From Microcaldota archaeon (GTDB lineage Archaea; Micrarchaeota; Micrarchaeia; Micrarchaeales; CABMGC01): a DNA stretch of 38,041 nt. The stretch spans positions 1-38,041 of the forward strand of contig DAHVUT010000003.1 in the NCBI GenBank assembly GCA_027328425.1, written 5' to 3'. A model generated the notes under the pieces. It was not told the origin of the DNA. It saw only the letters and a program-made list of their open reading frames with translations, and ran no database searches. Below are positions 1-38,041 of this stretch, piece after piece. How positions within the stretch are numbered: the first letter of the stretch is position 1; the number at the start of each line of letters is the position of its first letter. The translations under genes and the position numbers were made by a program.

Positions 1-4
1 CACA

Positions 5-20
5 AGGGCATGTTCGCCCT
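5..20. repeat. small hairpin at window edge
   Basis: A perfect 5-bp inverted repeat (AGGGC/GCCCT) with a 6-nt loop lies just upstream of the first promoter. It may end an upstream transcript, but the context is cut off by the window edge. Confidence 0.25.
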
Positions 21-29
21 ACCAGTCAA

Positions 30-39
30 TTTTTATATG
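30..39 (+). promoter_or_regulatory. TATA-like box for the Lrp-type regulator
   Basis: The run TTTTTATATG matches an archaeal box A. Transcription would start near position 60, leaving a leader of about 30 nt before the ATG at 90. Confidence 0.4.
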
Positions 40-89
40 TTTCGTATTAAAAACGCAACCTCTAAAAGATTTTGCTACCATTGCTACCC

Positions 90-1133
90 ATGGAAGAGGT
101 AACATACGAATTTGAGAGCAGGTTCAACGAAAGATACAGCCTGGTTTCTAGGAAGATAATGCGCATGCTTTCCGAGAACTCCAGAATTTCAAATACTGAG
201 ATCGCAGGTAAATTGGGTGTGACGAGACAGGCGATAGCAAAAAGACTGAGCCTGCTGGAGAAAGAGTTTGGGGTCAGGTACACGCTGGAGCTCAACGAGG
301 AAGCTCTCGGCTTGGTTCATCCGCACATCATAATGATTAAGTTCGAGGAAAAACCGAACTACAAGTTTGTGAAAAAGCTCTTTATGAGATCACACATACC
401 GCAGTTTGTCGCAATGCTCGATGGCGGCTATGATATGCTCGTATATGCCAACTCCGCATCAAGAAGCGGATACGCACACTGGGACAAGGGCATGCAGGTG
501 CTGCTCTCCAAATACAAAACATCATGGTACCCTTCGGAGGTAGCCCACAGTCAGTTGGGCTTCTTTCCGCTCAGAAACGAGACGATAGACAAGGTGAATA
601 TCGATGACAAGTACAAGGAGATCATAAAACTGCTCAACTTGAACTCTCGCACATCATTCCAGGAGATGTCTAAGAAACTCAATATGCGCTTCCATACCTT
701 GGTCTACAACTTCAAGAAACTGCTGAAGACTAACTACATAAAGAGATTTACAATAGTCGAAAGACCTGTTAAAAATACAGTAATGATGTACTACTTCGCA
801 AAGCTGACGCTGACAGACTTTTTTGCGCAGAGCGCAGCTAACGCCAGGAAGGCACTGATGTACGATGAACAATATCCAATAGTGAGCAGGTACTCCTTCT
901 GCACGCAACTAATAGGCACGGGTGACTTTTTCGTCATGGGTATCTTTGACAACAGAAAGATAGGTTACCGAAATAGCATCCTTCACTACAAAAACTCAAT
1001 GACAACGCAGAAGGTAAAGATAAGTTATGGTGTCATAGACAGGGTATTGGTTGGGAGCGTGCCACTGAGAAGCATCGATGCCAAGAAGGAGTACAGCATA
1101 CTTCACTGGAATCCTGATCTTGCGCCGGAATAA
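90..1133 (+). CDS. Lrp/AsnC-like regulator with two HTH units
   Basis: This protein of about 347 residues is probably a DNA-binding transcriptional regulator. Its N-terminal part carries an AsnC/Lrp-type helix-turn-helix: the stretch NSRISNTEIAGKLGVTRQAI has the ordered recognition-helix spacing of that family. A second HTH-like unit sits near residues 180-215 (LNSRTSFQEMSKKLNMRF), so the protein looks like a duplication of an HTH plus alpha/beta sensor module. Typical Lrp proteins are about 150 residues, which supports the tandem reading. I prefer the ATG at 90 to the in-frame TTG at 72 because it suits the upstream TATA-like box. No effector or target can be deduced, and the next gene is convergent and unrelated. 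Confidence 0.7.
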   Translation: MEEVTYEFESRFNERYSLVSRKIMRMLSENSRISNTEIAGKLGVTRQAIAKRLSLLEKEFGVRYTLELNEEALGLVHPHIIMIKFEEKPNYKFVKKLFMRSHIPQFVAMLDGGYDMLVYANSASRSGYAHWDKGMQVLLSKYKTSWYPSEVAHSQLGFFPLRNETIDKVNIDDKYKEIIKLLNLNSRTSFQEMSKKLNMRFHTLVYNFKKLLKTNYIKRFTIVERPVKNTVMMYYFAKLTLTDFFAQSAANARKALMYDEQYPIVSRYSFCTQLIGTGDFFVMGIFDNRKIGYRNSILHYKNSMTTQKVKISYGVIDRVLVGSVPLRSIDAKKEYSILHWNPDLAPE

Positions 1134-1138
1134 TTGCA

Positions 1139-1993
1139 TTATTTGGAGTATCCTTTTACCTTCTTGATGAGCTCGCGCAAATAGTAAGGCTGGGCAACTT
1201 CGTCTTCTTTCGCCTTCTCCAGCAGATTGAGCGCCAGTGCAGGATGCTTTTTGGCAATCCTTAATATGACCGCAAAAACAGTGCACTGCTCGTGCTTGCC
1301 CTTTTCTTCTATGTTCAGCAGGGTTATGAGAGCGGGAAGGCTGGCATGCGGGTCCAGCGAGTAGACAGGCTCAACAACAGCCCTTTCACTCTTAAATATG
1401 TCATCTCCCTTCTTCTTTACCGCCCCTGCAAAAGAGTAGAGTGTGGCCTTCTGTCTCTTTCCAGCACTTTCGATAAGCGAATAATCAACTTGTTTTGTGA
1501 GATTCAGCTTCTTGTTTAGGACCAGCACGAGCCATTCATCTGTCAGGTTTATCAGATTGTGATAGAAACCATAGTAATTTCGTTTTACAACCTTGAATCT
1601 TGTCCTTGACGTTTTGAGTTCTCTGAGGGCACCACCAGCACTTGCATAAGGGTAGTAGGGTTGGATATCTACGCCATCCTTGTCATGATAAACAAATTCG
1701 ACGCAGTTCTTTATCGGAAAGTAGCCTTTGTTGGCTTGCCTTGCGGCTCCTTTTATCTCTATCGTTGCCTCCCCTGCTTCGGGATGGCTGCTAAGCTCAT
1801 CAAGGCTATTGGAAGTGAAGCCTTTGGGTTTCAGGACTATTATTCGCTTACAATGGTCGCTCGGTTCCTTCTTGAGAGACAGGACATACGAACCTGGCCT
1901 TTCGACTACATCGTACGGCTCGCTCCCTAGGACGTTATTTACTGTCCCATGCACGACGGGCGCTGAAAGTATCTCACTAATTAATCCCCTCAT
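1139..1993 (-). CDS. hypothetical protein
   Basis: This 284-residue protein is not recognised. It has no signal peptide or transmembrane helix. The N-terminal half is rich in short beta-like segments, and the C-terminal third (from about residue 225) is helical and hydrophobic with repeated Leu/Ala spacing, possibly an HEAT-like helical tail. Its 3' end is only 5 nt from the end of the convergent Lrp-like gene. The ATG at 1993 lies about 26 nt downstream of a TATA-like box, so it is probably translated from a leaderless mRNA. That spacing supports a real gene although no function can be offered. Confidence 0.6.
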   Translation of the reverse strand: MRGLISEILSAPVVHGTVNNVLGSEPYDVVERPGSYVLSLKKEPSDHCKRIIVLKPKGFTSNSLDELSSHPEAGEATIEIKGAARQANKGYFPIKNCVEFVYHDKDGVDIQPYYPYASAGGALRELKTSRTRFKVVKRNYYGFYHNLINLTDEWLVLVLNKKLNLTKQVDYSLIESAGKRQKATLYSFAGAVKKKGDDIFKSERAVVEPVYSLDPHASLPALITLLNIEEKGKHEQCTVFAVILRIAKKHPALALNLLEKAKEDEVAQPYYLRELIKKVKGYSK

Positions 1994-2332
1994 AAAAAAA
2001 CTGAGACTCGTAGGTATATTATACGGGACTAATTTAGGTAAAAGTTAGATATTTTTAGCATAATTTGTCAATTTAGCAACTATGTGTCATCGAGAGATAT
2101 TCTGAAAATAATGAAGATAAAGTAGCATTAGCCTAGTCTAGGTTGCGTATAAAGAGCCCAGCTTCTCTCCTTCTCCTCTACATGAATCCCAGGTCTACTC
2201 ATCTAGCCGATTGAAATCGACTATGGGCAGCAAACAAACAAAAACACGCTAAAACAAAATGGAGACAGAAAACGCTCAAAAACGCGTTGTGGACTCTAGA
2301 AAATATCAATTACCTATATCCCTGCACCCAGG
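1994..2332. other. AT-rich intergenic region without a clear gene
   Basis: This 339-nt stretch is more AT-rich than its surroundings and has no convincing ORF on either strand. A plus-strand TATA-like run (GCGTATAAAGAG, near 2145-2156) is followed by a pyrimidine-rich tract and a small CGAT/ATCG hairpin near 2210, but I cannot name an RNA here. Apart from the promoter of the minus-strand gene, nothing else is supported. Confidence 0.4.
2012..2024 (-). promoter_or_regulatory. TATA-like box for the 284-aa hypothetical
   Basis: Read on the minus strand the sequence is GTATAATATACC. Its centre is about 26 nt from the ATG at 1993, which predicts a leaderless transcript. Confidence 0.5.
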
Positions 2333-2407
2333 CGGGCCCGGTGGGATTTGAACCCACGACTGTCGGCTTAAAAGGCCGCTACTCTGGCCAAACTGAGTTA
2401 CGGGCCC
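2333..2407 (-). tRNA. tRNA-Lys(UUU)
   Basis: The minus strand folds into a full 75-nt cloverleaf. The acceptor stem is GGGCCCG/CGGGCCC with G73, the D-arm is ACUC/GAGU, the anticodon loop CUUUUAA carries UUU, and the T-arm is GUGGG-UUCAAAU-CCCAC. The outermost anticodon-stem pair is G-A, so four pairs are certain. CCA is not encoded. No intron is visible. Confidence 0.93.
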
Positions 2408-2519
2408 CTTGATTTCTTTCCGCGAAAAAGCTTATTAGCCCCTGCGCGCACCGGACCGCGGCAGCCTAACGCAGGCGAAGGGTTTTTATTGCTGTTCTAC
2501 ACCTTTAGTCTGTGGTTGC

Positions 2520-2660
2520 ATGGTAGAAGCATATTGCGTTAAGTGCAAACAGAAACAGGAGATGAAGGATGCGAAGCAGGTAACTATGAAGAACGGCAAG
2601 AAGGCGATGACAGGCGTATGCCCTGTCTGCGGCACAAAGATGTTCAAAATCGGAGGCTGA
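2520..2660 (+). CDS. DUF5679-type small zinc-ribbon protein
   Basis: This 46-residue protein has two CxxC knuckles, CVKC at residues 6-9 and CPVC at 34-37, separated by a basic linker with the typical phrase AKQVTMKNGKKA. This layout matches the archaeal DUF5679 family of single zinc-ribbon proteins, whose function is unknown and which are suspected to bind nucleic acid or ribosomes. A TATA-like run (GGTTTTTATTG, about 2480-2490) lies about 35 nt upstream, giving a short leader. A hairpin follows the stop codon and separates it from the convergent carbamate kinase gene. Confidence 0.8.
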   Translation: MVEAYCVKCKQKQEMKDAKQVTMKNGKKAMTGVCPVCGTKMFKIGG

Positions 2661-2667
2661 GTCCGGC

Positions 2668-2688
2668 GAGCCGCGCGCAAGGCGGCTC
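2668..2688. terminator. hairpin between convergent genes
   Basis: A perfect 7-bp stem (GAGCCGC/GCGGCTC) with a 7-nt loop lies between two converging stop codons. It could end transcription from both sides, although no long T-run follows. Confidence 0.45.
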
Positions 2689-3625
2689 AGCGATTGTTTG
2701 CTGTTATCCTGGTGCCAGCGTTGCCCAGTACAGCGGCCTCCACCCGGTCGAGCGAGGCGATGACAGCATCCCTGCCCGTGGCGCTTACATACTGCAGCGC
2801 GGCCTCTATCTTTGGTTTCATAGTCCCTTGCTCGAACTGCCCTTCGTCCATATAGAGCTCGCATTCACGTGCCGTGAGCTTGGAGAGCCTCTGCTGCCCT
2901 CTCTTCCCATAGTTGAGGAACACGTTGCTTACGTCAGTGAGCATGACCAGCCTGTCCACCTTCAGCTGCACAGCGAGCAGTGATGATGTGAGATCCTTGT
3001 CCACCACTGCATCCACGCCGTTCAACATCCTGCCGCGCCTTACCACAGGCACTCCTCCGCCGCCCGCACACACCACCACCTTGCCCAGCGACAACAGGTT
3101 GCGTATGGTGTCCAGCTCCACTATAGATACGGGCAGAGGGGAGGCCACCACGCGCCTGCGCATTCCGTGTTCTTTAACCATGCGCCAGCCGTATTCCCTG
3201 GCCAATCTCCTTGCCGCGCCCGCACTGTAGAATGGCCCTATGGATTTCGATGGATTCCTGAAGCCCGGATCGCTCCTATCCACGACCGTCTGTGTAAGCA
3301 CGCACGCCACTTCTTTTCCAATGTGGCGTGTGCGCAGGCTGTTAGCAAGCGATTGGGCGAGCATGTAGCCGAGCATCCCCTGGCTCTCACCGCCACAGAC
3401 GTGCAGCGGCATAGCCGGAATGCGTTTCCTGGCCAGCTCGTTGCGCAGCAGTATGTCACCCACCTGCGGTCCGTTGCCGTACGTCAACACGATATCGTAC
3501 CCCATGCCCGCTATGCCTGCTATCCTGCCAGCAGTGCGCGCTATACTGCGTTCCTGCTGCCCGTATGTGCCTCGCTGCCCCTTCCTCAATATTGCATTTC
3601 CCCCTAGAGCAAGCAATAGTTTCAT
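2687..3625 (-). CDS. arcC: carbamate kinase
   Basis: Carbamate kinase interconverts ATP plus carbamate with ADP plus carbamoyl phosphate. The 312-residue protein has the normal family length and hallmarks: LLALGGNAIL at the N-terminus, the nucleotide-binding segment TYGNGPQVGDIL, AGGGGVPV in the middle, VDAVVDKDLTSSLLA, and MKPKIEAAL near the C-terminus. The ATG at 3625 is preferred over an in-frame TTG one codon upstream. It starts 4 nt after the stop of the carbamoyltransferase gene, so the two are one operon. Together they could convert citrulline to ornithine, CO2, ammonia and ATP, or run in reverse to feed citrulline synthesis. No arginine deiminase gene is in the window. Confidence 0.92.
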   Translation of the reverse strand: MKLLLALGGNAILRKGQRGTYGQQERSIARTAGRIAGIAGMGYDIVLTYGNGPQVGDILLRNELARKRIPAMPLHVCGGESQGMLGYMLAQSLANSLRTRHIGKEVACVLTQTVVDRSDPGFRNPSKSIGPFYSAGAARRLAREYGWRMVKEHGMRRRVVASPLPVSIVELDTIRNLLSLGKVVVCAGGGGVPVVRRGRMLNGVDAVVDKDLTSSLLAVQLKVDRLVMLTDVSNVFLNYGKRGQQRLSKLTARECELYMDEGQFEQGTMKPKIEAALQYVSATGRDAVIASLDRVEAAVLGNAGTRITANNR

Positions 3626-3629
3626 CAAG

Positions 3630-4565
3630 TCACTGTTGCCTCCTTCCAGAAAGCACGAACTCGAGCGCCGCAGCGGCGCCGTAGAGCTTGTTCTCTCCTT
3701 GCTGCCAAACCACTGACTGCTTGCCTTCGAGCGCCTCGTTGGTTATCTCAAGACCCCTGTGCGCCGGCAGGCAGTGCATCACTATTGCATCCTTCTTCGC
3801 CATACGCATGAGCTTGGAGTTTACCTGGTAGCCTTCGAACGCGGCCATGCGCTTCTCCGTCTCATCCTCCTCACCCATGCTCACCCACACGTCAGTATAC
3901 AGCACGTCGGCCCCGAAAGCAGCGCCCTGCGGATCGTGCACAACGCTTATCTTTGAGCCCGTCTTGCCAGCGAGCTTCCTGGCCTTAGACACGAAAACTG
4001 GGCCTGGCGCGTAGCCCTTCGGGCACGCGATTGTGATGTTTGCTCCGGCCGTCGCGCATGCGAGCAGCAGGCTATTGGCTACGTTGTTGCCGTCGCCTAC
4101 GTACGTGATGTTTATGCCCTTGAGCCTTCCTTTGGCCTCATACACGGTCAGCATGTCTGATATCATCTGCGTGGGGTGCTCCAAGTCACTCAGTGCGTTT
4201 ATCACGGGCACTCCAGACTCCTTTGCGAACTGCTCGACTGTGTCGTTGGAGAACACCCTGGCCACTATCACATCCAGATAGCTGCCGAGTATCCTGGCCG
4301 TGTCCTTTACGGGCTCACCGCGCTTCAGCTGCAGCTCGCTGGCCGAAAAGTAGAGTGGCTTGCCGCCCAGCCTTATCGCCGCCACCTCGAAAGAGGTGCT
4401 CGTCCTTGTTGAGGGCTTCTCGAAGAGCAGGCCCACTATCCTGTTGTCGAGCGTGTGCAGTTGCCTGCCTGACTTTATCGCCGCCTTCAGCCTTGCCGCA
4501 TTTTCAATCAGGGGATAGAACTCGCCGAGTGATATGTCGGCGAAAGAGACTATTGATTTCTCCAG
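3630..4565 (-). CDS. argF: ornithine carbamoyltransferase, apparent CTG start
   Basis: The enzyme transfers the carbamoyl group between carbamoyl phosphate and ornithine to make citrulline, or the reverse. Diagnostic motifs are complete: STRTS (residues 52-56, carbamoyl phosphate), HPTQ (130-133), the ornithine-loop SMG (229-231) and HCLP (264-267). No ATG, GTG or TTG can supply the whole N-terminal helix. The reading frame stays open to a stop at 4599, and the family-like start EKSIVSFADIS follows a CTG at 4565 preceded by GGTGGT. The same GGTGGT element with the same spacing precedes the carS ATG in this window. The alternative GTG at 4436 would delete essential secondary structure just before STRTS. 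The gene is followed directly by carbamate kinase. Confidence 0.88.
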   Translation of the reverse strand: MEKSIVSFADISLGEFYPLIENAARLKAAIKSGRQLHTLDNRIVGLLFEKPSTRTSTSFEVAAIRLGGKPLYFSASELQLKRGEPVKDTARILGSYLDVIVARVFSNDTVEQFAKESGVPVINALSDLEHPTQMISDMLTVYEAKGRLKGINITYVGDGNNVANSLLLACATAGANITIACPKGYAPGPVFVSKARKLAGKTGSKISVVHDPQGAAFGADVLYTDVWVSMGEEDETEKRMAAFEGYQVNSKLMRMAKKDAIVMHCLPAHRGLEITNEALEGKQSVVWQQGENKLYGAAAALEFVLSGRRQQ

Positions 4566-4622
4566 GCTACCACCATCCGTTGAATTGGGCCGAGCACATT
4601 AATACAGCATACCATTGGCGGG

Positions 4623-4844
4623 CTACACGCCTATGCCCACCACCTTGTCTCTGCCGCTCGTACCCCTCAGGATGCGCACCGAAGACTTGGGCACTGAGAA
4701 ATGTTCTGCAAGGATTTCGATAAGCCGCAGGTTGGCCCTGCCCCCTTCCGGCTTGGCGTCAACCTTGACCTTGTATTTATCGCCTCCCAGTTTGACCACC
4801 GCTGCACGGGCGGAGTTCGGGGTGACATGCACGTTGAGCAGCAT
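4623..4844 (-). CDS. DUF167 / YggU-family protein
   Basis: This 73-residue protein belongs to the DUF167 (UPF0235, YggU) family, small alpha/beta proteins of unknown function found in bacteria and archaea. It shows the family pattern VTPNSARAAVVKL, then VKVDAKPEGGRANLRLIEILA and ending SVRILRGTSGRDKVVGI. It lies 10 nt after the preceding hypothetical gene and 57 nt before the carbamoyltransferase gene on the same strand, so it is probably part of one long transcript that begins at lemA. Confidence 0.85.
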   Translation of the reverse strand: MLLNVHVTPNSARAAVVKLGGDKYKVKVDAKPEGGRANLRLIEILAEHFSVPKSSVRILRGTSGRDKVVGIGV

Positions 4845-4854
4845 ATGGACGCAC

Positions 4855-5253
4855 CTAGTCCACAGGCGGCTTGTCTGAATAGTATGCCTCCTCGTCGCTG
4901 AACTTCTTAGGACTGGGGTTCCACTGGCTGGACGGTATTTTGCATTCCTCCATGTAGGAATTGACTTTTTCCCATCCTATTCTGTCGTCGCAGGGCAGCT
5001 CGAACACCTTGTTAGGGAATATTACTATCACTCTGCTGCCGTCTTCATTGTATATGTGGGCGTAGAACATAAGCGGGATTAGGTTTGACTTGATGTCGTT
5101 GACTGCCTCCTCCAGTCGTCCTTCTGGTATGGATACAATATAGTGCGTCCAGCCGCCCCCGGCCCTCTTCGCGATTATATTGTATTTTGCAAGGAAATCG
5201 GTGCTGACAAATTCGGTGCTCAGGAGGTTTGTGTGAAATTCCGCGTCCGCCAT
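4855..5253 (-). CDS. conserved hypothetical protein
   Basis: This 132-residue soluble protein is not assigned to a named family. Its core resembles a loosely defined group of uncharacterised proteins with a central FYAHIYNEDGSRVIVIFPNKVF segment (two strands and a turn) and a late proline-rich tail. The ATG follows the htpX stop by a single nucleotide, so it is translationally coupled to the membrane protease. It ends 10 nt before the DUF167 gene. Function is unknown. Confidence 0.7.
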   Translation of the reverse strand: MADAEFHTNLLSTEFVSTDFLAKYNIIAKRAGGGWTHYIVSIPEGRLEEAVNDIKSNLIPLMFYAHIYNEDGSRVIVIFPNKVFELPCDDRIGWEKVNSYMEECKIPSSQWNPSPKKFSDEEAYYSDKPPVD

Positions 5254-5254
5254 G

Positions 5255-6157
5255 CTAGTACATCGCTTGCAACCTTTTTATCCTCTCCTCTATGGGCGGG
5301 TGCGTGGAGAAGATGCTGGAAATACTGCCCTTCTTGAACGGGTTGGCGAAGTAGAGCGAAGCAGTGACCTCATTGGCGCGCGCCACAGGCCTGGAATCAG
5401 GCTTGGTCGCGTACGCCTGTATCTTCTTCAGCGCCGATGCGAGCCCAGCGGGGTTCCTTGTCACCCTCGCACCATTCGCATCGGCCATATATTCGCGTTT
5501 CCTGGATATGGCCAGCCTTATAAGCAGCGCAAAGAGTGGAGCTAGCAGCCCAACGACTAGGGCCACAAGGAGCAGTATGCCCGAGTTGCCCCCTCCGCGC
5601 CTGCCGAAACCGAAGCCGAAGAACAGCGACATGCGCAGGTATGCTGCAACTAGGCCTATCGCGCCGGCGAACGCTATGGCAAGCGTCATGAGCAGTATGT
5701 CGTTGTCGTACACGTGCGACAGTTCATGCGCTACGACGCCGTCTAACTCGTCGCGGTTCATGGTTCCCAATAGCCCGCTCGTAAACGCTATAGACGGTCT
5801 TTTCCTCCTGCCCGTGGCGAACGCATTCGGATTGGGGTCGTCTATCACATATATTTTGGGCATCTTTATCTGCATCGCCGATGACAGGCCCTCAACGGAT
5901 GCGTAGAGGCTGGCGTACTGTTTTTCTTCGGCGGGCTTGGCTCTTGAGACTGCAAGCACTACACTATCTCCTTTGAAGTAGGTAAATGCGGCGTAGAGGA
6001 GGACCAGCGCCACACCTACGGCAAATGTCACCAGGCCTCCTCCGAGCATGAGCACTACGACATACACCACTGTGGCAAAGAAAAGCACAAAAATGAGCAT
6101 CAGCACGAAGGACTTCAGCCGGTTGGCCGCTATCTCATCGAAGAAGCTGGCCATCAT
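5255..6157 (-). CDS. htpX: HtpX-like membrane zinc metalloprotease (M48)
   Basis: The protein is a membrane-bound M48 zinc protease that degrades damaged membrane proteins. Two N-terminal transmembrane segments span about residues 17-60. The zinc-binding motif HELSH is at 144-148 and the third ligand is the glutamate of REYMADANGA near 222. A glycine-rich linker and two further hydrophobic segments lie between them (about 158-217). The length of 300 residues is normal. It starts 3 nt after the lemA stop, the common lemA-htpX pairing seen in many prokaryotes, which supports joint expression. Confidence 0.93.
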   Translation of the reverse strand: MMASFFDEIAANRLKSFVLMLIFVLFFATVVYVVVLMLGGGLVTFAVGVALVLLYAAFTYFKGDSVVLAVSRAKPAEEKQYASLYASVEGLSSAMQIKMPKIYVIDDPNPNAFATGRRKRPSIAFTSGLLGTMNRDELDGVVAHELSHVYDNDILLMTLAIAFAGAIGLVAAYLRMSLFFGFGFGRRGGGNSGILLLVALVVGLLAPLFALLIRLAISRKREYMADANGARVTRNPAGLASALKKIQAYATKPDSRPVARANEVTASLYFANPFKKGSISSIFSTHPPIEERIKRLQAMY

Positions 6158-6160
6158 AAT

Positions 6161-6829
6161 CTACTGTTTCCCTGCGCCCTTGGGCGCCTTCGGCCTGGGC
6201 CCTGACGCACCTCCGGCCCCCGCAGGTCTGCCGCTGGATGCAGGGGCCTGCTTCGCGGGGTCGGAAGCAGTATCGCCAGTCAAATCCACCTTGATCGCTG
6301 CTTTTTCAACTTCGGGAGCCTGGAAGAAGTCCTGACGCTTCATGCCCATGGATCCCGCGAGCATGTTGCCGGGGAACTGTTGTATCGCGTTGTTATAATC
6401 GAGCACATAGTCGTTGTAAGACGTGCGCACGAACGATATCTTGTTCTCAGTGTTCTCGAGCTCGGCTTGGAGGTTCTGGTATGTCTGCGACGCCTTAAGA
6501 TCCGGGTAGTTCTCTGCCACGGCGAACAGGCTCTTGAGCGCCTGGCTGAGCATGTTGTTCGCCTGTGCCTTGTCCTGCACCGAGCCTGAAACGATGGACG
6601 CCCTCAGCTGCGTCACCTTGGTAAGCACATCCCGCTCATACTTCATGTAGCCCCTCACAGTCTCCACGAGATTGGGTATCAGGTCATAGCGCCGCTTGAG
6701 CTGCACGTCTATTTGCGCCCACGCATCCTGGACGCGGTTGCGCTTTCCTATGAGCATGTTGAAAGTGAGCACTACTGCAGCCACGACTATTATCACGATG
6801 ACTGCCGCCACGTCAAGCAAGGTCGACAC
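6161..6829 (-). CDS. lemA: LemA family protein
   Basis: LemA proteins are single-span membrane proteins with a helical-bundle domain, often encoded next to HtpX; their biochemical role is unclear. This one has an N-terminal transmembrane helix (about residues 5-27), then the family signature NRVQDAWAQIDVQLKRRYDL and YMKYERDVLTKVTQLR, and FPGNMLAG near residue 153. The C-terminal 40 residues are an Ala/Pro/Gly-rich low-complexity tail. The start is a GTG: AGGGTGATAG, a good Shine-Dalgarno match, lies just upstream and no ATG is available. A TATA-like run (CCTTTTAATAG, about 6858-6868) probably drives the whole lemA-to-arcC chain. Confidence 0.93.
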   Translation of the reverse strand: MSTLLDVAAVIVIIVVAAVVLTFNMLIGKRNRVQDAWAQIDVQLKRRYDLIPNLVETVRGYMKYERDVLTKVTQLRASIVSGSVQDKAQANNMLSQALKSLFAVAENYPDLKASQTYQNLQAELENTENKISFVRTSYNDYVLDYNNAIQQFPGNMLAGSMGMKRQDFFQAPEVEKAAIKVDLTGDTASDPAKQAPASSGRPAGAGGASGPRPKAPKGAGKQ

Positions 6830-6876
6830 ACTATCACCCTATAATTGCCCAGATTGCTATTAAAAGGCTAGCATAC

Positions 6877-6892
6877 GCCGCTGTTTTGCGGC
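6877..6892 (-). terminator. hairpin after the flavin reductase gene
   Basis: A 5-bp GC stem (GCCGC/GCGGC) with loop TGTTTT lies 7 nt beyond the reductase stop codon, with a T-rich run (CCTTTTAAT) a little further on. It probably separates the reductase transcript from the lemA promoter. Confidence 0.4.
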
Positions 6893-6898
6893 AGGCCG

Positions 6899-7612
6899 CT
6901 ATTCCCCCCACATCTCGGCCCTTATGGCGCGCTCCTGCACACCGATGCTTATCAGCGCCTCCTTCATCGCCTGTACGAACTTCGGCGGGCCGCACACGTA
7001 CGGCACGCGCTCAGCGAAATCAGGCACATATTTCATTATCATCTCAGCGTCTATGTGCCCCGTCTGCCCGCTCCAGCCATCACCAGGCTGCGGCCTCGTG
7101 ACCGTTATAGTGATCCCGCAGCCATCCGTGCCGAAACTCTCCAGCTCCTGCCTTTCTATTATCTCGTACGGATACCTTATGCTGTATATCATGTTCACGT
7201 CGATCCTGTCGTTGTTTGCCCTCAGGTACCTTATCATAGAGAAGAAAGGCGCTACTCCTGTGCCTCCGGCAAGGAACAGGAGCTTGCTTGCGGTGCTTGC
7301 GTCGAGCTTCAGCGCGCCGTAAGGGGCGGATATGCAGTACACGTCGCCGACCTTCGCCTCCTCAAGCTTGGAGGTGAGCCTGCCGTGAATCATCGCAACC
7401 ATGAACTCGAAGCTGTCCGAGGGCGGCGCATTGGCTATCGAGAACGCCCTCCCTATCTCCTCTCCCGTGTCCTTGTTCTTGTAGAACAGCATGGCGAACA
7501 TGCCTGGCGCGAAATCCACCCCAGCGCCATCAACAGACTTGAAAGAGAAGACAGTGACATCCTTAGTGCTGGGGGTTATGCTTGCTAGCGCGTATTCCTT
7601 CTTTACTATCAT
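6899..7612 (-). CDS. ferredoxin-NADP reductase-like flavoprotein
   Basis: This 237-residue oxidoreductase has the two-domain FNR fold. The FAD-binding barrel carries GRAFSIANAPP (RxxS-type isoalloxazine motif, about residues 54-64). The NAD(P)-binding half carries LFLAGGTGVAPFFSMIRYL (about 112-130) and the late VCGPPKFVQAMKEAL motif (about 208-222). There is no fused iron-sulfur domain, so electrons would pass to a separate partner such as ferredoxin or flavodoxin; the partner is not in the window. It starts 43 nt after the wHTH gene on the same strand, which may regulate it. Confidence 0.87.
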   Translation of the reverse strand: MIVKKEYALASITPSTKDVTVFSFKSVDGAGVDFAPGMFAMLFYKNKDTGEEIGRAFSIANAPPSDSFEFMVAMIHGRLTSKLEEAKVGDVYCISAPYGALKLDASTASKLLFLAGGTGVAPFFSMIRYLRANNDRIDVNMIYSIRYPYEIIERQELESFGTDGCGITITVTRPQPGDGWSGQTGHIDAEMIMKYVPDFAERVPYVCGPPKFVQAMKEALISIGVQERAIRAEMWGE

Positions 7613-7655
7613 CCAACAACCTGCACGGAGTGCGGCGGGCCGGTGCTTGCCTGCG

Positions 7656-7994
7656 TCAGCCGCTCTTGGGGTTTGCGGCTATGCTCTCCACTACGTTCTC
7701 GCTTTTCTCCACCATCTTTATGACGTCCTTGAGCCTCGGGTTTATGCCGTAACCGAGGTCGTAGCCGTGCTCTGTCCTTATATGCGTCGGCTGGAGCACA
7801 TTGAGGTTCATTGAGAGGTTCCTGAGCGTTATTATGAGCGTCTTCCTAGTGAAGCTCTTGCCCAGTATGGCATAGAGTTCCCTGGTGGTCCTCGGGGATT
7901 TTTCCATGAGCAGCTTGAGCACGGCGAAGTTGGGCCTACTCATGAGCTTCCTGATCATCCAGATTTTATCCTCTCCTTTTTCCCTCCTGGCCAT
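7656..7994 (-). CDS. winged-helix transcriptional regulator
   Basis: This 112-residue basic protein has a probable winged helix-turn-helix at about residues 18-75: a helix around FAVLKLLMEKSPRTTREL, a recognition-like segment SFTRKTLIITLRNLSM, and a wing with the YDLGYGINP strand. It is likely a DNA-binding regulator. The gene lies upstream of the flavin reductase on the same strand, and a TATA-like box centred 27 nt before the ATG suggests a leaderless mRNA. Inducer and target are unknown; the neighbouring reductase is the obvious candidate. Confidence 0.7.
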   Translation of the reverse strand: MARREKGEDKIWMIRKLMSRPNFAVLKLLMEKSPRTTRELYAILGKSFTRKTLIITLRNLSMNLNVLQPTHIRTEHGYDLGYGINPRLKDVIKMVEKSENVVESIAANPKSG

Positions 7995-8015
7995 CGAATT
8001 AAATTCTATCTCAAA

Positions 8016-8026
8016 CTATTTAAATG
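8016..8026 (-). promoter_or_regulatory. TATA-like box for the wHTH regulator
   Basis: The minus strand reads CATTTAAATAG, centred about 27 nt upstream of the ATG at 7994. This predicts leaderless transcription of the wHTH-reductase pair. Confidence 0.55.
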
Positions 8027-8108
8027 TGAGCAAGGAGCTGATGCCGTGCCATTGTATGCACGGACATGCAGAAAGTAATAATAACCTTTTGTGCACACAA
8101 ACTACAAT

Positions 8109-9656
8109 ATGTTATACTTAAGTAAAATTATAGGTAGTTTAGTAAATGGATTCGCTCGGGCACCGTCAGGCCACAGTACCAACCCAGAACTGCAAAAAGC
8201 GAAACTCAGTTTCTCCATGGACCTTGCCCAAGATTACGAGACTGTCTTGCAGTCCTTCGGCATCGTGCCCAGGACAATAGGCAAGAAGGGCAGCAGGACG
8301 CTCTACGTGGTGGCCGGAGGCATGGCGCGCCTGACGCGGCAGGAGGAAGAATGCGCGGAGGAGGCGAAAGCGCTAGTGGTGGAGAAACTGTCCGAAGGCG
8401 ACGATGAGATAGGCATGCATCAGTTCAGCAGGGCGAAGGAGATGACGCAGAGCTTTCTCTCCGCGCGCATGGCCCCAGAGCGCTCGAACCTCGTGTCATA
8501 CATCGTGGCCCACGATACCGTGGGCTACGGACCCATAAGCATGCTTCTCGAAGACAGGCAGAAACTCGAAGAGATAGAGATAAACGCACCGAGCGCCAGC
8601 ATAAGCGTCTTCCACGTAGACTACGGCAGGTGCGAGACGAACCTGAGCTTCAGAGGCGAGCGCGAATTCAGGCATTGCATAAACAAGATGATCTATGAGG
8701 TCGACAAGGAGCTCAGCGAGGACAGCCCGATAGTCGACGCGCAGGTGGAGAGCGCAAGGGTGCACGCACAGATGCGGCCCTACGCGCTCAGCGGGGCCGC
8801 CGCATCGATACGCATAGGCGACCAGAAGATGATATGCTTCGACTACCTGATCAAGAAGCAAACGACCAGCTTCGAAACGCTTGCATACATGTGGATGACT
8901 ATGGATGCGGGCATGAACGTGCTCGTCGCAGGCTCTCCTGCGAGCGGAAAGACAACGCTGATGAGCGCCCTCTTCTCATTCATACCGAGATCCGAGCGAC
9001 TGATAACCATAGAGGAGGACGTGAATGAGCTCAAGGCCAAGATAGACATAAACAACACCGTCGAGCTCTACGGCTCCAAGTACATGGGCGCCGTAACGAC
9101 AACGCGCGAGCAGGTGATAAATGCGCTTCGTATGCGGCCCGACAGACTTGTAGTGGGAGAGCTGCGCGGCTCCGAAGCGCAGGAGCTGTTCGCCGGCGCG
9201 AACCTCGGCGTACCCTTCATGACTACGATGCACAGCAACGAAGGGGGCATGGAGATAGTGAAGAAGCTCATGATAAAGCCTATGGCGGTCCAGGCCGGAG
9301 CGATAAGCTCCCTGGACATTGCGCTGTACATGAGGCACACTGACCTGTCAAGGAGGCTGCTCTCGGACATATACGAGTACAGGTGGCTGAGCAAGGCCGA
9401 GACAATGGAGCTCGGCAGCACGATAGCAGAATCTGATTCTGTAGATGTGTTCGCCGTGGTGGAGAACGGCGAACTCGACAGGACTGCGCTCCTGAAGTCC
9501 AAGGTCATCGATGCGTTCTCCAGGAAGAATGGCATCTCGGCAAGGCTCGCTCTTAAGGAGCTCGACAAGCGAGCTTCGTACCTCGGGGAGCTCTACGTCT
9601 CCCGCGGAGACTCGGCTGCGCTTACAGAGGCGATACAGGTGTATGGTTGGAGGTAA
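8109..9656 (+). CDS. type IV pilus/archaellum-type secretion ATPase
   Basis: This 515-residue protein is a VirB11/TadA/FlaI-family hexameric ATPase that would power pilus assembly at the membrane. Walker A is GSPASGKT (residues 275-282), followed by the acidic box TIEEDVNEL near 300, the Walker B region DRLVVGELRGSEA and the histidine box FMTTMHSNEGG. An N-terminal domain of about 250 residues precedes the ATPase core. The ATG at 8109 is chosen over an earlier GTG (8091) because a TATA-like run (GTAATAATAAC) is centred about 27 nt upstream. It heads a cluster with membrane platform proteins and pilins, so pilus assembly or secretion is the likely job. Confidence 0.92.
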   Translation: MLYLSKIIGSLVNGFARAPSGHSTNPELQKAKLSFSMDLAQDYETVLQSFGIVPRTIGKKGSRTLYVVAGGMARLTRQEEECAEEAKALVVEKLSEGDDEIGMHQFSRAKEMTQSFLSARMAPERSNLVSYIVAHDTVGYGPISMLLEDRQKLEEIEINAPSASISVFHVDYGRCETNLSFRGEREFRHCINKMIYEVDKELSEDSPIVDAQVESARVHAQMRPYALSGAAASIRIGDQKMICFDYLIKKQTTSFETLAYMWMTMDAGMNVLVAGSPASGKTTLMSALFSFIPRSERLITIEEDVNELKAKIDINNTVELYGSKYMGAVTTTREQVINALRMRPDRLVVGELRGSEAQELFAGANLGVPFMTTMHSNEGGMEIVKKLMIKPMAVQAGAISSLDIALYMRHTDLSRRLLSDIYEYRWLSKAETMELGSTIAESDSVDVFAVVENGELDRTALLKSKVIDAFSRKNGISARLALKELDKRASYLGELYVSRGDSAALTEAIQVYGWR

Positions 9657-9660
9657 ACTA

Positions 9661-9680
9661 CCACCGCCTAAAGGCGGTGG
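9661..9680. repeat. perfect 8-bp hairpin directly after the ATPase gene
   Basis: CCACCGCC and GGCGGTGG form a perfect stem with a TAAA loop, 4 nt after the ATPase stop codon. Such stems occur at the right ends of IS200/IS605-type elements and could also act as a terminator or RNA-processing site. Confidence 0.7.
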
Positions 9681-9921
9681 CATTCCATAGGTTGATTCGC
9701 ATGTTGCAAAACAACGTCATCGGAACGCATGAGTCCGTTTACAGGGACTCGCCTATTGAAAATCTGGGCATTATCGGTCAATACATGTTCCCGCTCCAAC
9801 AGGGATTTGGCTGTCCCCACAGCACTGCAGTGGGCAAAGATACTTGTCGGTCAGTGCTTATAAGATTGCTGTTCGATTTCCTCCACAACACAAATGCTGT
9901 GGTTTCCATTGAGGTGTCGTA
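9661..9921 (-). mobile_element. possible IS200/IS605-type relic (or structured RNA)
   Basis: The 265 nt between the ATPase and the membrane platform gene have no good ORF but contain a series of hairpins at 9661-9680, 9701-9717, 9731-9750, 9789-9805, 9816-9834 and 9883-9902. Read on the minus strand, the segment near 9900-9925 encodes DTSMETTAF, reminiscent of the C-terminal tails of TnpB proteins. The last minus-strand hairpin is of the type found at IS605 right ends. A decayed element keeping only the tnpB tail and its omega-RNA region is therefore possible. A plain intra-operon structured RNA is the alternative. Confidence 0.35.
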
Positions 9922-10623
9922 ATGAACATGCTTGCGCTTGGTTTTTGGCACGCGAAGGCTGCCTGTAAGGCGGCGAGAAGACTGGGCGCGGTGGCAGCTG
10001 CCGGCACACTCACCGCGCTGCTCTGCTTTGTGAATGGCGAATGGAGTATCGAGATGGCGGCGGTGTTCTTCGCGCTCTCCGCTATGGAGATGCTGGCCAT
10101 AGGTGCAATGCTTTCCAGGAACGCGAAGCTCCACAAGGAAAGAAACTTAGGGACACAGCTCGTCGACTACCTCTACCGCGCCGTGTACGGCAAGAAAAAG
10201 TCGGGCTCGTTCGCGCTCGCAATGCTCAATGCGCAACGAAACGTCGCCCACAAGGAACTGGGGGGCAAGATAGCCAAGGAACTGAAGATGCGCTTCATGT
10301 CATCGGTCCCGGATGGCGAGCTGGAAGCAGGAATACTGCACGGTTGCTCGACTAGACAGGGCGCCGAATCTAGGGTTGCCGCATACATGCTCGCCGAGAA
10401 ATCGCGCAGGAGCAGGATAGACGAGACAGCGCAACGGTATGCCACATTCGGCATGTTCGTATCCACAATACTCCCGAGTTTCATGATATTCGCATTCATA
10501 GGAGACTACGTGCTGGCGCAGTCCGCGGCCGGTCTGCTCTTCCTTTCTGTAGGCCTGCTCTCCGCGGTGCCGATAATATACTCGCTGGGCAGCACGCTCA
10601 TGTGGAGGAGATTGTTTGGCTAG
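9922..10623 (+). CDS. TadC/FlaJ-like pilus platform protein, first half
   Basis: This 233-residue membrane protein resembles one half of an archaeal FlaJ/TadC platform protein. Two transmembrane segments (about 20-38 and 44-64) precede a basic cytoplasmic region of about 100 residues, and two more follow (about 170-190 and 197-225). It follows the ATPase gene and overlaps the next gene by 8 nt. Canonical archaeal FlaJ is a single protein of about 500 residues with two such modules; here the modules appear as two adjacent proteins. Sequence similarity alone is weak, so the call rests mainly on topology and context. Confidence 0.68.
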   Translation: MNMLALGFWHAKAACKAARRLGAVAAAGTLTALLCFVNGEWSIEMAAVFFALSAMEMLAIGAMLSRNAKLHKERNLGTQLVDYLYRAVYGKKKSGSFALAMLNAQRNVAHKELGGKIAKELKMRFMSSVPDGELEAGILHGCSTRQGAESRVAAYMLAEKSRRSRIDETAQRYATFGMFVSTILPSFMIFAFIGDYVLAQSAAGLLFLSVGLLSAVPIIYSLGSTLMWRRLFG

Positions 10624-11233
10624 GCTATTTACAGCAAGGGATGGCGGCGCACAGGACCCACGGAAGCTGCTAGTTACGGGGCGGCTCCTCGGCGCGTACG
10701 AGGAGAGCGGTCTCCTGATGAAATCGTTTGCGGGCGTGGCCAAGGGTAACAAGGACTATGAGCGCGAGGCGAGGAGGATGCGGCTGGGCGGCGCGCGCAT
10801 GGATCGCCCTGGCGATGAGATGCTCAGCATAGTAGCATTTGCGATTGAGAGCGGCGCGAGCGCGAAGCACGCGCTGCGAATGCTTGTGGCCAGGCTCGAA
10901 CACGCACACGAGATAACAGACAGCATAAGGGCCAAGACAGGCAGCATGCAGACGTTAACCTACATTGGCATGTCCTTCTTTTTCCCGCTCTTCGCGAGCA
11001 TAAGTGCCAACATAATATCGAGCACGTTCGCAATGCCCGGGCAGGCGCAGTTCGCCTCATCTGGGATTGTTGCCATGGCGCTCGCGTACTCATGCATCAT
11101 ACTGCTCATCTCTGAATCGTTCGCGCACCCGGAACGCAGCGCAGTGTCGAATGCACTCCGCTCCCTCCCTTACTTCGCGGCGTCGATGGCCACCGCGCTA
11201 GTTTCCGGGACACTCATCGCAAACACGCTTTAG
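10616..11233 (+). CDS. TadC/FlaJ-like pilus platform protein, second half
   Basis: This 205-residue protein has a cytoplasmic N-terminal part ending in helices with GDEMLSIVAFAIESGASAKHALR, typical of the T2SF (GspF/FlaJ) domain. Three hydrophobic segments follow, at about 108-132, 147-167 and 184-205. The start is a TTG at 10616: a strong Shine-Dalgarno (GGAGGAG, 10604-10610) sits 5 nt upstream and inside the end of the preceding gene, so the two are translationally coupled. It probably pairs with the first-half protein to form the pilus platform. The pilin genes follow within 10 nt. Confidence 0.7.
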   Translation: MARLFTARDGGAQDPRKLLVTGRLLGAYEESGLLMKSFAGVAKGNKDYEREARRMRLGGARMDRPGDEMLSIVAFAIESGASAKHALRMLVARLEHAHEITDSIRAKTGSMQTLTYIGMSFFFPLFASISANIISSTFAMPGQAQFASSGIVAMALAYSCIILLISESFAHPERSAVSNALRSLPYFAASMATALVSGTLIANTL

Positions 11234-11241
11234 GTGAAAAA

Positions 11242-11508
11242 ATGCAAAAGATAGGAAATACAATAGACAGGCTGTTGCCTGCGCATGCGGCAGCGTTCCT
11301 CGCTCTCGCGAGGAGCAAGAAGGCGCAGGGCTCGCTGGAGTACATAATGATGGTGGCGGCGGCCAGCATCGTGATTGTGCTTGCGCTCGCCATGGTCGTA
11401 AAACTGAAAGGGGCCGTAGTGAGCAACGTGAACATAAACGGCACAAGCACAGGGATAGCTAACGCCATAGGAAGCGAACTGGGTTCGCTCACCGCCAACG
11501 GCGTGTAG
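11242..11508 (+). CDS. small class III-type pilin
   Basis: This 88-residue protein is a pilin-like subunit. After a positively charged stretch comes KKAQGSLEYIMMVAAAS, the classic archaeal class III signal (cleavage before the Q/G-S-L-E segment) followed by a hydrophobic helix at about residues 34-52. The mature part is only about 55 residues with an N-glycosylation sequon NGTS. It would be processed by a prepilin peptidase of the FlaK/PibD or EppA type, which is not in the window. It follows the platform genes and abuts the next pilin gene. Confidence 0.85.
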   Translation: MQKIGNTIDRLLPAHAAAFLALARSKKAQGSLEYIMMVAAASIVIVLALAMVVKLKGAVVSNVNINGTSTGIANAIGSELGSLTANGV

Positions 11509-11880
11509 ATGAGGGCACAGCTCTCCCTCGAGCTGCTCGTGTATCTTGCCCTTGCGGGCCTCTCGTTAGCCGTAGTACTGCACGCCGCGTCCGCGCCGCT
11601 TGCGAAAGCGGGCTACGCGGTGAGGGTGTACGGCATATCCCAGTTCGTCGGGCAGCTGAACGAAAGACTTGTTTCGGGAGCCTACGGAAACGGCAGCATG
11701 TATCTGCCCGCTGGGCTCTGCCCCACCGGGGCACAGCACGGGCAGCTTGAGACTGCCTATGGCACGTTCAGCCTCCTGACCCCCGTCGCGCTCTCCGGCA
11801 ACGTCTTCTGCCCGGACGGCGTGGTGGCCGGACTGAGAATAGAGATTAGCAACGGCACCGCGTTGATCTCACGGAATTAG
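11509..11880 (+). CDS. second class III-type pilin-like protein
   Basis: This 123-residue protein starts with MRAQLSLELLVYLALAGLS, a short class III-like signal (RAQ-S-L-E-L) followed by a hydrophobic helix, then a small extracellular domain with two cysteines (CPTG and CPDG) and two sequons. Its ATG directly follows the stop of the first pilin gene, so the two are coupled. It may be a minor or tip pilin of the same structure. It is the last gene of the pilus cluster. Confidence 0.75.
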   Translation: MRAQLSLELLVYLALAGLSLAVVLHAASAPLAKAGYAVRVYGISQFVGQLNERLVSGAYGNGSMYLPAGLCPTGAQHGQLETAYGTFSLLTPVALSGNVFCPDGVVAGLRIEISNGTALISRN

Positions 11881-11920
11881 GGCGGGCGCAGTGCGGCTCG
11901 GTTTGCGCTGACAGCTCCAG

Positions 11921-12811
11921 TCATTCCGCGTCCAGCACGTACTTTATCAGCGCCTGCTCTATTTGCACCTTGTTTTTCGTCTCCTTCCATACAACGCTCC
12001 TCTTGCCGTCGATTACATCTGCCGTTATCTCCCTGCCCCTGAATACGGGCATGGGATGCAGCACTATGGCGTCCTTGTTTGCATAGCGCAGCGTCCTGCT
12101 GTTGAGCTGGTAGCGCGAAAACTCCTTGGATCGCCAGTCGGGTCGCGCCCCTCCCGGCCCCCGAGCGGCCACATACACCACATCGGCCCCAGCCAGCCCT
12201 TCTTCCATATCCTCAAACACATGCACAAGGCCGTACTTGCCGGCAGCGCTGACACGTTCGCGGCCTGGCTCCGCAGAAGCCGGTCCCACTATGGCGATAT
12301 CGGCACCCAGTCTCGTCGCAGCAAGCGTGAACGAGCTCACCAAATTCTTGGCTCCGTTGCCTATGCACGCTATCCTGAGCTGCCCGAGACCTCCCTTGAA
12401 GCCAGCTATAGTGTAGGCGTCATTCAGCGCCTGCACCGGCCTTTCCAGGTCGGTAAGCACATTTATCACAGGAACCTTCGACGAGTCTGCGAAACCGACA
12501 AGGTCTGCGTGTTGCGGGATGCTCGCCGCCACAACGTCTGCATGCGCGCCAAACTGCTTCTCTGCACCTGCAAGCGCCATGGCCGGATCACCGCCAGAGC
12601 CAGAGGTGCCTACATACATGCTCTTACCGCCAAGCAGCGCCATGGCATTTTCCAGGGAGACGCGTTCGCGCAGGTTGGCGCCCTCAAAAAGTATCGCGAG
12701 CGTGCTGAGCCTGCTGAGCGACAGATGCCTGCCCGAATTTATTGTGTCCGCTATTCCGAAAACGTCCTCGTACTGCTGCTTTGAGAAATCATCAGCGCTC
12801 AGGAAATGCAT
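11921..12811 (-). CDS. degenerate aspartate/ornithine carbamoyltransferase paralogue
   Basis: The 296-residue protein has the overall fold pattern of the ATCase/OTCase family: LFEGANLRERVSLENAMALLGG, PVINVLTDLERPVQALND, LRIACIGNGAKNLVSSF and DAIVLHPMPVFRGREIT. The catalytic signatures are altered. STRTS has become NLRER (46-50), HPTQ has become RPVQ (124-127), the SMG amino-acid loop is replaced by AARGPGG, and HCLP is HPMP (252-255). Loss of the phosphate-binding Ser/Thr and the histidine argues against normal carbamoyl transfer. It may bind another ligand or be a pseudoenzyme. It ends an operon headed by ribosomal protein S8e, starting 2 nt after the gene before it. Confidence 0.78.
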   Translation of the reverse strand: MHFLSADDFSKQQYEDVFGIADTINSGRHLSLSRLSTLAILFEGANLRERVSLENAMALLGGKSMYVGTSGSGGDPAMALAGAEKQFGAHADVVAASIPQHADLVGFADSSKVPVINVLTDLERPVQALNDAYTIAGFKGGLGQLRIACIGNGAKNLVSSFTLAATRLGADIAIVGPASAEPGRERVSAAGKYGLVHVFEDMEEGLAGADVVYVAARGPGGARPDWRSKEFSRYQLNSRTLRYANKDAIVLHPMPVFRGREITADVIDGKRSVVWKETKNKVQIEQALIKYVLDAE

Positions 12812-12812
12812 G

Positions 12813-13277
12813 CTATCCGAATATAAGACCCATCCCGGCGTCCGCGCGGCTCTTCTCCTCTTCTATCATGCCGATCACTTTCTGCTCCGTCTCCGCGTCG
12901 GCCCGCTGTATGCTCTTGAAGTTCTTCTTCAGCTTCGCGTCCGCCCCGTCAAGGAACAGGTCGTTAGCCGAGAGATAGAGGTAGCTCTTCTCCCTGTCCA
13001 GGCCAAGGCTGATGCCATCCTTGAGCTGGTAATCCTGCCTGGCAAATATTATGTTCGTCTCCTTGTCGTTCTTGAGCCTGTCCAGTGCCTGCGCTATCTC
13101 CTTCTCCTTCGCCTCTATCTGCTGCGCAAGCTCCGGGTGCTCACCCCTGTATTTCGCATCGCTCCATTCCTTGGGCATCTTAGGTATTGTGTTCTGGTCA
13201 AGATAGGGGTCGTACTCGAGCATCTTCTTCAGCGCAGGCGCCTCGGCGGCATCCAGCGCGTACACCCTGGCAGACAT
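12813..13277 (-). CDS. hypothetical protein in the S8e operon
   Basis: This 154-residue soluble protein is not recognised. It is highly charged, with a long probable coiled-coil or helical hairpin around residues 45-80 (PELAQQIEAKEKEIAQALDR) and a second helical stretch near 120-145. No zinc ligands or nucleotide-binding motif are visible. The gene starts 5 nt after the S8e stop and ends 2 nt before the transcarbamylase-like gene, so it is certainly co-transcribed. A role near translation would be a guess from position only. Confidence 0.68.
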   Translation of the reverse strand: MSARVYALDAAEAPALKKMLEYDPYLDQNTIPKMPKEWSDAKYRGEHPELAQQIEAKEKEIAQALDRLKNDKETNIIFARQDYQLKDGISLGLDREKSYLYLSANDLFLDGADAKLKKNFKSIQRADAETEQKVIGMIEEEKSRADAGMGLIFG

Positions 13278-13281
13278 GCGC

Positions 13282-13680
13282 TCAGGCCTCCATCAACACA
13301 GCATTTATGCTGCCTTCCTGCCCAGGCCTATTCACCACGCGCGCCTTGCCCAGCTCCGTGTTTATGACCGTGCCCTTGGTCATTATGCCCAGCCTTGCGA
13401 AGTTCCTGTTGTCCCTGGACTCCTCAACGCCGGTTATCTTCGCCTTCTTATAGCCCTGCTTCGTTAGTACATTGGCGAAAGCAGCGTACTTGAGCACATT
13501 CTTGATGTTGCCTCCCCTGCTTCTCGTGCCGTTGACCTGCTGCTCCGTTCCAGCCTTAGCTTCGGCAAAATAACCCCCCATCTCGCTCCTGCGCTTGTCC
13601 CTGAACTTGTTCTTGATCTTGCCGCTGCCGCTCGCTACCCTGTCGGGCTTGCTGTGCAGCTGCGCACCGAACTGACTCAT
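13282..13680 (-). CDS. rps8e: 30S ribosomal protein S8e
   Basis: S8e is an archaeal/eukaryal small-subunit ribosomal protein. The 132-residue product shows the family signatures GSGKIKNKFRDKRRSEMGG, NGTRSRGGNIKN, KYAAFANVL, ARLGIMTKGTVINTELGKAR and RPGQEGSINAVLME. Two in-frame ATGs compete. I choose the one at 13680 because GTGAT lies just 5 nt upstream and the resulting N-terminus fits the family; the ATG at 13695 would add five residues. It heads a three-gene minus-strand operon. Confidence 0.95.
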   Translation of the reverse strand: MSQFGAQLHSKPDRVASGSGKIKNKFRDKRRSEMGGYFAEAKAGTEQQVNGTRSRGGNIKNVLKYAAFANVLTKQGYKKAKITGVEESRDNRNFARLGIMTKGTVINTELGKARVVNRPGQEGSINAVLMEA

Positions 13681-13744
13681 AGCATCACAGCTCATTATTA
13701 GGCTGCTTGCTGCTTATAAAGCTTTATTCGTCGATGACTATTGC

Positions 13745-14191
13745 ATGCGGAAGGATGCGATCGTGTTTGCAGGGCGGCCGGTGGCTGCACTGTGCTCCAG
13801 CAGGCTCGATATCGAGAAGCTTGTTGAGATTAGCAAGAAGTTGTCTACGCACGGCGACGTGGTGCTCCTGCTTGCGCCGAAGCAGGGGATGGAGAGACGG
13901 CTGCTTCCTGCTTTTGCCAACGCTACCGTAAGAGCCAAGGAAAGAATGTCAAGGAGCAGGAGCCTGCAGATGGAGATGCTGCTGTTCGCGTGCGGCAGTA
14001 TGAACATAGGCGCCGCTCTGGAGTCATGCGGCGCGAAGAACAGGAATGATTTCATTGTGTTCGCGTCGAACAGGAAGCTGTTTGCAGCGTTCTCCAAGGA
14101 GACGGGGCTAGGCGTAATGAAAAGGATTAAGCTGAAGCTTGACTTTCGGGAAGCGGGCGATGTCGCAACCACAGAGCTGGCAGCGCAATGA
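13745..14191 (+). CDS. cgi121: KEOPS complex subunit Cgi121
   Basis: The 148-residue protein looks like Cgi121, the KEOPS subunit that binds tRNA and helps Kae1 make the universal t6A modification at tRNA position 37. The C-terminal half shows the family arrangement: SLQMEMLLFACGSMNIGAAL (the E-LL-ASG-xxI-xAL motif), then GAKNRNDFIVFAS. The N-terminal half is an alpha/beta segment ending in ANATVRAKERMSRSRS, consistent with the family. Assignment rests on motif order and length. Other KEOPS genes are not in the window. It converges with the deaminase gene, the two stop codons touching. Confidence 0.68.
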   Translation: MRKDAIVFAGRPVAALCSSRLDIEKLVEISKKLSTHGDVVLLLAPKQGMERRLLPAFANATVRAKERMSRSRSLQMEMLLFACGSMNIGAALESCGAKNRNDFIVFASNRKLFAAFSKETGLGVMKRIKLKLDFREAGDVATTELAAQ

Positions 14192-14680
14192 TTACCCGCC
14201 GTATTGGAAGGAGAGTGTATTGTACTCTGCGGCATCGTACACCCTGATGCCGTCTTCACATGGAAGCGCAAACTCGGTTATGCCAACATCCAGAGCCATC
14301 TTGCTGCATATCGTGCAGTATGGATCGCCAGACAGTCCTTCCTGGCGACCTCCACCGTCCAGCCGCGTGACATAAAGCCTGGAACCGGGCAGTTTGCCCG
14401 GATTGCTTTTTAGGGCGTCCATTATGGCCCTCTGTTCGGCGTGCATGCAGCACGTCTTGTCCGTGACCCGCTTATTATAGGAATCTTTCAGAACAGAGCA
14501 TCGTCTCTGATCCTCCCTTTTGGCCGGAGGGGAATTGAACCCGCTCCCAATCACTCTGCCTTCGCTTACTATTACGCTCCCGTAGTGGCGCTGCCGGCAA
14601 GTGGCACTAGAAGCGGCATCCGCAGCTTCCTGAAAATGCAGAATCGCCTCCTTCTCCTCGTCACCGGAAAGATATCGCAT
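14192..14680 (-). CDS. cytidine/dCMP deaminase family protein
   Basis: This zinc deaminase of about 162 residues has the family motif HAEQ (H-A-E, zinc ligand and proton shuttle, about residues 80-82) preceded by CCM, and the PYCTIC pair of cysteines (about 121-125). Its length and the extra cysteines resemble dCMP deaminase rather than small cytidine deaminases, suggesting a role in pyrimidine nucleotide metabolism. The substrate cannot be fixed from sequence. Starts at 14692 (GTG), 14689 and 14680 (ATG) are possible. GTGATGG ends 5 nt before the last, so I use it. The gene is close to the XPF nuclease stop (14682). Confidence 0.82.
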   Translation of the reverse strand: MRYLSGDEEKEAILHFQEAADAASSATCRQRHYGSVIVSEGRVIGSGFNSPPAKREDQRRCSVLKDSYNKRVTDKTCCMHAEQRAIMDALKSNPGKLPGSRLYVTRLDGGGRQEGLSGDPYCTICSKMALDVGITEFALPCEDGIRVYDAAEYNTLSFQYGG

Positions 14681-14681
14681 A

Positions 14682-15329
14682 TCAACCATCACTTTCGATG
14701 AACTCTGCGTTGAGCACCTCGTATATCTTCTCTGCCTTCTTCTCGCCTATCTTGTTAACTTCCATTAGCTCGCCGGGCTCAGCCGAAACAACTCCTTTTA
14801 TCGTCCTGAAGTGGCTTATCAGCGATTTTGCTATTTTTGGACCTATGCCAGGGATGGAGCTCAGTATGAGCACCTGCCACTGCGCGTCAGTGAACGCCCT
14901 CTTGGCTCCCTGTATGCGGGGCTCGCGCTTCTCCCGTTGTTCCCTCTCTGCCAGCCTCGCGAGTATGCTGACTGTATCTGCTGCGCTCTTCGATCTTATC
15001 ACTTGCACGTTGTAGTCCTGGTATATGCTTATTATAGCCCCAAGGGTCACGTTGGGATTCATCATCGACTCGTTCTCGTCGCCCTCTATGAGCAGCAATG
15101 GTTTGGTGAACGCGCGGCCAAGCCTGTCCAGCTGGTCGAAGATGCGCGAGTTTGTTATCGAACTATCGAAGTCGCGCACTGTCTTGCGCTCGACGCACAT
15201 CCTGTCGGAAAGCACGTAGTCGCCAACAGGCAACTGCGCAAACCTGAGTATTATGCCAGACCCCGAAAGCCCCTCTATTATATCGAGGTTCCGTTCCCGC
15301 TTGTCTACTATTATGCTTGCGTCCCCCAT
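14682..15329 (-). CDS. XPF/ERCC4-type structure-specific nuclease
   Basis: This 215-residue protein is the nuclease half of the archaeal XPF/Hef family, which cuts branched DNA at flaps and stalled forks. The catalytic core is complete: GDYVLS (residues 36-41) and ERKTVRDF (47-54), with an upstream D-x-R-E-R acid cluster at residues 9-13. Two helix-hairpin-helix motifs follow (SSIPGIGPKIAKSL near 155-168 and VNKIGEKKAEKI near 192-203). There is no helicase domain, as in crenarchaeal XPF, which works with PCNA. It is divergent from the RIO1 kinase gene with a 40-nt shared upstream region. Confidence 0.92.
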   Translation of the reverse strand: MGDASIIVDKRERNLDIIEGLSGSGIILRFAQLPVGDYVLSDRMCVERKTVRDFDSSITNSRIFDQLDRLGRAFTKPLLLIEGDENESMMNPNVTLGAIISIYQDYNVQVIRSKSAADTVSILARLAEREQREKREPRIQGAKRAFTDAQWQVLILSSIPGIGPKIAKSLISHFRTIKGVVSAEPGELMEVNKIGEKKAEKIYEVLNAEFIESDG

Positions 15330-15369
15330 CTCATCCCTACGGCTGTGCTACATTGATATTAGCTTAGTT

Positions 15370-16161
15370 ATGAATAAAATACGTATGGCGAGACGGAGGA
15401 GCAAGGAGAAGCAGCCGAGCAGGGACGACTACAGACTGAAGGAGAAGCTCAAGATAGAGGAGGGCATCTTCGAGCCGCGCACTATGCTCAGGCTTGGCAA
15501 GCTCTTCAATGCAGGCATAATATCGAGCATGGAGTTCATAATAGCCAGGGGGAAAGAGGCGGATGTATATGCGGCGATGGCAGGAAACAAGATTGACTCG
15601 AACGTGGTGGCGCTGAAGATCTTCAGGATAGAGACATCGAACTACCGCAGGCGCATAGCGTACATACACGGCGATCCCCGTTTCGGCAAGGTCAGAGAGA
15701 CAGTGTTTGGAATAGTGGGTGAATGGTGCAAGAAAGAGTATGCTAACCTGCAGCTCGCCAACTCTGGCGGGGTGCACGCACCAAAACCGTATGCGTTCAA
15801 TGGCAACGTGCTCGCGATGGAGTTCGTGGGCATTGGCGGCAGACCTTCCGCGAGGCTACGCGAAACAGAATTGGGCAATCCTGAATCCACTTTGCACACC
15901 ATAATTGGAAATGTAAGAAAACTGCTTGGAGCAGGGCTTGTACATGCGGACCTTAGCGAATACAATGTGCTGATGAAGGGCGATGTGCCGTACATGATCG
16001 ACTTCGGCCAGGCGGTAAGCGTGGAGCATCCGAATGCGACGGATCTGCTGCACAGGGACGTGGCGAACATAACAGCATTCTTCAACAAAAGATATGCGCT
16101 TGGGGTAGACGCCGAAATGGTGTTCGAGGAGGTAAGGAAGCTTAGCGAGTTCACCGCGTAA
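15370..16161 (+). CDS. rio1: RIO1-type serine protein kinase
   Basis: RIO1 kinases act in late small-subunit ribosome maturation in archaea and eukaryotes. The 263-residue protein has the RIO flexible-loop region around residues 60-66, the ATP-binding lysine in VALKIFR (K83), the catalytic loop VHADLSEYNV (with HADLSEYN at 192-199) and the metal-binding IDFGQAV (D211). The N-terminus is basic (MARRRSKEK). ATGs at 15370 and 15385 are both possible; earlier starts would run into the XPF gene. The neighbourhood of aIF1A and aIF2-beta fits a role in translation. Confidence 0.93.
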   Translation: MNKIRMARRRSKEKQPSRDDYRLKEKLKIEEGIFEPRTMLRLGKLFNAGIISSMEFIIARGKEADVYAAMAGNKIDSNVVALKIFRIETSNYRRRIAYIHGDPRFGKVRETVFGIVGEWCKKEYANLQLANSGGVHAPKPYAFNGNVLAMEFVGIGGRPSARLRETELGNPESTLHTIIGNVRKLLGAGLVHADLSEYNVLMKGDVPYMIDFGQAVSVEHPNATDLLHRDVANITAFFNKRYALGVDAEMVFEEVRKLSEFTA

Positions 16162-16164
16162 TGG

Positions 16165-16500
16165 CTACATCGGGACAGTTATGCCGCGTGCAGTAAGCCT
16201 GTCCCTGTCGCCTATACTATACCGCCACACTATGTCGCCGCGCTCGTTGCTCTGCACTATCCAGGGTTTGATGAGCACAATATCCTTCTCCTTTATCCAG
16301 AACCTCCTCCTGAGCCTGCCGGGTATCGCGCAGACGCGCTCGAAGTTGTCGGCGCACCTGATCTTGAAGAGAGACGCACCCTGCACGTGCACCACAACAC
16401 CCACTATCTCTCCAGGCTGCGGCATGCGGAGCGCATACTGCTCACTCACGCCGCGAACGTGCCCACGCCTCCCAGGATTGTTCTTTCTCCTAAACGCCAT
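16165..16500 (-). CDS. eif1a: translation initiation factor aIF1A
   Basis: aIF1A binds the small-subunit A site during initiation. The 111-residue protein shows the expected OB-fold: PGEIVGVVVHVQGASLFKIRC, then RVCAIPGRLRRRFWIKEKDIVLIKPW, with a basic N-terminal tail (RRKNNPGRRGHVRG). Length and motif order are normal. It follows aIF2-beta by 1 nt on the same strand, forming a two-gene initiation-factor operon, and converges with RIO1. Confidence 0.95.
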   Translation of the reverse strand: MAFRRKNNPGRRGHVRGVSEQYALRMPQPGEIVGVVVHVQGASLFKIRCADNFERVCAIPGRLRRRFWIKEKDIVLIKPWIVQSNERGDIVWRYSIGDRDRLTARGITVPM

Positions 16501-16501
16501 A

Positions 16502-16921
16502 TCATGACCTCTTTATGGTGTACCTGGCGCCGCACGCCTCGCAAACGAGCGTTACATAGCCTCTGGACGTCTCCTCGATATGCGTGTCTGGTTTGTGGCA
16601 CTCCCTGCACACCACATACACTTCGAAATACTTCTTTATGCGCTCGTTCAGCACCTGCTGTTGCACCCTTGCATTTATGGTGAGCTTCTGATCGTCGGTG
16701 CTCGCTGGCGCAGCGAACTCCTTGCTCAGGTACTTAGCTATGTCGGCCGGATTCCGCCTCGCCACATCTGCTATCTGAGAGAAGTTCCTAAGTATAGTCT
16801 TGCTGCCCTGTACTATGGAATCTACCTGGGGTATCTTGAAATCCACGTTCTCATTCGCGAGCTCCGGAACCGAGGCAAATGCCCTGTCCAGCAGCCGCTC
16901 GTAGTCGTAACCCTGTGGCAT
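16502..16921 (-). CDS. eif2b: translation initiation factor aIF2 beta subunit
   Basis: aIF2-beta is part of the heterotrimer that brings initiator tRNA to the ribosome. The 139-residue protein has the central domain with RNFSQIADVARRNPADIAKYL and ending RVQQQVLNERIKKYF, then the C-terminal C4 zinc ribbon (CREC near 109-112 and CEAC near 129-132). The length is typical for archaea. It is upstream of and coupled to aIF1A. The opposite upstream flank holds the SRP RNA promoter. Confidence 0.95.
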   Translation of the reverse strand: MPQGYDYERLLDRAFASVPELANENVDFKIPQVDSIVQGSKTILRNFSQIADVARRNPADIAKYLSKEFAAPASTDDQKLTINARVQQQVLNERIKKYFEVYVVCRECHKPDTHIEETSRGYVTLVCEACGARYTIKRS

Positions 16922-16973
16922 GTGGCAGTATTAGCTTAGCAGGTTAATAAAGGCATTCGAAGCCAAGGCTCCC

Positions 16974-16985
16974 TTTCTTAAACCC
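16974..16985 (+). promoter_or_regulatory. TATA-like box for SRP RNA
   Basis: CTTTCTTAAACC lies about 25 nt ahead of position 17005, where the outer helix of the SRP RNA begins. A second AT-run (CTATTATATA, 16994-17003) is nearer but would place the start inside that helix. Confidence 0.45.
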
Positions 16986-17004
16986 TTTTCGCCCTATTAT
17001 ATAC

Positions 17005-17267
17005 GCAGCAGGAAGGCGGGAAGCTAGGGGTTTCCCTTGCCGCAAATCCCCTTCAGGCGGGCCGCATGCCTGCAGAGTCGCATGCACATGCGCACGACCT
17101 ACACCGAAGCGTCGATGTCCTGCCTACAGTGGCGGTATTATATACGAACCGGGCCAGGCCGGAAGGAGCAACCCTAAATATATGGCACTGTGCTCTGTAG
17201 ATACGGGGCGGAGCGGAGGCGCAGACAACCGTGCACATTTGCGCGCGGCAAAGAGGGCTCCTGCTGC
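17005..17267 (+). ncRNA. ffs: signal recognition particle RNA (7S/SRP RNA)
   Basis: The RNA carries the SRP54-binding helix 8 signature GCCAGGCCGGAAGGAGCAAC (17153-17172), with the universally conserved asymmetric loop. The ends pair over 9 bp (17005-17013 with 17259-17267), which is helix 1 of archaeal SRP RNA. The 5' region GCUAGGGGUUU with its partner AAAUCCCCU (about 17024-17052) looks like the Alu domain. CTGCAGAG (17070-17077) pairs with CTCTGTAG (17193-17200) as part of helix 5. At about 263 nt it is a little short for archaea (around 300). It guides ribosomes making membrane proteins to the membrane together with SRP54 and SRP19. The ends are inferred from pairing. Confidence 0.87.
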
Positions 17268-17278
17268 ATGATGATAGC

Positions 17279-18157
17279 ATGTACAAACCCATAGAGGGCA
17301 AACTTGTGCAGTTTATGACCAGCGACGGCCTCGAGCTGGAGGGCTTCCTTGTTGCGCCTAAGAAGAAGACACGCAAGTGCATCATATTCCTGCACGGCAT
17401 GGAGGGCAACTTCCACGAGAGCCCGATGCCTATCGTCATAGCCGAGCACGCCAAGAAAGCGGGAGTTGCGCTGTTCTCCATGGACACTAGAGGCCATGAC
17501 GCGCTTGCCAACATAACACGCGTGGTCAACGGGAAACAAGGCAGCCACGCAGGCGGCACTACAGTAGAAAGATTTGAGGATTCGCCACTCGACATAGATG
17601 CAGCGATAGCAGCACTCAGAGGCATGGGCTTCAAACGCTTTGTGCTCTGCGGGCACAGTACCGGGTGCCAGAAGGCAGCCTACTACCAGTACGCAAGAAA
17701 AAGCAAGAGTGTATCTGGCATAGTTCTGCTCGCTCCTGTAAGCGACTACGAGGATGAGATGAATGCGCTCAGGGGTGAGTTCGATAAGAAGGTAAGGATT
17801 GCCAGGAGGCTGGCCGCCGGCGGCTCTGGGGACGCCCCATTCACAGAGCTGAACATGCACTACTCGCCGAACAGGTTTCTCTCTGTTGCCGACCTTAAGA
17901 ACGTTGAGGCCAGGCTCTTCGACTATGAAGGCAAGTTATCTGAGTTCAGGAGCATAACAGTGCCAATCTTTGCACTCTTTGGCACAAAGGACCAGTATGC
18001 GCACACGCACGTTTCGCGCTACATAGAGCGCATGCGAAGCACAACTGGGAGCAAACTGTTCGAGGGGCTTATTCTCAACGGTGCGAACCATGGTTTCGAT
18101 GGCGAGGAAACCAAGGTAGCGCGAGAGGTATGCAAATTCGCAGCCGCATGTAAATAG
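17279..18157 (+). CDS. alpha/beta hydrolase
   Basis: This 292-residue cytosolic protein has the alpha/beta-hydrolase fold: IIFLHGMEGNFHESP (oxyanion region, about residues 38-52), FSMDTRGHD (about 75-83), the nucleophile elbow LCGHSTGC with serine near 124, FALFGTKDQY (acid region, aspartate near 240) and a final histidine in GANHGFDG near 275. The substrate cannot be assigned; related enzymes include esterases and UPF0227-like lipases. I choose the ATG at 17279 because upstream codons would lie inside the SRP RNA. It stands alone between the SRP RNA and tRNA-Ser. Confidence 0.82.
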   Translation: MYKPIEGKLVQFMTSDGLELEGFLVAPKKKTRKCIIFLHGMEGNFHESPMPIVIAEHAKKAGVALFSMDTRGHDALANITRVVNGKQGSHAGGTTVERFEDSPLDIDAAIAALRGMGFKRFVLCGHSTGCQKAAYYQYARKSKSVSGIVLLAPVSDYEDEMNALRGEFDKKVRIARRLAAGGSGDAPFTELNMHYSPNRFLSVADLKNVEARLFDYEGKLSEFRSITVPIFALFGTKDQYAHTHVSRYIERMRSTTGSKLFEGLILNGANHGFDGEETKVAREVCKFAAACK

Positions 18158-18194
18158 CTTAGACTTTTATTCTGTGCCGTGCTATGCTTATCGC

Positions 18195-18280
18195 GCTGGG
18201 TTCGCCTAGTGGCAGGGCGGCAGCCTGCTAAGCTGTTTGGCTAGAAATGGCCTTCGCGAGTTCGATTCTCGCACCCAGCG
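18195..18280 (+). tRNA. tRNA-Ser(GCU)
   Basis: The 86-nt sequence folds as a type II tRNA with acceptor stem GCUGGGU/ACCCAGC and G73, anticodon stem GCAGC/GCUGU, loop CUGCUAA with anticodon GCU, a long variable arm (about UUUGGCUAGAAAUGGCCUU) and T-arm GCGAG-UUCGAUU-CUCGC. No CCA is encoded. Its 3' end is duplicated 1.2 kb downstream, marking it as an integration site. Confidence 0.95.
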
Positions 18281-18283
18281 TTT
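18269..18283 (+). repeat. attL-like repeat at the tRNA-Ser 3' end
   Basis: TCGCACCCAGCGTTT covers the tRNA 3' terminus and the next 3 nt. It recurs identically at 19454-19468, as expected for the core site of a tRNA-directed integration. Confidence 0.75.
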
Positions 18284-18294
18284 CCACTTAAAAT

Positions 18295-18321
18295 ACGACG
18301 ACAGATTTGCTTTGTCGTCGT
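18295..18321. repeat. perfect 9-bp hairpin just inside the islet
   Basis: ACGACGACA and TGTCGTCGT form a perfect inverted repeat with a 9-nt loop, 15 nt past the tRNA. It could terminate tRNA transcription or be a recombinase arm site. Confidence 0.6.
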
Positions 18322-18432
18322 GTACAGAAGCAAACACAAAACCAATTTTTCAAAGTAACAATATCCTTTGTATAATTTGCAAATTTCACAAACACGTAAA
18401 TAGACAGAAACGCATAAGATGCATGTGAGAAA

Positions 18433-18861
18433 ATGACGAGAGAATTCGCGAGACCTGTCTCTACAGCAAAAATATTGTCTGCGGAACACTTTTATGAGGT
18501 GCCAAGAGAGCTTCAAAACGAAGCAAAAGATTGGGCTAGGGGCCAGATATGCTCTGGGCTTGACGCTTATACACGCATTGAGTCGCGGAGAGGCACGCAT
18601 GCGGGGCTCTATGTGGTTTCCGAGGCTACGGAATTTGTAGACGACTTTGTTAGAAACAGACTGATGGGTTATGAGGCTCAGGTTGGAAGAGAGGTGGCTA
18701 AATACGGTGATCTCTCCGAAGAGACAGAAAAAGATCTGCCCAGGCTGCGCGCAATTGAAATAATGATGAAATCCCATTATACAGGTCTATTTTCCGATAT
18801 CATGGAAAAGGAGATAAATGACAAGACCCTTGCTCAGATAAGACGCGACAGAGGAGTCTAG
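18433..18861 (+). CDS. islet hypothetical protein
   Basis: This 142-residue soluble protein is not recognised. It is rich in charged helices (PRELQNEAKDWARGQI; EVAKYGDLSEETEKDLPRLR) with no signal peptide, transmembrane segment, zinc ligands or nucleotide motif. It is the only ORF between the tRNA and the toxin-antitoxin pair, on the opposite strand to that pair, and a hairpin overlaps its stop codon. Because it sits in the AT-rich islet it is probably part of the mobile cargo; a function such as recombination or defence would be speculation. Confidence 0.6.
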   Translation: MTREFARPVSTAKILSAEHFYEVPRELQNEAKDWARGQICSGLDAYTRIESRRGTHAGLYVVSEATEFVDDFVRNRLMGYEAQVGREVAKYGDLSEETEKDLPRLRAIEIMMKSHYTGLFSDIMEKEINDKTLAQIRRDRGV

Positions 18862-18877
18862 AAACGCAGCTTTCTAG
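18858..18877 (+). terminator. hairpin at the stop of the islet ORF
   Basis: CTAGAAA and TTTCTAG form a perfect 7-bp stem with a 6-nt loop that begins at the stop codon. It is well placed to end this transcript and that of the converging hicA. Confidence 0.5.
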
Positions 18878-18887
18878 CGTACCATAA

Positions 18888-18912
18888 GATATCGTTCCAG
18901 AGCCGAACTTTT
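18888..18912. repeat. imperfect direct repeat, copy 1 (flanks HicBA)
   Basis: A 25-nt sequence starting GATATCG and ending CCGAACTTTT recurs at 19419-19443 with 22 of 25 identities. The two copies bracket the hicBA pair exactly, and copy 1 overlaps the last 2 nt of hicA. Confidence 0.7.
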
Positions 18913-19138
18913 AGCCCAGTAGTTTTATGAACTCTTCTGGCGTCAACCCTACTTCTCTAACTATAGCTCTCAAAGTGCCTCTCGGCACTTCTTTCCTATT
19001 TGGAACAACAGCCCTCCTATGAGGCGGCCGGATGTTTCTGAGTATTATATGGCTGCCAGACTGATGGTCAAATACATAGCCTATTTTCGAAAGGACCTTT
19101 ACAATCTCAACCGTGGACAATAAGGGAAGTTTAAGCAT
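18911..19138 (-). CDS. hicA: HicA-family toxin
   Basis: HicA toxins are small mRNA interferases with a double-stranded-RNA-binding-like fold. This 75-residue protein has the family signature: EIVKVLSKIGYVFDHQSGSHIILRN with the catalytic histidine at residue 30, a basic middle, VVPNRKEVPRGTLRAIVREVGLTPEEFIKLL at the C-terminus. It overlaps the end of the hicB gene by 8 nt, so the order is antitoxin then toxin, and translation is coupled. It would act in the cytoplasm and be neutralised by HicB. Confidence 0.92.
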   Translation of the reverse strand: MLKLPLLSTVEIVKVLSKIGYVFDHQSGSHIILRNIRPPHRRAVVPNRKEVPRGTLRAIVREVGLTPEEFIKLLG

Positions 19139-19349
19139 TAACCACCACCACTTCTTCTTTTATGGAAGGCGGTGTGGGCTCTTTGTGCTTCTTCAAGCTT
19201 GCAAGATAGCCTGCTATCGCGTCTTTAACATTCTTGAGAGCTTCCTTTCTGCTCTTTCCGTCAGATATGCAGCCCGGCAAGTCAGGCACAGATGCTATGA
19301 ATGCGCCATCCTCATCCTGCTCTATTGAGACTCTGTAATATCTCTTCAT
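19131..19349 (-). CDS. hicB: HicB-family antitoxin
   Basis: This 72-residue protein is the partner of HicA. The partial RNase H-like HicB domain is clear: YYRVSIEQDEDGAFIASVPDLPGC, then SRKEALKNVKDAIAGYL. The C-terminus is a short charged tail without an obvious HTH or ribbon-helix-helix domain, so it may not repress its own promoter by itself. A TATA-like box lies about 25 nt upstream of the ATG, suggesting a leaderless hicBA mRNA. Confidence 0.92.
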   Translation of the reverse strand: MKRYYRVSIEQDEDGAFIASVPDLPGCISDGKSRKEALKNVKDAIAGYLASLKKHKEPTPPSIKEEVVVVNA

Positions 19350-19367
19350 AAATGACTTTTAGGCGTT

Positions 19368-19378
19368 AAGATATTTAA
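19368..19378 (-). promoter_or_regulatory. TATA-like box for hicBA
   Basis: The minus strand reads GGCTTAAATATC, centred about 25 nt before the hicB ATG. Leaderless expression of the operon is expected. Confidence 0.55.
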
Positions 19379-19418
19379 GCCTCTTGGTAGGGTCAATCTA
19401 TATCTCCCGCTATTACAT

Positions 19419-19443
19419 GATATCGCTCTAGAACCGAACTTTT
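19419..19443. repeat. imperfect direct repeat, copy 2 (flanks HicBA)
   Basis: This is the second copy of the 25-nt repeat at 18888-18912, with three substitutions. It lies between the hicBA promoter and the attR-like repeat. Confidence 0.7.
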
Positions 19444-19453
19444 CCTGTAACCT

Positions 19454-19468
19454 TCGCACCCAGCGTTT
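19454..19468 (+). repeat. attR-like copy of the tRNA-Ser 3' end
   Basis: TCGCACCCAGCGTTT is identical to 18269-18283. No other tRNA portion is present here, so this is a duplicated attachment core rather than a second tRNA gene. Confidence 0.75.
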
Positions 19469-19507
19469 TCCTCTTGCCGGCAGGAATACCTGAGCGTTGC
19501 GTAGGCA

Positions 19508-19516
19508 TTATAAATA
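19508..19516 (+). promoter_or_regulatory. TATA-like box for the surface protein
   Basis: TTATAAATA is centred about 36 nt upstream of the ATG at 19548, which predicts a leader of about 10 nt. Confidence 0.55.
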
Positions 19517-19547
19517 ATCAGGTTATAATAGTGTAACGAGTGGGCAA

Positions 19548-21092
19548 ATGGCAGGCAAAGCGATAGTGGCAGGGATTATAATAGCAATAATAGCTGTGAT
19601 AGCGGCAGCGTGGTACTTGACATCAGCCTCCTTGTACAGCACAGGCGGCATGGTAGCTCTGCAGCTTACAGACCCGCCCCAGGTTCCCTCTGGCACGCAG
19701 GCTCTCATGATAGACTATTCCTCGTTGCAGGTGCATCTCGCCAACACAAACAACGCATCCGGCTGGATCCAGGCGAATGGTTCAGGTAGCATCAACCTGC
19801 TCAAACTACTCAACGTCAGCCAGACCATAGGCACAGCTGCTATGCCTGCAAACGCAACCATCAACCTTGTCAGGTTCAACGTCACCTCAGCGAGCATAAC
19901 TATAAACGGCACAGCGTACAACGTCACTGTGCCAAGCAGCCAGATAACGGCGCACATGAACGGCGGCGCAACGCTGGGCAGCAACTCTAGCATACTTCTC
20001 GAACTGTCGCCTGTAGTGGCCAGCATAATAACCAATACGAGCACAGTGTTCGTGATGGTTCCATCGCTGAAGGGAGTCGTGGTGGCCGGCGCAAGCAACT
20101 CGACAACACTCAGTCTCGGCGCCAGGGTCGCGCTCACCGAAAGGCACAGGATAGAGCTCGAAGCTGCGGCTGCTAACATAAGCATAACAGGCGCTTCGCT
20201 GTCGGTATCTCCAGACAACGTAACCCGGCTCTCCGTAACTGTCAAGAACAACGTCAACAGGAGCGTCGTGCTCAGGAACGTGGCGCTCTTCGGCAATGAG
20301 AGCGTGAAGCTCAACCTGACAGCACTCCGCAACAGGGAGGTGCAGCTTACACAGGCGATGACGTCACGCATGTACAATTTCTGCCTGCAACTGAACCAAA
20401 GCAGCGGATTCAACGTGTCCAGCGTAGTAAACAACACAAGCGTGCGCCTTCCCGAAGGCGAGAATACGGGCAATTATACAAACGTCAGGATAGAAGACAT
20501 GAATGGCGTGATGATCAGGGCCAACGGCAATGGGAGCGCATCGGGAACCATGATGCACGTCAGGCCCCAGATCTTCTCCGAGATTGAGATCAATACATCA
20601 GTGGGCGACCAGTCTAACGCATCATCTGACAACGGCAACCTACTCATACGCACACGTACTGGCGGAGAGGCAAACACATCCAACCAATTCGGATCCGAAA
20701 GCGATGCACTTGATATAGCCGAGCATGCAGGAATAACACTAAACGCCTCAGTGTGCAACAGCCTCAACGCGTCCACGATAACGTCGCGCATAAACGATGA
20801 GTTCGCAAACATGACACAGCAGTTTGAGAATGAGCAGCATAATTACAGGATGGCAGTATTCCTAGTGCAGAGCAACGGTACGCTGTATATGCCTTCTGGC
20901 GAGGCAGAGTTTGAGGGACAGGGCATGAACCTGAGCGCAGGGCAATCGGCCACGCTGAGCTTCAACGGCGTGATACAGATGGGCCAGGGGCACATCGTAC
21001 TCGCCCCGATAGCATCCGACAACTACAAGGTAACGGTGCAAGGACGGGAGGGCACCTACGCTGCACTGAACGCCTCTGCTACAAGCTCCTGA
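19548..21092 (+). CDS. membrane-anchored DUF4382-type surface protein
   Basis: This 514-residue protein has an N-terminal transmembrane anchor or uncleaved signal (about residues 4-28) and a large extracellular region. Residues about 35-190 match the DUF4382 pattern: MVALQLTDPPQVPSGTQALM, VHLAN, SGWIQANGSGSINLLKL, MPANATINLVRFNVTSASI. Several dozen N-x-S/T sequons suggest heavy N-glycosylation outside the cell. The remainder is Asn/Ser/Thr-rich without a recognised domain, with a beta-rich end. A role in the cell envelope or adhesion is likely. It starts just outside the tRNA-Ser islet. Confidence 0.75.
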   Translation: MAGKAIVAGIIIAIIAVIAAAWYLTSASLYSTGGMVALQLTDPPQVPSGTQALMIDYSSLQVHLANTNNASGWIQANGSGSINLLKLLNVSQTIGTAAMPANATINLVRFNVTSASITINGTAYNVTVPSSQITAHMNGGATLGSNSSILLELSPVVASIITNTSTVFVMVPSLKGVVVAGASNSTTLSLGARVALTERHRIELEAAAANISITGASLSVSPDNVTRLSVTVKNNVNRSVVLRNVALFGNESVKLNLTALRNREVQLTQAMTSRMYNFCLQLNQSSGFNVSSVVNNTSVRLPEGENTGNYTNVRIEDMNGVMIRANGNGSASGTMMHVRPQIFSEIEINTSVGDQSNASSDNGNLLIRTRTGGEANTSNQFGSESDALDIAEHAGITLNASVCNSLNASTITSRINDEFANMTQQFENEQHNYRMAVFLVQSNGTLYMPSGEAEFEGQGMNLSAGQSATLSFNGVIQMGQGHIVLAPIASDNYKVTVQGREGTYAALNASATSS

Positions 21093-21165
21093 CTGCGAGT
21101 GCAGCAGTGCTCGTTAGCAAAAGTAATTCCAGAATCGCCCTGTTATCGCGCCCAGTCGCACTGCA

Positions 21166-21498
21166 TTATGGCTGATTCTGTCTGGCACGCAGATTTACAA
21201 TGAGCGATTGCACAAAGTCAATCCTGCCTGTGAACCTTATCACGCTCTGGCTGTCAACGCCTTTGGCTTCGAGCCTGGCGTTCAACGCCGGGGGGCATAC
21301 ATCGCTGTCAATTACCTTCTTCCCGAGAATCGCTACAAACACATTCGGATAATCTTTTGCGATTGCTTCCCTGTTTTCTTCGAACCACCTGCTGTCCTGG
21401 GCCAAAGTCCTAAGCACCCTAAACTCTTTTGCAAGTATTCCTGCCATATGCATCTCCAATAGCTCGTTTAGTCCCTCCTGGCGAAATGCGCCCTGCAA
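21166..21498 (-). CDS. DUF5678-like small protein
   Basis: This protein of up to 110 residues contains WFEENREAIAKDYPNVFVAILGKKVIDSD, which resembles the short DUF5678 domain of unknown function (W-x3-N-x-E, then Y-x-N-x-x-V-A-I and a K-V-I strand). The reading frame begins at a TTG (21498); internal ATGs at about 21454 and 21448 are alternatives, the last preceded by GGAG. It lies 22 nt after the beta-rich gene on the same strand and is probably co-transcribed with it. It is soluble and cytoplasmic. Confidence 0.6.
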   Translation of the reverse strand: MQGAFRQEGLNELLEMHMAGILAKEFRVLRTLAQDSRWFEENREAIAKDYPNVFVAILGKKVIDSDVCPPALNARLEAKGVDSQSVIRFTGRIDFVQSLIVNLRARQNQP

Positions 21499-21520
21499 GG
21501 CTGCAAAATAGTGCCTTCGC

Positions 21521-22249
21521 TCAAAGAAGGATTGTCTTCTTTATCTCGTTCCGTTCTATGCGTATATCGCGCCTGCTGTCGCTGAGCACATACGCCACTT
21601 CAGCTTCCACACGATATGCTAAAATGCCACGGCTTGCCCTGAGCTCTTTAGTCACCACAGTACCAGCGTACAGGCGGCGCGTAGTGCTAACAAACGGTGA
21701 GATTATGTTGCCGTTCGGTACCTCTATGTTGCCATGGCTCGCATATATCTTAAGTTTTACATTTAATTCAGGCCCTTCTACGATTATCGGTGCCTCTTCG
21801 GCGTATTTGTTCGGTTCTGATGCGTGCGCATACAATATGCCTGCAGATGTCTTGCCTTTTGATTTGTAGCCTCCGTTATAGGTCACTATTTTGCCTTTTG
21901 CCAACACGTCGGCCTCACCATACACGGTATTTACTGCATTTATGTCTTTGACAACAGCGTTCCCGCCAATCACTACGTCGCTTGCGTTTACGCATCCCGC
22001 TCTGAACTCATTCTTTATAAGCACAACGCCTTCTGCGCTCACGCTAGCGCGCTCAGCCTCCGTCTGCCTTCTTGCGCCAATCAGACTCCCATTGACAGCT
22101 ACACTCGAGTCAAACGTCGTGTCTTCTGAGAGTACCATATCATTGTCGTATATGGTAAAAGCAGGCACCCTGACTCTATCCTCATTCAGTGTGTTTGCAA
22201 ATTCAGCCCAGTCCTCTTTCAGCCTATTGATTTGTTTGACTCCAGGCAT
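21521..22249 (-). CDS. beta-rich, possibly polymer-forming protein
   Basis: This 242-residue protein has no signal peptide. Its middle (about residues 40-190) is a run of short alternating hydrophobic strands with turns (ASVSAEGVVLIKNEF, AGCVNASDVVIGGNAVVKDI, NTVYGEADVLAKGKIVTYN), the pattern of a right-handed beta-helix as in bactofilins or FapA-type proteins. N-terminal helices precede it. A filament or scaffold role is possible but not shown. A TATA-like run (TTTATTAAC, about 22272-22280) suits a leaderless start at 22249. The DUF5678-like gene follows. Confidence 0.6.
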   Translation of the reverse strand: MPGVKQINRLKEDWAEFANTLNEDRVRVPAFTIYDNDMVLSEDTTFDSSVAVNGSLIGARRQTEAERASVSAEGVVLIKNEFRAGCVNASDVVIGGNAVVKDINAVNTVYGEADVLAKGKIVTYNGGYKSKGKTSAGILYAHASEPNKYAEEAPIIVEGPELNVKLKIYASHGNIEVPNGNIISPFVSTTRRLYAGTVVTKELRASRGILAYRVEAEVAYVLSDSRRDIRIERNEIKKTILL

Positions 22250-22326
22250 ATGCTAGCTTATGTTTTAGGATTGTTAATAAACATTGCGTACATTGTTAAC
22301 GCTGCCCAACACAGCAGGAGCTAACT

Positions 22327-22349
22327 CACTTTCCACAGTAGGAAAAGTG
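22327..22349 (-). terminator. hairpin after the TRAM gene
   Basis: CACTTTCC and GGAAAAGTG form a stem of about 8 bp with one bulge and a 6-nt loop, 9 nt beyond the TRAM stop. It is likely the TRAM gene terminator. Confidence 0.45.
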
Positions 22350-22357
22350 CTTTGTAC

Positions 22358-22657
22358 CTAGGCGCTTGGGGCTTCGCTTGTGGGTTCTCCTATCGCGAAC
22401 CTTGTCCTAACGTCAGTCACCCTGACCGTCAGCTTGTCACCTGGTTTTGCACCCTTCACAAAGATGACGAAACCGTCCTTCTTTGCTATGCCGTCTCCTC
22501 TGGAAGCAGCGCCTTCTATGCTTACCTCCAGAACATCCCCGACCTTCACGGGCTTGGGAAGGAAATAGTTAGGGTTCATGCCCCTCCTTTCTCCTCTGTC
22601 TCCCCTGTCTCCTCTGCCTCTCCTTTCATATCCGCTTCCTCCATCTTCGTCTGACAT
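22358..22657 (-). CDS. TRAM-domain RNA-binding protein with Arg-rich tail
   Basis: The 99-residue protein ends in a TRAM domain (about residues 37-93: VKVGDVLEVSIEGAASRGDG, then DGFVIFVKGAKPGDKLTVRV). Free-standing archaeal TRAM proteins bind RNA and can act as RNA chaperones. The N-terminus is acidic, then an RRGRGDRGDRGERRG stretch, an RGG-like disordered arm that may add RNA binding. An ATG at 22702 exists, but a TATA-like box (TTTAAATAG, about 22711-22719) lies only about 10 nt upstream of it. The ATG at 22657 is therefore the better start. It is a single-gene unit. Confidence 0.85.
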   Translation of the reverse strand: MSDEDGGSGYERRGRGDRGDRGERRGMNPNYFLPKPVKVGDVLEVSIEGAASRGDGIAKKDGFVIFVKGAKPGDKLTVRVTDVRTRFAIGEPTSEAPSA

Positions 22658-22725
22658 TTCATACTTCTCTGCAGTTTTAAAGACTGCAGGGAAATTAGGC
22701 ATTTACCACTATTTAAATCTATGTT

Positions 22726-23310
22726 TCACGACAGCGCTCTCCTCCTTGCCAAGACCATGACCACAAGGAAAGCCGCGCCGACCGCAATGGTTGCAGGATA
22801 GAGCGCGGTGATTATGCTGACCGATTGCAGCGCAAAGAGCGATATCCCGAACGACACTGCGCTGAATGCGAACACGCTCACCGCTTCCTCGTTGGGCTTC
22901 GCGTATGCCTTCCGCAGGGTGGGTACGAGACCCAGTACATCCACGCACGTCAGCAGCACTACACTCCATAGCGGATCTGCGGTTATTGTCCACAGCACTA
23001 TGCCGGCGAATGCTGCAACAAGGCTCGCCTCGTCAACCCTAGTTATGTGCTTCTCGCCCACGAACAAGGCAATAACAAAAATTACAACATTCAGCACTGC
23101 TGGCGCGCCCACAGCCCATGTCCCCGCTCCACCACCCTTGCTTGCTGCAGCGAAGAAGATTACAAATTGCACAATGCCCCAGATTAGCCATGAGAATGCA
23201 TGCGGCTTTATCTGCTTCCTGATTATGTCAATGAAGTACGGCGCATAGCCTGCCAGCCCGACAAGCACGGCTATTGCGCCAAGCACAATCTGGTATTCCG
23301 GAAGTGTCAT
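22726..23310 (-). CDS. PQ-loop/SWEET-like membrane protein
   Basis: This 194-residue integral membrane protein has about six or seven hydrophobic segments and two similar halves. The first half contains VGLAGYAPYFIDIIRKQIKPHAFSW, the second VDVLGLVPTLRKAYAKPNEEAVSVF; both resemble the PQ-loop/SWEET repeat (P-Q-like turn, then a K-P-x-x-x-S-x motif). Family members transport small molecules or sugars, but substrate is unknown. It has its own short upstream gap; the HAD gene ends 36 nt before its start on the same strand. Confidence 0.65.
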   Translation of the reverse strand: MTLPEYQIVLGAIAVLVGLAGYAPYFIDIIRKQIKPHAFSWLIWGIVQFVIFFAAASKGGGAGTWAVGAPAVLNVVIFVIALFVGEKHITRVDEASLVAAFAGIVLWTITADPLWSVVLLTCVDVLGLVPTLRKAYAKPNEEAVSVFAFSAVSFGISLFALQSVSIITALYPATIAVGAAFLVVMVLARRRALS

Positions 23311-23346
23311 CGTTACACCTGCTATGCGGCCTGTGGCCCGTACGGC

Positions 23347-23982
23347 TCATGGGCGGTTTAGAGCCTCGGCAAAGGAACGCATGTCCTCGAACACATACCT
23401 CGGCTTCTCCCTTTCCAGAGCGGCAGAGGAATCTATGCCGTCGGCAATGGCGCACGCATCCATGCCGGCCAGCCTGGCAGTTATCACGTCGCTCGCCATG
23501 TCGCACACGTACAGGCACCGCTTCCTGGGAACCCTAAACCTACTTGCCACTGCCAACAAGCCAATCGGATTGGGCTTGTAGTAGCCTATCGACTGCGCAC
23601 TGAGCACGAAGTCCATGTGTTCAGCAACCCTGAGCTGCCGCACCTCCTTGAACAGTCTGTAGTACCTGGAATCGCTGAATATCGCCAGCTTCTTGCTGCG
23701 CCTCTTAAGGAGCGCCAGGACGCTATCGCTGCCATCCTTGAGCACCGGCTTGAAGAGCGCACAATAGGCGTCGCCCAGCACCGAATAGAGCCTGCCCGTC
23801 TCTGTGGCCATGGCCATGCTGCGGGGCAAGGGCGCATTCTGTTTTACTGGCCTGAGCCGCCTCGCAAGGCGTAGCCTGTCCTCCCTCTTCCTAAGCTGAT
23901 CTAAGGCTACGAGCGGCGTGGAAGTGACCAGCGTACCGTCCCAGTCGAATATGAAGACGTCGTAAGCGTTGAGGATGCGCAT
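23347..23982 (-). CDS. HAD-superfamily phosphatase
   Basis: This 211-residue hydrolase has the HAD motifs: FDWDGTL (motif I, nucleophilic Asp at about residue 13), LAIFSDSR (motif II, serine near 105), a lysine in YYKPNP (motif III, about 141), and CDMASDVITARLAGMDA (motif IV, about 165-180). The cap region is helical and basic. It is phosphoglycolate phosphatase-like, but specificity cannot be set. I choose the ATG at 23982 over an earlier TTG because the family core begins nearby and the TATA-like run TTTTTATTCG (about 24003-24012) suits a leaderless mRNA. Confidence 0.85.
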   Translation of the reverse strand: MRILNAYDVFIFDWDGTLVTSTPLVALDQLRKREDRLRLARRLRPVKQNAPLPRSMAMATETGRLYSVLGDAYCALFKPVLKDGSDSVLALLKRRSKKLAIFSDSRYYRLFKEVRQLRVAEHMDFVLSAQSIGYYKPNPIGLLAVASRFRVPRKRCLYVCDMASDVITARLAGMDACAIADGIDSSAALEREKPRYVFEDMRSFAEALNRP

Positions 23983-24093
23983 ACGCTTATAATAATGCTC
24001 AGCGAATAAAAAGCTGCGTGATGACAAAGGTGATCGCCGAGCTATTGCGATGACGAAAGATAGGCGGTCTGATATTGTTTCGCTGTGTTTTTG

Positions 24094-24966
24094 ATGCTTG
24101 GGAACGGTGGTGTGCTCCAGAAGCTTAGGAAGAGCTCTATCTCAGTCACAGATATAGCGAACCAGTTCTGGTGCGAACGCCAGATGGAGTACAACTACCT
24201 CTACGGAAGGAAGTACACGAAGTATATGGAGCGCGGCAAACAGCTCCATGAGATGCTGCAGAATGAAGTGTACGTGCCGCTCACAATCGAACCAGTGACG
24301 TACGCTGACGTGATGTACAAGATCTCTTACGAGAACTATGGCTCGCTGCTCTCGCTGGTGCAGAAAGGGGTCTGCAGGGAGCTGTCGGTGCACGGCTCGG
24401 TGAATGGCTACAAGATATCGGGCAAGATAGACGAAATGCGGGTCGAAGCCGGCAGGTCGGTGGTGGTAGAGAGGAAGACGACAGATGCGAAGAGGCAGCT
24501 CAGCGAGGCATACACCAGGCCGCACCGCGTACAGGTGATGCTATACAGAAAGATGCTCGGGGACATAAAGAGCGGGGCGTACGGGCACCCCAACTTCGTC
24601 AAGTCATACGGCATAAGCCACGACGGCATATCCGACACGTTCAAGCGCGAGCTCAGGGCCATGGGCGTGAAGGAGGAGCTGCTGGATGCGTATTCAATCT
24701 CGGGCCTGGTTTTCGATATGTTCCGCAAGATACCCGAATTGAGCGACAAGTTGGAGATAATATACATGGACCGCTTCAGCGGCAAGGAAATAAGCAGTAT
24801 AAAAATAGATTACGATGCAAGTATGATGCAGGGAATGCTTATGCAGGCCATGGGCTTCTGGAGGGGCGAACGCCATGCGGAGCCGGTGCCGGAGACCGAG
24901 AAATGGAAGTGCAACTTCTGCAAGTTCTTCGGCAACGAGTGCAAGGCGTGGTGGAAGGGCGAGTAG
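24094..24966 (+). CDS. Cas4/EXO5-like iron-sulfur nuclease
   Basis: This protein of about 290 residues is a PD-(D/E)xK (RecB-like) nuclease with an iron-sulfur cluster. The first cysteine is in FWCERQ near residue 27. The nuclease motifs follow: GKQLHEML, GKIDEMR (Asp), VVVERKTTD (E-x-K) and HRVQVMLYRKML (Q-x3-Y). The other three cysteines are in CNFC and FGNEC near the C-terminus (about 278-288). This arrangement is that of Cas4 and EXO5, which process single-stranded DNA ends. No CRISPR array or other cas gene is present, so a repair role is likelier. AlaRS begins 1 nt after its stop. Confidence 0.83.
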   Translation: MLGNGGVLQKLRKSSISVTDIANQFWCERQMEYNYLYGRKYTKYMERGKQLHEMLQNEVYVPLTIEPVTYADVMYKISYENYGSLLSLVQKGVCRELSVHGSVNGYKISGKIDEMRVEAGRSVVVERKTTDAKRQLSEAYTRPHRVQVMLYRKMLGDIKSGAYGHPNFVKSYGISHDGISDTFKRELRAMGVKEELLDAYSISGLVFDMFRKIPELSDKLEIIYMDRFSGKEISSIKIDYDASMMQGMLMQAMGFWRGERHAEPVPETEKWKCNFCKFFGNECKAWWKGE

Positions 24967-24967
24967 C

Positions 24968-27640
24968 ATGCTCAACATAGACCCAAAAAAGATCAGCAAG
25001 CCATTGCTGCGCTCCGAGTTCGGCAGGAACCCGAAAGACTATTACTTTACCGAGCTTTTCGAGGAGAAGGGGTTCATAAGGCAGCAATGCAGCGTCTGCG
25101 GCAAGCGGTTTTGGGCGATCAACAAGACCAACGATTGCGGCGACGCAGAGCACACGCCCTATTCCTTCTTCAAGGAGAAGCCCACCAAGATAAGCTACAC
25201 AGACTTCTGGAAGAAATTCTCCGGCTTCTTCAAGAGGAACGGCCACACCATAGTGAAAAGATATCCTATAGTAAGCAGATGGAGACCTGACCTCTACTTT
25301 ACTATAGCTGGCATACAGGACTTCCAGAGGGTAGAGAATGGCGCCATGAGCTTCGAGTACGGTGCTAATCCGCTCCTCGTGCCCCAACCGTGCGTGAGGT
25401 TCAACGACATAGAGAACGTTGGCGTCACGGGCAAGCACTTCACCACGTTCGTCATGGCCAACCAAACATCGTTCGACTACCCAAAACACGGCTATTGGAG
25501 GGACAGGACGATAGAGCTGAACTTCAGGTTTCTCACCAGCGTGATGGGCATCGAGCCTGACGAAATAAAATACACGGAAGACGTATGGGGAATGCCAGAC
25601 TTCTCAGAGTTCGGGCCCAGCATAGAATTCTTTTCCAAGGGTGCGGAGCTCGGCAACAACGTTTTCACCCAGTTCGAGCTCGTAGACGGGAAGGTACAGG
25701 AACTTGCTGGCAAGGTGGTCGACACGGGCTGGGGCTTCGAGCGAAATTTCTGGTTCTACACTGGAATGAGTACGGCCTACGAGGCTGTCTTCGGACCCGC
25801 ATTGGAGAAGACACACGGTGACTTCGCCACAGAATTCGACACCGAGTTCTATGCGAGGTTCGCAAAGTACGGCGGCATGCTTGACATAAGCGAGGTCAAG
25901 GACATAGAGGCCGCCGAGGCCAGGGTGCTCAAGATGGCCAAGATATCGCAGCACGAGTATGAGAGTATGATAAAGCCGGTGCAAGCGGCGTACGCTCTCC
26001 TCGACCATGTGCGCACACTGCTGTTCGCCGTAACCGACGGTTCGCTGCCCTCGAACGTAGGCGGCGGGTACAACCTGCGCGTGCTGCTGCGCCGCTCCTT
26101 AGATTTCATAGACGAATACGGATTTAGGATAGACATAAGGCAGCTCGCCGACATCATAGCGGATGAGTTCAAGCCTATGTACCCCGAACTTTCCACGAAG
26201 CTGGACATTTTCGAGAAAGTGGTGAAAGTGGAACGCGTGAGATATGAGCGCGCAAGGGACGGGGCAAGGCATGCGGTGGAGGTGCTGCTGGACAAGGGCA
26301 AGAGCATAAGCAAGTCGGAACTCAGGACACTGTACGAGAGCAAAGGAGCGACCCCAGAGCTCATATCCAAGGTGGCTGCAGAAAAGAAGGTGAAAGTAGA
26401 GCTGCCGGAGGGCACCTACACTGATATGGTGAAGGGAGATATGGCCGCAAAGGAGAAGCAGGACAGGATAGATGTGTCGCTGCCCAAGAACCTGCCCCCT
26501 ACAAAGAAGCTCTACTACAGTTTCACACTAAAGTCGAAATCGAAGGTGCTTTTCTCGAAGGCCAACTATTTCGTGCTTGACAAGACGCCGTTCTACCCGG
26601 AGGGCGGAGGTCAGGTATCCGACACTGGCACGGTCGATGGCAAGAAGGTGACAGATGTACAGAGAATCGGCAACGTCATAGTGCACTTCACCGAGAAGAG
26701 CACTGGAATGAAGAAGGGCAGGACCGTAGACGCGGTAGTGGACGGAGAGCGGAGGAACGCCATAATAGCCCACCACACGGCGACGCACTTGATAAGCGCG
26801 GCGGCAAGGAAGGTACTGGGCGAGCACGCCTGGCAGGAGGGCGCCAAGAAGGAGGCGCACAAGGCGCACATAGACATAGCGCACTACGAAAGGCTGAGCG
26901 AGCATGACGCCACTGCTATAGAGGGCACTGTAAACGCATGGCTCTTCAACGGCATAAAGGTGAATGCGGACGAACTGACCAGAGGGCAGGCAGAGGGCAG
27001 GTACGGCTTTGCCATATACCAGGGCCACGGCGCGCCTGCGAAGCGCATGCGCATAATAACGATAAGGGACAGGGAGGGCAAGCTCATAGACGCCGAAGCG
27101 TGCGGGGGCATACACGCAGTAGGCAGGGAGAGCCTGCTCGGCATAGTGCACATAACGGGCACGTACAGGATAAGCGACGGTGTGGATAGGATAGAGTTCG
27201 TGGCCGGACCTGCTGCGCTGAAGAAATTCGAGGCTATGCATGGCCAGATAGACAGCATGTCGAAGTCACTGAATGTGGAGCCGGGCGCGTTGCCCGCTCG
27301 CGTTGATGAGATGCAGAAGGAGCTCAGGGAGATGCACAAGGCAAGCTCCAGGGAGAGCGAGACGCTCGTGACAAGCATAGCGGCCGCCATACCCGACGAG
27401 GAGCTGGTGGAGAAAGAGCTTGATGTGGACAGGAAGATGATGATAAAGATAGCCGACCTGCTGGTCAAGAGGAACGAGAGCAGCACTGTGCTGCTCCGCA
27501 ACAAGGAGGGCAACGTGGTGTGCATGTCGGGAGTTTCGGCGAAGAGGAGCGCTGTGGAGTTCATGAACAAGAAACTCGATGGAATCAAGTTCAATGGTGG
27601 CGGTTCGGGAAAATTCGCCGAAGCGAAGATACAGGCGTAG
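24968..27640 (+). CDS. alaS: alanyl-tRNA synthetase (archaeal type)
   Basis: AlaRS charges tRNA-Ala and edits mischarged Ser and Gly. At 890 residues it has the archaeal form, with a zinc-binding insertion (CSVCGKRFWA near residues 39-48) preceding the class II core (SRWRPDLYFTIAGIQDF; GWGFERN). The editing-domain motif HHTATH is near 601-606 and a further zinc ligand in CGGIH near 711. The C-Ala domain ends in NGGGSGKFAEAKIQ. The ATG at 24968 is preferred over an earlier frame inside the nuclease gene. It is the middle gene of the nuclease-alaS-carS operon. Confidence 0.96.
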   Translation: MLNIDPKKISKPLLRSEFGRNPKDYYFTELFEEKGFIRQQCSVCGKRFWAINKTNDCGDAEHTPYSFFKEKPTKISYTDFWKKFSGFFKRNGHTIVKRYPIVSRWRPDLYFTIAGIQDFQRVENGAMSFEYGANPLLVPQPCVRFNDIENVGVTGKHFTTFVMANQTSFDYPKHGYWRDRTIELNFRFLTSVMGIEPDEIKYTEDVWGMPDFSEFGPSIEFFSKGAELGNNVFTQFELVDGKVQELAGKVVDTGWGFERNFWFYTGMSTAYEAVFGPALEKTHGDFATEFDTEFYARFAKYGGMLDISEVKDIEAAEARVLKMAKISQHEYESMIKPVQAAYALLDHVRTLLFAVTDGSLPSNVGGGYNLRVLLRRSLDFIDEYGFRIDIRQLADIIADEFKPMYPELSTKLDIFEKVVKVERVRYERARDGARHAVEVLLDKGKSISKSELRTLYESKGATPELISKVAAEKKVKVELPEGTYTDMVKGDMAAKEKQDRIDVSLPKNLPPTKKLYYSFTLKSKSKVLFSKANYFVLDKTPFYPEGGGQVSDTGTVDGKKVTDVQRIGNVIVHFTEKSTGMKKGRTVDAVVDGERRNAIIAHHTATHLISAAARKVLGEHAWQEGAKKEAHKAHIDIAHYERLSEHDATAIEGTVNAWLFNGIKVNADELTRGQAEGRYGFAIYQGHGAPAKRMRIITIRDREGKLIDAEACGGIHAVGRESLLGIVHITGTYRISDGVDRIEFVAGPAALKKFEAMHGQIDSMSKSLNVEPGALPARVDEMQKELREMHKASSRESETLVTSIAAAIPDEELVEKELDVDRKMMIKIADLLVKRNESSTVLLRNKEGNVVCMSGVSAKRSAVEFMNKKLDGIKFNGGGSGKFAEAKIQA

Positions 27641-27657
27641 CTGCGATTGGTGGTCCC

Positions 27658-28167
27658 ATGGTCACGAACCTGTTGTACTCGCTCATCGTCTACCCGATTC
27701 TGTTCATACTCCCGGCGTGGATCGCGAACGGCACGCCGGTGCTCTTCTCGGGCAGGCAGCCGCTTGACTTCGGGAGAAGATTGGACGGCAGGCGCATTTT
27801 CGGCGACCATAAGACTGTACGCGGCACCGCCGCTGGCACAATCGGAGGCTTTGTAATAGCTGGCCTGGAATACTCACTCATCGGCTCCCCGCTCGCGCTA
27901 GGAGCCATGCTCACAGTAGGAGCCATAGCGGGCGACCTCTTCGGCAGCTTCGTGAAAAGGCGTGCTGGAGCGAAGGAGGGATCCAACATACCCATAATGG
28001 ACCAATACCTTTTCCTCGTCTTCGCCCTGCTCTTCGCCCTGCCCGTTGGCCTTTCCTATTTTCCCTCACCAATAGGGTTGGTTGTGATAATAGCGCTGAC
28101 AGGAGTGCTCCACAGGCTCACCAACGTCGTAGCGCACAAGGCAAGGCTCAAGGATGTGCCGTGGTAG
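27658..28167 (+). CDS. carS: CDP-archaeol synthase
   Basis: CarS activates the ether lipid precursor with CTP to give CDP-archaeol, a step in archaeal membrane lipid synthesis. The 169-residue protein has several transmembrane helices and the family signatures: PAWIANGTPVLF, the polar run FGRRLDGRRIFGDHKTVRGT, the glycine-rich GAIAGDLFGSFVKRRAGAKEGS and IPIMDQ. GGTGGT ends 3 nt before the ATG, a good Shine-Dalgarno. It is co-transcribed with alaS and overlaps the end of the convergent hypothetical gene by 20 nt. Confidence 0.92.
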   Translation: MVTNLLYSLIVYPILFILPAWIANGTPVLFSGRQPLDFGRRLDGRRIFGDHKTVRGTAAGTIGGFVIAGLEYSLIGSPLALGAMLTVGAIAGDLFGSFVKRRAGAKEGSNIPIMDQYLFLVFALLFALPVGLSYFPSPIGLVVIIALTGVLHRLTNVVAHKARLKDVPW

Positions 28168-28726
28168 ACGCTTCGATCAGCTCCAATGCTCTCTTGATTA
28201 TGCTCTTTTCCTGATCTGTGAACACCCCTTCATTCTCCAGTTCCTTGCTTGTGGCAAGATAGGCGAGCACTTCCTTCCTCTCAGAGATGCCCCTGGAGGC
28301 TGTGCTTGCGAGCAACATGGCCGACTCGGGCTCGCGCAATTCCTTCTCCGCATCCATGAGCCAGGCGCCGCACACGTCGCTGTACCTGTAAAGCAATGCG
28401 ATTTGCTTGAGGGCGAGCAGGAACTGCTGGAGTTCGTCTATGCGTGCCCTGTCTTTCTCGCCTATACTCGCTGCCTCTATGTACTCTGCAAACTGCTTCT
28501 CCATGCGCTCGCGCTCCTGGACGAGCTGGCCAAGGAAGTACATGTCTTTCTCCTGCTGCGACGTCGCCTCATTCACGCTGACAGGCTCACCCTCAAGCGA
28601 CAACCTCTTCTTCTTGATCTGCTCGTGTACGGTGCGTATCGCTTGCGACAGCAGCTCATCCCTGGCCTTGGATAGTATGCCGTCGCACACAAGCCATGCC
28701 GGCATGGTGTCATTTTCTGTTTGCAT
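28148..28726 (-). CDS. hypothetical helical protein
   Basis: This protein of 192 residues is almost entirely helical and charged, with probable coiled-coil stretches around ARDELLSQAIRTVHEQIKKK and the following EKDMYFLGQLVQERERMEKQF, and a C-terminal helical domain. It has no recognised motif. The ATG at 28726 is preferred over an upstream frame because a TATA-like box (TTTAAA, 28751-28756) lies 25-30 nt before it, giving a leaderless transcript, and because the extra N-terminal residues would fall in non-coding sequence. It is transcribed divergently from the RNA candidate upstream of metG. Confidence 0.66.
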   Translation of the reverse strand: MQTENDTMPAWLVCDGILSKARDELLSQAIRTVHEQIKKKRLSLEGEPVSVNEATSQQEKDMYFLGQLVQERERMEKQFAEYIEAASIGEKDRARIDELQQFLLALKQIALLYRYSDVCGAWLMDAEKELREPESAMLLASTASRGISERKEVLAYLATSKELENEGVFTDQEKSIIKRALELIEASTTAHP

Positions 28727-28747
28727 GCAGTTGTTTAGGAACCTCAA

Positions 28748-28757
28748 ACCTTTAAAC
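28748..28757 (-). promoter_or_regulatory. TATA-like box for the helical hypothetical
   Basis: The minus strand reads CGTTTAAAGG, centred about 26 nt upstream of the ATG at 28726. Confidence 0.5.
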
Positions 28758-28814
28758 GCATCCGGGAAACACGTTATAACCAGGTTATGAATGATATCAG
28801 CGAAATTCGTTAAG

Positions 28815-28822
28815 TATTTAAA
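28815..28822 (+). promoter_or_regulatory. TATA-like box for the RNA candidate upstream of metG
   Basis: TATTTAAA predicts a transcription start near 28841-28845, exactly where a nested inverted repeat begins. It is separate from the metG promoter at about 28947. Confidence 0.5.
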
Positions 28823-28840
28823 CCTGTCATGCACAAATTT

Positions 28841-28939
28841 GTCTCGCGTGTTAGGTGCTATTTTAGATCCCCACCCACCACACCTAACACCCACTTCTGC
28901 TTAACAGCGAGAGCATGCACATAAGCGGCAGCCATGCTC
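28841..28939 (+). ncRNA. candidate structured small RNA or metG leader
   Basis: Three perfect inverted repeats occur in a row. TCTCGC (28842-28847) pairs with GCGAGA (28907-28912), enclosing GTTAGGTG (28850-28857) with CACCTAAC (28881-28888). GAGCATG (28911-28917) pairs with CATGCTC (28933-28939), followed by a T-rich run. A TATA-like box sits about 26 nt before the first stem. The loop of the second stem is unusually C-rich. It could be a small RNA of about 75-100 nt or an attenuator-like leader of metG. It does not fold as a tRNA and no known family is recognised. Confidence 0.45.
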
Positions 28940-28946
28940 GGCTCAC

Positions 28947-28958
28947 TTTTAAATTATT
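28947..28958 (+). promoter_or_regulatory. TATA-like box for metG
   Basis: TTTTAAATTATT is centred about 38 nt upstream of the metG ATG at 28990, predicting a leader of about 12 nt. Confidence 0.55.
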
Positions 28959-28989
28959 GTACGTGAATAATCAGCTAACAGGTTGTAGA

Positions 28990-30636
28990 ATGGCCAGGGT
29001 AATCGTCACATCCGCACTGCCGTACGCCTACTCGATGCCGCATCTCGGCAACTTTGTGGGTTCTGTGCTTCCGGCCGATGTCTACTACAAGTACCTGCGC
29101 ATGAAGGGCGACGACGCCATATTCATCTGCGGCTCGGACCAGCACGGCACTCCAATCGAGCTTGCAGCTTTGCAGAAAGGAGTGGCGCCGGAACAGCTCG
29201 CGGATGAGATGCACGCAGCGATAAAGTCGCTTTACGACAAGTACGAATGCGGTTTCACCCACTACGGCAAGACGCACACACCGGAGAACAAGGAAGTGGT
29301 CTACAGCGTCTTCAATGAGCTCTACAGGAACGGCTACATACTCGAGACAGAGGACATGCAGGCGTACTGCAACGTGGACAAGCGCTTCCTGCCAGACAGG
29401 TTCATACAGGGCACATGCCCCTATTGCCACACCAAGAATGCACGCGGGGACCAGTGCGACAACTGCGGCAGGCTGCTCGAGCCAGGCCAGATCATAGATC
29501 CTTTCTGCGTGGTGTGCGGCAAAAGCGACATATCTTTCGTGAAGTCGAAGAACCTGGCCCTCGATCTCACCAAACTCCAGGATAAGATAAAGGCATTCAT
29601 AAAGGAGAACTCGAAGAACAACTGGAGCAAAGATGCAGTAAACAAGTCACTGAGCATGATAAAGCAGGGGCTCAAACCAAGGGATATAACCAGGAATATG
29701 AAATGGGGTTTCCCGGTGCCGCTCGCCGGCTACGAAAATGCGACTCTGTACGTATGGTTCGACGCTGTTCTAGGGTATATAGGCATAACGAAGGAGTGGG
29801 ATCCAAAGAGGTGGCGCGACTACTGGCAGAACGAGCACACGCAGTTGGTGCAGTTCATGGGCAAAGACAACACCATATTCCACAGCATAATGTGGCCAGC
29901 GATGCTCATAGGCTCAAATCTCGGCTTTGTGCTGCCCTACACGCTCAAAATATCGCAGCACCTTACATCCAAGGAGGTGAAGTTCTCTAAGAGCAAAGGG
30001 GTCGGCCTTAACATGAGGAATGCGCTTGAGATAATGCCGGCAGACTGCTGGAGGTTCGCGCTCATGCACTCCGCACCGGAGAACGCAGACAGCGAGTTCA
30101 CCAAGGAGGTGCTCGAAGAGACGGTTAACACCATACTGAATGATAAGATAGGCAACTTTGTCCAGCGCACGCTCAAGCTGGCGCTGGCGAACAAGGCGCT
30201 TGTCGAGGGCGGGGTTGTGCCGAGCTCTGAAAAGAAAGTGGCGGTGGAATTGGAGCGGTACGCCGATGCTTTCGACTCGCTGCAGTTCAAGAAGGCGGTA
30301 GCCGCACTGGTGGGCCTCGCTGAACAGGGCAATAGGATAATGAGCGACAGGGAGCCGTGGCTCCTTGCCAAGGCTGCGAAGAATGACGCTAAAGCTGCAA
30401 AAGAGGCGAAGGACGTGCTATCGAGCCTGATTGCGATAACGTATGCGCTCGGCGTCATGCTGCACCCGTTCACACCTGAGGCGAGCAAGAAGCTACTTGC
30501 CCATTTCAAGGTAGGCGGAGAACCTACGCTTGCGCTGCTCGGCAAGACAATAGAGCTAGACATAGAAAAGGAGCCGCATCCGCTATTCGCGAAGCTTACA
30601 CAGAAAGAGCTCGAGAAGCTGCAGAAGTACGCATAG
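28990..30636 (+). CDS. metG: methionyl-tRNA synthetase
   Basis: MetRS charges initiator and elongator tRNA-Met. The 548-residue class I enzyme begins MARVIVTSALPYAYSMPHLGN, with the HIGH-type element HLGN at residues 18-21. A connective-peptide insert carries two zinc knuckles (CPYC...CDNC and CVVC near 137-180), and the KMSKS-type loop is KFSKSKG near 330-336. A helical anticodon-binding domain follows. The C-terminal EMAP-like tRNA-binding domain seen in many MetRS is absent, but a free-standing copy is encoded at 35121. I choose the ATG at 28990; an in-frame ATG at 28915 lies in the structured upstream region. Confidence 0.96.
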   Translation: MARVIVTSALPYAYSMPHLGNFVGSVLPADVYYKYLRMKGDDAIFICGSDQHGTPIELAALQKGVAPEQLADEMHAAIKSLYDKYECGFTHYGKTHTPENKEVVYSVFNELYRNGYILETEDMQAYCNVDKRFLPDRFIQGTCPYCHTKNARGDQCDNCGRLLEPGQIIDPFCVVCGKSDISFVKSKNLALDLTKLQDKIKAFIKENSKNNWSKDAVNKSLSMIKQGLKPRDITRNMKWGFPVPLAGYENATLYVWFDAVLGYIGITKEWDPKRWRDYWQNEHTQLVQFMGKDNTIFHSIMWPAMLIGSNLGFVLPYTLKISQHLTSKEVKFSKSKGVGLNMRNALEIMPADCWRFALMHSAPENADSEFTKEVLEETVNTILNDKIGNFVQRTLKLALANKALVEGGVVPSSEKKVAVELERYADAFDSLQFKKAVAALVGLAEQGNRIMSDREPWLLAKAAKNDAKAAKEAKDVLSSLIAITYALGVMLHPFTPEASKKLLAHFKVGGEPTLALLGKTIELDIEKEPHPLFAKLTQKELEKLQKYA

Positions 30637-30637
30637 C

Positions 30638-31180
30638 CTATGTATACTTGAGATCCAGCGACGCCACCTGTTGGATTACGTTCCCATACCCTGGCACTGT
30701 GTAGTTGAGCCACACAAAGCCGATGAACCCGGATCCGAGCGAACCCGCAGCTGCGCCTCCGGAAGAATAGCAGTAGGGGAACAGGGTGCTGTTACTGTCG
30801 CTGTAGATGCTCACGCCAGAGCCTGGAGAATTGCCGCTGAAATAATACTGCGATGCTGCAGTAACATATATGTTGCCGTAAGCGGGCTTGTTGCCTGTGG
30901 TGTTCTGTTGAGAAGAGCACGATATGCCGTGCACCACTATCTCGCCCCCGGTTGCCTGCGACAAGCTTATCGTGAGGAGCCCGTTGGTGTCTATGGCAAA
31001 GGAGCTGCACGCAAAGCCAGGGGAAGCGGTGCACGATTGCGTCGCTAGCACCGGCGAAGTCATGGCAATATTGTACATCACGGCCACCGCTATGACGATT
31101 ATTACGAGCGCTATGCCGTATGAGACCATGAAGTCCACGGCCGCCTGGGCGCGCATCCCTGCCTTCACATGCATGCTCAT
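30638..31180 (-). CDS. pilin-like protein with class III-type N-terminus
   Basis: This 180-residue protein begins MSMHVKAGMRAQAAVDFMVSYGIALVII: a short basic leader, a QAAVDF segment at the usual cleavage position (A-Q-A-A-x-D-F is a common variant in archaeal pilins) and a hydrophobic helix of about 20 residues. The rest is a Ser/Gly-rich extracellular domain with four cysteines in two pairs and several sequons. It is probably a pilin or pseudopilin assembled by a type IV pilus machine, possibly the one at 8.1-11.9 kb. It ends the ribosomal-protein operon, 42 nt after S2. Confidence 0.78.
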   Translation of the reverse strand: MSMHVKAGMRAQAAVDFMVSYGIALVIIVIAVAVMYNIAMTSPVLATQSCTASPGFACSSFAIDTNGLLTISLSQATGGEIVVHGISCSSQQNTTGNKPAYGNIYVTAASQYYFSGNSPGSGVSIYSDSNSTLFPYCYSSGGAAAGSLGSGFIGFVWLNYTVPGYGNVIQQVASLDLKYT

Positions 31181-31222
31181 AGTCGTCTGTGAGAGTTCTT
31201 ATTCCTTGCTGAATGCGCCGGG

Positions 31223-31837
31223 CTACTTTATCTTTATCTCGACCTTCGCCTCGAAGTCGGAGATGCTCGGCTTGAACTCATCGTCTGACTTTATGGCACC
31301 CTTCTCCTTCAGGTATTCCCTGGCGAGGAGCCAATAGACGAGTGCGAGCGAACGCCTGCTCTTATTGTTGCAGGGTATAACCAAGTCTACATACTTTATC
31401 CAGTTGTCAGTGTCGCAGAGTGCTATTATGGGTACGTTTGTCTTGCTTGCCTCCCTTACCGCCTGTCTCTCGTTCCTTGTGTCGCTCACCAGTATTAGCT
31501 CGGGTTCTGTGAAGTCCTTCCTATTCGGATTCGTGAATGTGCCGGGCATTACTCTGCCTTCAACCAGGCGCATGCCGGTAAGCTCCGCAAACTTCTTAGC
31601 CGGAGTTATTGCGTATATCCTTGAAGCAGTGACCACCACCCCTTTGTTGTCGTATGCCGCTAGCACCTTTGCCGCAGCCCTTATCCTCTCGTTGATCACG
31701 TCGAGCTTAAGCAGGTACAGTCCGTCGCCGCGCCTCAAGCTTATGAATCTCTTCATGCCTGGCATGCGTATCATCGTGCCAGACTGCACGTGCGAGTACG
31801 AGTACTCAGTCTCTTCAATGAGCATTTCATTGGCCAT
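31223..31837 (-). CDS. rps2: 30S ribosomal protein S2
   Basis: This 204-residue ribosomal protein shows the archaeal S2 pattern: HVQSGTMIRMPGMKRFISLRRGDGLYLLKLDVINERI, TGMRLVEGRVMPGTFTNP, PELILVSDTRNERQAVREAS, VPIIALCDTDNWIKYVDLVIPCNNKSRRSLALVYWLLAREYL. Length is normal. It follows tRNA-Pro by 22 nt in the rpoD-L13-S9-rpoN-S2 block. Confidence 0.96.
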   Translation of the reverse strand: MANEMLIEETEYSYSHVQSGTMIRMPGMKRFISLRRGDGLYLLKLDVINERIRAAAKVLAAYDNKGVVVTASRIYAITPAKKFAELTGMRLVEGRVMPGTFTNPNRKDFTEPELILVSDTRNERQAVREASKTNVPIIALCDTDNWIKYVDLVIPCNNKSRRSLALVYWLLAREYLKEKGAIKSDDEFKPSISDFEAKVEIKIK

Positions 31838-31859
31838 TCATTCACCATGCGTCTCTATC

Positions 31860-31948
31860 CGGGGCCGCCGAGATTTCCAGTTTTCACTTTTGAACTCGGG
31901 TCTTGTGCGCCCTAGGCACAAAGCCTAACCAAGCTAGCCGACAGCCCC
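31860..31948 (-). tRNA. tRNA-Pro(AGG) with a T-loop intron
   Basis: The minus strand gives a cloverleaf once a 15-nt insert is removed. The acceptor stem is GGGGCUG/CGGCCCC with G73 and one U-G pair. The D-arm is GGCU/GGCU with loop AGCUUGGUUA, and the anticodon stem UGUGC/GCACA holds loop CUAGGGC, anticodon AGG. The T-stem is CCGAG/CUCGG. The T-loop would be 22 nt, and removing the intron leaves UUCAAAU. Acceptor and anticodon point to proline; A34 is odd for archaea. The gene lies between rpoN and S2 inside a protein operon. Confidence 0.82.
31874..31888 (-). other. 15-nt bulge-helix-bulge intron (T-loop, 59/60)
   Basis: On the minus strand UUCA pairs with UGGA (one U-G) as a 4-bp central helix, flanked by 3-nt bulges AAA and AAU. 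The inner part is a GU/AC stem closed by a GAAA loop, and the outer part is the T-stem CCGAG/CUCGG. This is a canonical archaeal splicing-endonuclease substrate; cleavage two nucleotides into each bulge yields a 15-nt intron and a normal T-loop. Confidence 0.75.
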
Positions 31949-31992
31949 GCGCTAGCCTATGGGCACACGATGTTCTTATTTCTATCTTCTCT

Positions 31993-32193
31993 TCAGCTCC
32001 TTCCGTAGCTGATTATCTCGTCTATTAGGTCTACGTGGCTTATAAGCATGCGCCTGCAGCAGTATCTCTTTACGCCAAGATCGTCGAGCACCTTGCCAGG
32101 ATCCTCGCCATTCTGGTTCACTCTCTTGTTGAACTCCTCCCACTTGTCCGCCACTACCTGCCCGCAGGAGAAACAACGCACTGGTATCATCAT
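31993..32193 (-). CDS. rpoN: DNA-directed RNA polymerase subunit N
   Basis: RpoN (Rpb10 homologue) is a small zinc-binding subunit of archaeal RNA polymerase. The 66-residue product has [15 protein letters not shown] (first two zinc ligands) and the diagnostic [28 protein letters not shown] overlaps the S9 stop codon and lies 5 nt before the ATG at 32193, so translation is coupled. Its gene order with S9 and S2 is the archaeal standard. Confidence 0.97.
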
Positions 32194-32197
32194 AGCA

Positions 32198-32740
32198 TCA
32201 CCTGTATGACTTCTGGAACCTTGCCCTCGCCTTCGGTCCCTTGTACTTCTTTGGTTCCACCTGCCTTACGTCGTCAACAAGCAGCATCCTGTCATATTCC
32301 AGATAGAGTTTCTTTACCGAATCGCTGCCCGAAGCGGAGGCTATCGCCTTGGCCAGGGCGCTCCTGGCCGCCTGCGCCTGCCCGCTCGCGCCGCCGCCGT
32401 TGACTATTATACGTATGTTTGCCTTGTTCGCTATCGCCCTGGTGGTGTCCGATATGTTGACGGGCTCCAGTATGAAGTCCCTAACTTCCTTTGGCTTCAC
32501 AGTGCCTACATCGAAGCCGTTGATCGTTATCGCCGCGTTGGTGTCCGTCTGCACCAGTCTCGCCCTCGCTATCGCCATCTTCCTTCTTGCCTTCTCTATC
32601 ACAAGCTTCTTCTTCTGGATCCTTCTCTTGGGCGCCGCCTTCCTGCCTTCCACCTTCACCTCCTGCTGCGTGCCCTTGACTATCCCTGCAAGCTCCTTAT
32701 TCAGGTTCTCGAGCGCCTTATCAACTTTTTCATCGGCCAT
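32198..32740 (-). CDS. rps9: 30S ribosomal protein S9 with N-terminal extension
   Basis: The C-terminal 130 residues are a normal archaeal S9: [90 protein letters not shown]. Residues 1-50 are extra: a charged, Lys/Glu-rich helix ([19 protein letters not shown]) and a Lys-rich segment. Typical archaeal S9 is about 130-140 residues. Starts at 32749 (TTG), 32746 and 32740 (ATG) are possible; the 32746 ATG overlaps the L13 stop. I favour 32740. Confidence 0.93.
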
Positions 32741-32745
32741 AAACA

Positions 32746-33183
32746 TCAACTAAGCATATATCCCAACCTTTCGCACAGCTCCTTGACTGTTATAGTGCCC
32801 TCATAAACGTCGAGCCTGCCTTTCGAGCGCTCCTCCATCTTTGCGGCACCTATGCCCTCAGGAACGCCCACATACACCCTTAGCCTCTTGAAAGCGTCCC
32901 TGCCGCGTGCCTTGCCGTAGGGCAGCATGCCCCGCACAGTGCGCTTCACGAGCATGTCAGGCCTCCTCGACCAATATGGCGAATGGTCAGGGTTCGCCTT
33001 GTCCTTCCACTCCACCTTCTGCTTGTACTCTGCGACTATGTCGTCTGCGTGACCGCTTATCGCAGCTTTCTCTGCGTTGACGAGCACCACACTTGAGCCG
33101 TTGAGGAGCAGCTTCGCCGCCCTGCTGGCTATGCGCCCGAGTATCTGGGAGTCGCAGTCAATTACTTGCTCGTTTGTCTGCAT
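32746..33183 (-). CDS. rpl13: 50S ribosomal protein L13
   Basis: This 145-residue ribosomal protein shows the archaeal L13 (L13a) pattern: VIDCDSQILGRIASRAAKLLLNG, VVLVNAEKAAISG, HSPYWSRRPDMLVKRTVRGMLPYGKARGRDAFKRLRVYVGVPEG. Its stop overlaps the first ATG of S9 (TGATG). It follows tRNA-Leu by 54 nt. Confidence 0.96.
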   Translation of the reverse strand: MQTNEQVIDCDSQILGRIASRAAKLLLNGSSVVLVNAEKAAISGHADDIVAEYKQKVEWKDKANPDHSPYWSRRPDMLVKRTVRGMLPYGKARGRDAFKRLRVYVGVPEGIGAAKMEERSKGRLDVYEGTITVKELCERLGYMLS

Positions 33184-33236
33184 GCAGTTTCACTATTTCA
33201 CAACCCTTAATTCTTATTCCTTGCCTTTTAGCGCCG

Positions 33237-33323
33237 TGCGGGGGAAGGGATTTGAACCCTTGCAGGTACTAAAACCACAGGAACCTCAATCCTGCGCATT
33301 TGGCCAAGCTCTGCCACCCCCGC
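33237..33323 (-). tRNA. tRNA-Leu(GAG)
   Basis: The minus strand folds as an 87-nt type II tRNA: acceptor GCGGGGG/CCCCCGC with A73, anticodon stem CAGGA/UCCUG, loop UUGAGGU with anticodon GAG, a long variable arm, and T-arm AAGGG-UUCAAAU-CCCUU. No intron or encoded CCA is present. Its 5' end lies one nucleotide after the rpoD stop codon, so it is probably processed from the rpoD-L13 operon transcript. Confidence 0.94.
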
Positions 33324-33324
33324 G

Positions 33325-33894
33325 CTACTTCTTCAGTTCCTTGTAGGCATCTTTCAAGCCCGAGCTTATTATACCCAACGCCCTCTTCATTATCTCATTC
33401 GCCGGCATTTGGCCGAATGACTCTATGTAAAACTCGAAGTCCTTGCCGTTCGCTGTCTTGTAGCTCACTATTCCGGGCTGGAACTTGGCGCTTTTCTTCC
33501 CATTGCCCAGTACCGCCTTGCAGTCGGTGCGCAGCCTTTGGCCGTCGCCAAGCTTTATTATAGGTATGTTGCCATTGGCCACCTTGACCTCTTTATCGCT
33601 GCTTTTCATGTCCTTGGAGTAGAGCGTAGCCGGACCTTCGCCTTCCAGAGATAGCACCACCTCATCCTTCTCCGTGTAGCCTTTTGGTGTAAGGAGCGGG
33701 ACCAGACCTATGCGCTCCGCTATATACTCGTCAAACATAGCGCTCGTGTTCTCATAGAACGTAACCGTGTCCACGGCGAAGCACTCAACAAGGGCCGTCG
33801 CCGCCCTGCGCAGTGCATTGGCGAAGCTGTAGTCAGTACCGCTTATGCCAGCGCGCATTGCCATTGGTGAGTTCTCGATTACGCTAACCTTCAT
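33325..33894 (-). CDS. rpoD: DNA-directed RNA polymerase subunit D
   Basis: RpoD (Rpb3/alpha homologue) helps nucleate RNA polymerase assembly. The 189-residue protein has the dimerisation motif YSFANALRRAATALVECFAVDTV, AERIGLVPL and the late FYIESFGQMPANEIMKRAL helix. Many archaeal RpoD proteins reach about 260 residues because of an inserted ferredoxin-like Fe-S domain; this one is short and has only two cysteines, so that domain is missing. Its promoter is divergent from that of the gene at 33971. It heads the rpoD-tRNA-Leu-L13-S9-rpoN-tRNA-Pro-S2 block. Confidence 0.94.
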   Translation of the reverse strand: MKVSVIENSPMAMRAGISGTDYSFANALRRAATALVECFAVDTVTFYENTSAMFDEYIAERIGLVPLLTPKGYTEKDEVVLSLEGEGPATLYSKDMKSSDKEVKVANGNIPIIKLGDGQRLRTDCKAVLGNGKKSAKFQPGIVSYKTANGKDFEFYIESFGQMPANEIMKRALGIISSGLKDAYKELKK

Positions 33895-33920
33895 CCAATC
33901 AGGAGGAATAAGGCAACAGC

Positions 33921-33931
33921 CTTATTTATAC
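33921..33931 (-). promoter_or_regulatory. TATA-like box for the rpoD operon
   Basis: The minus strand reads GTATAAATAAG, centred about 32 nt before the rpoD ATG, leaving a leader of a few nucleotides. Confidence 0.6.
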
Positions 33932-33941
33932 ATGCGCTGGC

Positions 33942-33953
33942 GTATTTAATAAA
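33942..33953 (+). promoter_or_regulatory. TATA-like box for the gene at 33971
   Basis: GTATTTAATAAA is centred about 24 nt before the ATG at 33971, predicting a leaderless mRNA. The rpoD box begins only 11 nt away on the other strand, so the two promoters are back to back. Confidence 0.6.
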
Positions 33954-33970
33954 ACTAGCGATGGGGCCGA

Positions 33971-34558
33971 ATGGAGCTATTCGAAGAGTACAGTCGCAGG
34001 TTGGGTGGCCTGGATTTCGGCACGGTCAGGTTTCGGCTCGCATCCAGGGAGCGCATCCACGCTTCCCTGTCACGCATAGCCGCATATTCGCTGCCCATAG
34101 AAATGGGCCAGGCCAGGAGCCTGGACTACAGCGAGGCAAGCCGCTACGTGCTCGCGGAGAGCATAACCAGGGACATGCTCATAACAATATACGACGTGAA
34201 CACGTCACAGGCTGCGCTCCTGCGGCCGAGCAAGGAAATAGACGGCGCTATGGAAAAAACTGTTGCGACGACCGTCAAGAAACGGCGGATGGGCAATCTT
34301 GAAATGCGCGTTATAGGCCTGCAGGAAAACGATGCGCATATGCTGTCGTGCATCGTCAGACTGCATTCATTGCTGAAGGCACAGTTGGTGGAGGTGGATC
34401 TATTCGGGAATGATATGAGGCACATAGCATTCGACACTAAGCAGGGCATGTGCTACGACCTGCTGCTGCTGGACCGCATCTACAGGCCGCATGAGCTGGC
34501 CAACACAGAAAGAAAGGAGATTTTCGACAATAGGAGGTCAGAGCTGAAGTTCGTCTAG
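33971..34558 (+). CDS. hypothetical protein
   Basis: This 195-residue protein is not recognised. It is soluble and mixed alpha/beta, with a helical N-terminal third and a C-terminal segment LVEVDLFGNDMRHIAFDTKQGMCYDLLLLDRIYRP that looks like beta strands. No metal-binding or nucleotide-binding motif is visible. A TATA-like box gives a leaderless start at 33971. The last 21 nt overlap the end of the convergent thpR gene. Its location next to rpoD has no clear functional meaning. Confidence 0.68.
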   Translation: MELFEEYSRRLGGLDFGTVRFRLASRERIHASLSRIAAYSLPIEMGQARSLDYSEASRYVLAESITRDMLITIYDVNTSQAALLRPSKEIDGAMEKTVATTVKKRRMGNLEMRVIGLQENDAHMLSCIVRLHSLLKAQLVEVDLFGNDMRHIAFDTKQGMCYDLLLLDRIYRPHELANTERKEIFDNRRSELKFV

Positions 34559-35077
34559 CGTGCTGTACACGGGCCCCAGTCTACTGAGCACGCTCTCCTT
34601 CAAGGCCACAGAGCGCACCTCGAAGGAGCCGAACTCCGTGCCGCCGAGCCTGCTCATGGCTCCTATCAGCGCGTCCCTGTCCGCCACATACTTCACCCTT
34701 GCTATAGTCGCATGGGGCGTATAGGCCCTGCTCTCCAGCACAAGCCCACGGCCAGAAAGCTCATCGGAAAGCGATGCGTACGCAGCAGAGAGCGTCTCGG
34801 CGCCGCGCGAGACCTTCGCGAACACCACCTTTATGAAGTTTGAGTCGAAGTACGAGACGCCGGCGAACGACACGCCGAACGGCTTGGTTTCAAGGCACTG
34901 CAGCGCCTCCTTCGCTGAAGCTATGCCCTTTGCATCCAGCTCGCCAAGGAAGTGGAGCGTTATGTGCAGCGCCTCCGGCTTTACAGGAACGATGCCGTTG
35001 CTAGGCAGGACGGCAGCCGCATCGAGCAGCCTCTCCTTTATATCATCCGGAATGTCTACGGCGATGAATGCACGCAT
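34538..35077 (-). CDS. thpR: RNA 2',3'-cyclic phosphodiesterase
   Basis: ThpR is a 2H phosphoesterase that opens or ligates 2',3'-cyclic phosphate RNA ends, originally called 2'-5' RNA ligase. The 179-residue product has both H-x-T-x motifs, HITLHFLGEL near residues 40-49 and HATIARVK near 127-134, and the N-terminal RAFIAVDIPDDIK. Length is normal. In archaea such enzymes are discussed with tRNA splicing ends; an intron-bearing tRNA is in this window. The gene is divergent from the tRNA-binding protein, with 43 nt between starts. Confidence 0.92.
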   Translation of the reverse strand: MRAFIAVDIPDDIKERLLDAAAVLPSNGIVPVKPEALHITLHFLGELDAKGIASAKEALQCLETKPFGVSFAGVSYFDSNFIKVVFAKVSRGAETLSAAYASLSDELSGRGLVLESRAYTPHATIARVKYVADRDALIGAMSRLGGTEFGSFEVRSVALKESVLSRLGPVYSTLDELQL

Positions 35078-35120
35078 ACCCAACACTGATAAAGTTTGCA
35101 GTAGGAATGTAAGCGATGGT

Positions 35121-35450
35121 ATGGTTAGCATTGATGAATTTAAAAGCATAGACCTGCGCATCGCCAAGATAATCGACGTACAGGTGCACGAGAAGGCAAG
35201 GAACCCGATGTACATACTTAGGCTGGATCTGGGCAAGGAGCTGGGCGAGCGCACGATAGTGGCGGGCATAGGGGACAGATACACCAAGGAGGAGCTCGTG
35301 GGCAAGAAGATAGTCTGCGTGGCCAACCTTGACCCAAAGCAAGTGGCAGGAGTCGAATCGAACGGCATGCTGCTCGCCGCAGAGAACGGAGGCGCACTAG
35401 CCATACTTGTGCCGGACCGCGAAATAGAGCAGGGAAGCAGGGTGCATTGA
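35121..35450 (+). CDS. free-standing tRNA-binding (EMAP/CsaA-like) protein
   Basis: This 109-residue protein is a single tRNA-binding OB-fold domain: DEFKSIDLRIAKIIDVQVHEKARNPMYILRLDLG, GERTIVAGIGDRYTKEELVGKKIVCVANL and a C-terminal SNGMLLAAENGG. The same domain is fused to the C-terminus of many MetRS enzymes or supplied as a separate beta subunit. Because the metG product here lacks it, this is a good candidate for a trans-acting MetRS partner. It overlaps nothing and is followed without a gap by the kinase-like gene. Confidence 0.85.
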   Translation: MVSIDEFKSIDLRIAKIIDVQVHEKARNPMYILRLDLGKELGERTIVAGIGDRYTKEELVGKKIVCVANLDPKQVAGVESNGMLLAAENGGALAILVPDREIEQGSRVH

Positions 35451-36020
35451 CTGCTTGTATGCATAACAGGCACAGCTGGTGCCGGAAAGAGCACTGTTGG
35501 CCGGGTTCTGGAAAGGTATGGCTACAGAGTTTACGAGCTTGGAGACCTTGTAAGGCAGCTGATGCGCGAAGCAGGCGTAAGGATAACGCCTGAAAGCAAC
35601 AAGGCGTTCTCCGAAAAACTGAGGAGAATGCACGGAGACGTGGTAACGCCAAGGCTGCTGCTGAGCAGGATAAGCGTGAAGAAGAACGATAACGTGGCGA
35701 TAGTGGGGATACGCAGCAGAAAGGAGCTCAATTACATAAAGAATCGGCTGAAGGGCAGGGAAAGGATAATCACAGTGGCAGTGGTTGCACCGGTCAAGGT
35801 ACGGTACGAGCACACCAGGAAGAGGAACAGGCCCGACGCTCCGAAAAGCATTGCTGCATTCGTGAAGGACACTGACAGGAAGGAGAAGAGGTGGGGCGTG
35901 AGGGGCGCGATCGCAAGCGCAGACTACATAATATCCGGCGCCGGAAGCCTCGCGGAGCTCAAGAAAGACGCACGCATGCTCTTCTCAGCAATCGAAAGCG
36001 GAAAAGAGAAGGCATTTTAA
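35451..36020 (+). CDS. UPF0200-type P-loop kinase-like protein, apparent CTG start
   Basis: This 189-residue protein matches the archaeal UPF0200 group of adenylate-kinase/dephospho-CoA-kinase-like ATPases. The P-loop GTAGAGKST (residues 7-15) comes immediately after the start. YELGDLVRQLMREAGV, VAIVGIRSRKELNYI, RYEHTRKRNRPDAPKSIAAFVKDTDRKEK and DYIISGAGSLAELKKD follow in the family's order. The first ATG (35562) would remove the P-loop. The frame opens directly after the upstream stop, with CTG at 35451 and GGGTG 7 nt before it, so CTG is the probable start. Substrate is unknown. Confidence 0.83.
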   Translation: MLVCITGTAGAGKSTVGRVLERYGYRVYELGDLVRQLMREAGVRITPESNKAFSEKLRRMHGDVVTPRLLLSRISVKKNDNVAIVGIRSRKELNYIKNRLKGRERIITVAVVAPVKVRYEHTRKRNRPDAPKSIAAFVKDTDRKEKRWGVRGAIASADYIISGAGSLAELKKDARMLFSAIESGKEKAF

Positions 36021-36027
36021 CTTTAAC
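36015..36027 (+). promoter_or_regulatory. TATA-like box for the surface protein at 36043
   Basis: TTTTAACTTTAAC overlaps the preceding stop codon and lies about 24 nt before the ATG at 36043, suggesting a leaderless internal promoter. Confidence 0.4.
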
Positions 36028-36042
36028 AAGCATCTTGGTAGC

Positions 36043-36885
36043 ATGGCACCCACACGGCTCGCATACGCTGCTTTTGCGATAGCGATGTCTGCGCTCATAC
36101 TGGGCGCGAGCGCCAGCTACCTGGTAGTGGAAGGGCCCGTATCGTCGCTCGTTTATGGGAACGGCACGCTGGCACTGGGCAAGGTAGGACCGGGAGAAAG
36201 CTTCTACGTCCTTGCATCAGCAACCACAGCCAATGCTTCCGGAGCGATGATAAACATAGGCTGGGACACGCTCGAGGCGGTCAAACTGCCGCCGAACTGG
36301 GCCGCGCAGGCCTCGCCAGCATACGAGAACCCGATGAAGCTGAAAGTGACTGTGGCTCCGAATGCAACCAACGGCACGTACACCATGGTTCTGCGCGCAG
36401 TCAACATAGGCAACTACTCCAGACTCGGCAACCTCACCTTCAATGCAAGCATACGCGTAACTCCGAACGTGTTCATAACCAATGTAACTCCAGCCACGCT
36501 GGTCACCGGGGTGGGGCAGCCATCCAACCTACACGTCGTGATAAACAATACGGGCGCATCCGACGACCCATTCATACTCAACGCGCAGGGCATACCTGGC
36601 TGGTACCAGCCAATCGAAGTCATATCGCAGCACTCCACTTCGAGCACCTACCTGTATCCGGTGCTCATAAACGAACCCGGCGTATACAGTTTCAACTTCA
36701 CGATAAGCTCGAGCACGAGCCTGCTGCTGCAACACACGTACAGAATGACACTTGTGGCCGAATCGAGCCTCATGAACGACTACATGGCGACAGGTCAGGG
36801 TGTTGTGCTCTCACCAGTGATATATGAACCTGCTTATGCTGTCATGCTGGCCCTGAACTACGCCTACAAGCTCATATTTCAATAG
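36043..36885 (+). CDS. secreted or membrane-anchored surface protein
   Basis: This 280-residue protein begins with a hydrophobic signal or anchor (about residues 6-30). The extracellular part is beta-rich and Asn/Thr/Ser-rich, with many sequons (NGT, NAS, NAT, NYS, NNT). The middle has an NPCBM/NEW-like beta-sandwich look: GESFYVLASATTAN, LKVTVAPNATNGTYTMVLRAVN, then QPSNLHVVINNTGASDDPF. The C-terminal helix VYEPAYAV...YAYKLIFQ could sit on the membrane. No enzyme motif is visible. It probably belongs to the cell envelope. Confidence 0.62.
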   Translation: MAPTRLAYAAFAIAMSALILGASASYLVVEGPVSSLVYGNGTLALGKVGPGESFYVLASATTANASGAMINIGWDTLEAVKLPPNWAAQASPAYENPMKLKVTVAPNATNGTYTMVLRAVNIGNYSRLGNLTFNASIRVTPNVFITNVTPATLVTGVGQPSNLHVVINNTGASDDPFILNAQGIPGWYQPIEVISQHSTSSTYLYPVLINEPGVYSFNFTISSSTSLLLQHTYRMTLVAESSLMNDYMATGQGVVLSPVIYEPAYAVMLALNYAYKLIFQ

Positions 36886-36894
36886 CTGATTGCG

Positions 36895-37575
36895 ATGCCG
36901 AGGAAGAAACAAGAACAGGGCAGGCTGCTTTATGTGAGGGCGGCCTCGCTGGAGGATGTGTGCAGACATGCGTGCAACTTCGACTTCACGGCGGAGCCGC
37001 TCGTTATGTACAGGCACAGGTCAGGCAAGAGGCTCGTCGCGCTGGGAGAGCACATAGGCGATACGCAGCTCGCTTACTACGTAAACTCAGGAGGCGACGG
37101 CCCCATGCTGCTCTACGAGCCGGGCAACGGAGAAACAAAGGAGCGCGCCCACTTTGTGAGCAACGCCGACCAGACGGGCAAGCACTACATAAACGTGGTG
37201 CACGCAGACCTGAGTGCATACCGCGAGGCCAAAGAACCTGATAAGAAAGGGATAGTGCTGATAAACGTAGAGAAGCCGGAGGACCTTGTTGGGGCTGTAG
37301 CCAGGAAGTCAGTGAGGGACGAGAGCATGGCATGCGTATATGCCTTCGGCGCCGGAACGAAGACAATCGTGGCTTTCAACGCGCTGGGCGCACTGGCTGA
37401 CGACAAGCTCACTGTATACTACTCCAAGCTGGATCCTAGACCGGAGTGCAATTTCGCAAGGTACGATTACAGAGACAACTCACTCGGTTTCGTGAGATCC
37501 ATGGAAAGCCACGCCTACGTATACGCAAAGGTAATTAACCTTGCAGAGCCATTTCCTTTCCTGAAGATCCAGTAA
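36895..37575 (+). CDS. hypothetical protein
   Basis: This 226-residue soluble protein starts 9 nt after the surface protein gene. It is alpha/beta, with a basic N-terminus, several clear strands (KRLVALGEHIGDTQLAYYV, KGIVLINVEKPEDLVGAV, MACVYAFGAGTKTIVAFNALG) and no membrane segment or known motif. Co-transcription with the surface protein is likely, but the function is unknown. Confidence 0.66.
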   Translation: MPRKKQEQGRLLYVRAASLEDVCRHACNFDFTAEPLVMYRHRSGKRLVALGEHIGDTQLAYYVNSGGDGPMLLYEPGNGETKERAHFVSNADQTGKHYINVVHADLSAYREAKEPDKKGIVLINVEKPEDLVGAVARKSVRDESMACVYAFGAGTKTIVAFNALGALADDKLTVYYSKLDPRPECNFARYDYRDNSLGFVRSMESHAYVYAKVINLAEPFPFLKIQ

Positions 37576-37584
37576 CCCACTCGT

Positions 37585-37656
37585 GCCCGAATAGCTCAGC
37601 GGTAGAGCGACTGGCTGTTAACCAGTAGGTCGCAGGTTCGATCCCTGCATCGGGCG
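37585..37656 (+). tRNA. tRNA-Asn(GUU)
   Basis: The 72-nt sequence folds with acceptor GCCCGAA/AUCGGGC (the innermost pair A-A is a mismatch) and G73, D-arm GCUC/GAGC, anticodon stem ACUGG/CCAGU, loop CUGUUAA with anticodon GUU, and T-arm GCAGG-UUCGAUC-CCUGC. No intron or CCA is encoded. A truncated ORF begins directly at its 3' end. Confidence 0.94.
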
Positions 37657-37854
37657 CTCAAGTTTTTCGAGAGCGATGCCACGTTCGGAGCTAATCAGCA
37701 TCCACGCTTCAAGCCAAGCAAAAACAGAGAAATCAGGTTCGAATTCAGAGAGCTTTTAGACGCTTTGGAAGAGGTTGCAAAAACGCTGCCTCAGTCGAAG
37801 CTTGAAGAGATGAAGGCTTCGCTGCACAAGGTCTATAGTTACGGACATAAATAA
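37657..37854 (+). pseudogene. N-terminally truncated ORF abutting tRNA-Asn
   Basis: An open frame runs without a usable start from the tRNA 3' end for about 65 codons to a TAA at 37854. It reads ALKFFESDATFGANQHPRF, then a helical stretch EFRELLDALEEVAKTLPQSK and a short tail. The reading quality is good but no ATG, GTG or TTG precedes it outside the tRNA, so it looks like the 3' remnant of a gene cut at the tRNA junction, as left by integration or deletion. The source family is not recognised. It overlaps the transposase end by 16 nt. Confidence 0.5.
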
Positions 37855-38041
37855 CGTTGTATATTGAGATTAAACCTTTTGTACCTGTAGTAGTGCGTCA
37901 CCCTTTTTCTGAACTCATCATATGTGTCGTATATCTTGCTTCCTACAAGATAATCCTTACTCTGGTGCCAGCATTCTTCTGTGGGATTCAACTTTGAGGC
38001 TGCAGTGGGAAACGATACGACCTTTATGCAATCTTTATTTG
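37839..38041 (-). CDS. IS630/Tc1-like transposase C-terminus (partial)
   Basis: The minus strand reads open from the window edge to a TAA at 37839 (67 codons). It contains FPTAASKLNPTEECWHQSKD, the LNP-x-E-x-x-W motif carrying the third acidic catalytic residue of IS630/Tc1-mariner DDE transposases, followed by a YDEFRKRVTHYYRYKRF tail. The N-terminal catalytic part lies outside the window, so integrity cannot be judged. Base composition is more AT-rich than the neighbouring genes. Confidence 0.72.
   Translation of the reverse strand, partial: NKDCIKVVSFPTAASKLNPTEECWHQSKDYLVGSKIYDTYDEFRKRVTHYYRYKRFNLNIQRYLCP

Follow-up and report, generated by a model that had tools for sequence, protein, structure and literature searches.

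Transfer RNAs that carry adenosine at position 34 (A34) are regarded as foreign to Archaea. In the literature all ANN anticodons are given as missing from this domain (PMC8007984), A34 as rarely or never allowed there (PMC8879553) and A34 tRNA genes as absent from it (PMC11066159); among the open-access papers searched, none describes a tRNA of this kind from an archaeon. Unmodified AGG tRNA in E. coli reads CCU and CCC in a ratio of 56:44, with no detectable inosine (PMC11066159). Introns at positions 59/60, 53/54, 56/57 and others are known in archaea, in the Thermoproteales (PMC4090602), which agrees with the remark in an earlier sequence-only reading of the present locus that non-canonical T-loop introns exist in some archaea. 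Relaxed bulge-helix-bulge (BHB) introns at various tRNA positions are cut by the epsilon2 type of the splicing endonuclease EndA (PMC6379350, PMC4033280), and Y160 and K161 have been named as the ASL residues of the ARMAN-2 enzyme (PMC12397907).

Here we describe a tRNA-Pro gene in a stretch of 38,041 nucleotides (the window), which is contig C12 of a Micrarchaeota MAG (the home genome, G000; 542 kb, 72% complete); all genomes compared were MAGs. The precursor gene occupies 31860..31948 on the minus strand, with G1 at 31948, the discriminator G73 at 31860 and no encoded CCA, and the sequence folds on paper into a complete cloverleaf. Its 5' part, read on the minus strand from 31948, is GGGGCUG UC GGCU AGCUUGGUUA GGCU U UGUGC CUAGGGC GCACA AGAC, and its 3' part, ending at 31860, is CCGAG UUCAAAAGUGAAAACUGGAAAU CUCGG CGGCCCC G. 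The acceptor stem has 7 bp, including one G-U, and the anticodon and T stems are each a full 5 bp. The anticodon AGG (31911..31913, minus strand, A34 at 31913) lies in the 7-nt loop CUAGGGC on the 5-bp stem UGUGC/GCACA, and the features of tRNA-Pro identity (G35 and G36, G37, the whole cloverleaf and synteny with a GGG tRNA-Pro) are all present. Another reading of the anticodon loop was dropped: the 7-nt loop with its 5-bp stem is the sole fit, and ARAGORN gives AGG in an intronless orthologue. The sequence-only reading had assigned the gene to tRNA-Pro(AGG); the anticodon stands, but how unusual A34 is had not been flagged. Given the stated absence of such genes in Archaea, the AGG anticodon is the most unusual feature of this tRNA-Pro.

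The gene had also been predicted to be easily missed by tRNA finders, and neither ARAGORN nor Rfam at its gathering threshold reports it. Tiny introns in the T arm are the reason why gene finders miss this tRNA-Pro and hence its anticodon. A match to the gene was found in 56 of 59 relatives. The tRNA-Pro(UGG) of the home genome (L002) is intronless and has the same T arm. No second AGG tRNA-Pro gene occurs in the home genome or in its sister G002, and so the intronless duplicate that would have spoken against the earlier interpretation did not turn up. Elsewhere in the window, 17007-17265 on the plus strand matches an Rfam SRP RNA model (Bacterial large SRP, 66.4 bits), in an archaeal genome.

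The surroundings of the gene are conserved. A gene for ribosomal protein uS2 (31223..31837, minus strand) starts 22 nt after the tRNA and is the same neighbour in the family of the home genome (f1) and in the other, sister family of the same order (f2). Upstream, also on the minus strand, lie an ORF named from its sequence as rpoN (Rpb10-like; 31993..32190) and a uS9 ORF (32198..32749) in conserved synteny. The GGG genes of f2 at this locus have uS2 downstream and uS9 upstream in 33/33 cases; among the f1 locus entries that show uS2, uS9 lies upstream in 83/98, the other 15 having no room upstream. Because they share this uS9-uS2 locus, the AGG genes of f1 and the GGG genes of f2 are one orthologous gene.

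The T arm (31868..31899, minus strand) comprises the stem strands CCGAG (31899-31895) and CUCGG (31872-31868) and, between positions 59 and 60, the predicted 15-nt BHB intron AGUGAAAACUGGAAA (31874..31888), identified from the sequence, its homologues and the intronless orthologue L295. In the central helix, UUCA of the exon (positions 54-57; 31891..31894) faces UGGA of the intron (31876..31879), which is UGAA in G002. The bulge at the 5' splice site is AAA (31888..31890), with a predicted cut between AA and A, and that at the 3' splice site is AAU (31873..31875), with a predicted cut between AA and U; the corresponding AAN and ANT bulges occur in 82/82 cases each. The inner stem is 2 bp (GU/AC) with a GAAA loop, compared with 0-6 bp in relatives. 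Thus each element of the 22-nt T-loop with an exact BHB, as originally claimed, can be read in the window. Joining the exons in silico yields UUCAAAU, a canonical T-loop. RNAfold returned no cloverleaf for the whole minus-strand gene or for the spliced sequence, a common outcome when tRNA sequences are folded without their modifications; for the isolated T arm, the minimum free energy structure was the T-stem with a 3-bp AGU/ACU hairpin and not the 4-bp central helix. Such folding does not by itself favour the 4-bp central helix, and for a helix so short it decides neither way.

We collected 94 distinct tRNA-Pro genes from the same order, 90 of which are AGG or GGG. An insert at 59/60 is present in 82 of these 90 and measures 11-30 nt; lengths of 11-13 nt are common, so the suggestion that 15 nt is near the lower size limit does not hold. 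In 81 of the 82 distinct 59/60 introns, a 4-bp partner of UUCA stands exactly 3 nt before the 3' strand of the T-stem, a match that a random 4-mer would make about once in 64 with G-U allowed. The BHB goes beyond chance because these 81 keep the helix partner although other parts of the intron vary in length and sequence. The inner stems, of 0-6 bp, are free in sequence, AGCAG/CUGCU and GGCAG/CUGCC occurring within one genus. The 59/60 insert is missing from L210 (GGG, f2), from L295 (AGG, f1) and from genes that have an insert at 53/54 alone. L295 shares its anticodon arm with the window gene and has a plain UUCAAAU loop, and ARAGORN calls it tRNA-Pro(agg); the predicted exon join therefore occurs in nature, and the expectation that removal of 15 nt gives the standard loop is matched exactly. 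The predicted exon T-loop is likewise found exactly in L210.

A second insert, at 53/54, is present in 29/90 genes (11-35 nt), with a central helix of the CCCG/CGGG type in 28/29; six genes carry it without the 59/60 insert. Its carriers include L044, L048, L051, L053-L055, L058 and L188-L198, and at this position the BHB and the T-stem must be in competition. Mapped on a uS2 tree, the insert at 53/54 calls for about 16 changes, against about 6 for the one at 59/60. This repeated gain and loss of tiny T-arm introns at one locus should be useful for studying the co-evolution of EndA and introns. Further tRNA genes with introns or extra length were seen in G002 and in the home genome (L017, L019, L025, L026, L028), among them Tyr, Met, Ser, Ile, Arg, Ala and others, which fits a tRNA set rich in introns.

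The sequence-only reading had proposed to look for the type of splicing endonuclease in the genome. A PF01974 match was found in 56/59 relatives, in ORFs that are mostly 380-430 aa long and in many cases match the domain twice. Residues 7-385 of the 385-aa G002 protein align to residues 9-387 of ARMAN-2 EndA (4fz2; E = 2.3e-124), with the catalytic residues Y236/H251/K282 and the ASL residues Y160 and K161 identical. It is thus a single-chain, three-unit protein that aligns over its full length and has the Y/H/K triad. In the home genome this ORF lies at C18:8400-9557; judged by sequence, it encodes a full-length orthologue of the ARMAN-2 epsilon2 EndA. Conserved position and central helix, precise presence or absence among orthologues and the EndA gene together support the original claim of a BHB intron in the T-loop of a tRNA-Pro. 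With its splicing predicted in this way, the window intron is a further case of an already known kind.

The distribution of A34 follows the two families. Order-wide pattern scans found the AGG form in 71/79 f1 genomes and 0/85 f2 genomes, and the GGG form in 64/85 f2 genomes and 1/79 f1 genomes. A second pattern added AGG in G162, bringing f1 to 72/79 and leaving seven f1 genomes with no AGG match. Sequencing error as the source of A34 was dropped, the feature being common to 72 separate genomes. The uS2 tree shows a single anticodon change (SH-aLRT 87), and we take A34 in f1 to be one G34-to-A34 change from an ancestral GGG. Base 38 changed along with it, U giving way to A or C, and base 32 differs in part; the change at base 38 may serve to tune decoding. 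With AGG the loop bases are U32-A38 (52) or C32-C38 (11), and with GGG they are U32-U38 (20) or A32-U38 (11). The f1 MAG G026, which has AGG, also shows a GGG tRNA-Pro near 400-472 of L283, at another locus on a 3.7-kb contig (C84); the longest conserved protein of that contig is closest to f1 (64% to G002), and the GGG gene may be a genuine extra gene or belong to a mis-binned contig. A looser pattern run over the phylum (301 genomes) brought up a further tRNA-Pro(AGG) gene, which has no intron and differs in the tRNA body, in G151 (L286:610-684) and G213 (L287:607-681), both of genus g83 in family f12. Neither uS2 nor uS9 adjoins it within the 1.3 kb fetched, and it is probably an independent A34. 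A match in G144 was rejected because its sequence is not that of a tRNA.

In the single-contig genome G002, a custom scan of the whole contig recovered only AGG, CGG and UGG tRNAs for proline, and no hidden GGG tRNA-Pro was found when introns were allowed both in the T arm and at 37/38. ARAGORN gives G34 in those other C/U-ending boxes that it recovers. One part of an A34-to-I34 system, an encoded A34 in place of G34 in a four-codon box, is therefore present. CCC makes up 30% of the proline codons of G002, and its share of CCC+CCU is 72% in conserved genes versus 59%, so that CCC is not depleted in conserved genes. We saw no clear CCC avoidance specific to f1; C/(C+T) for proline is lowest or nearly lowest in both f1 and f2.

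Taken together, the data very probably describe a functional archaeal tRNA-Pro gene giving a spliced tRNA with A34; its splicing, modification state and decoding are what we infer. That the gene might instead be a decayed pseudogene with a random insertion in its T-loop is suggested by the 22-nt loop and by the silence of ARAGORN and Rfam, but we consider this scarcely credible: every stem is intact, the gene is conserved in the family and at a single syntenic locus, a BHB stands at the same place in 81/82 genes and G002 has no functional replacement. Almost as improbable is a mature tRNA that keeps the 15 nt and so has an enlarged T-loop. Splicing of tRNA-Pro(AGG) is deduced from genes, which leaves some room for such a molecule; against it, the insert ranges from 11 to 30 nt among relatives and is lacking in the orthologues L210 and L295, and the second insert at 53/54 comes and goes some 16 times on the tree. 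An enlarged T-loop would, moreover, disrupt the contacts between D-loop and T-loop.

Matches to PF00383 and PF14437 are patchy in the two families alike. Neither was matched in several f1 genomes that are 90% complete or better, and deaminase-fold proteins are absent from G001 (97% complete), G012, G019, G024, G027, G028, G030 and G033. Four deaminase-fold proteins were scanned against the NCBIfam TadA model and scored at most 29.9 bits, so that none passes the cut-off of 150 bits. A TadA/ADAT deaminase is thus not found in all A34 carriers, the fold being patchy and the scanned proteins falling below the TadA cut-off. Within the window itself, 14192-14692 (minus strand) encodes a zinc deaminase-fold protein (PF00383); it weakly matches anti-phage dCTP deaminase and ComEB and is not a TadA. 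As no TadA-like deaminase common to the family came to light, A34 probably remains unmodified in decoding, although we would put the chance that it stays so at about even. The main alternative, which we regard as somewhat unlikely, is that an archaeal enzyme not yet recognised deaminates A34 to inosine, making IGG the working anticodon. Elsewhere A34 normally occurs with a deaminase, Archaea make m1I57 in tRNA, some f1 genomes do have deaminase-fold proteins and one in G002 matches TadA weakly, at 26.6 bits against the cut-off of 150. The same proteins, however, are missing from the eight genomes named above, and none of those scanned reaches the TadA cut-off; in E. coli, furthermore, unmodified AGG is enough to read both CCU and CCC (PMC11066159). 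Alternatively, tRNA-Pro(AGG) might mainly read CCU and leave CCC to tRNA-Pro(UGG) through unrestricted wobble at U34. The UGG gene exists and superwobble in four-codon boxes is known elsewhere (PMC8879553), but this is unlikely given that CCC is plentiful and, in G002, enriched in conserved genes, and that a CGG tRNA has been retained, which suggests that U34 is restricted.

Our preferred explanation is as follows. The tRNA-Pro(AGG) would probably be transcribed together with the uS9-rpoN-uS2 ribosomal operon. The exon sequence UUCA of the T-loop would pair with UGGA in the 3' part of the intron to form a BHB atop the T-stem, the epsilon2-type EndA would cut both bulges and a ligase would join the exons to give UUCAAAU. 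The mature AGG tRNA-Pro would have taken over from the ancestral GGG through a point change, G34-to-A34, within this family of Micrarchaeota and would be the f1 tRNA for both CCU and CCC. Its A34 most likely works unmodified, since in the proline box an A34 without modification reads codons ending in U about as well as those ending in C. It is an evenly balanced proposition that a whole archaeal family reads CCU/CCC with a natural unmodified-A34 tRNA-Pro, by one origin, with an apparently separate one in g83, against the no-A34 rule. With tRNA-Pro(AGG) present throughout an archaeal clade and no TadA recognisable in its genomes, the A34 question becomes testable in nature: the strong CCN box can be served by unmodified A34, or else Archaea possess an unknown A34 deaminase.

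The eukaryotic tRNA-Pro(AGG/IGG), served by ADAT2/3, and some bacterial A34 tRNAs likewise have A34 in place of G34 in a four-codon box, whereas the tRNA body here is archaeal, no ADAT/TadA was found and only proline is affected. Engineered A34 proline tRNAs, an M. jannaschii tRNA with AGG in E. coli and a Salmonella mutant (PMC11066159), show that AGG reads CCU and CCC alike without inosine; those are engineered or mutant, while the f1 tRNA-Pro(AGG) is natural and clade-wide and is known from its genes. The ARMAN-2 epsilon2 EndA (PDB 4fz2, 9w2k; PMC12397907, PMC6379350) cuts relaxed BHB introns, and its full-length orthologue here (385 aa in G002), known as a sequence, keeps the catalytic triad and the ASL residues. 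With the non-canonical introns of the Thermoproteales (PMC4090602) the present ones share insertion positions, the BHB motif and the occurrence of multiple introns per gene; they differ in host lineage and in the tRNA that carries them, and in being very short, with inner stems of 0-6 bp, throughout a Micrarchaeota order.
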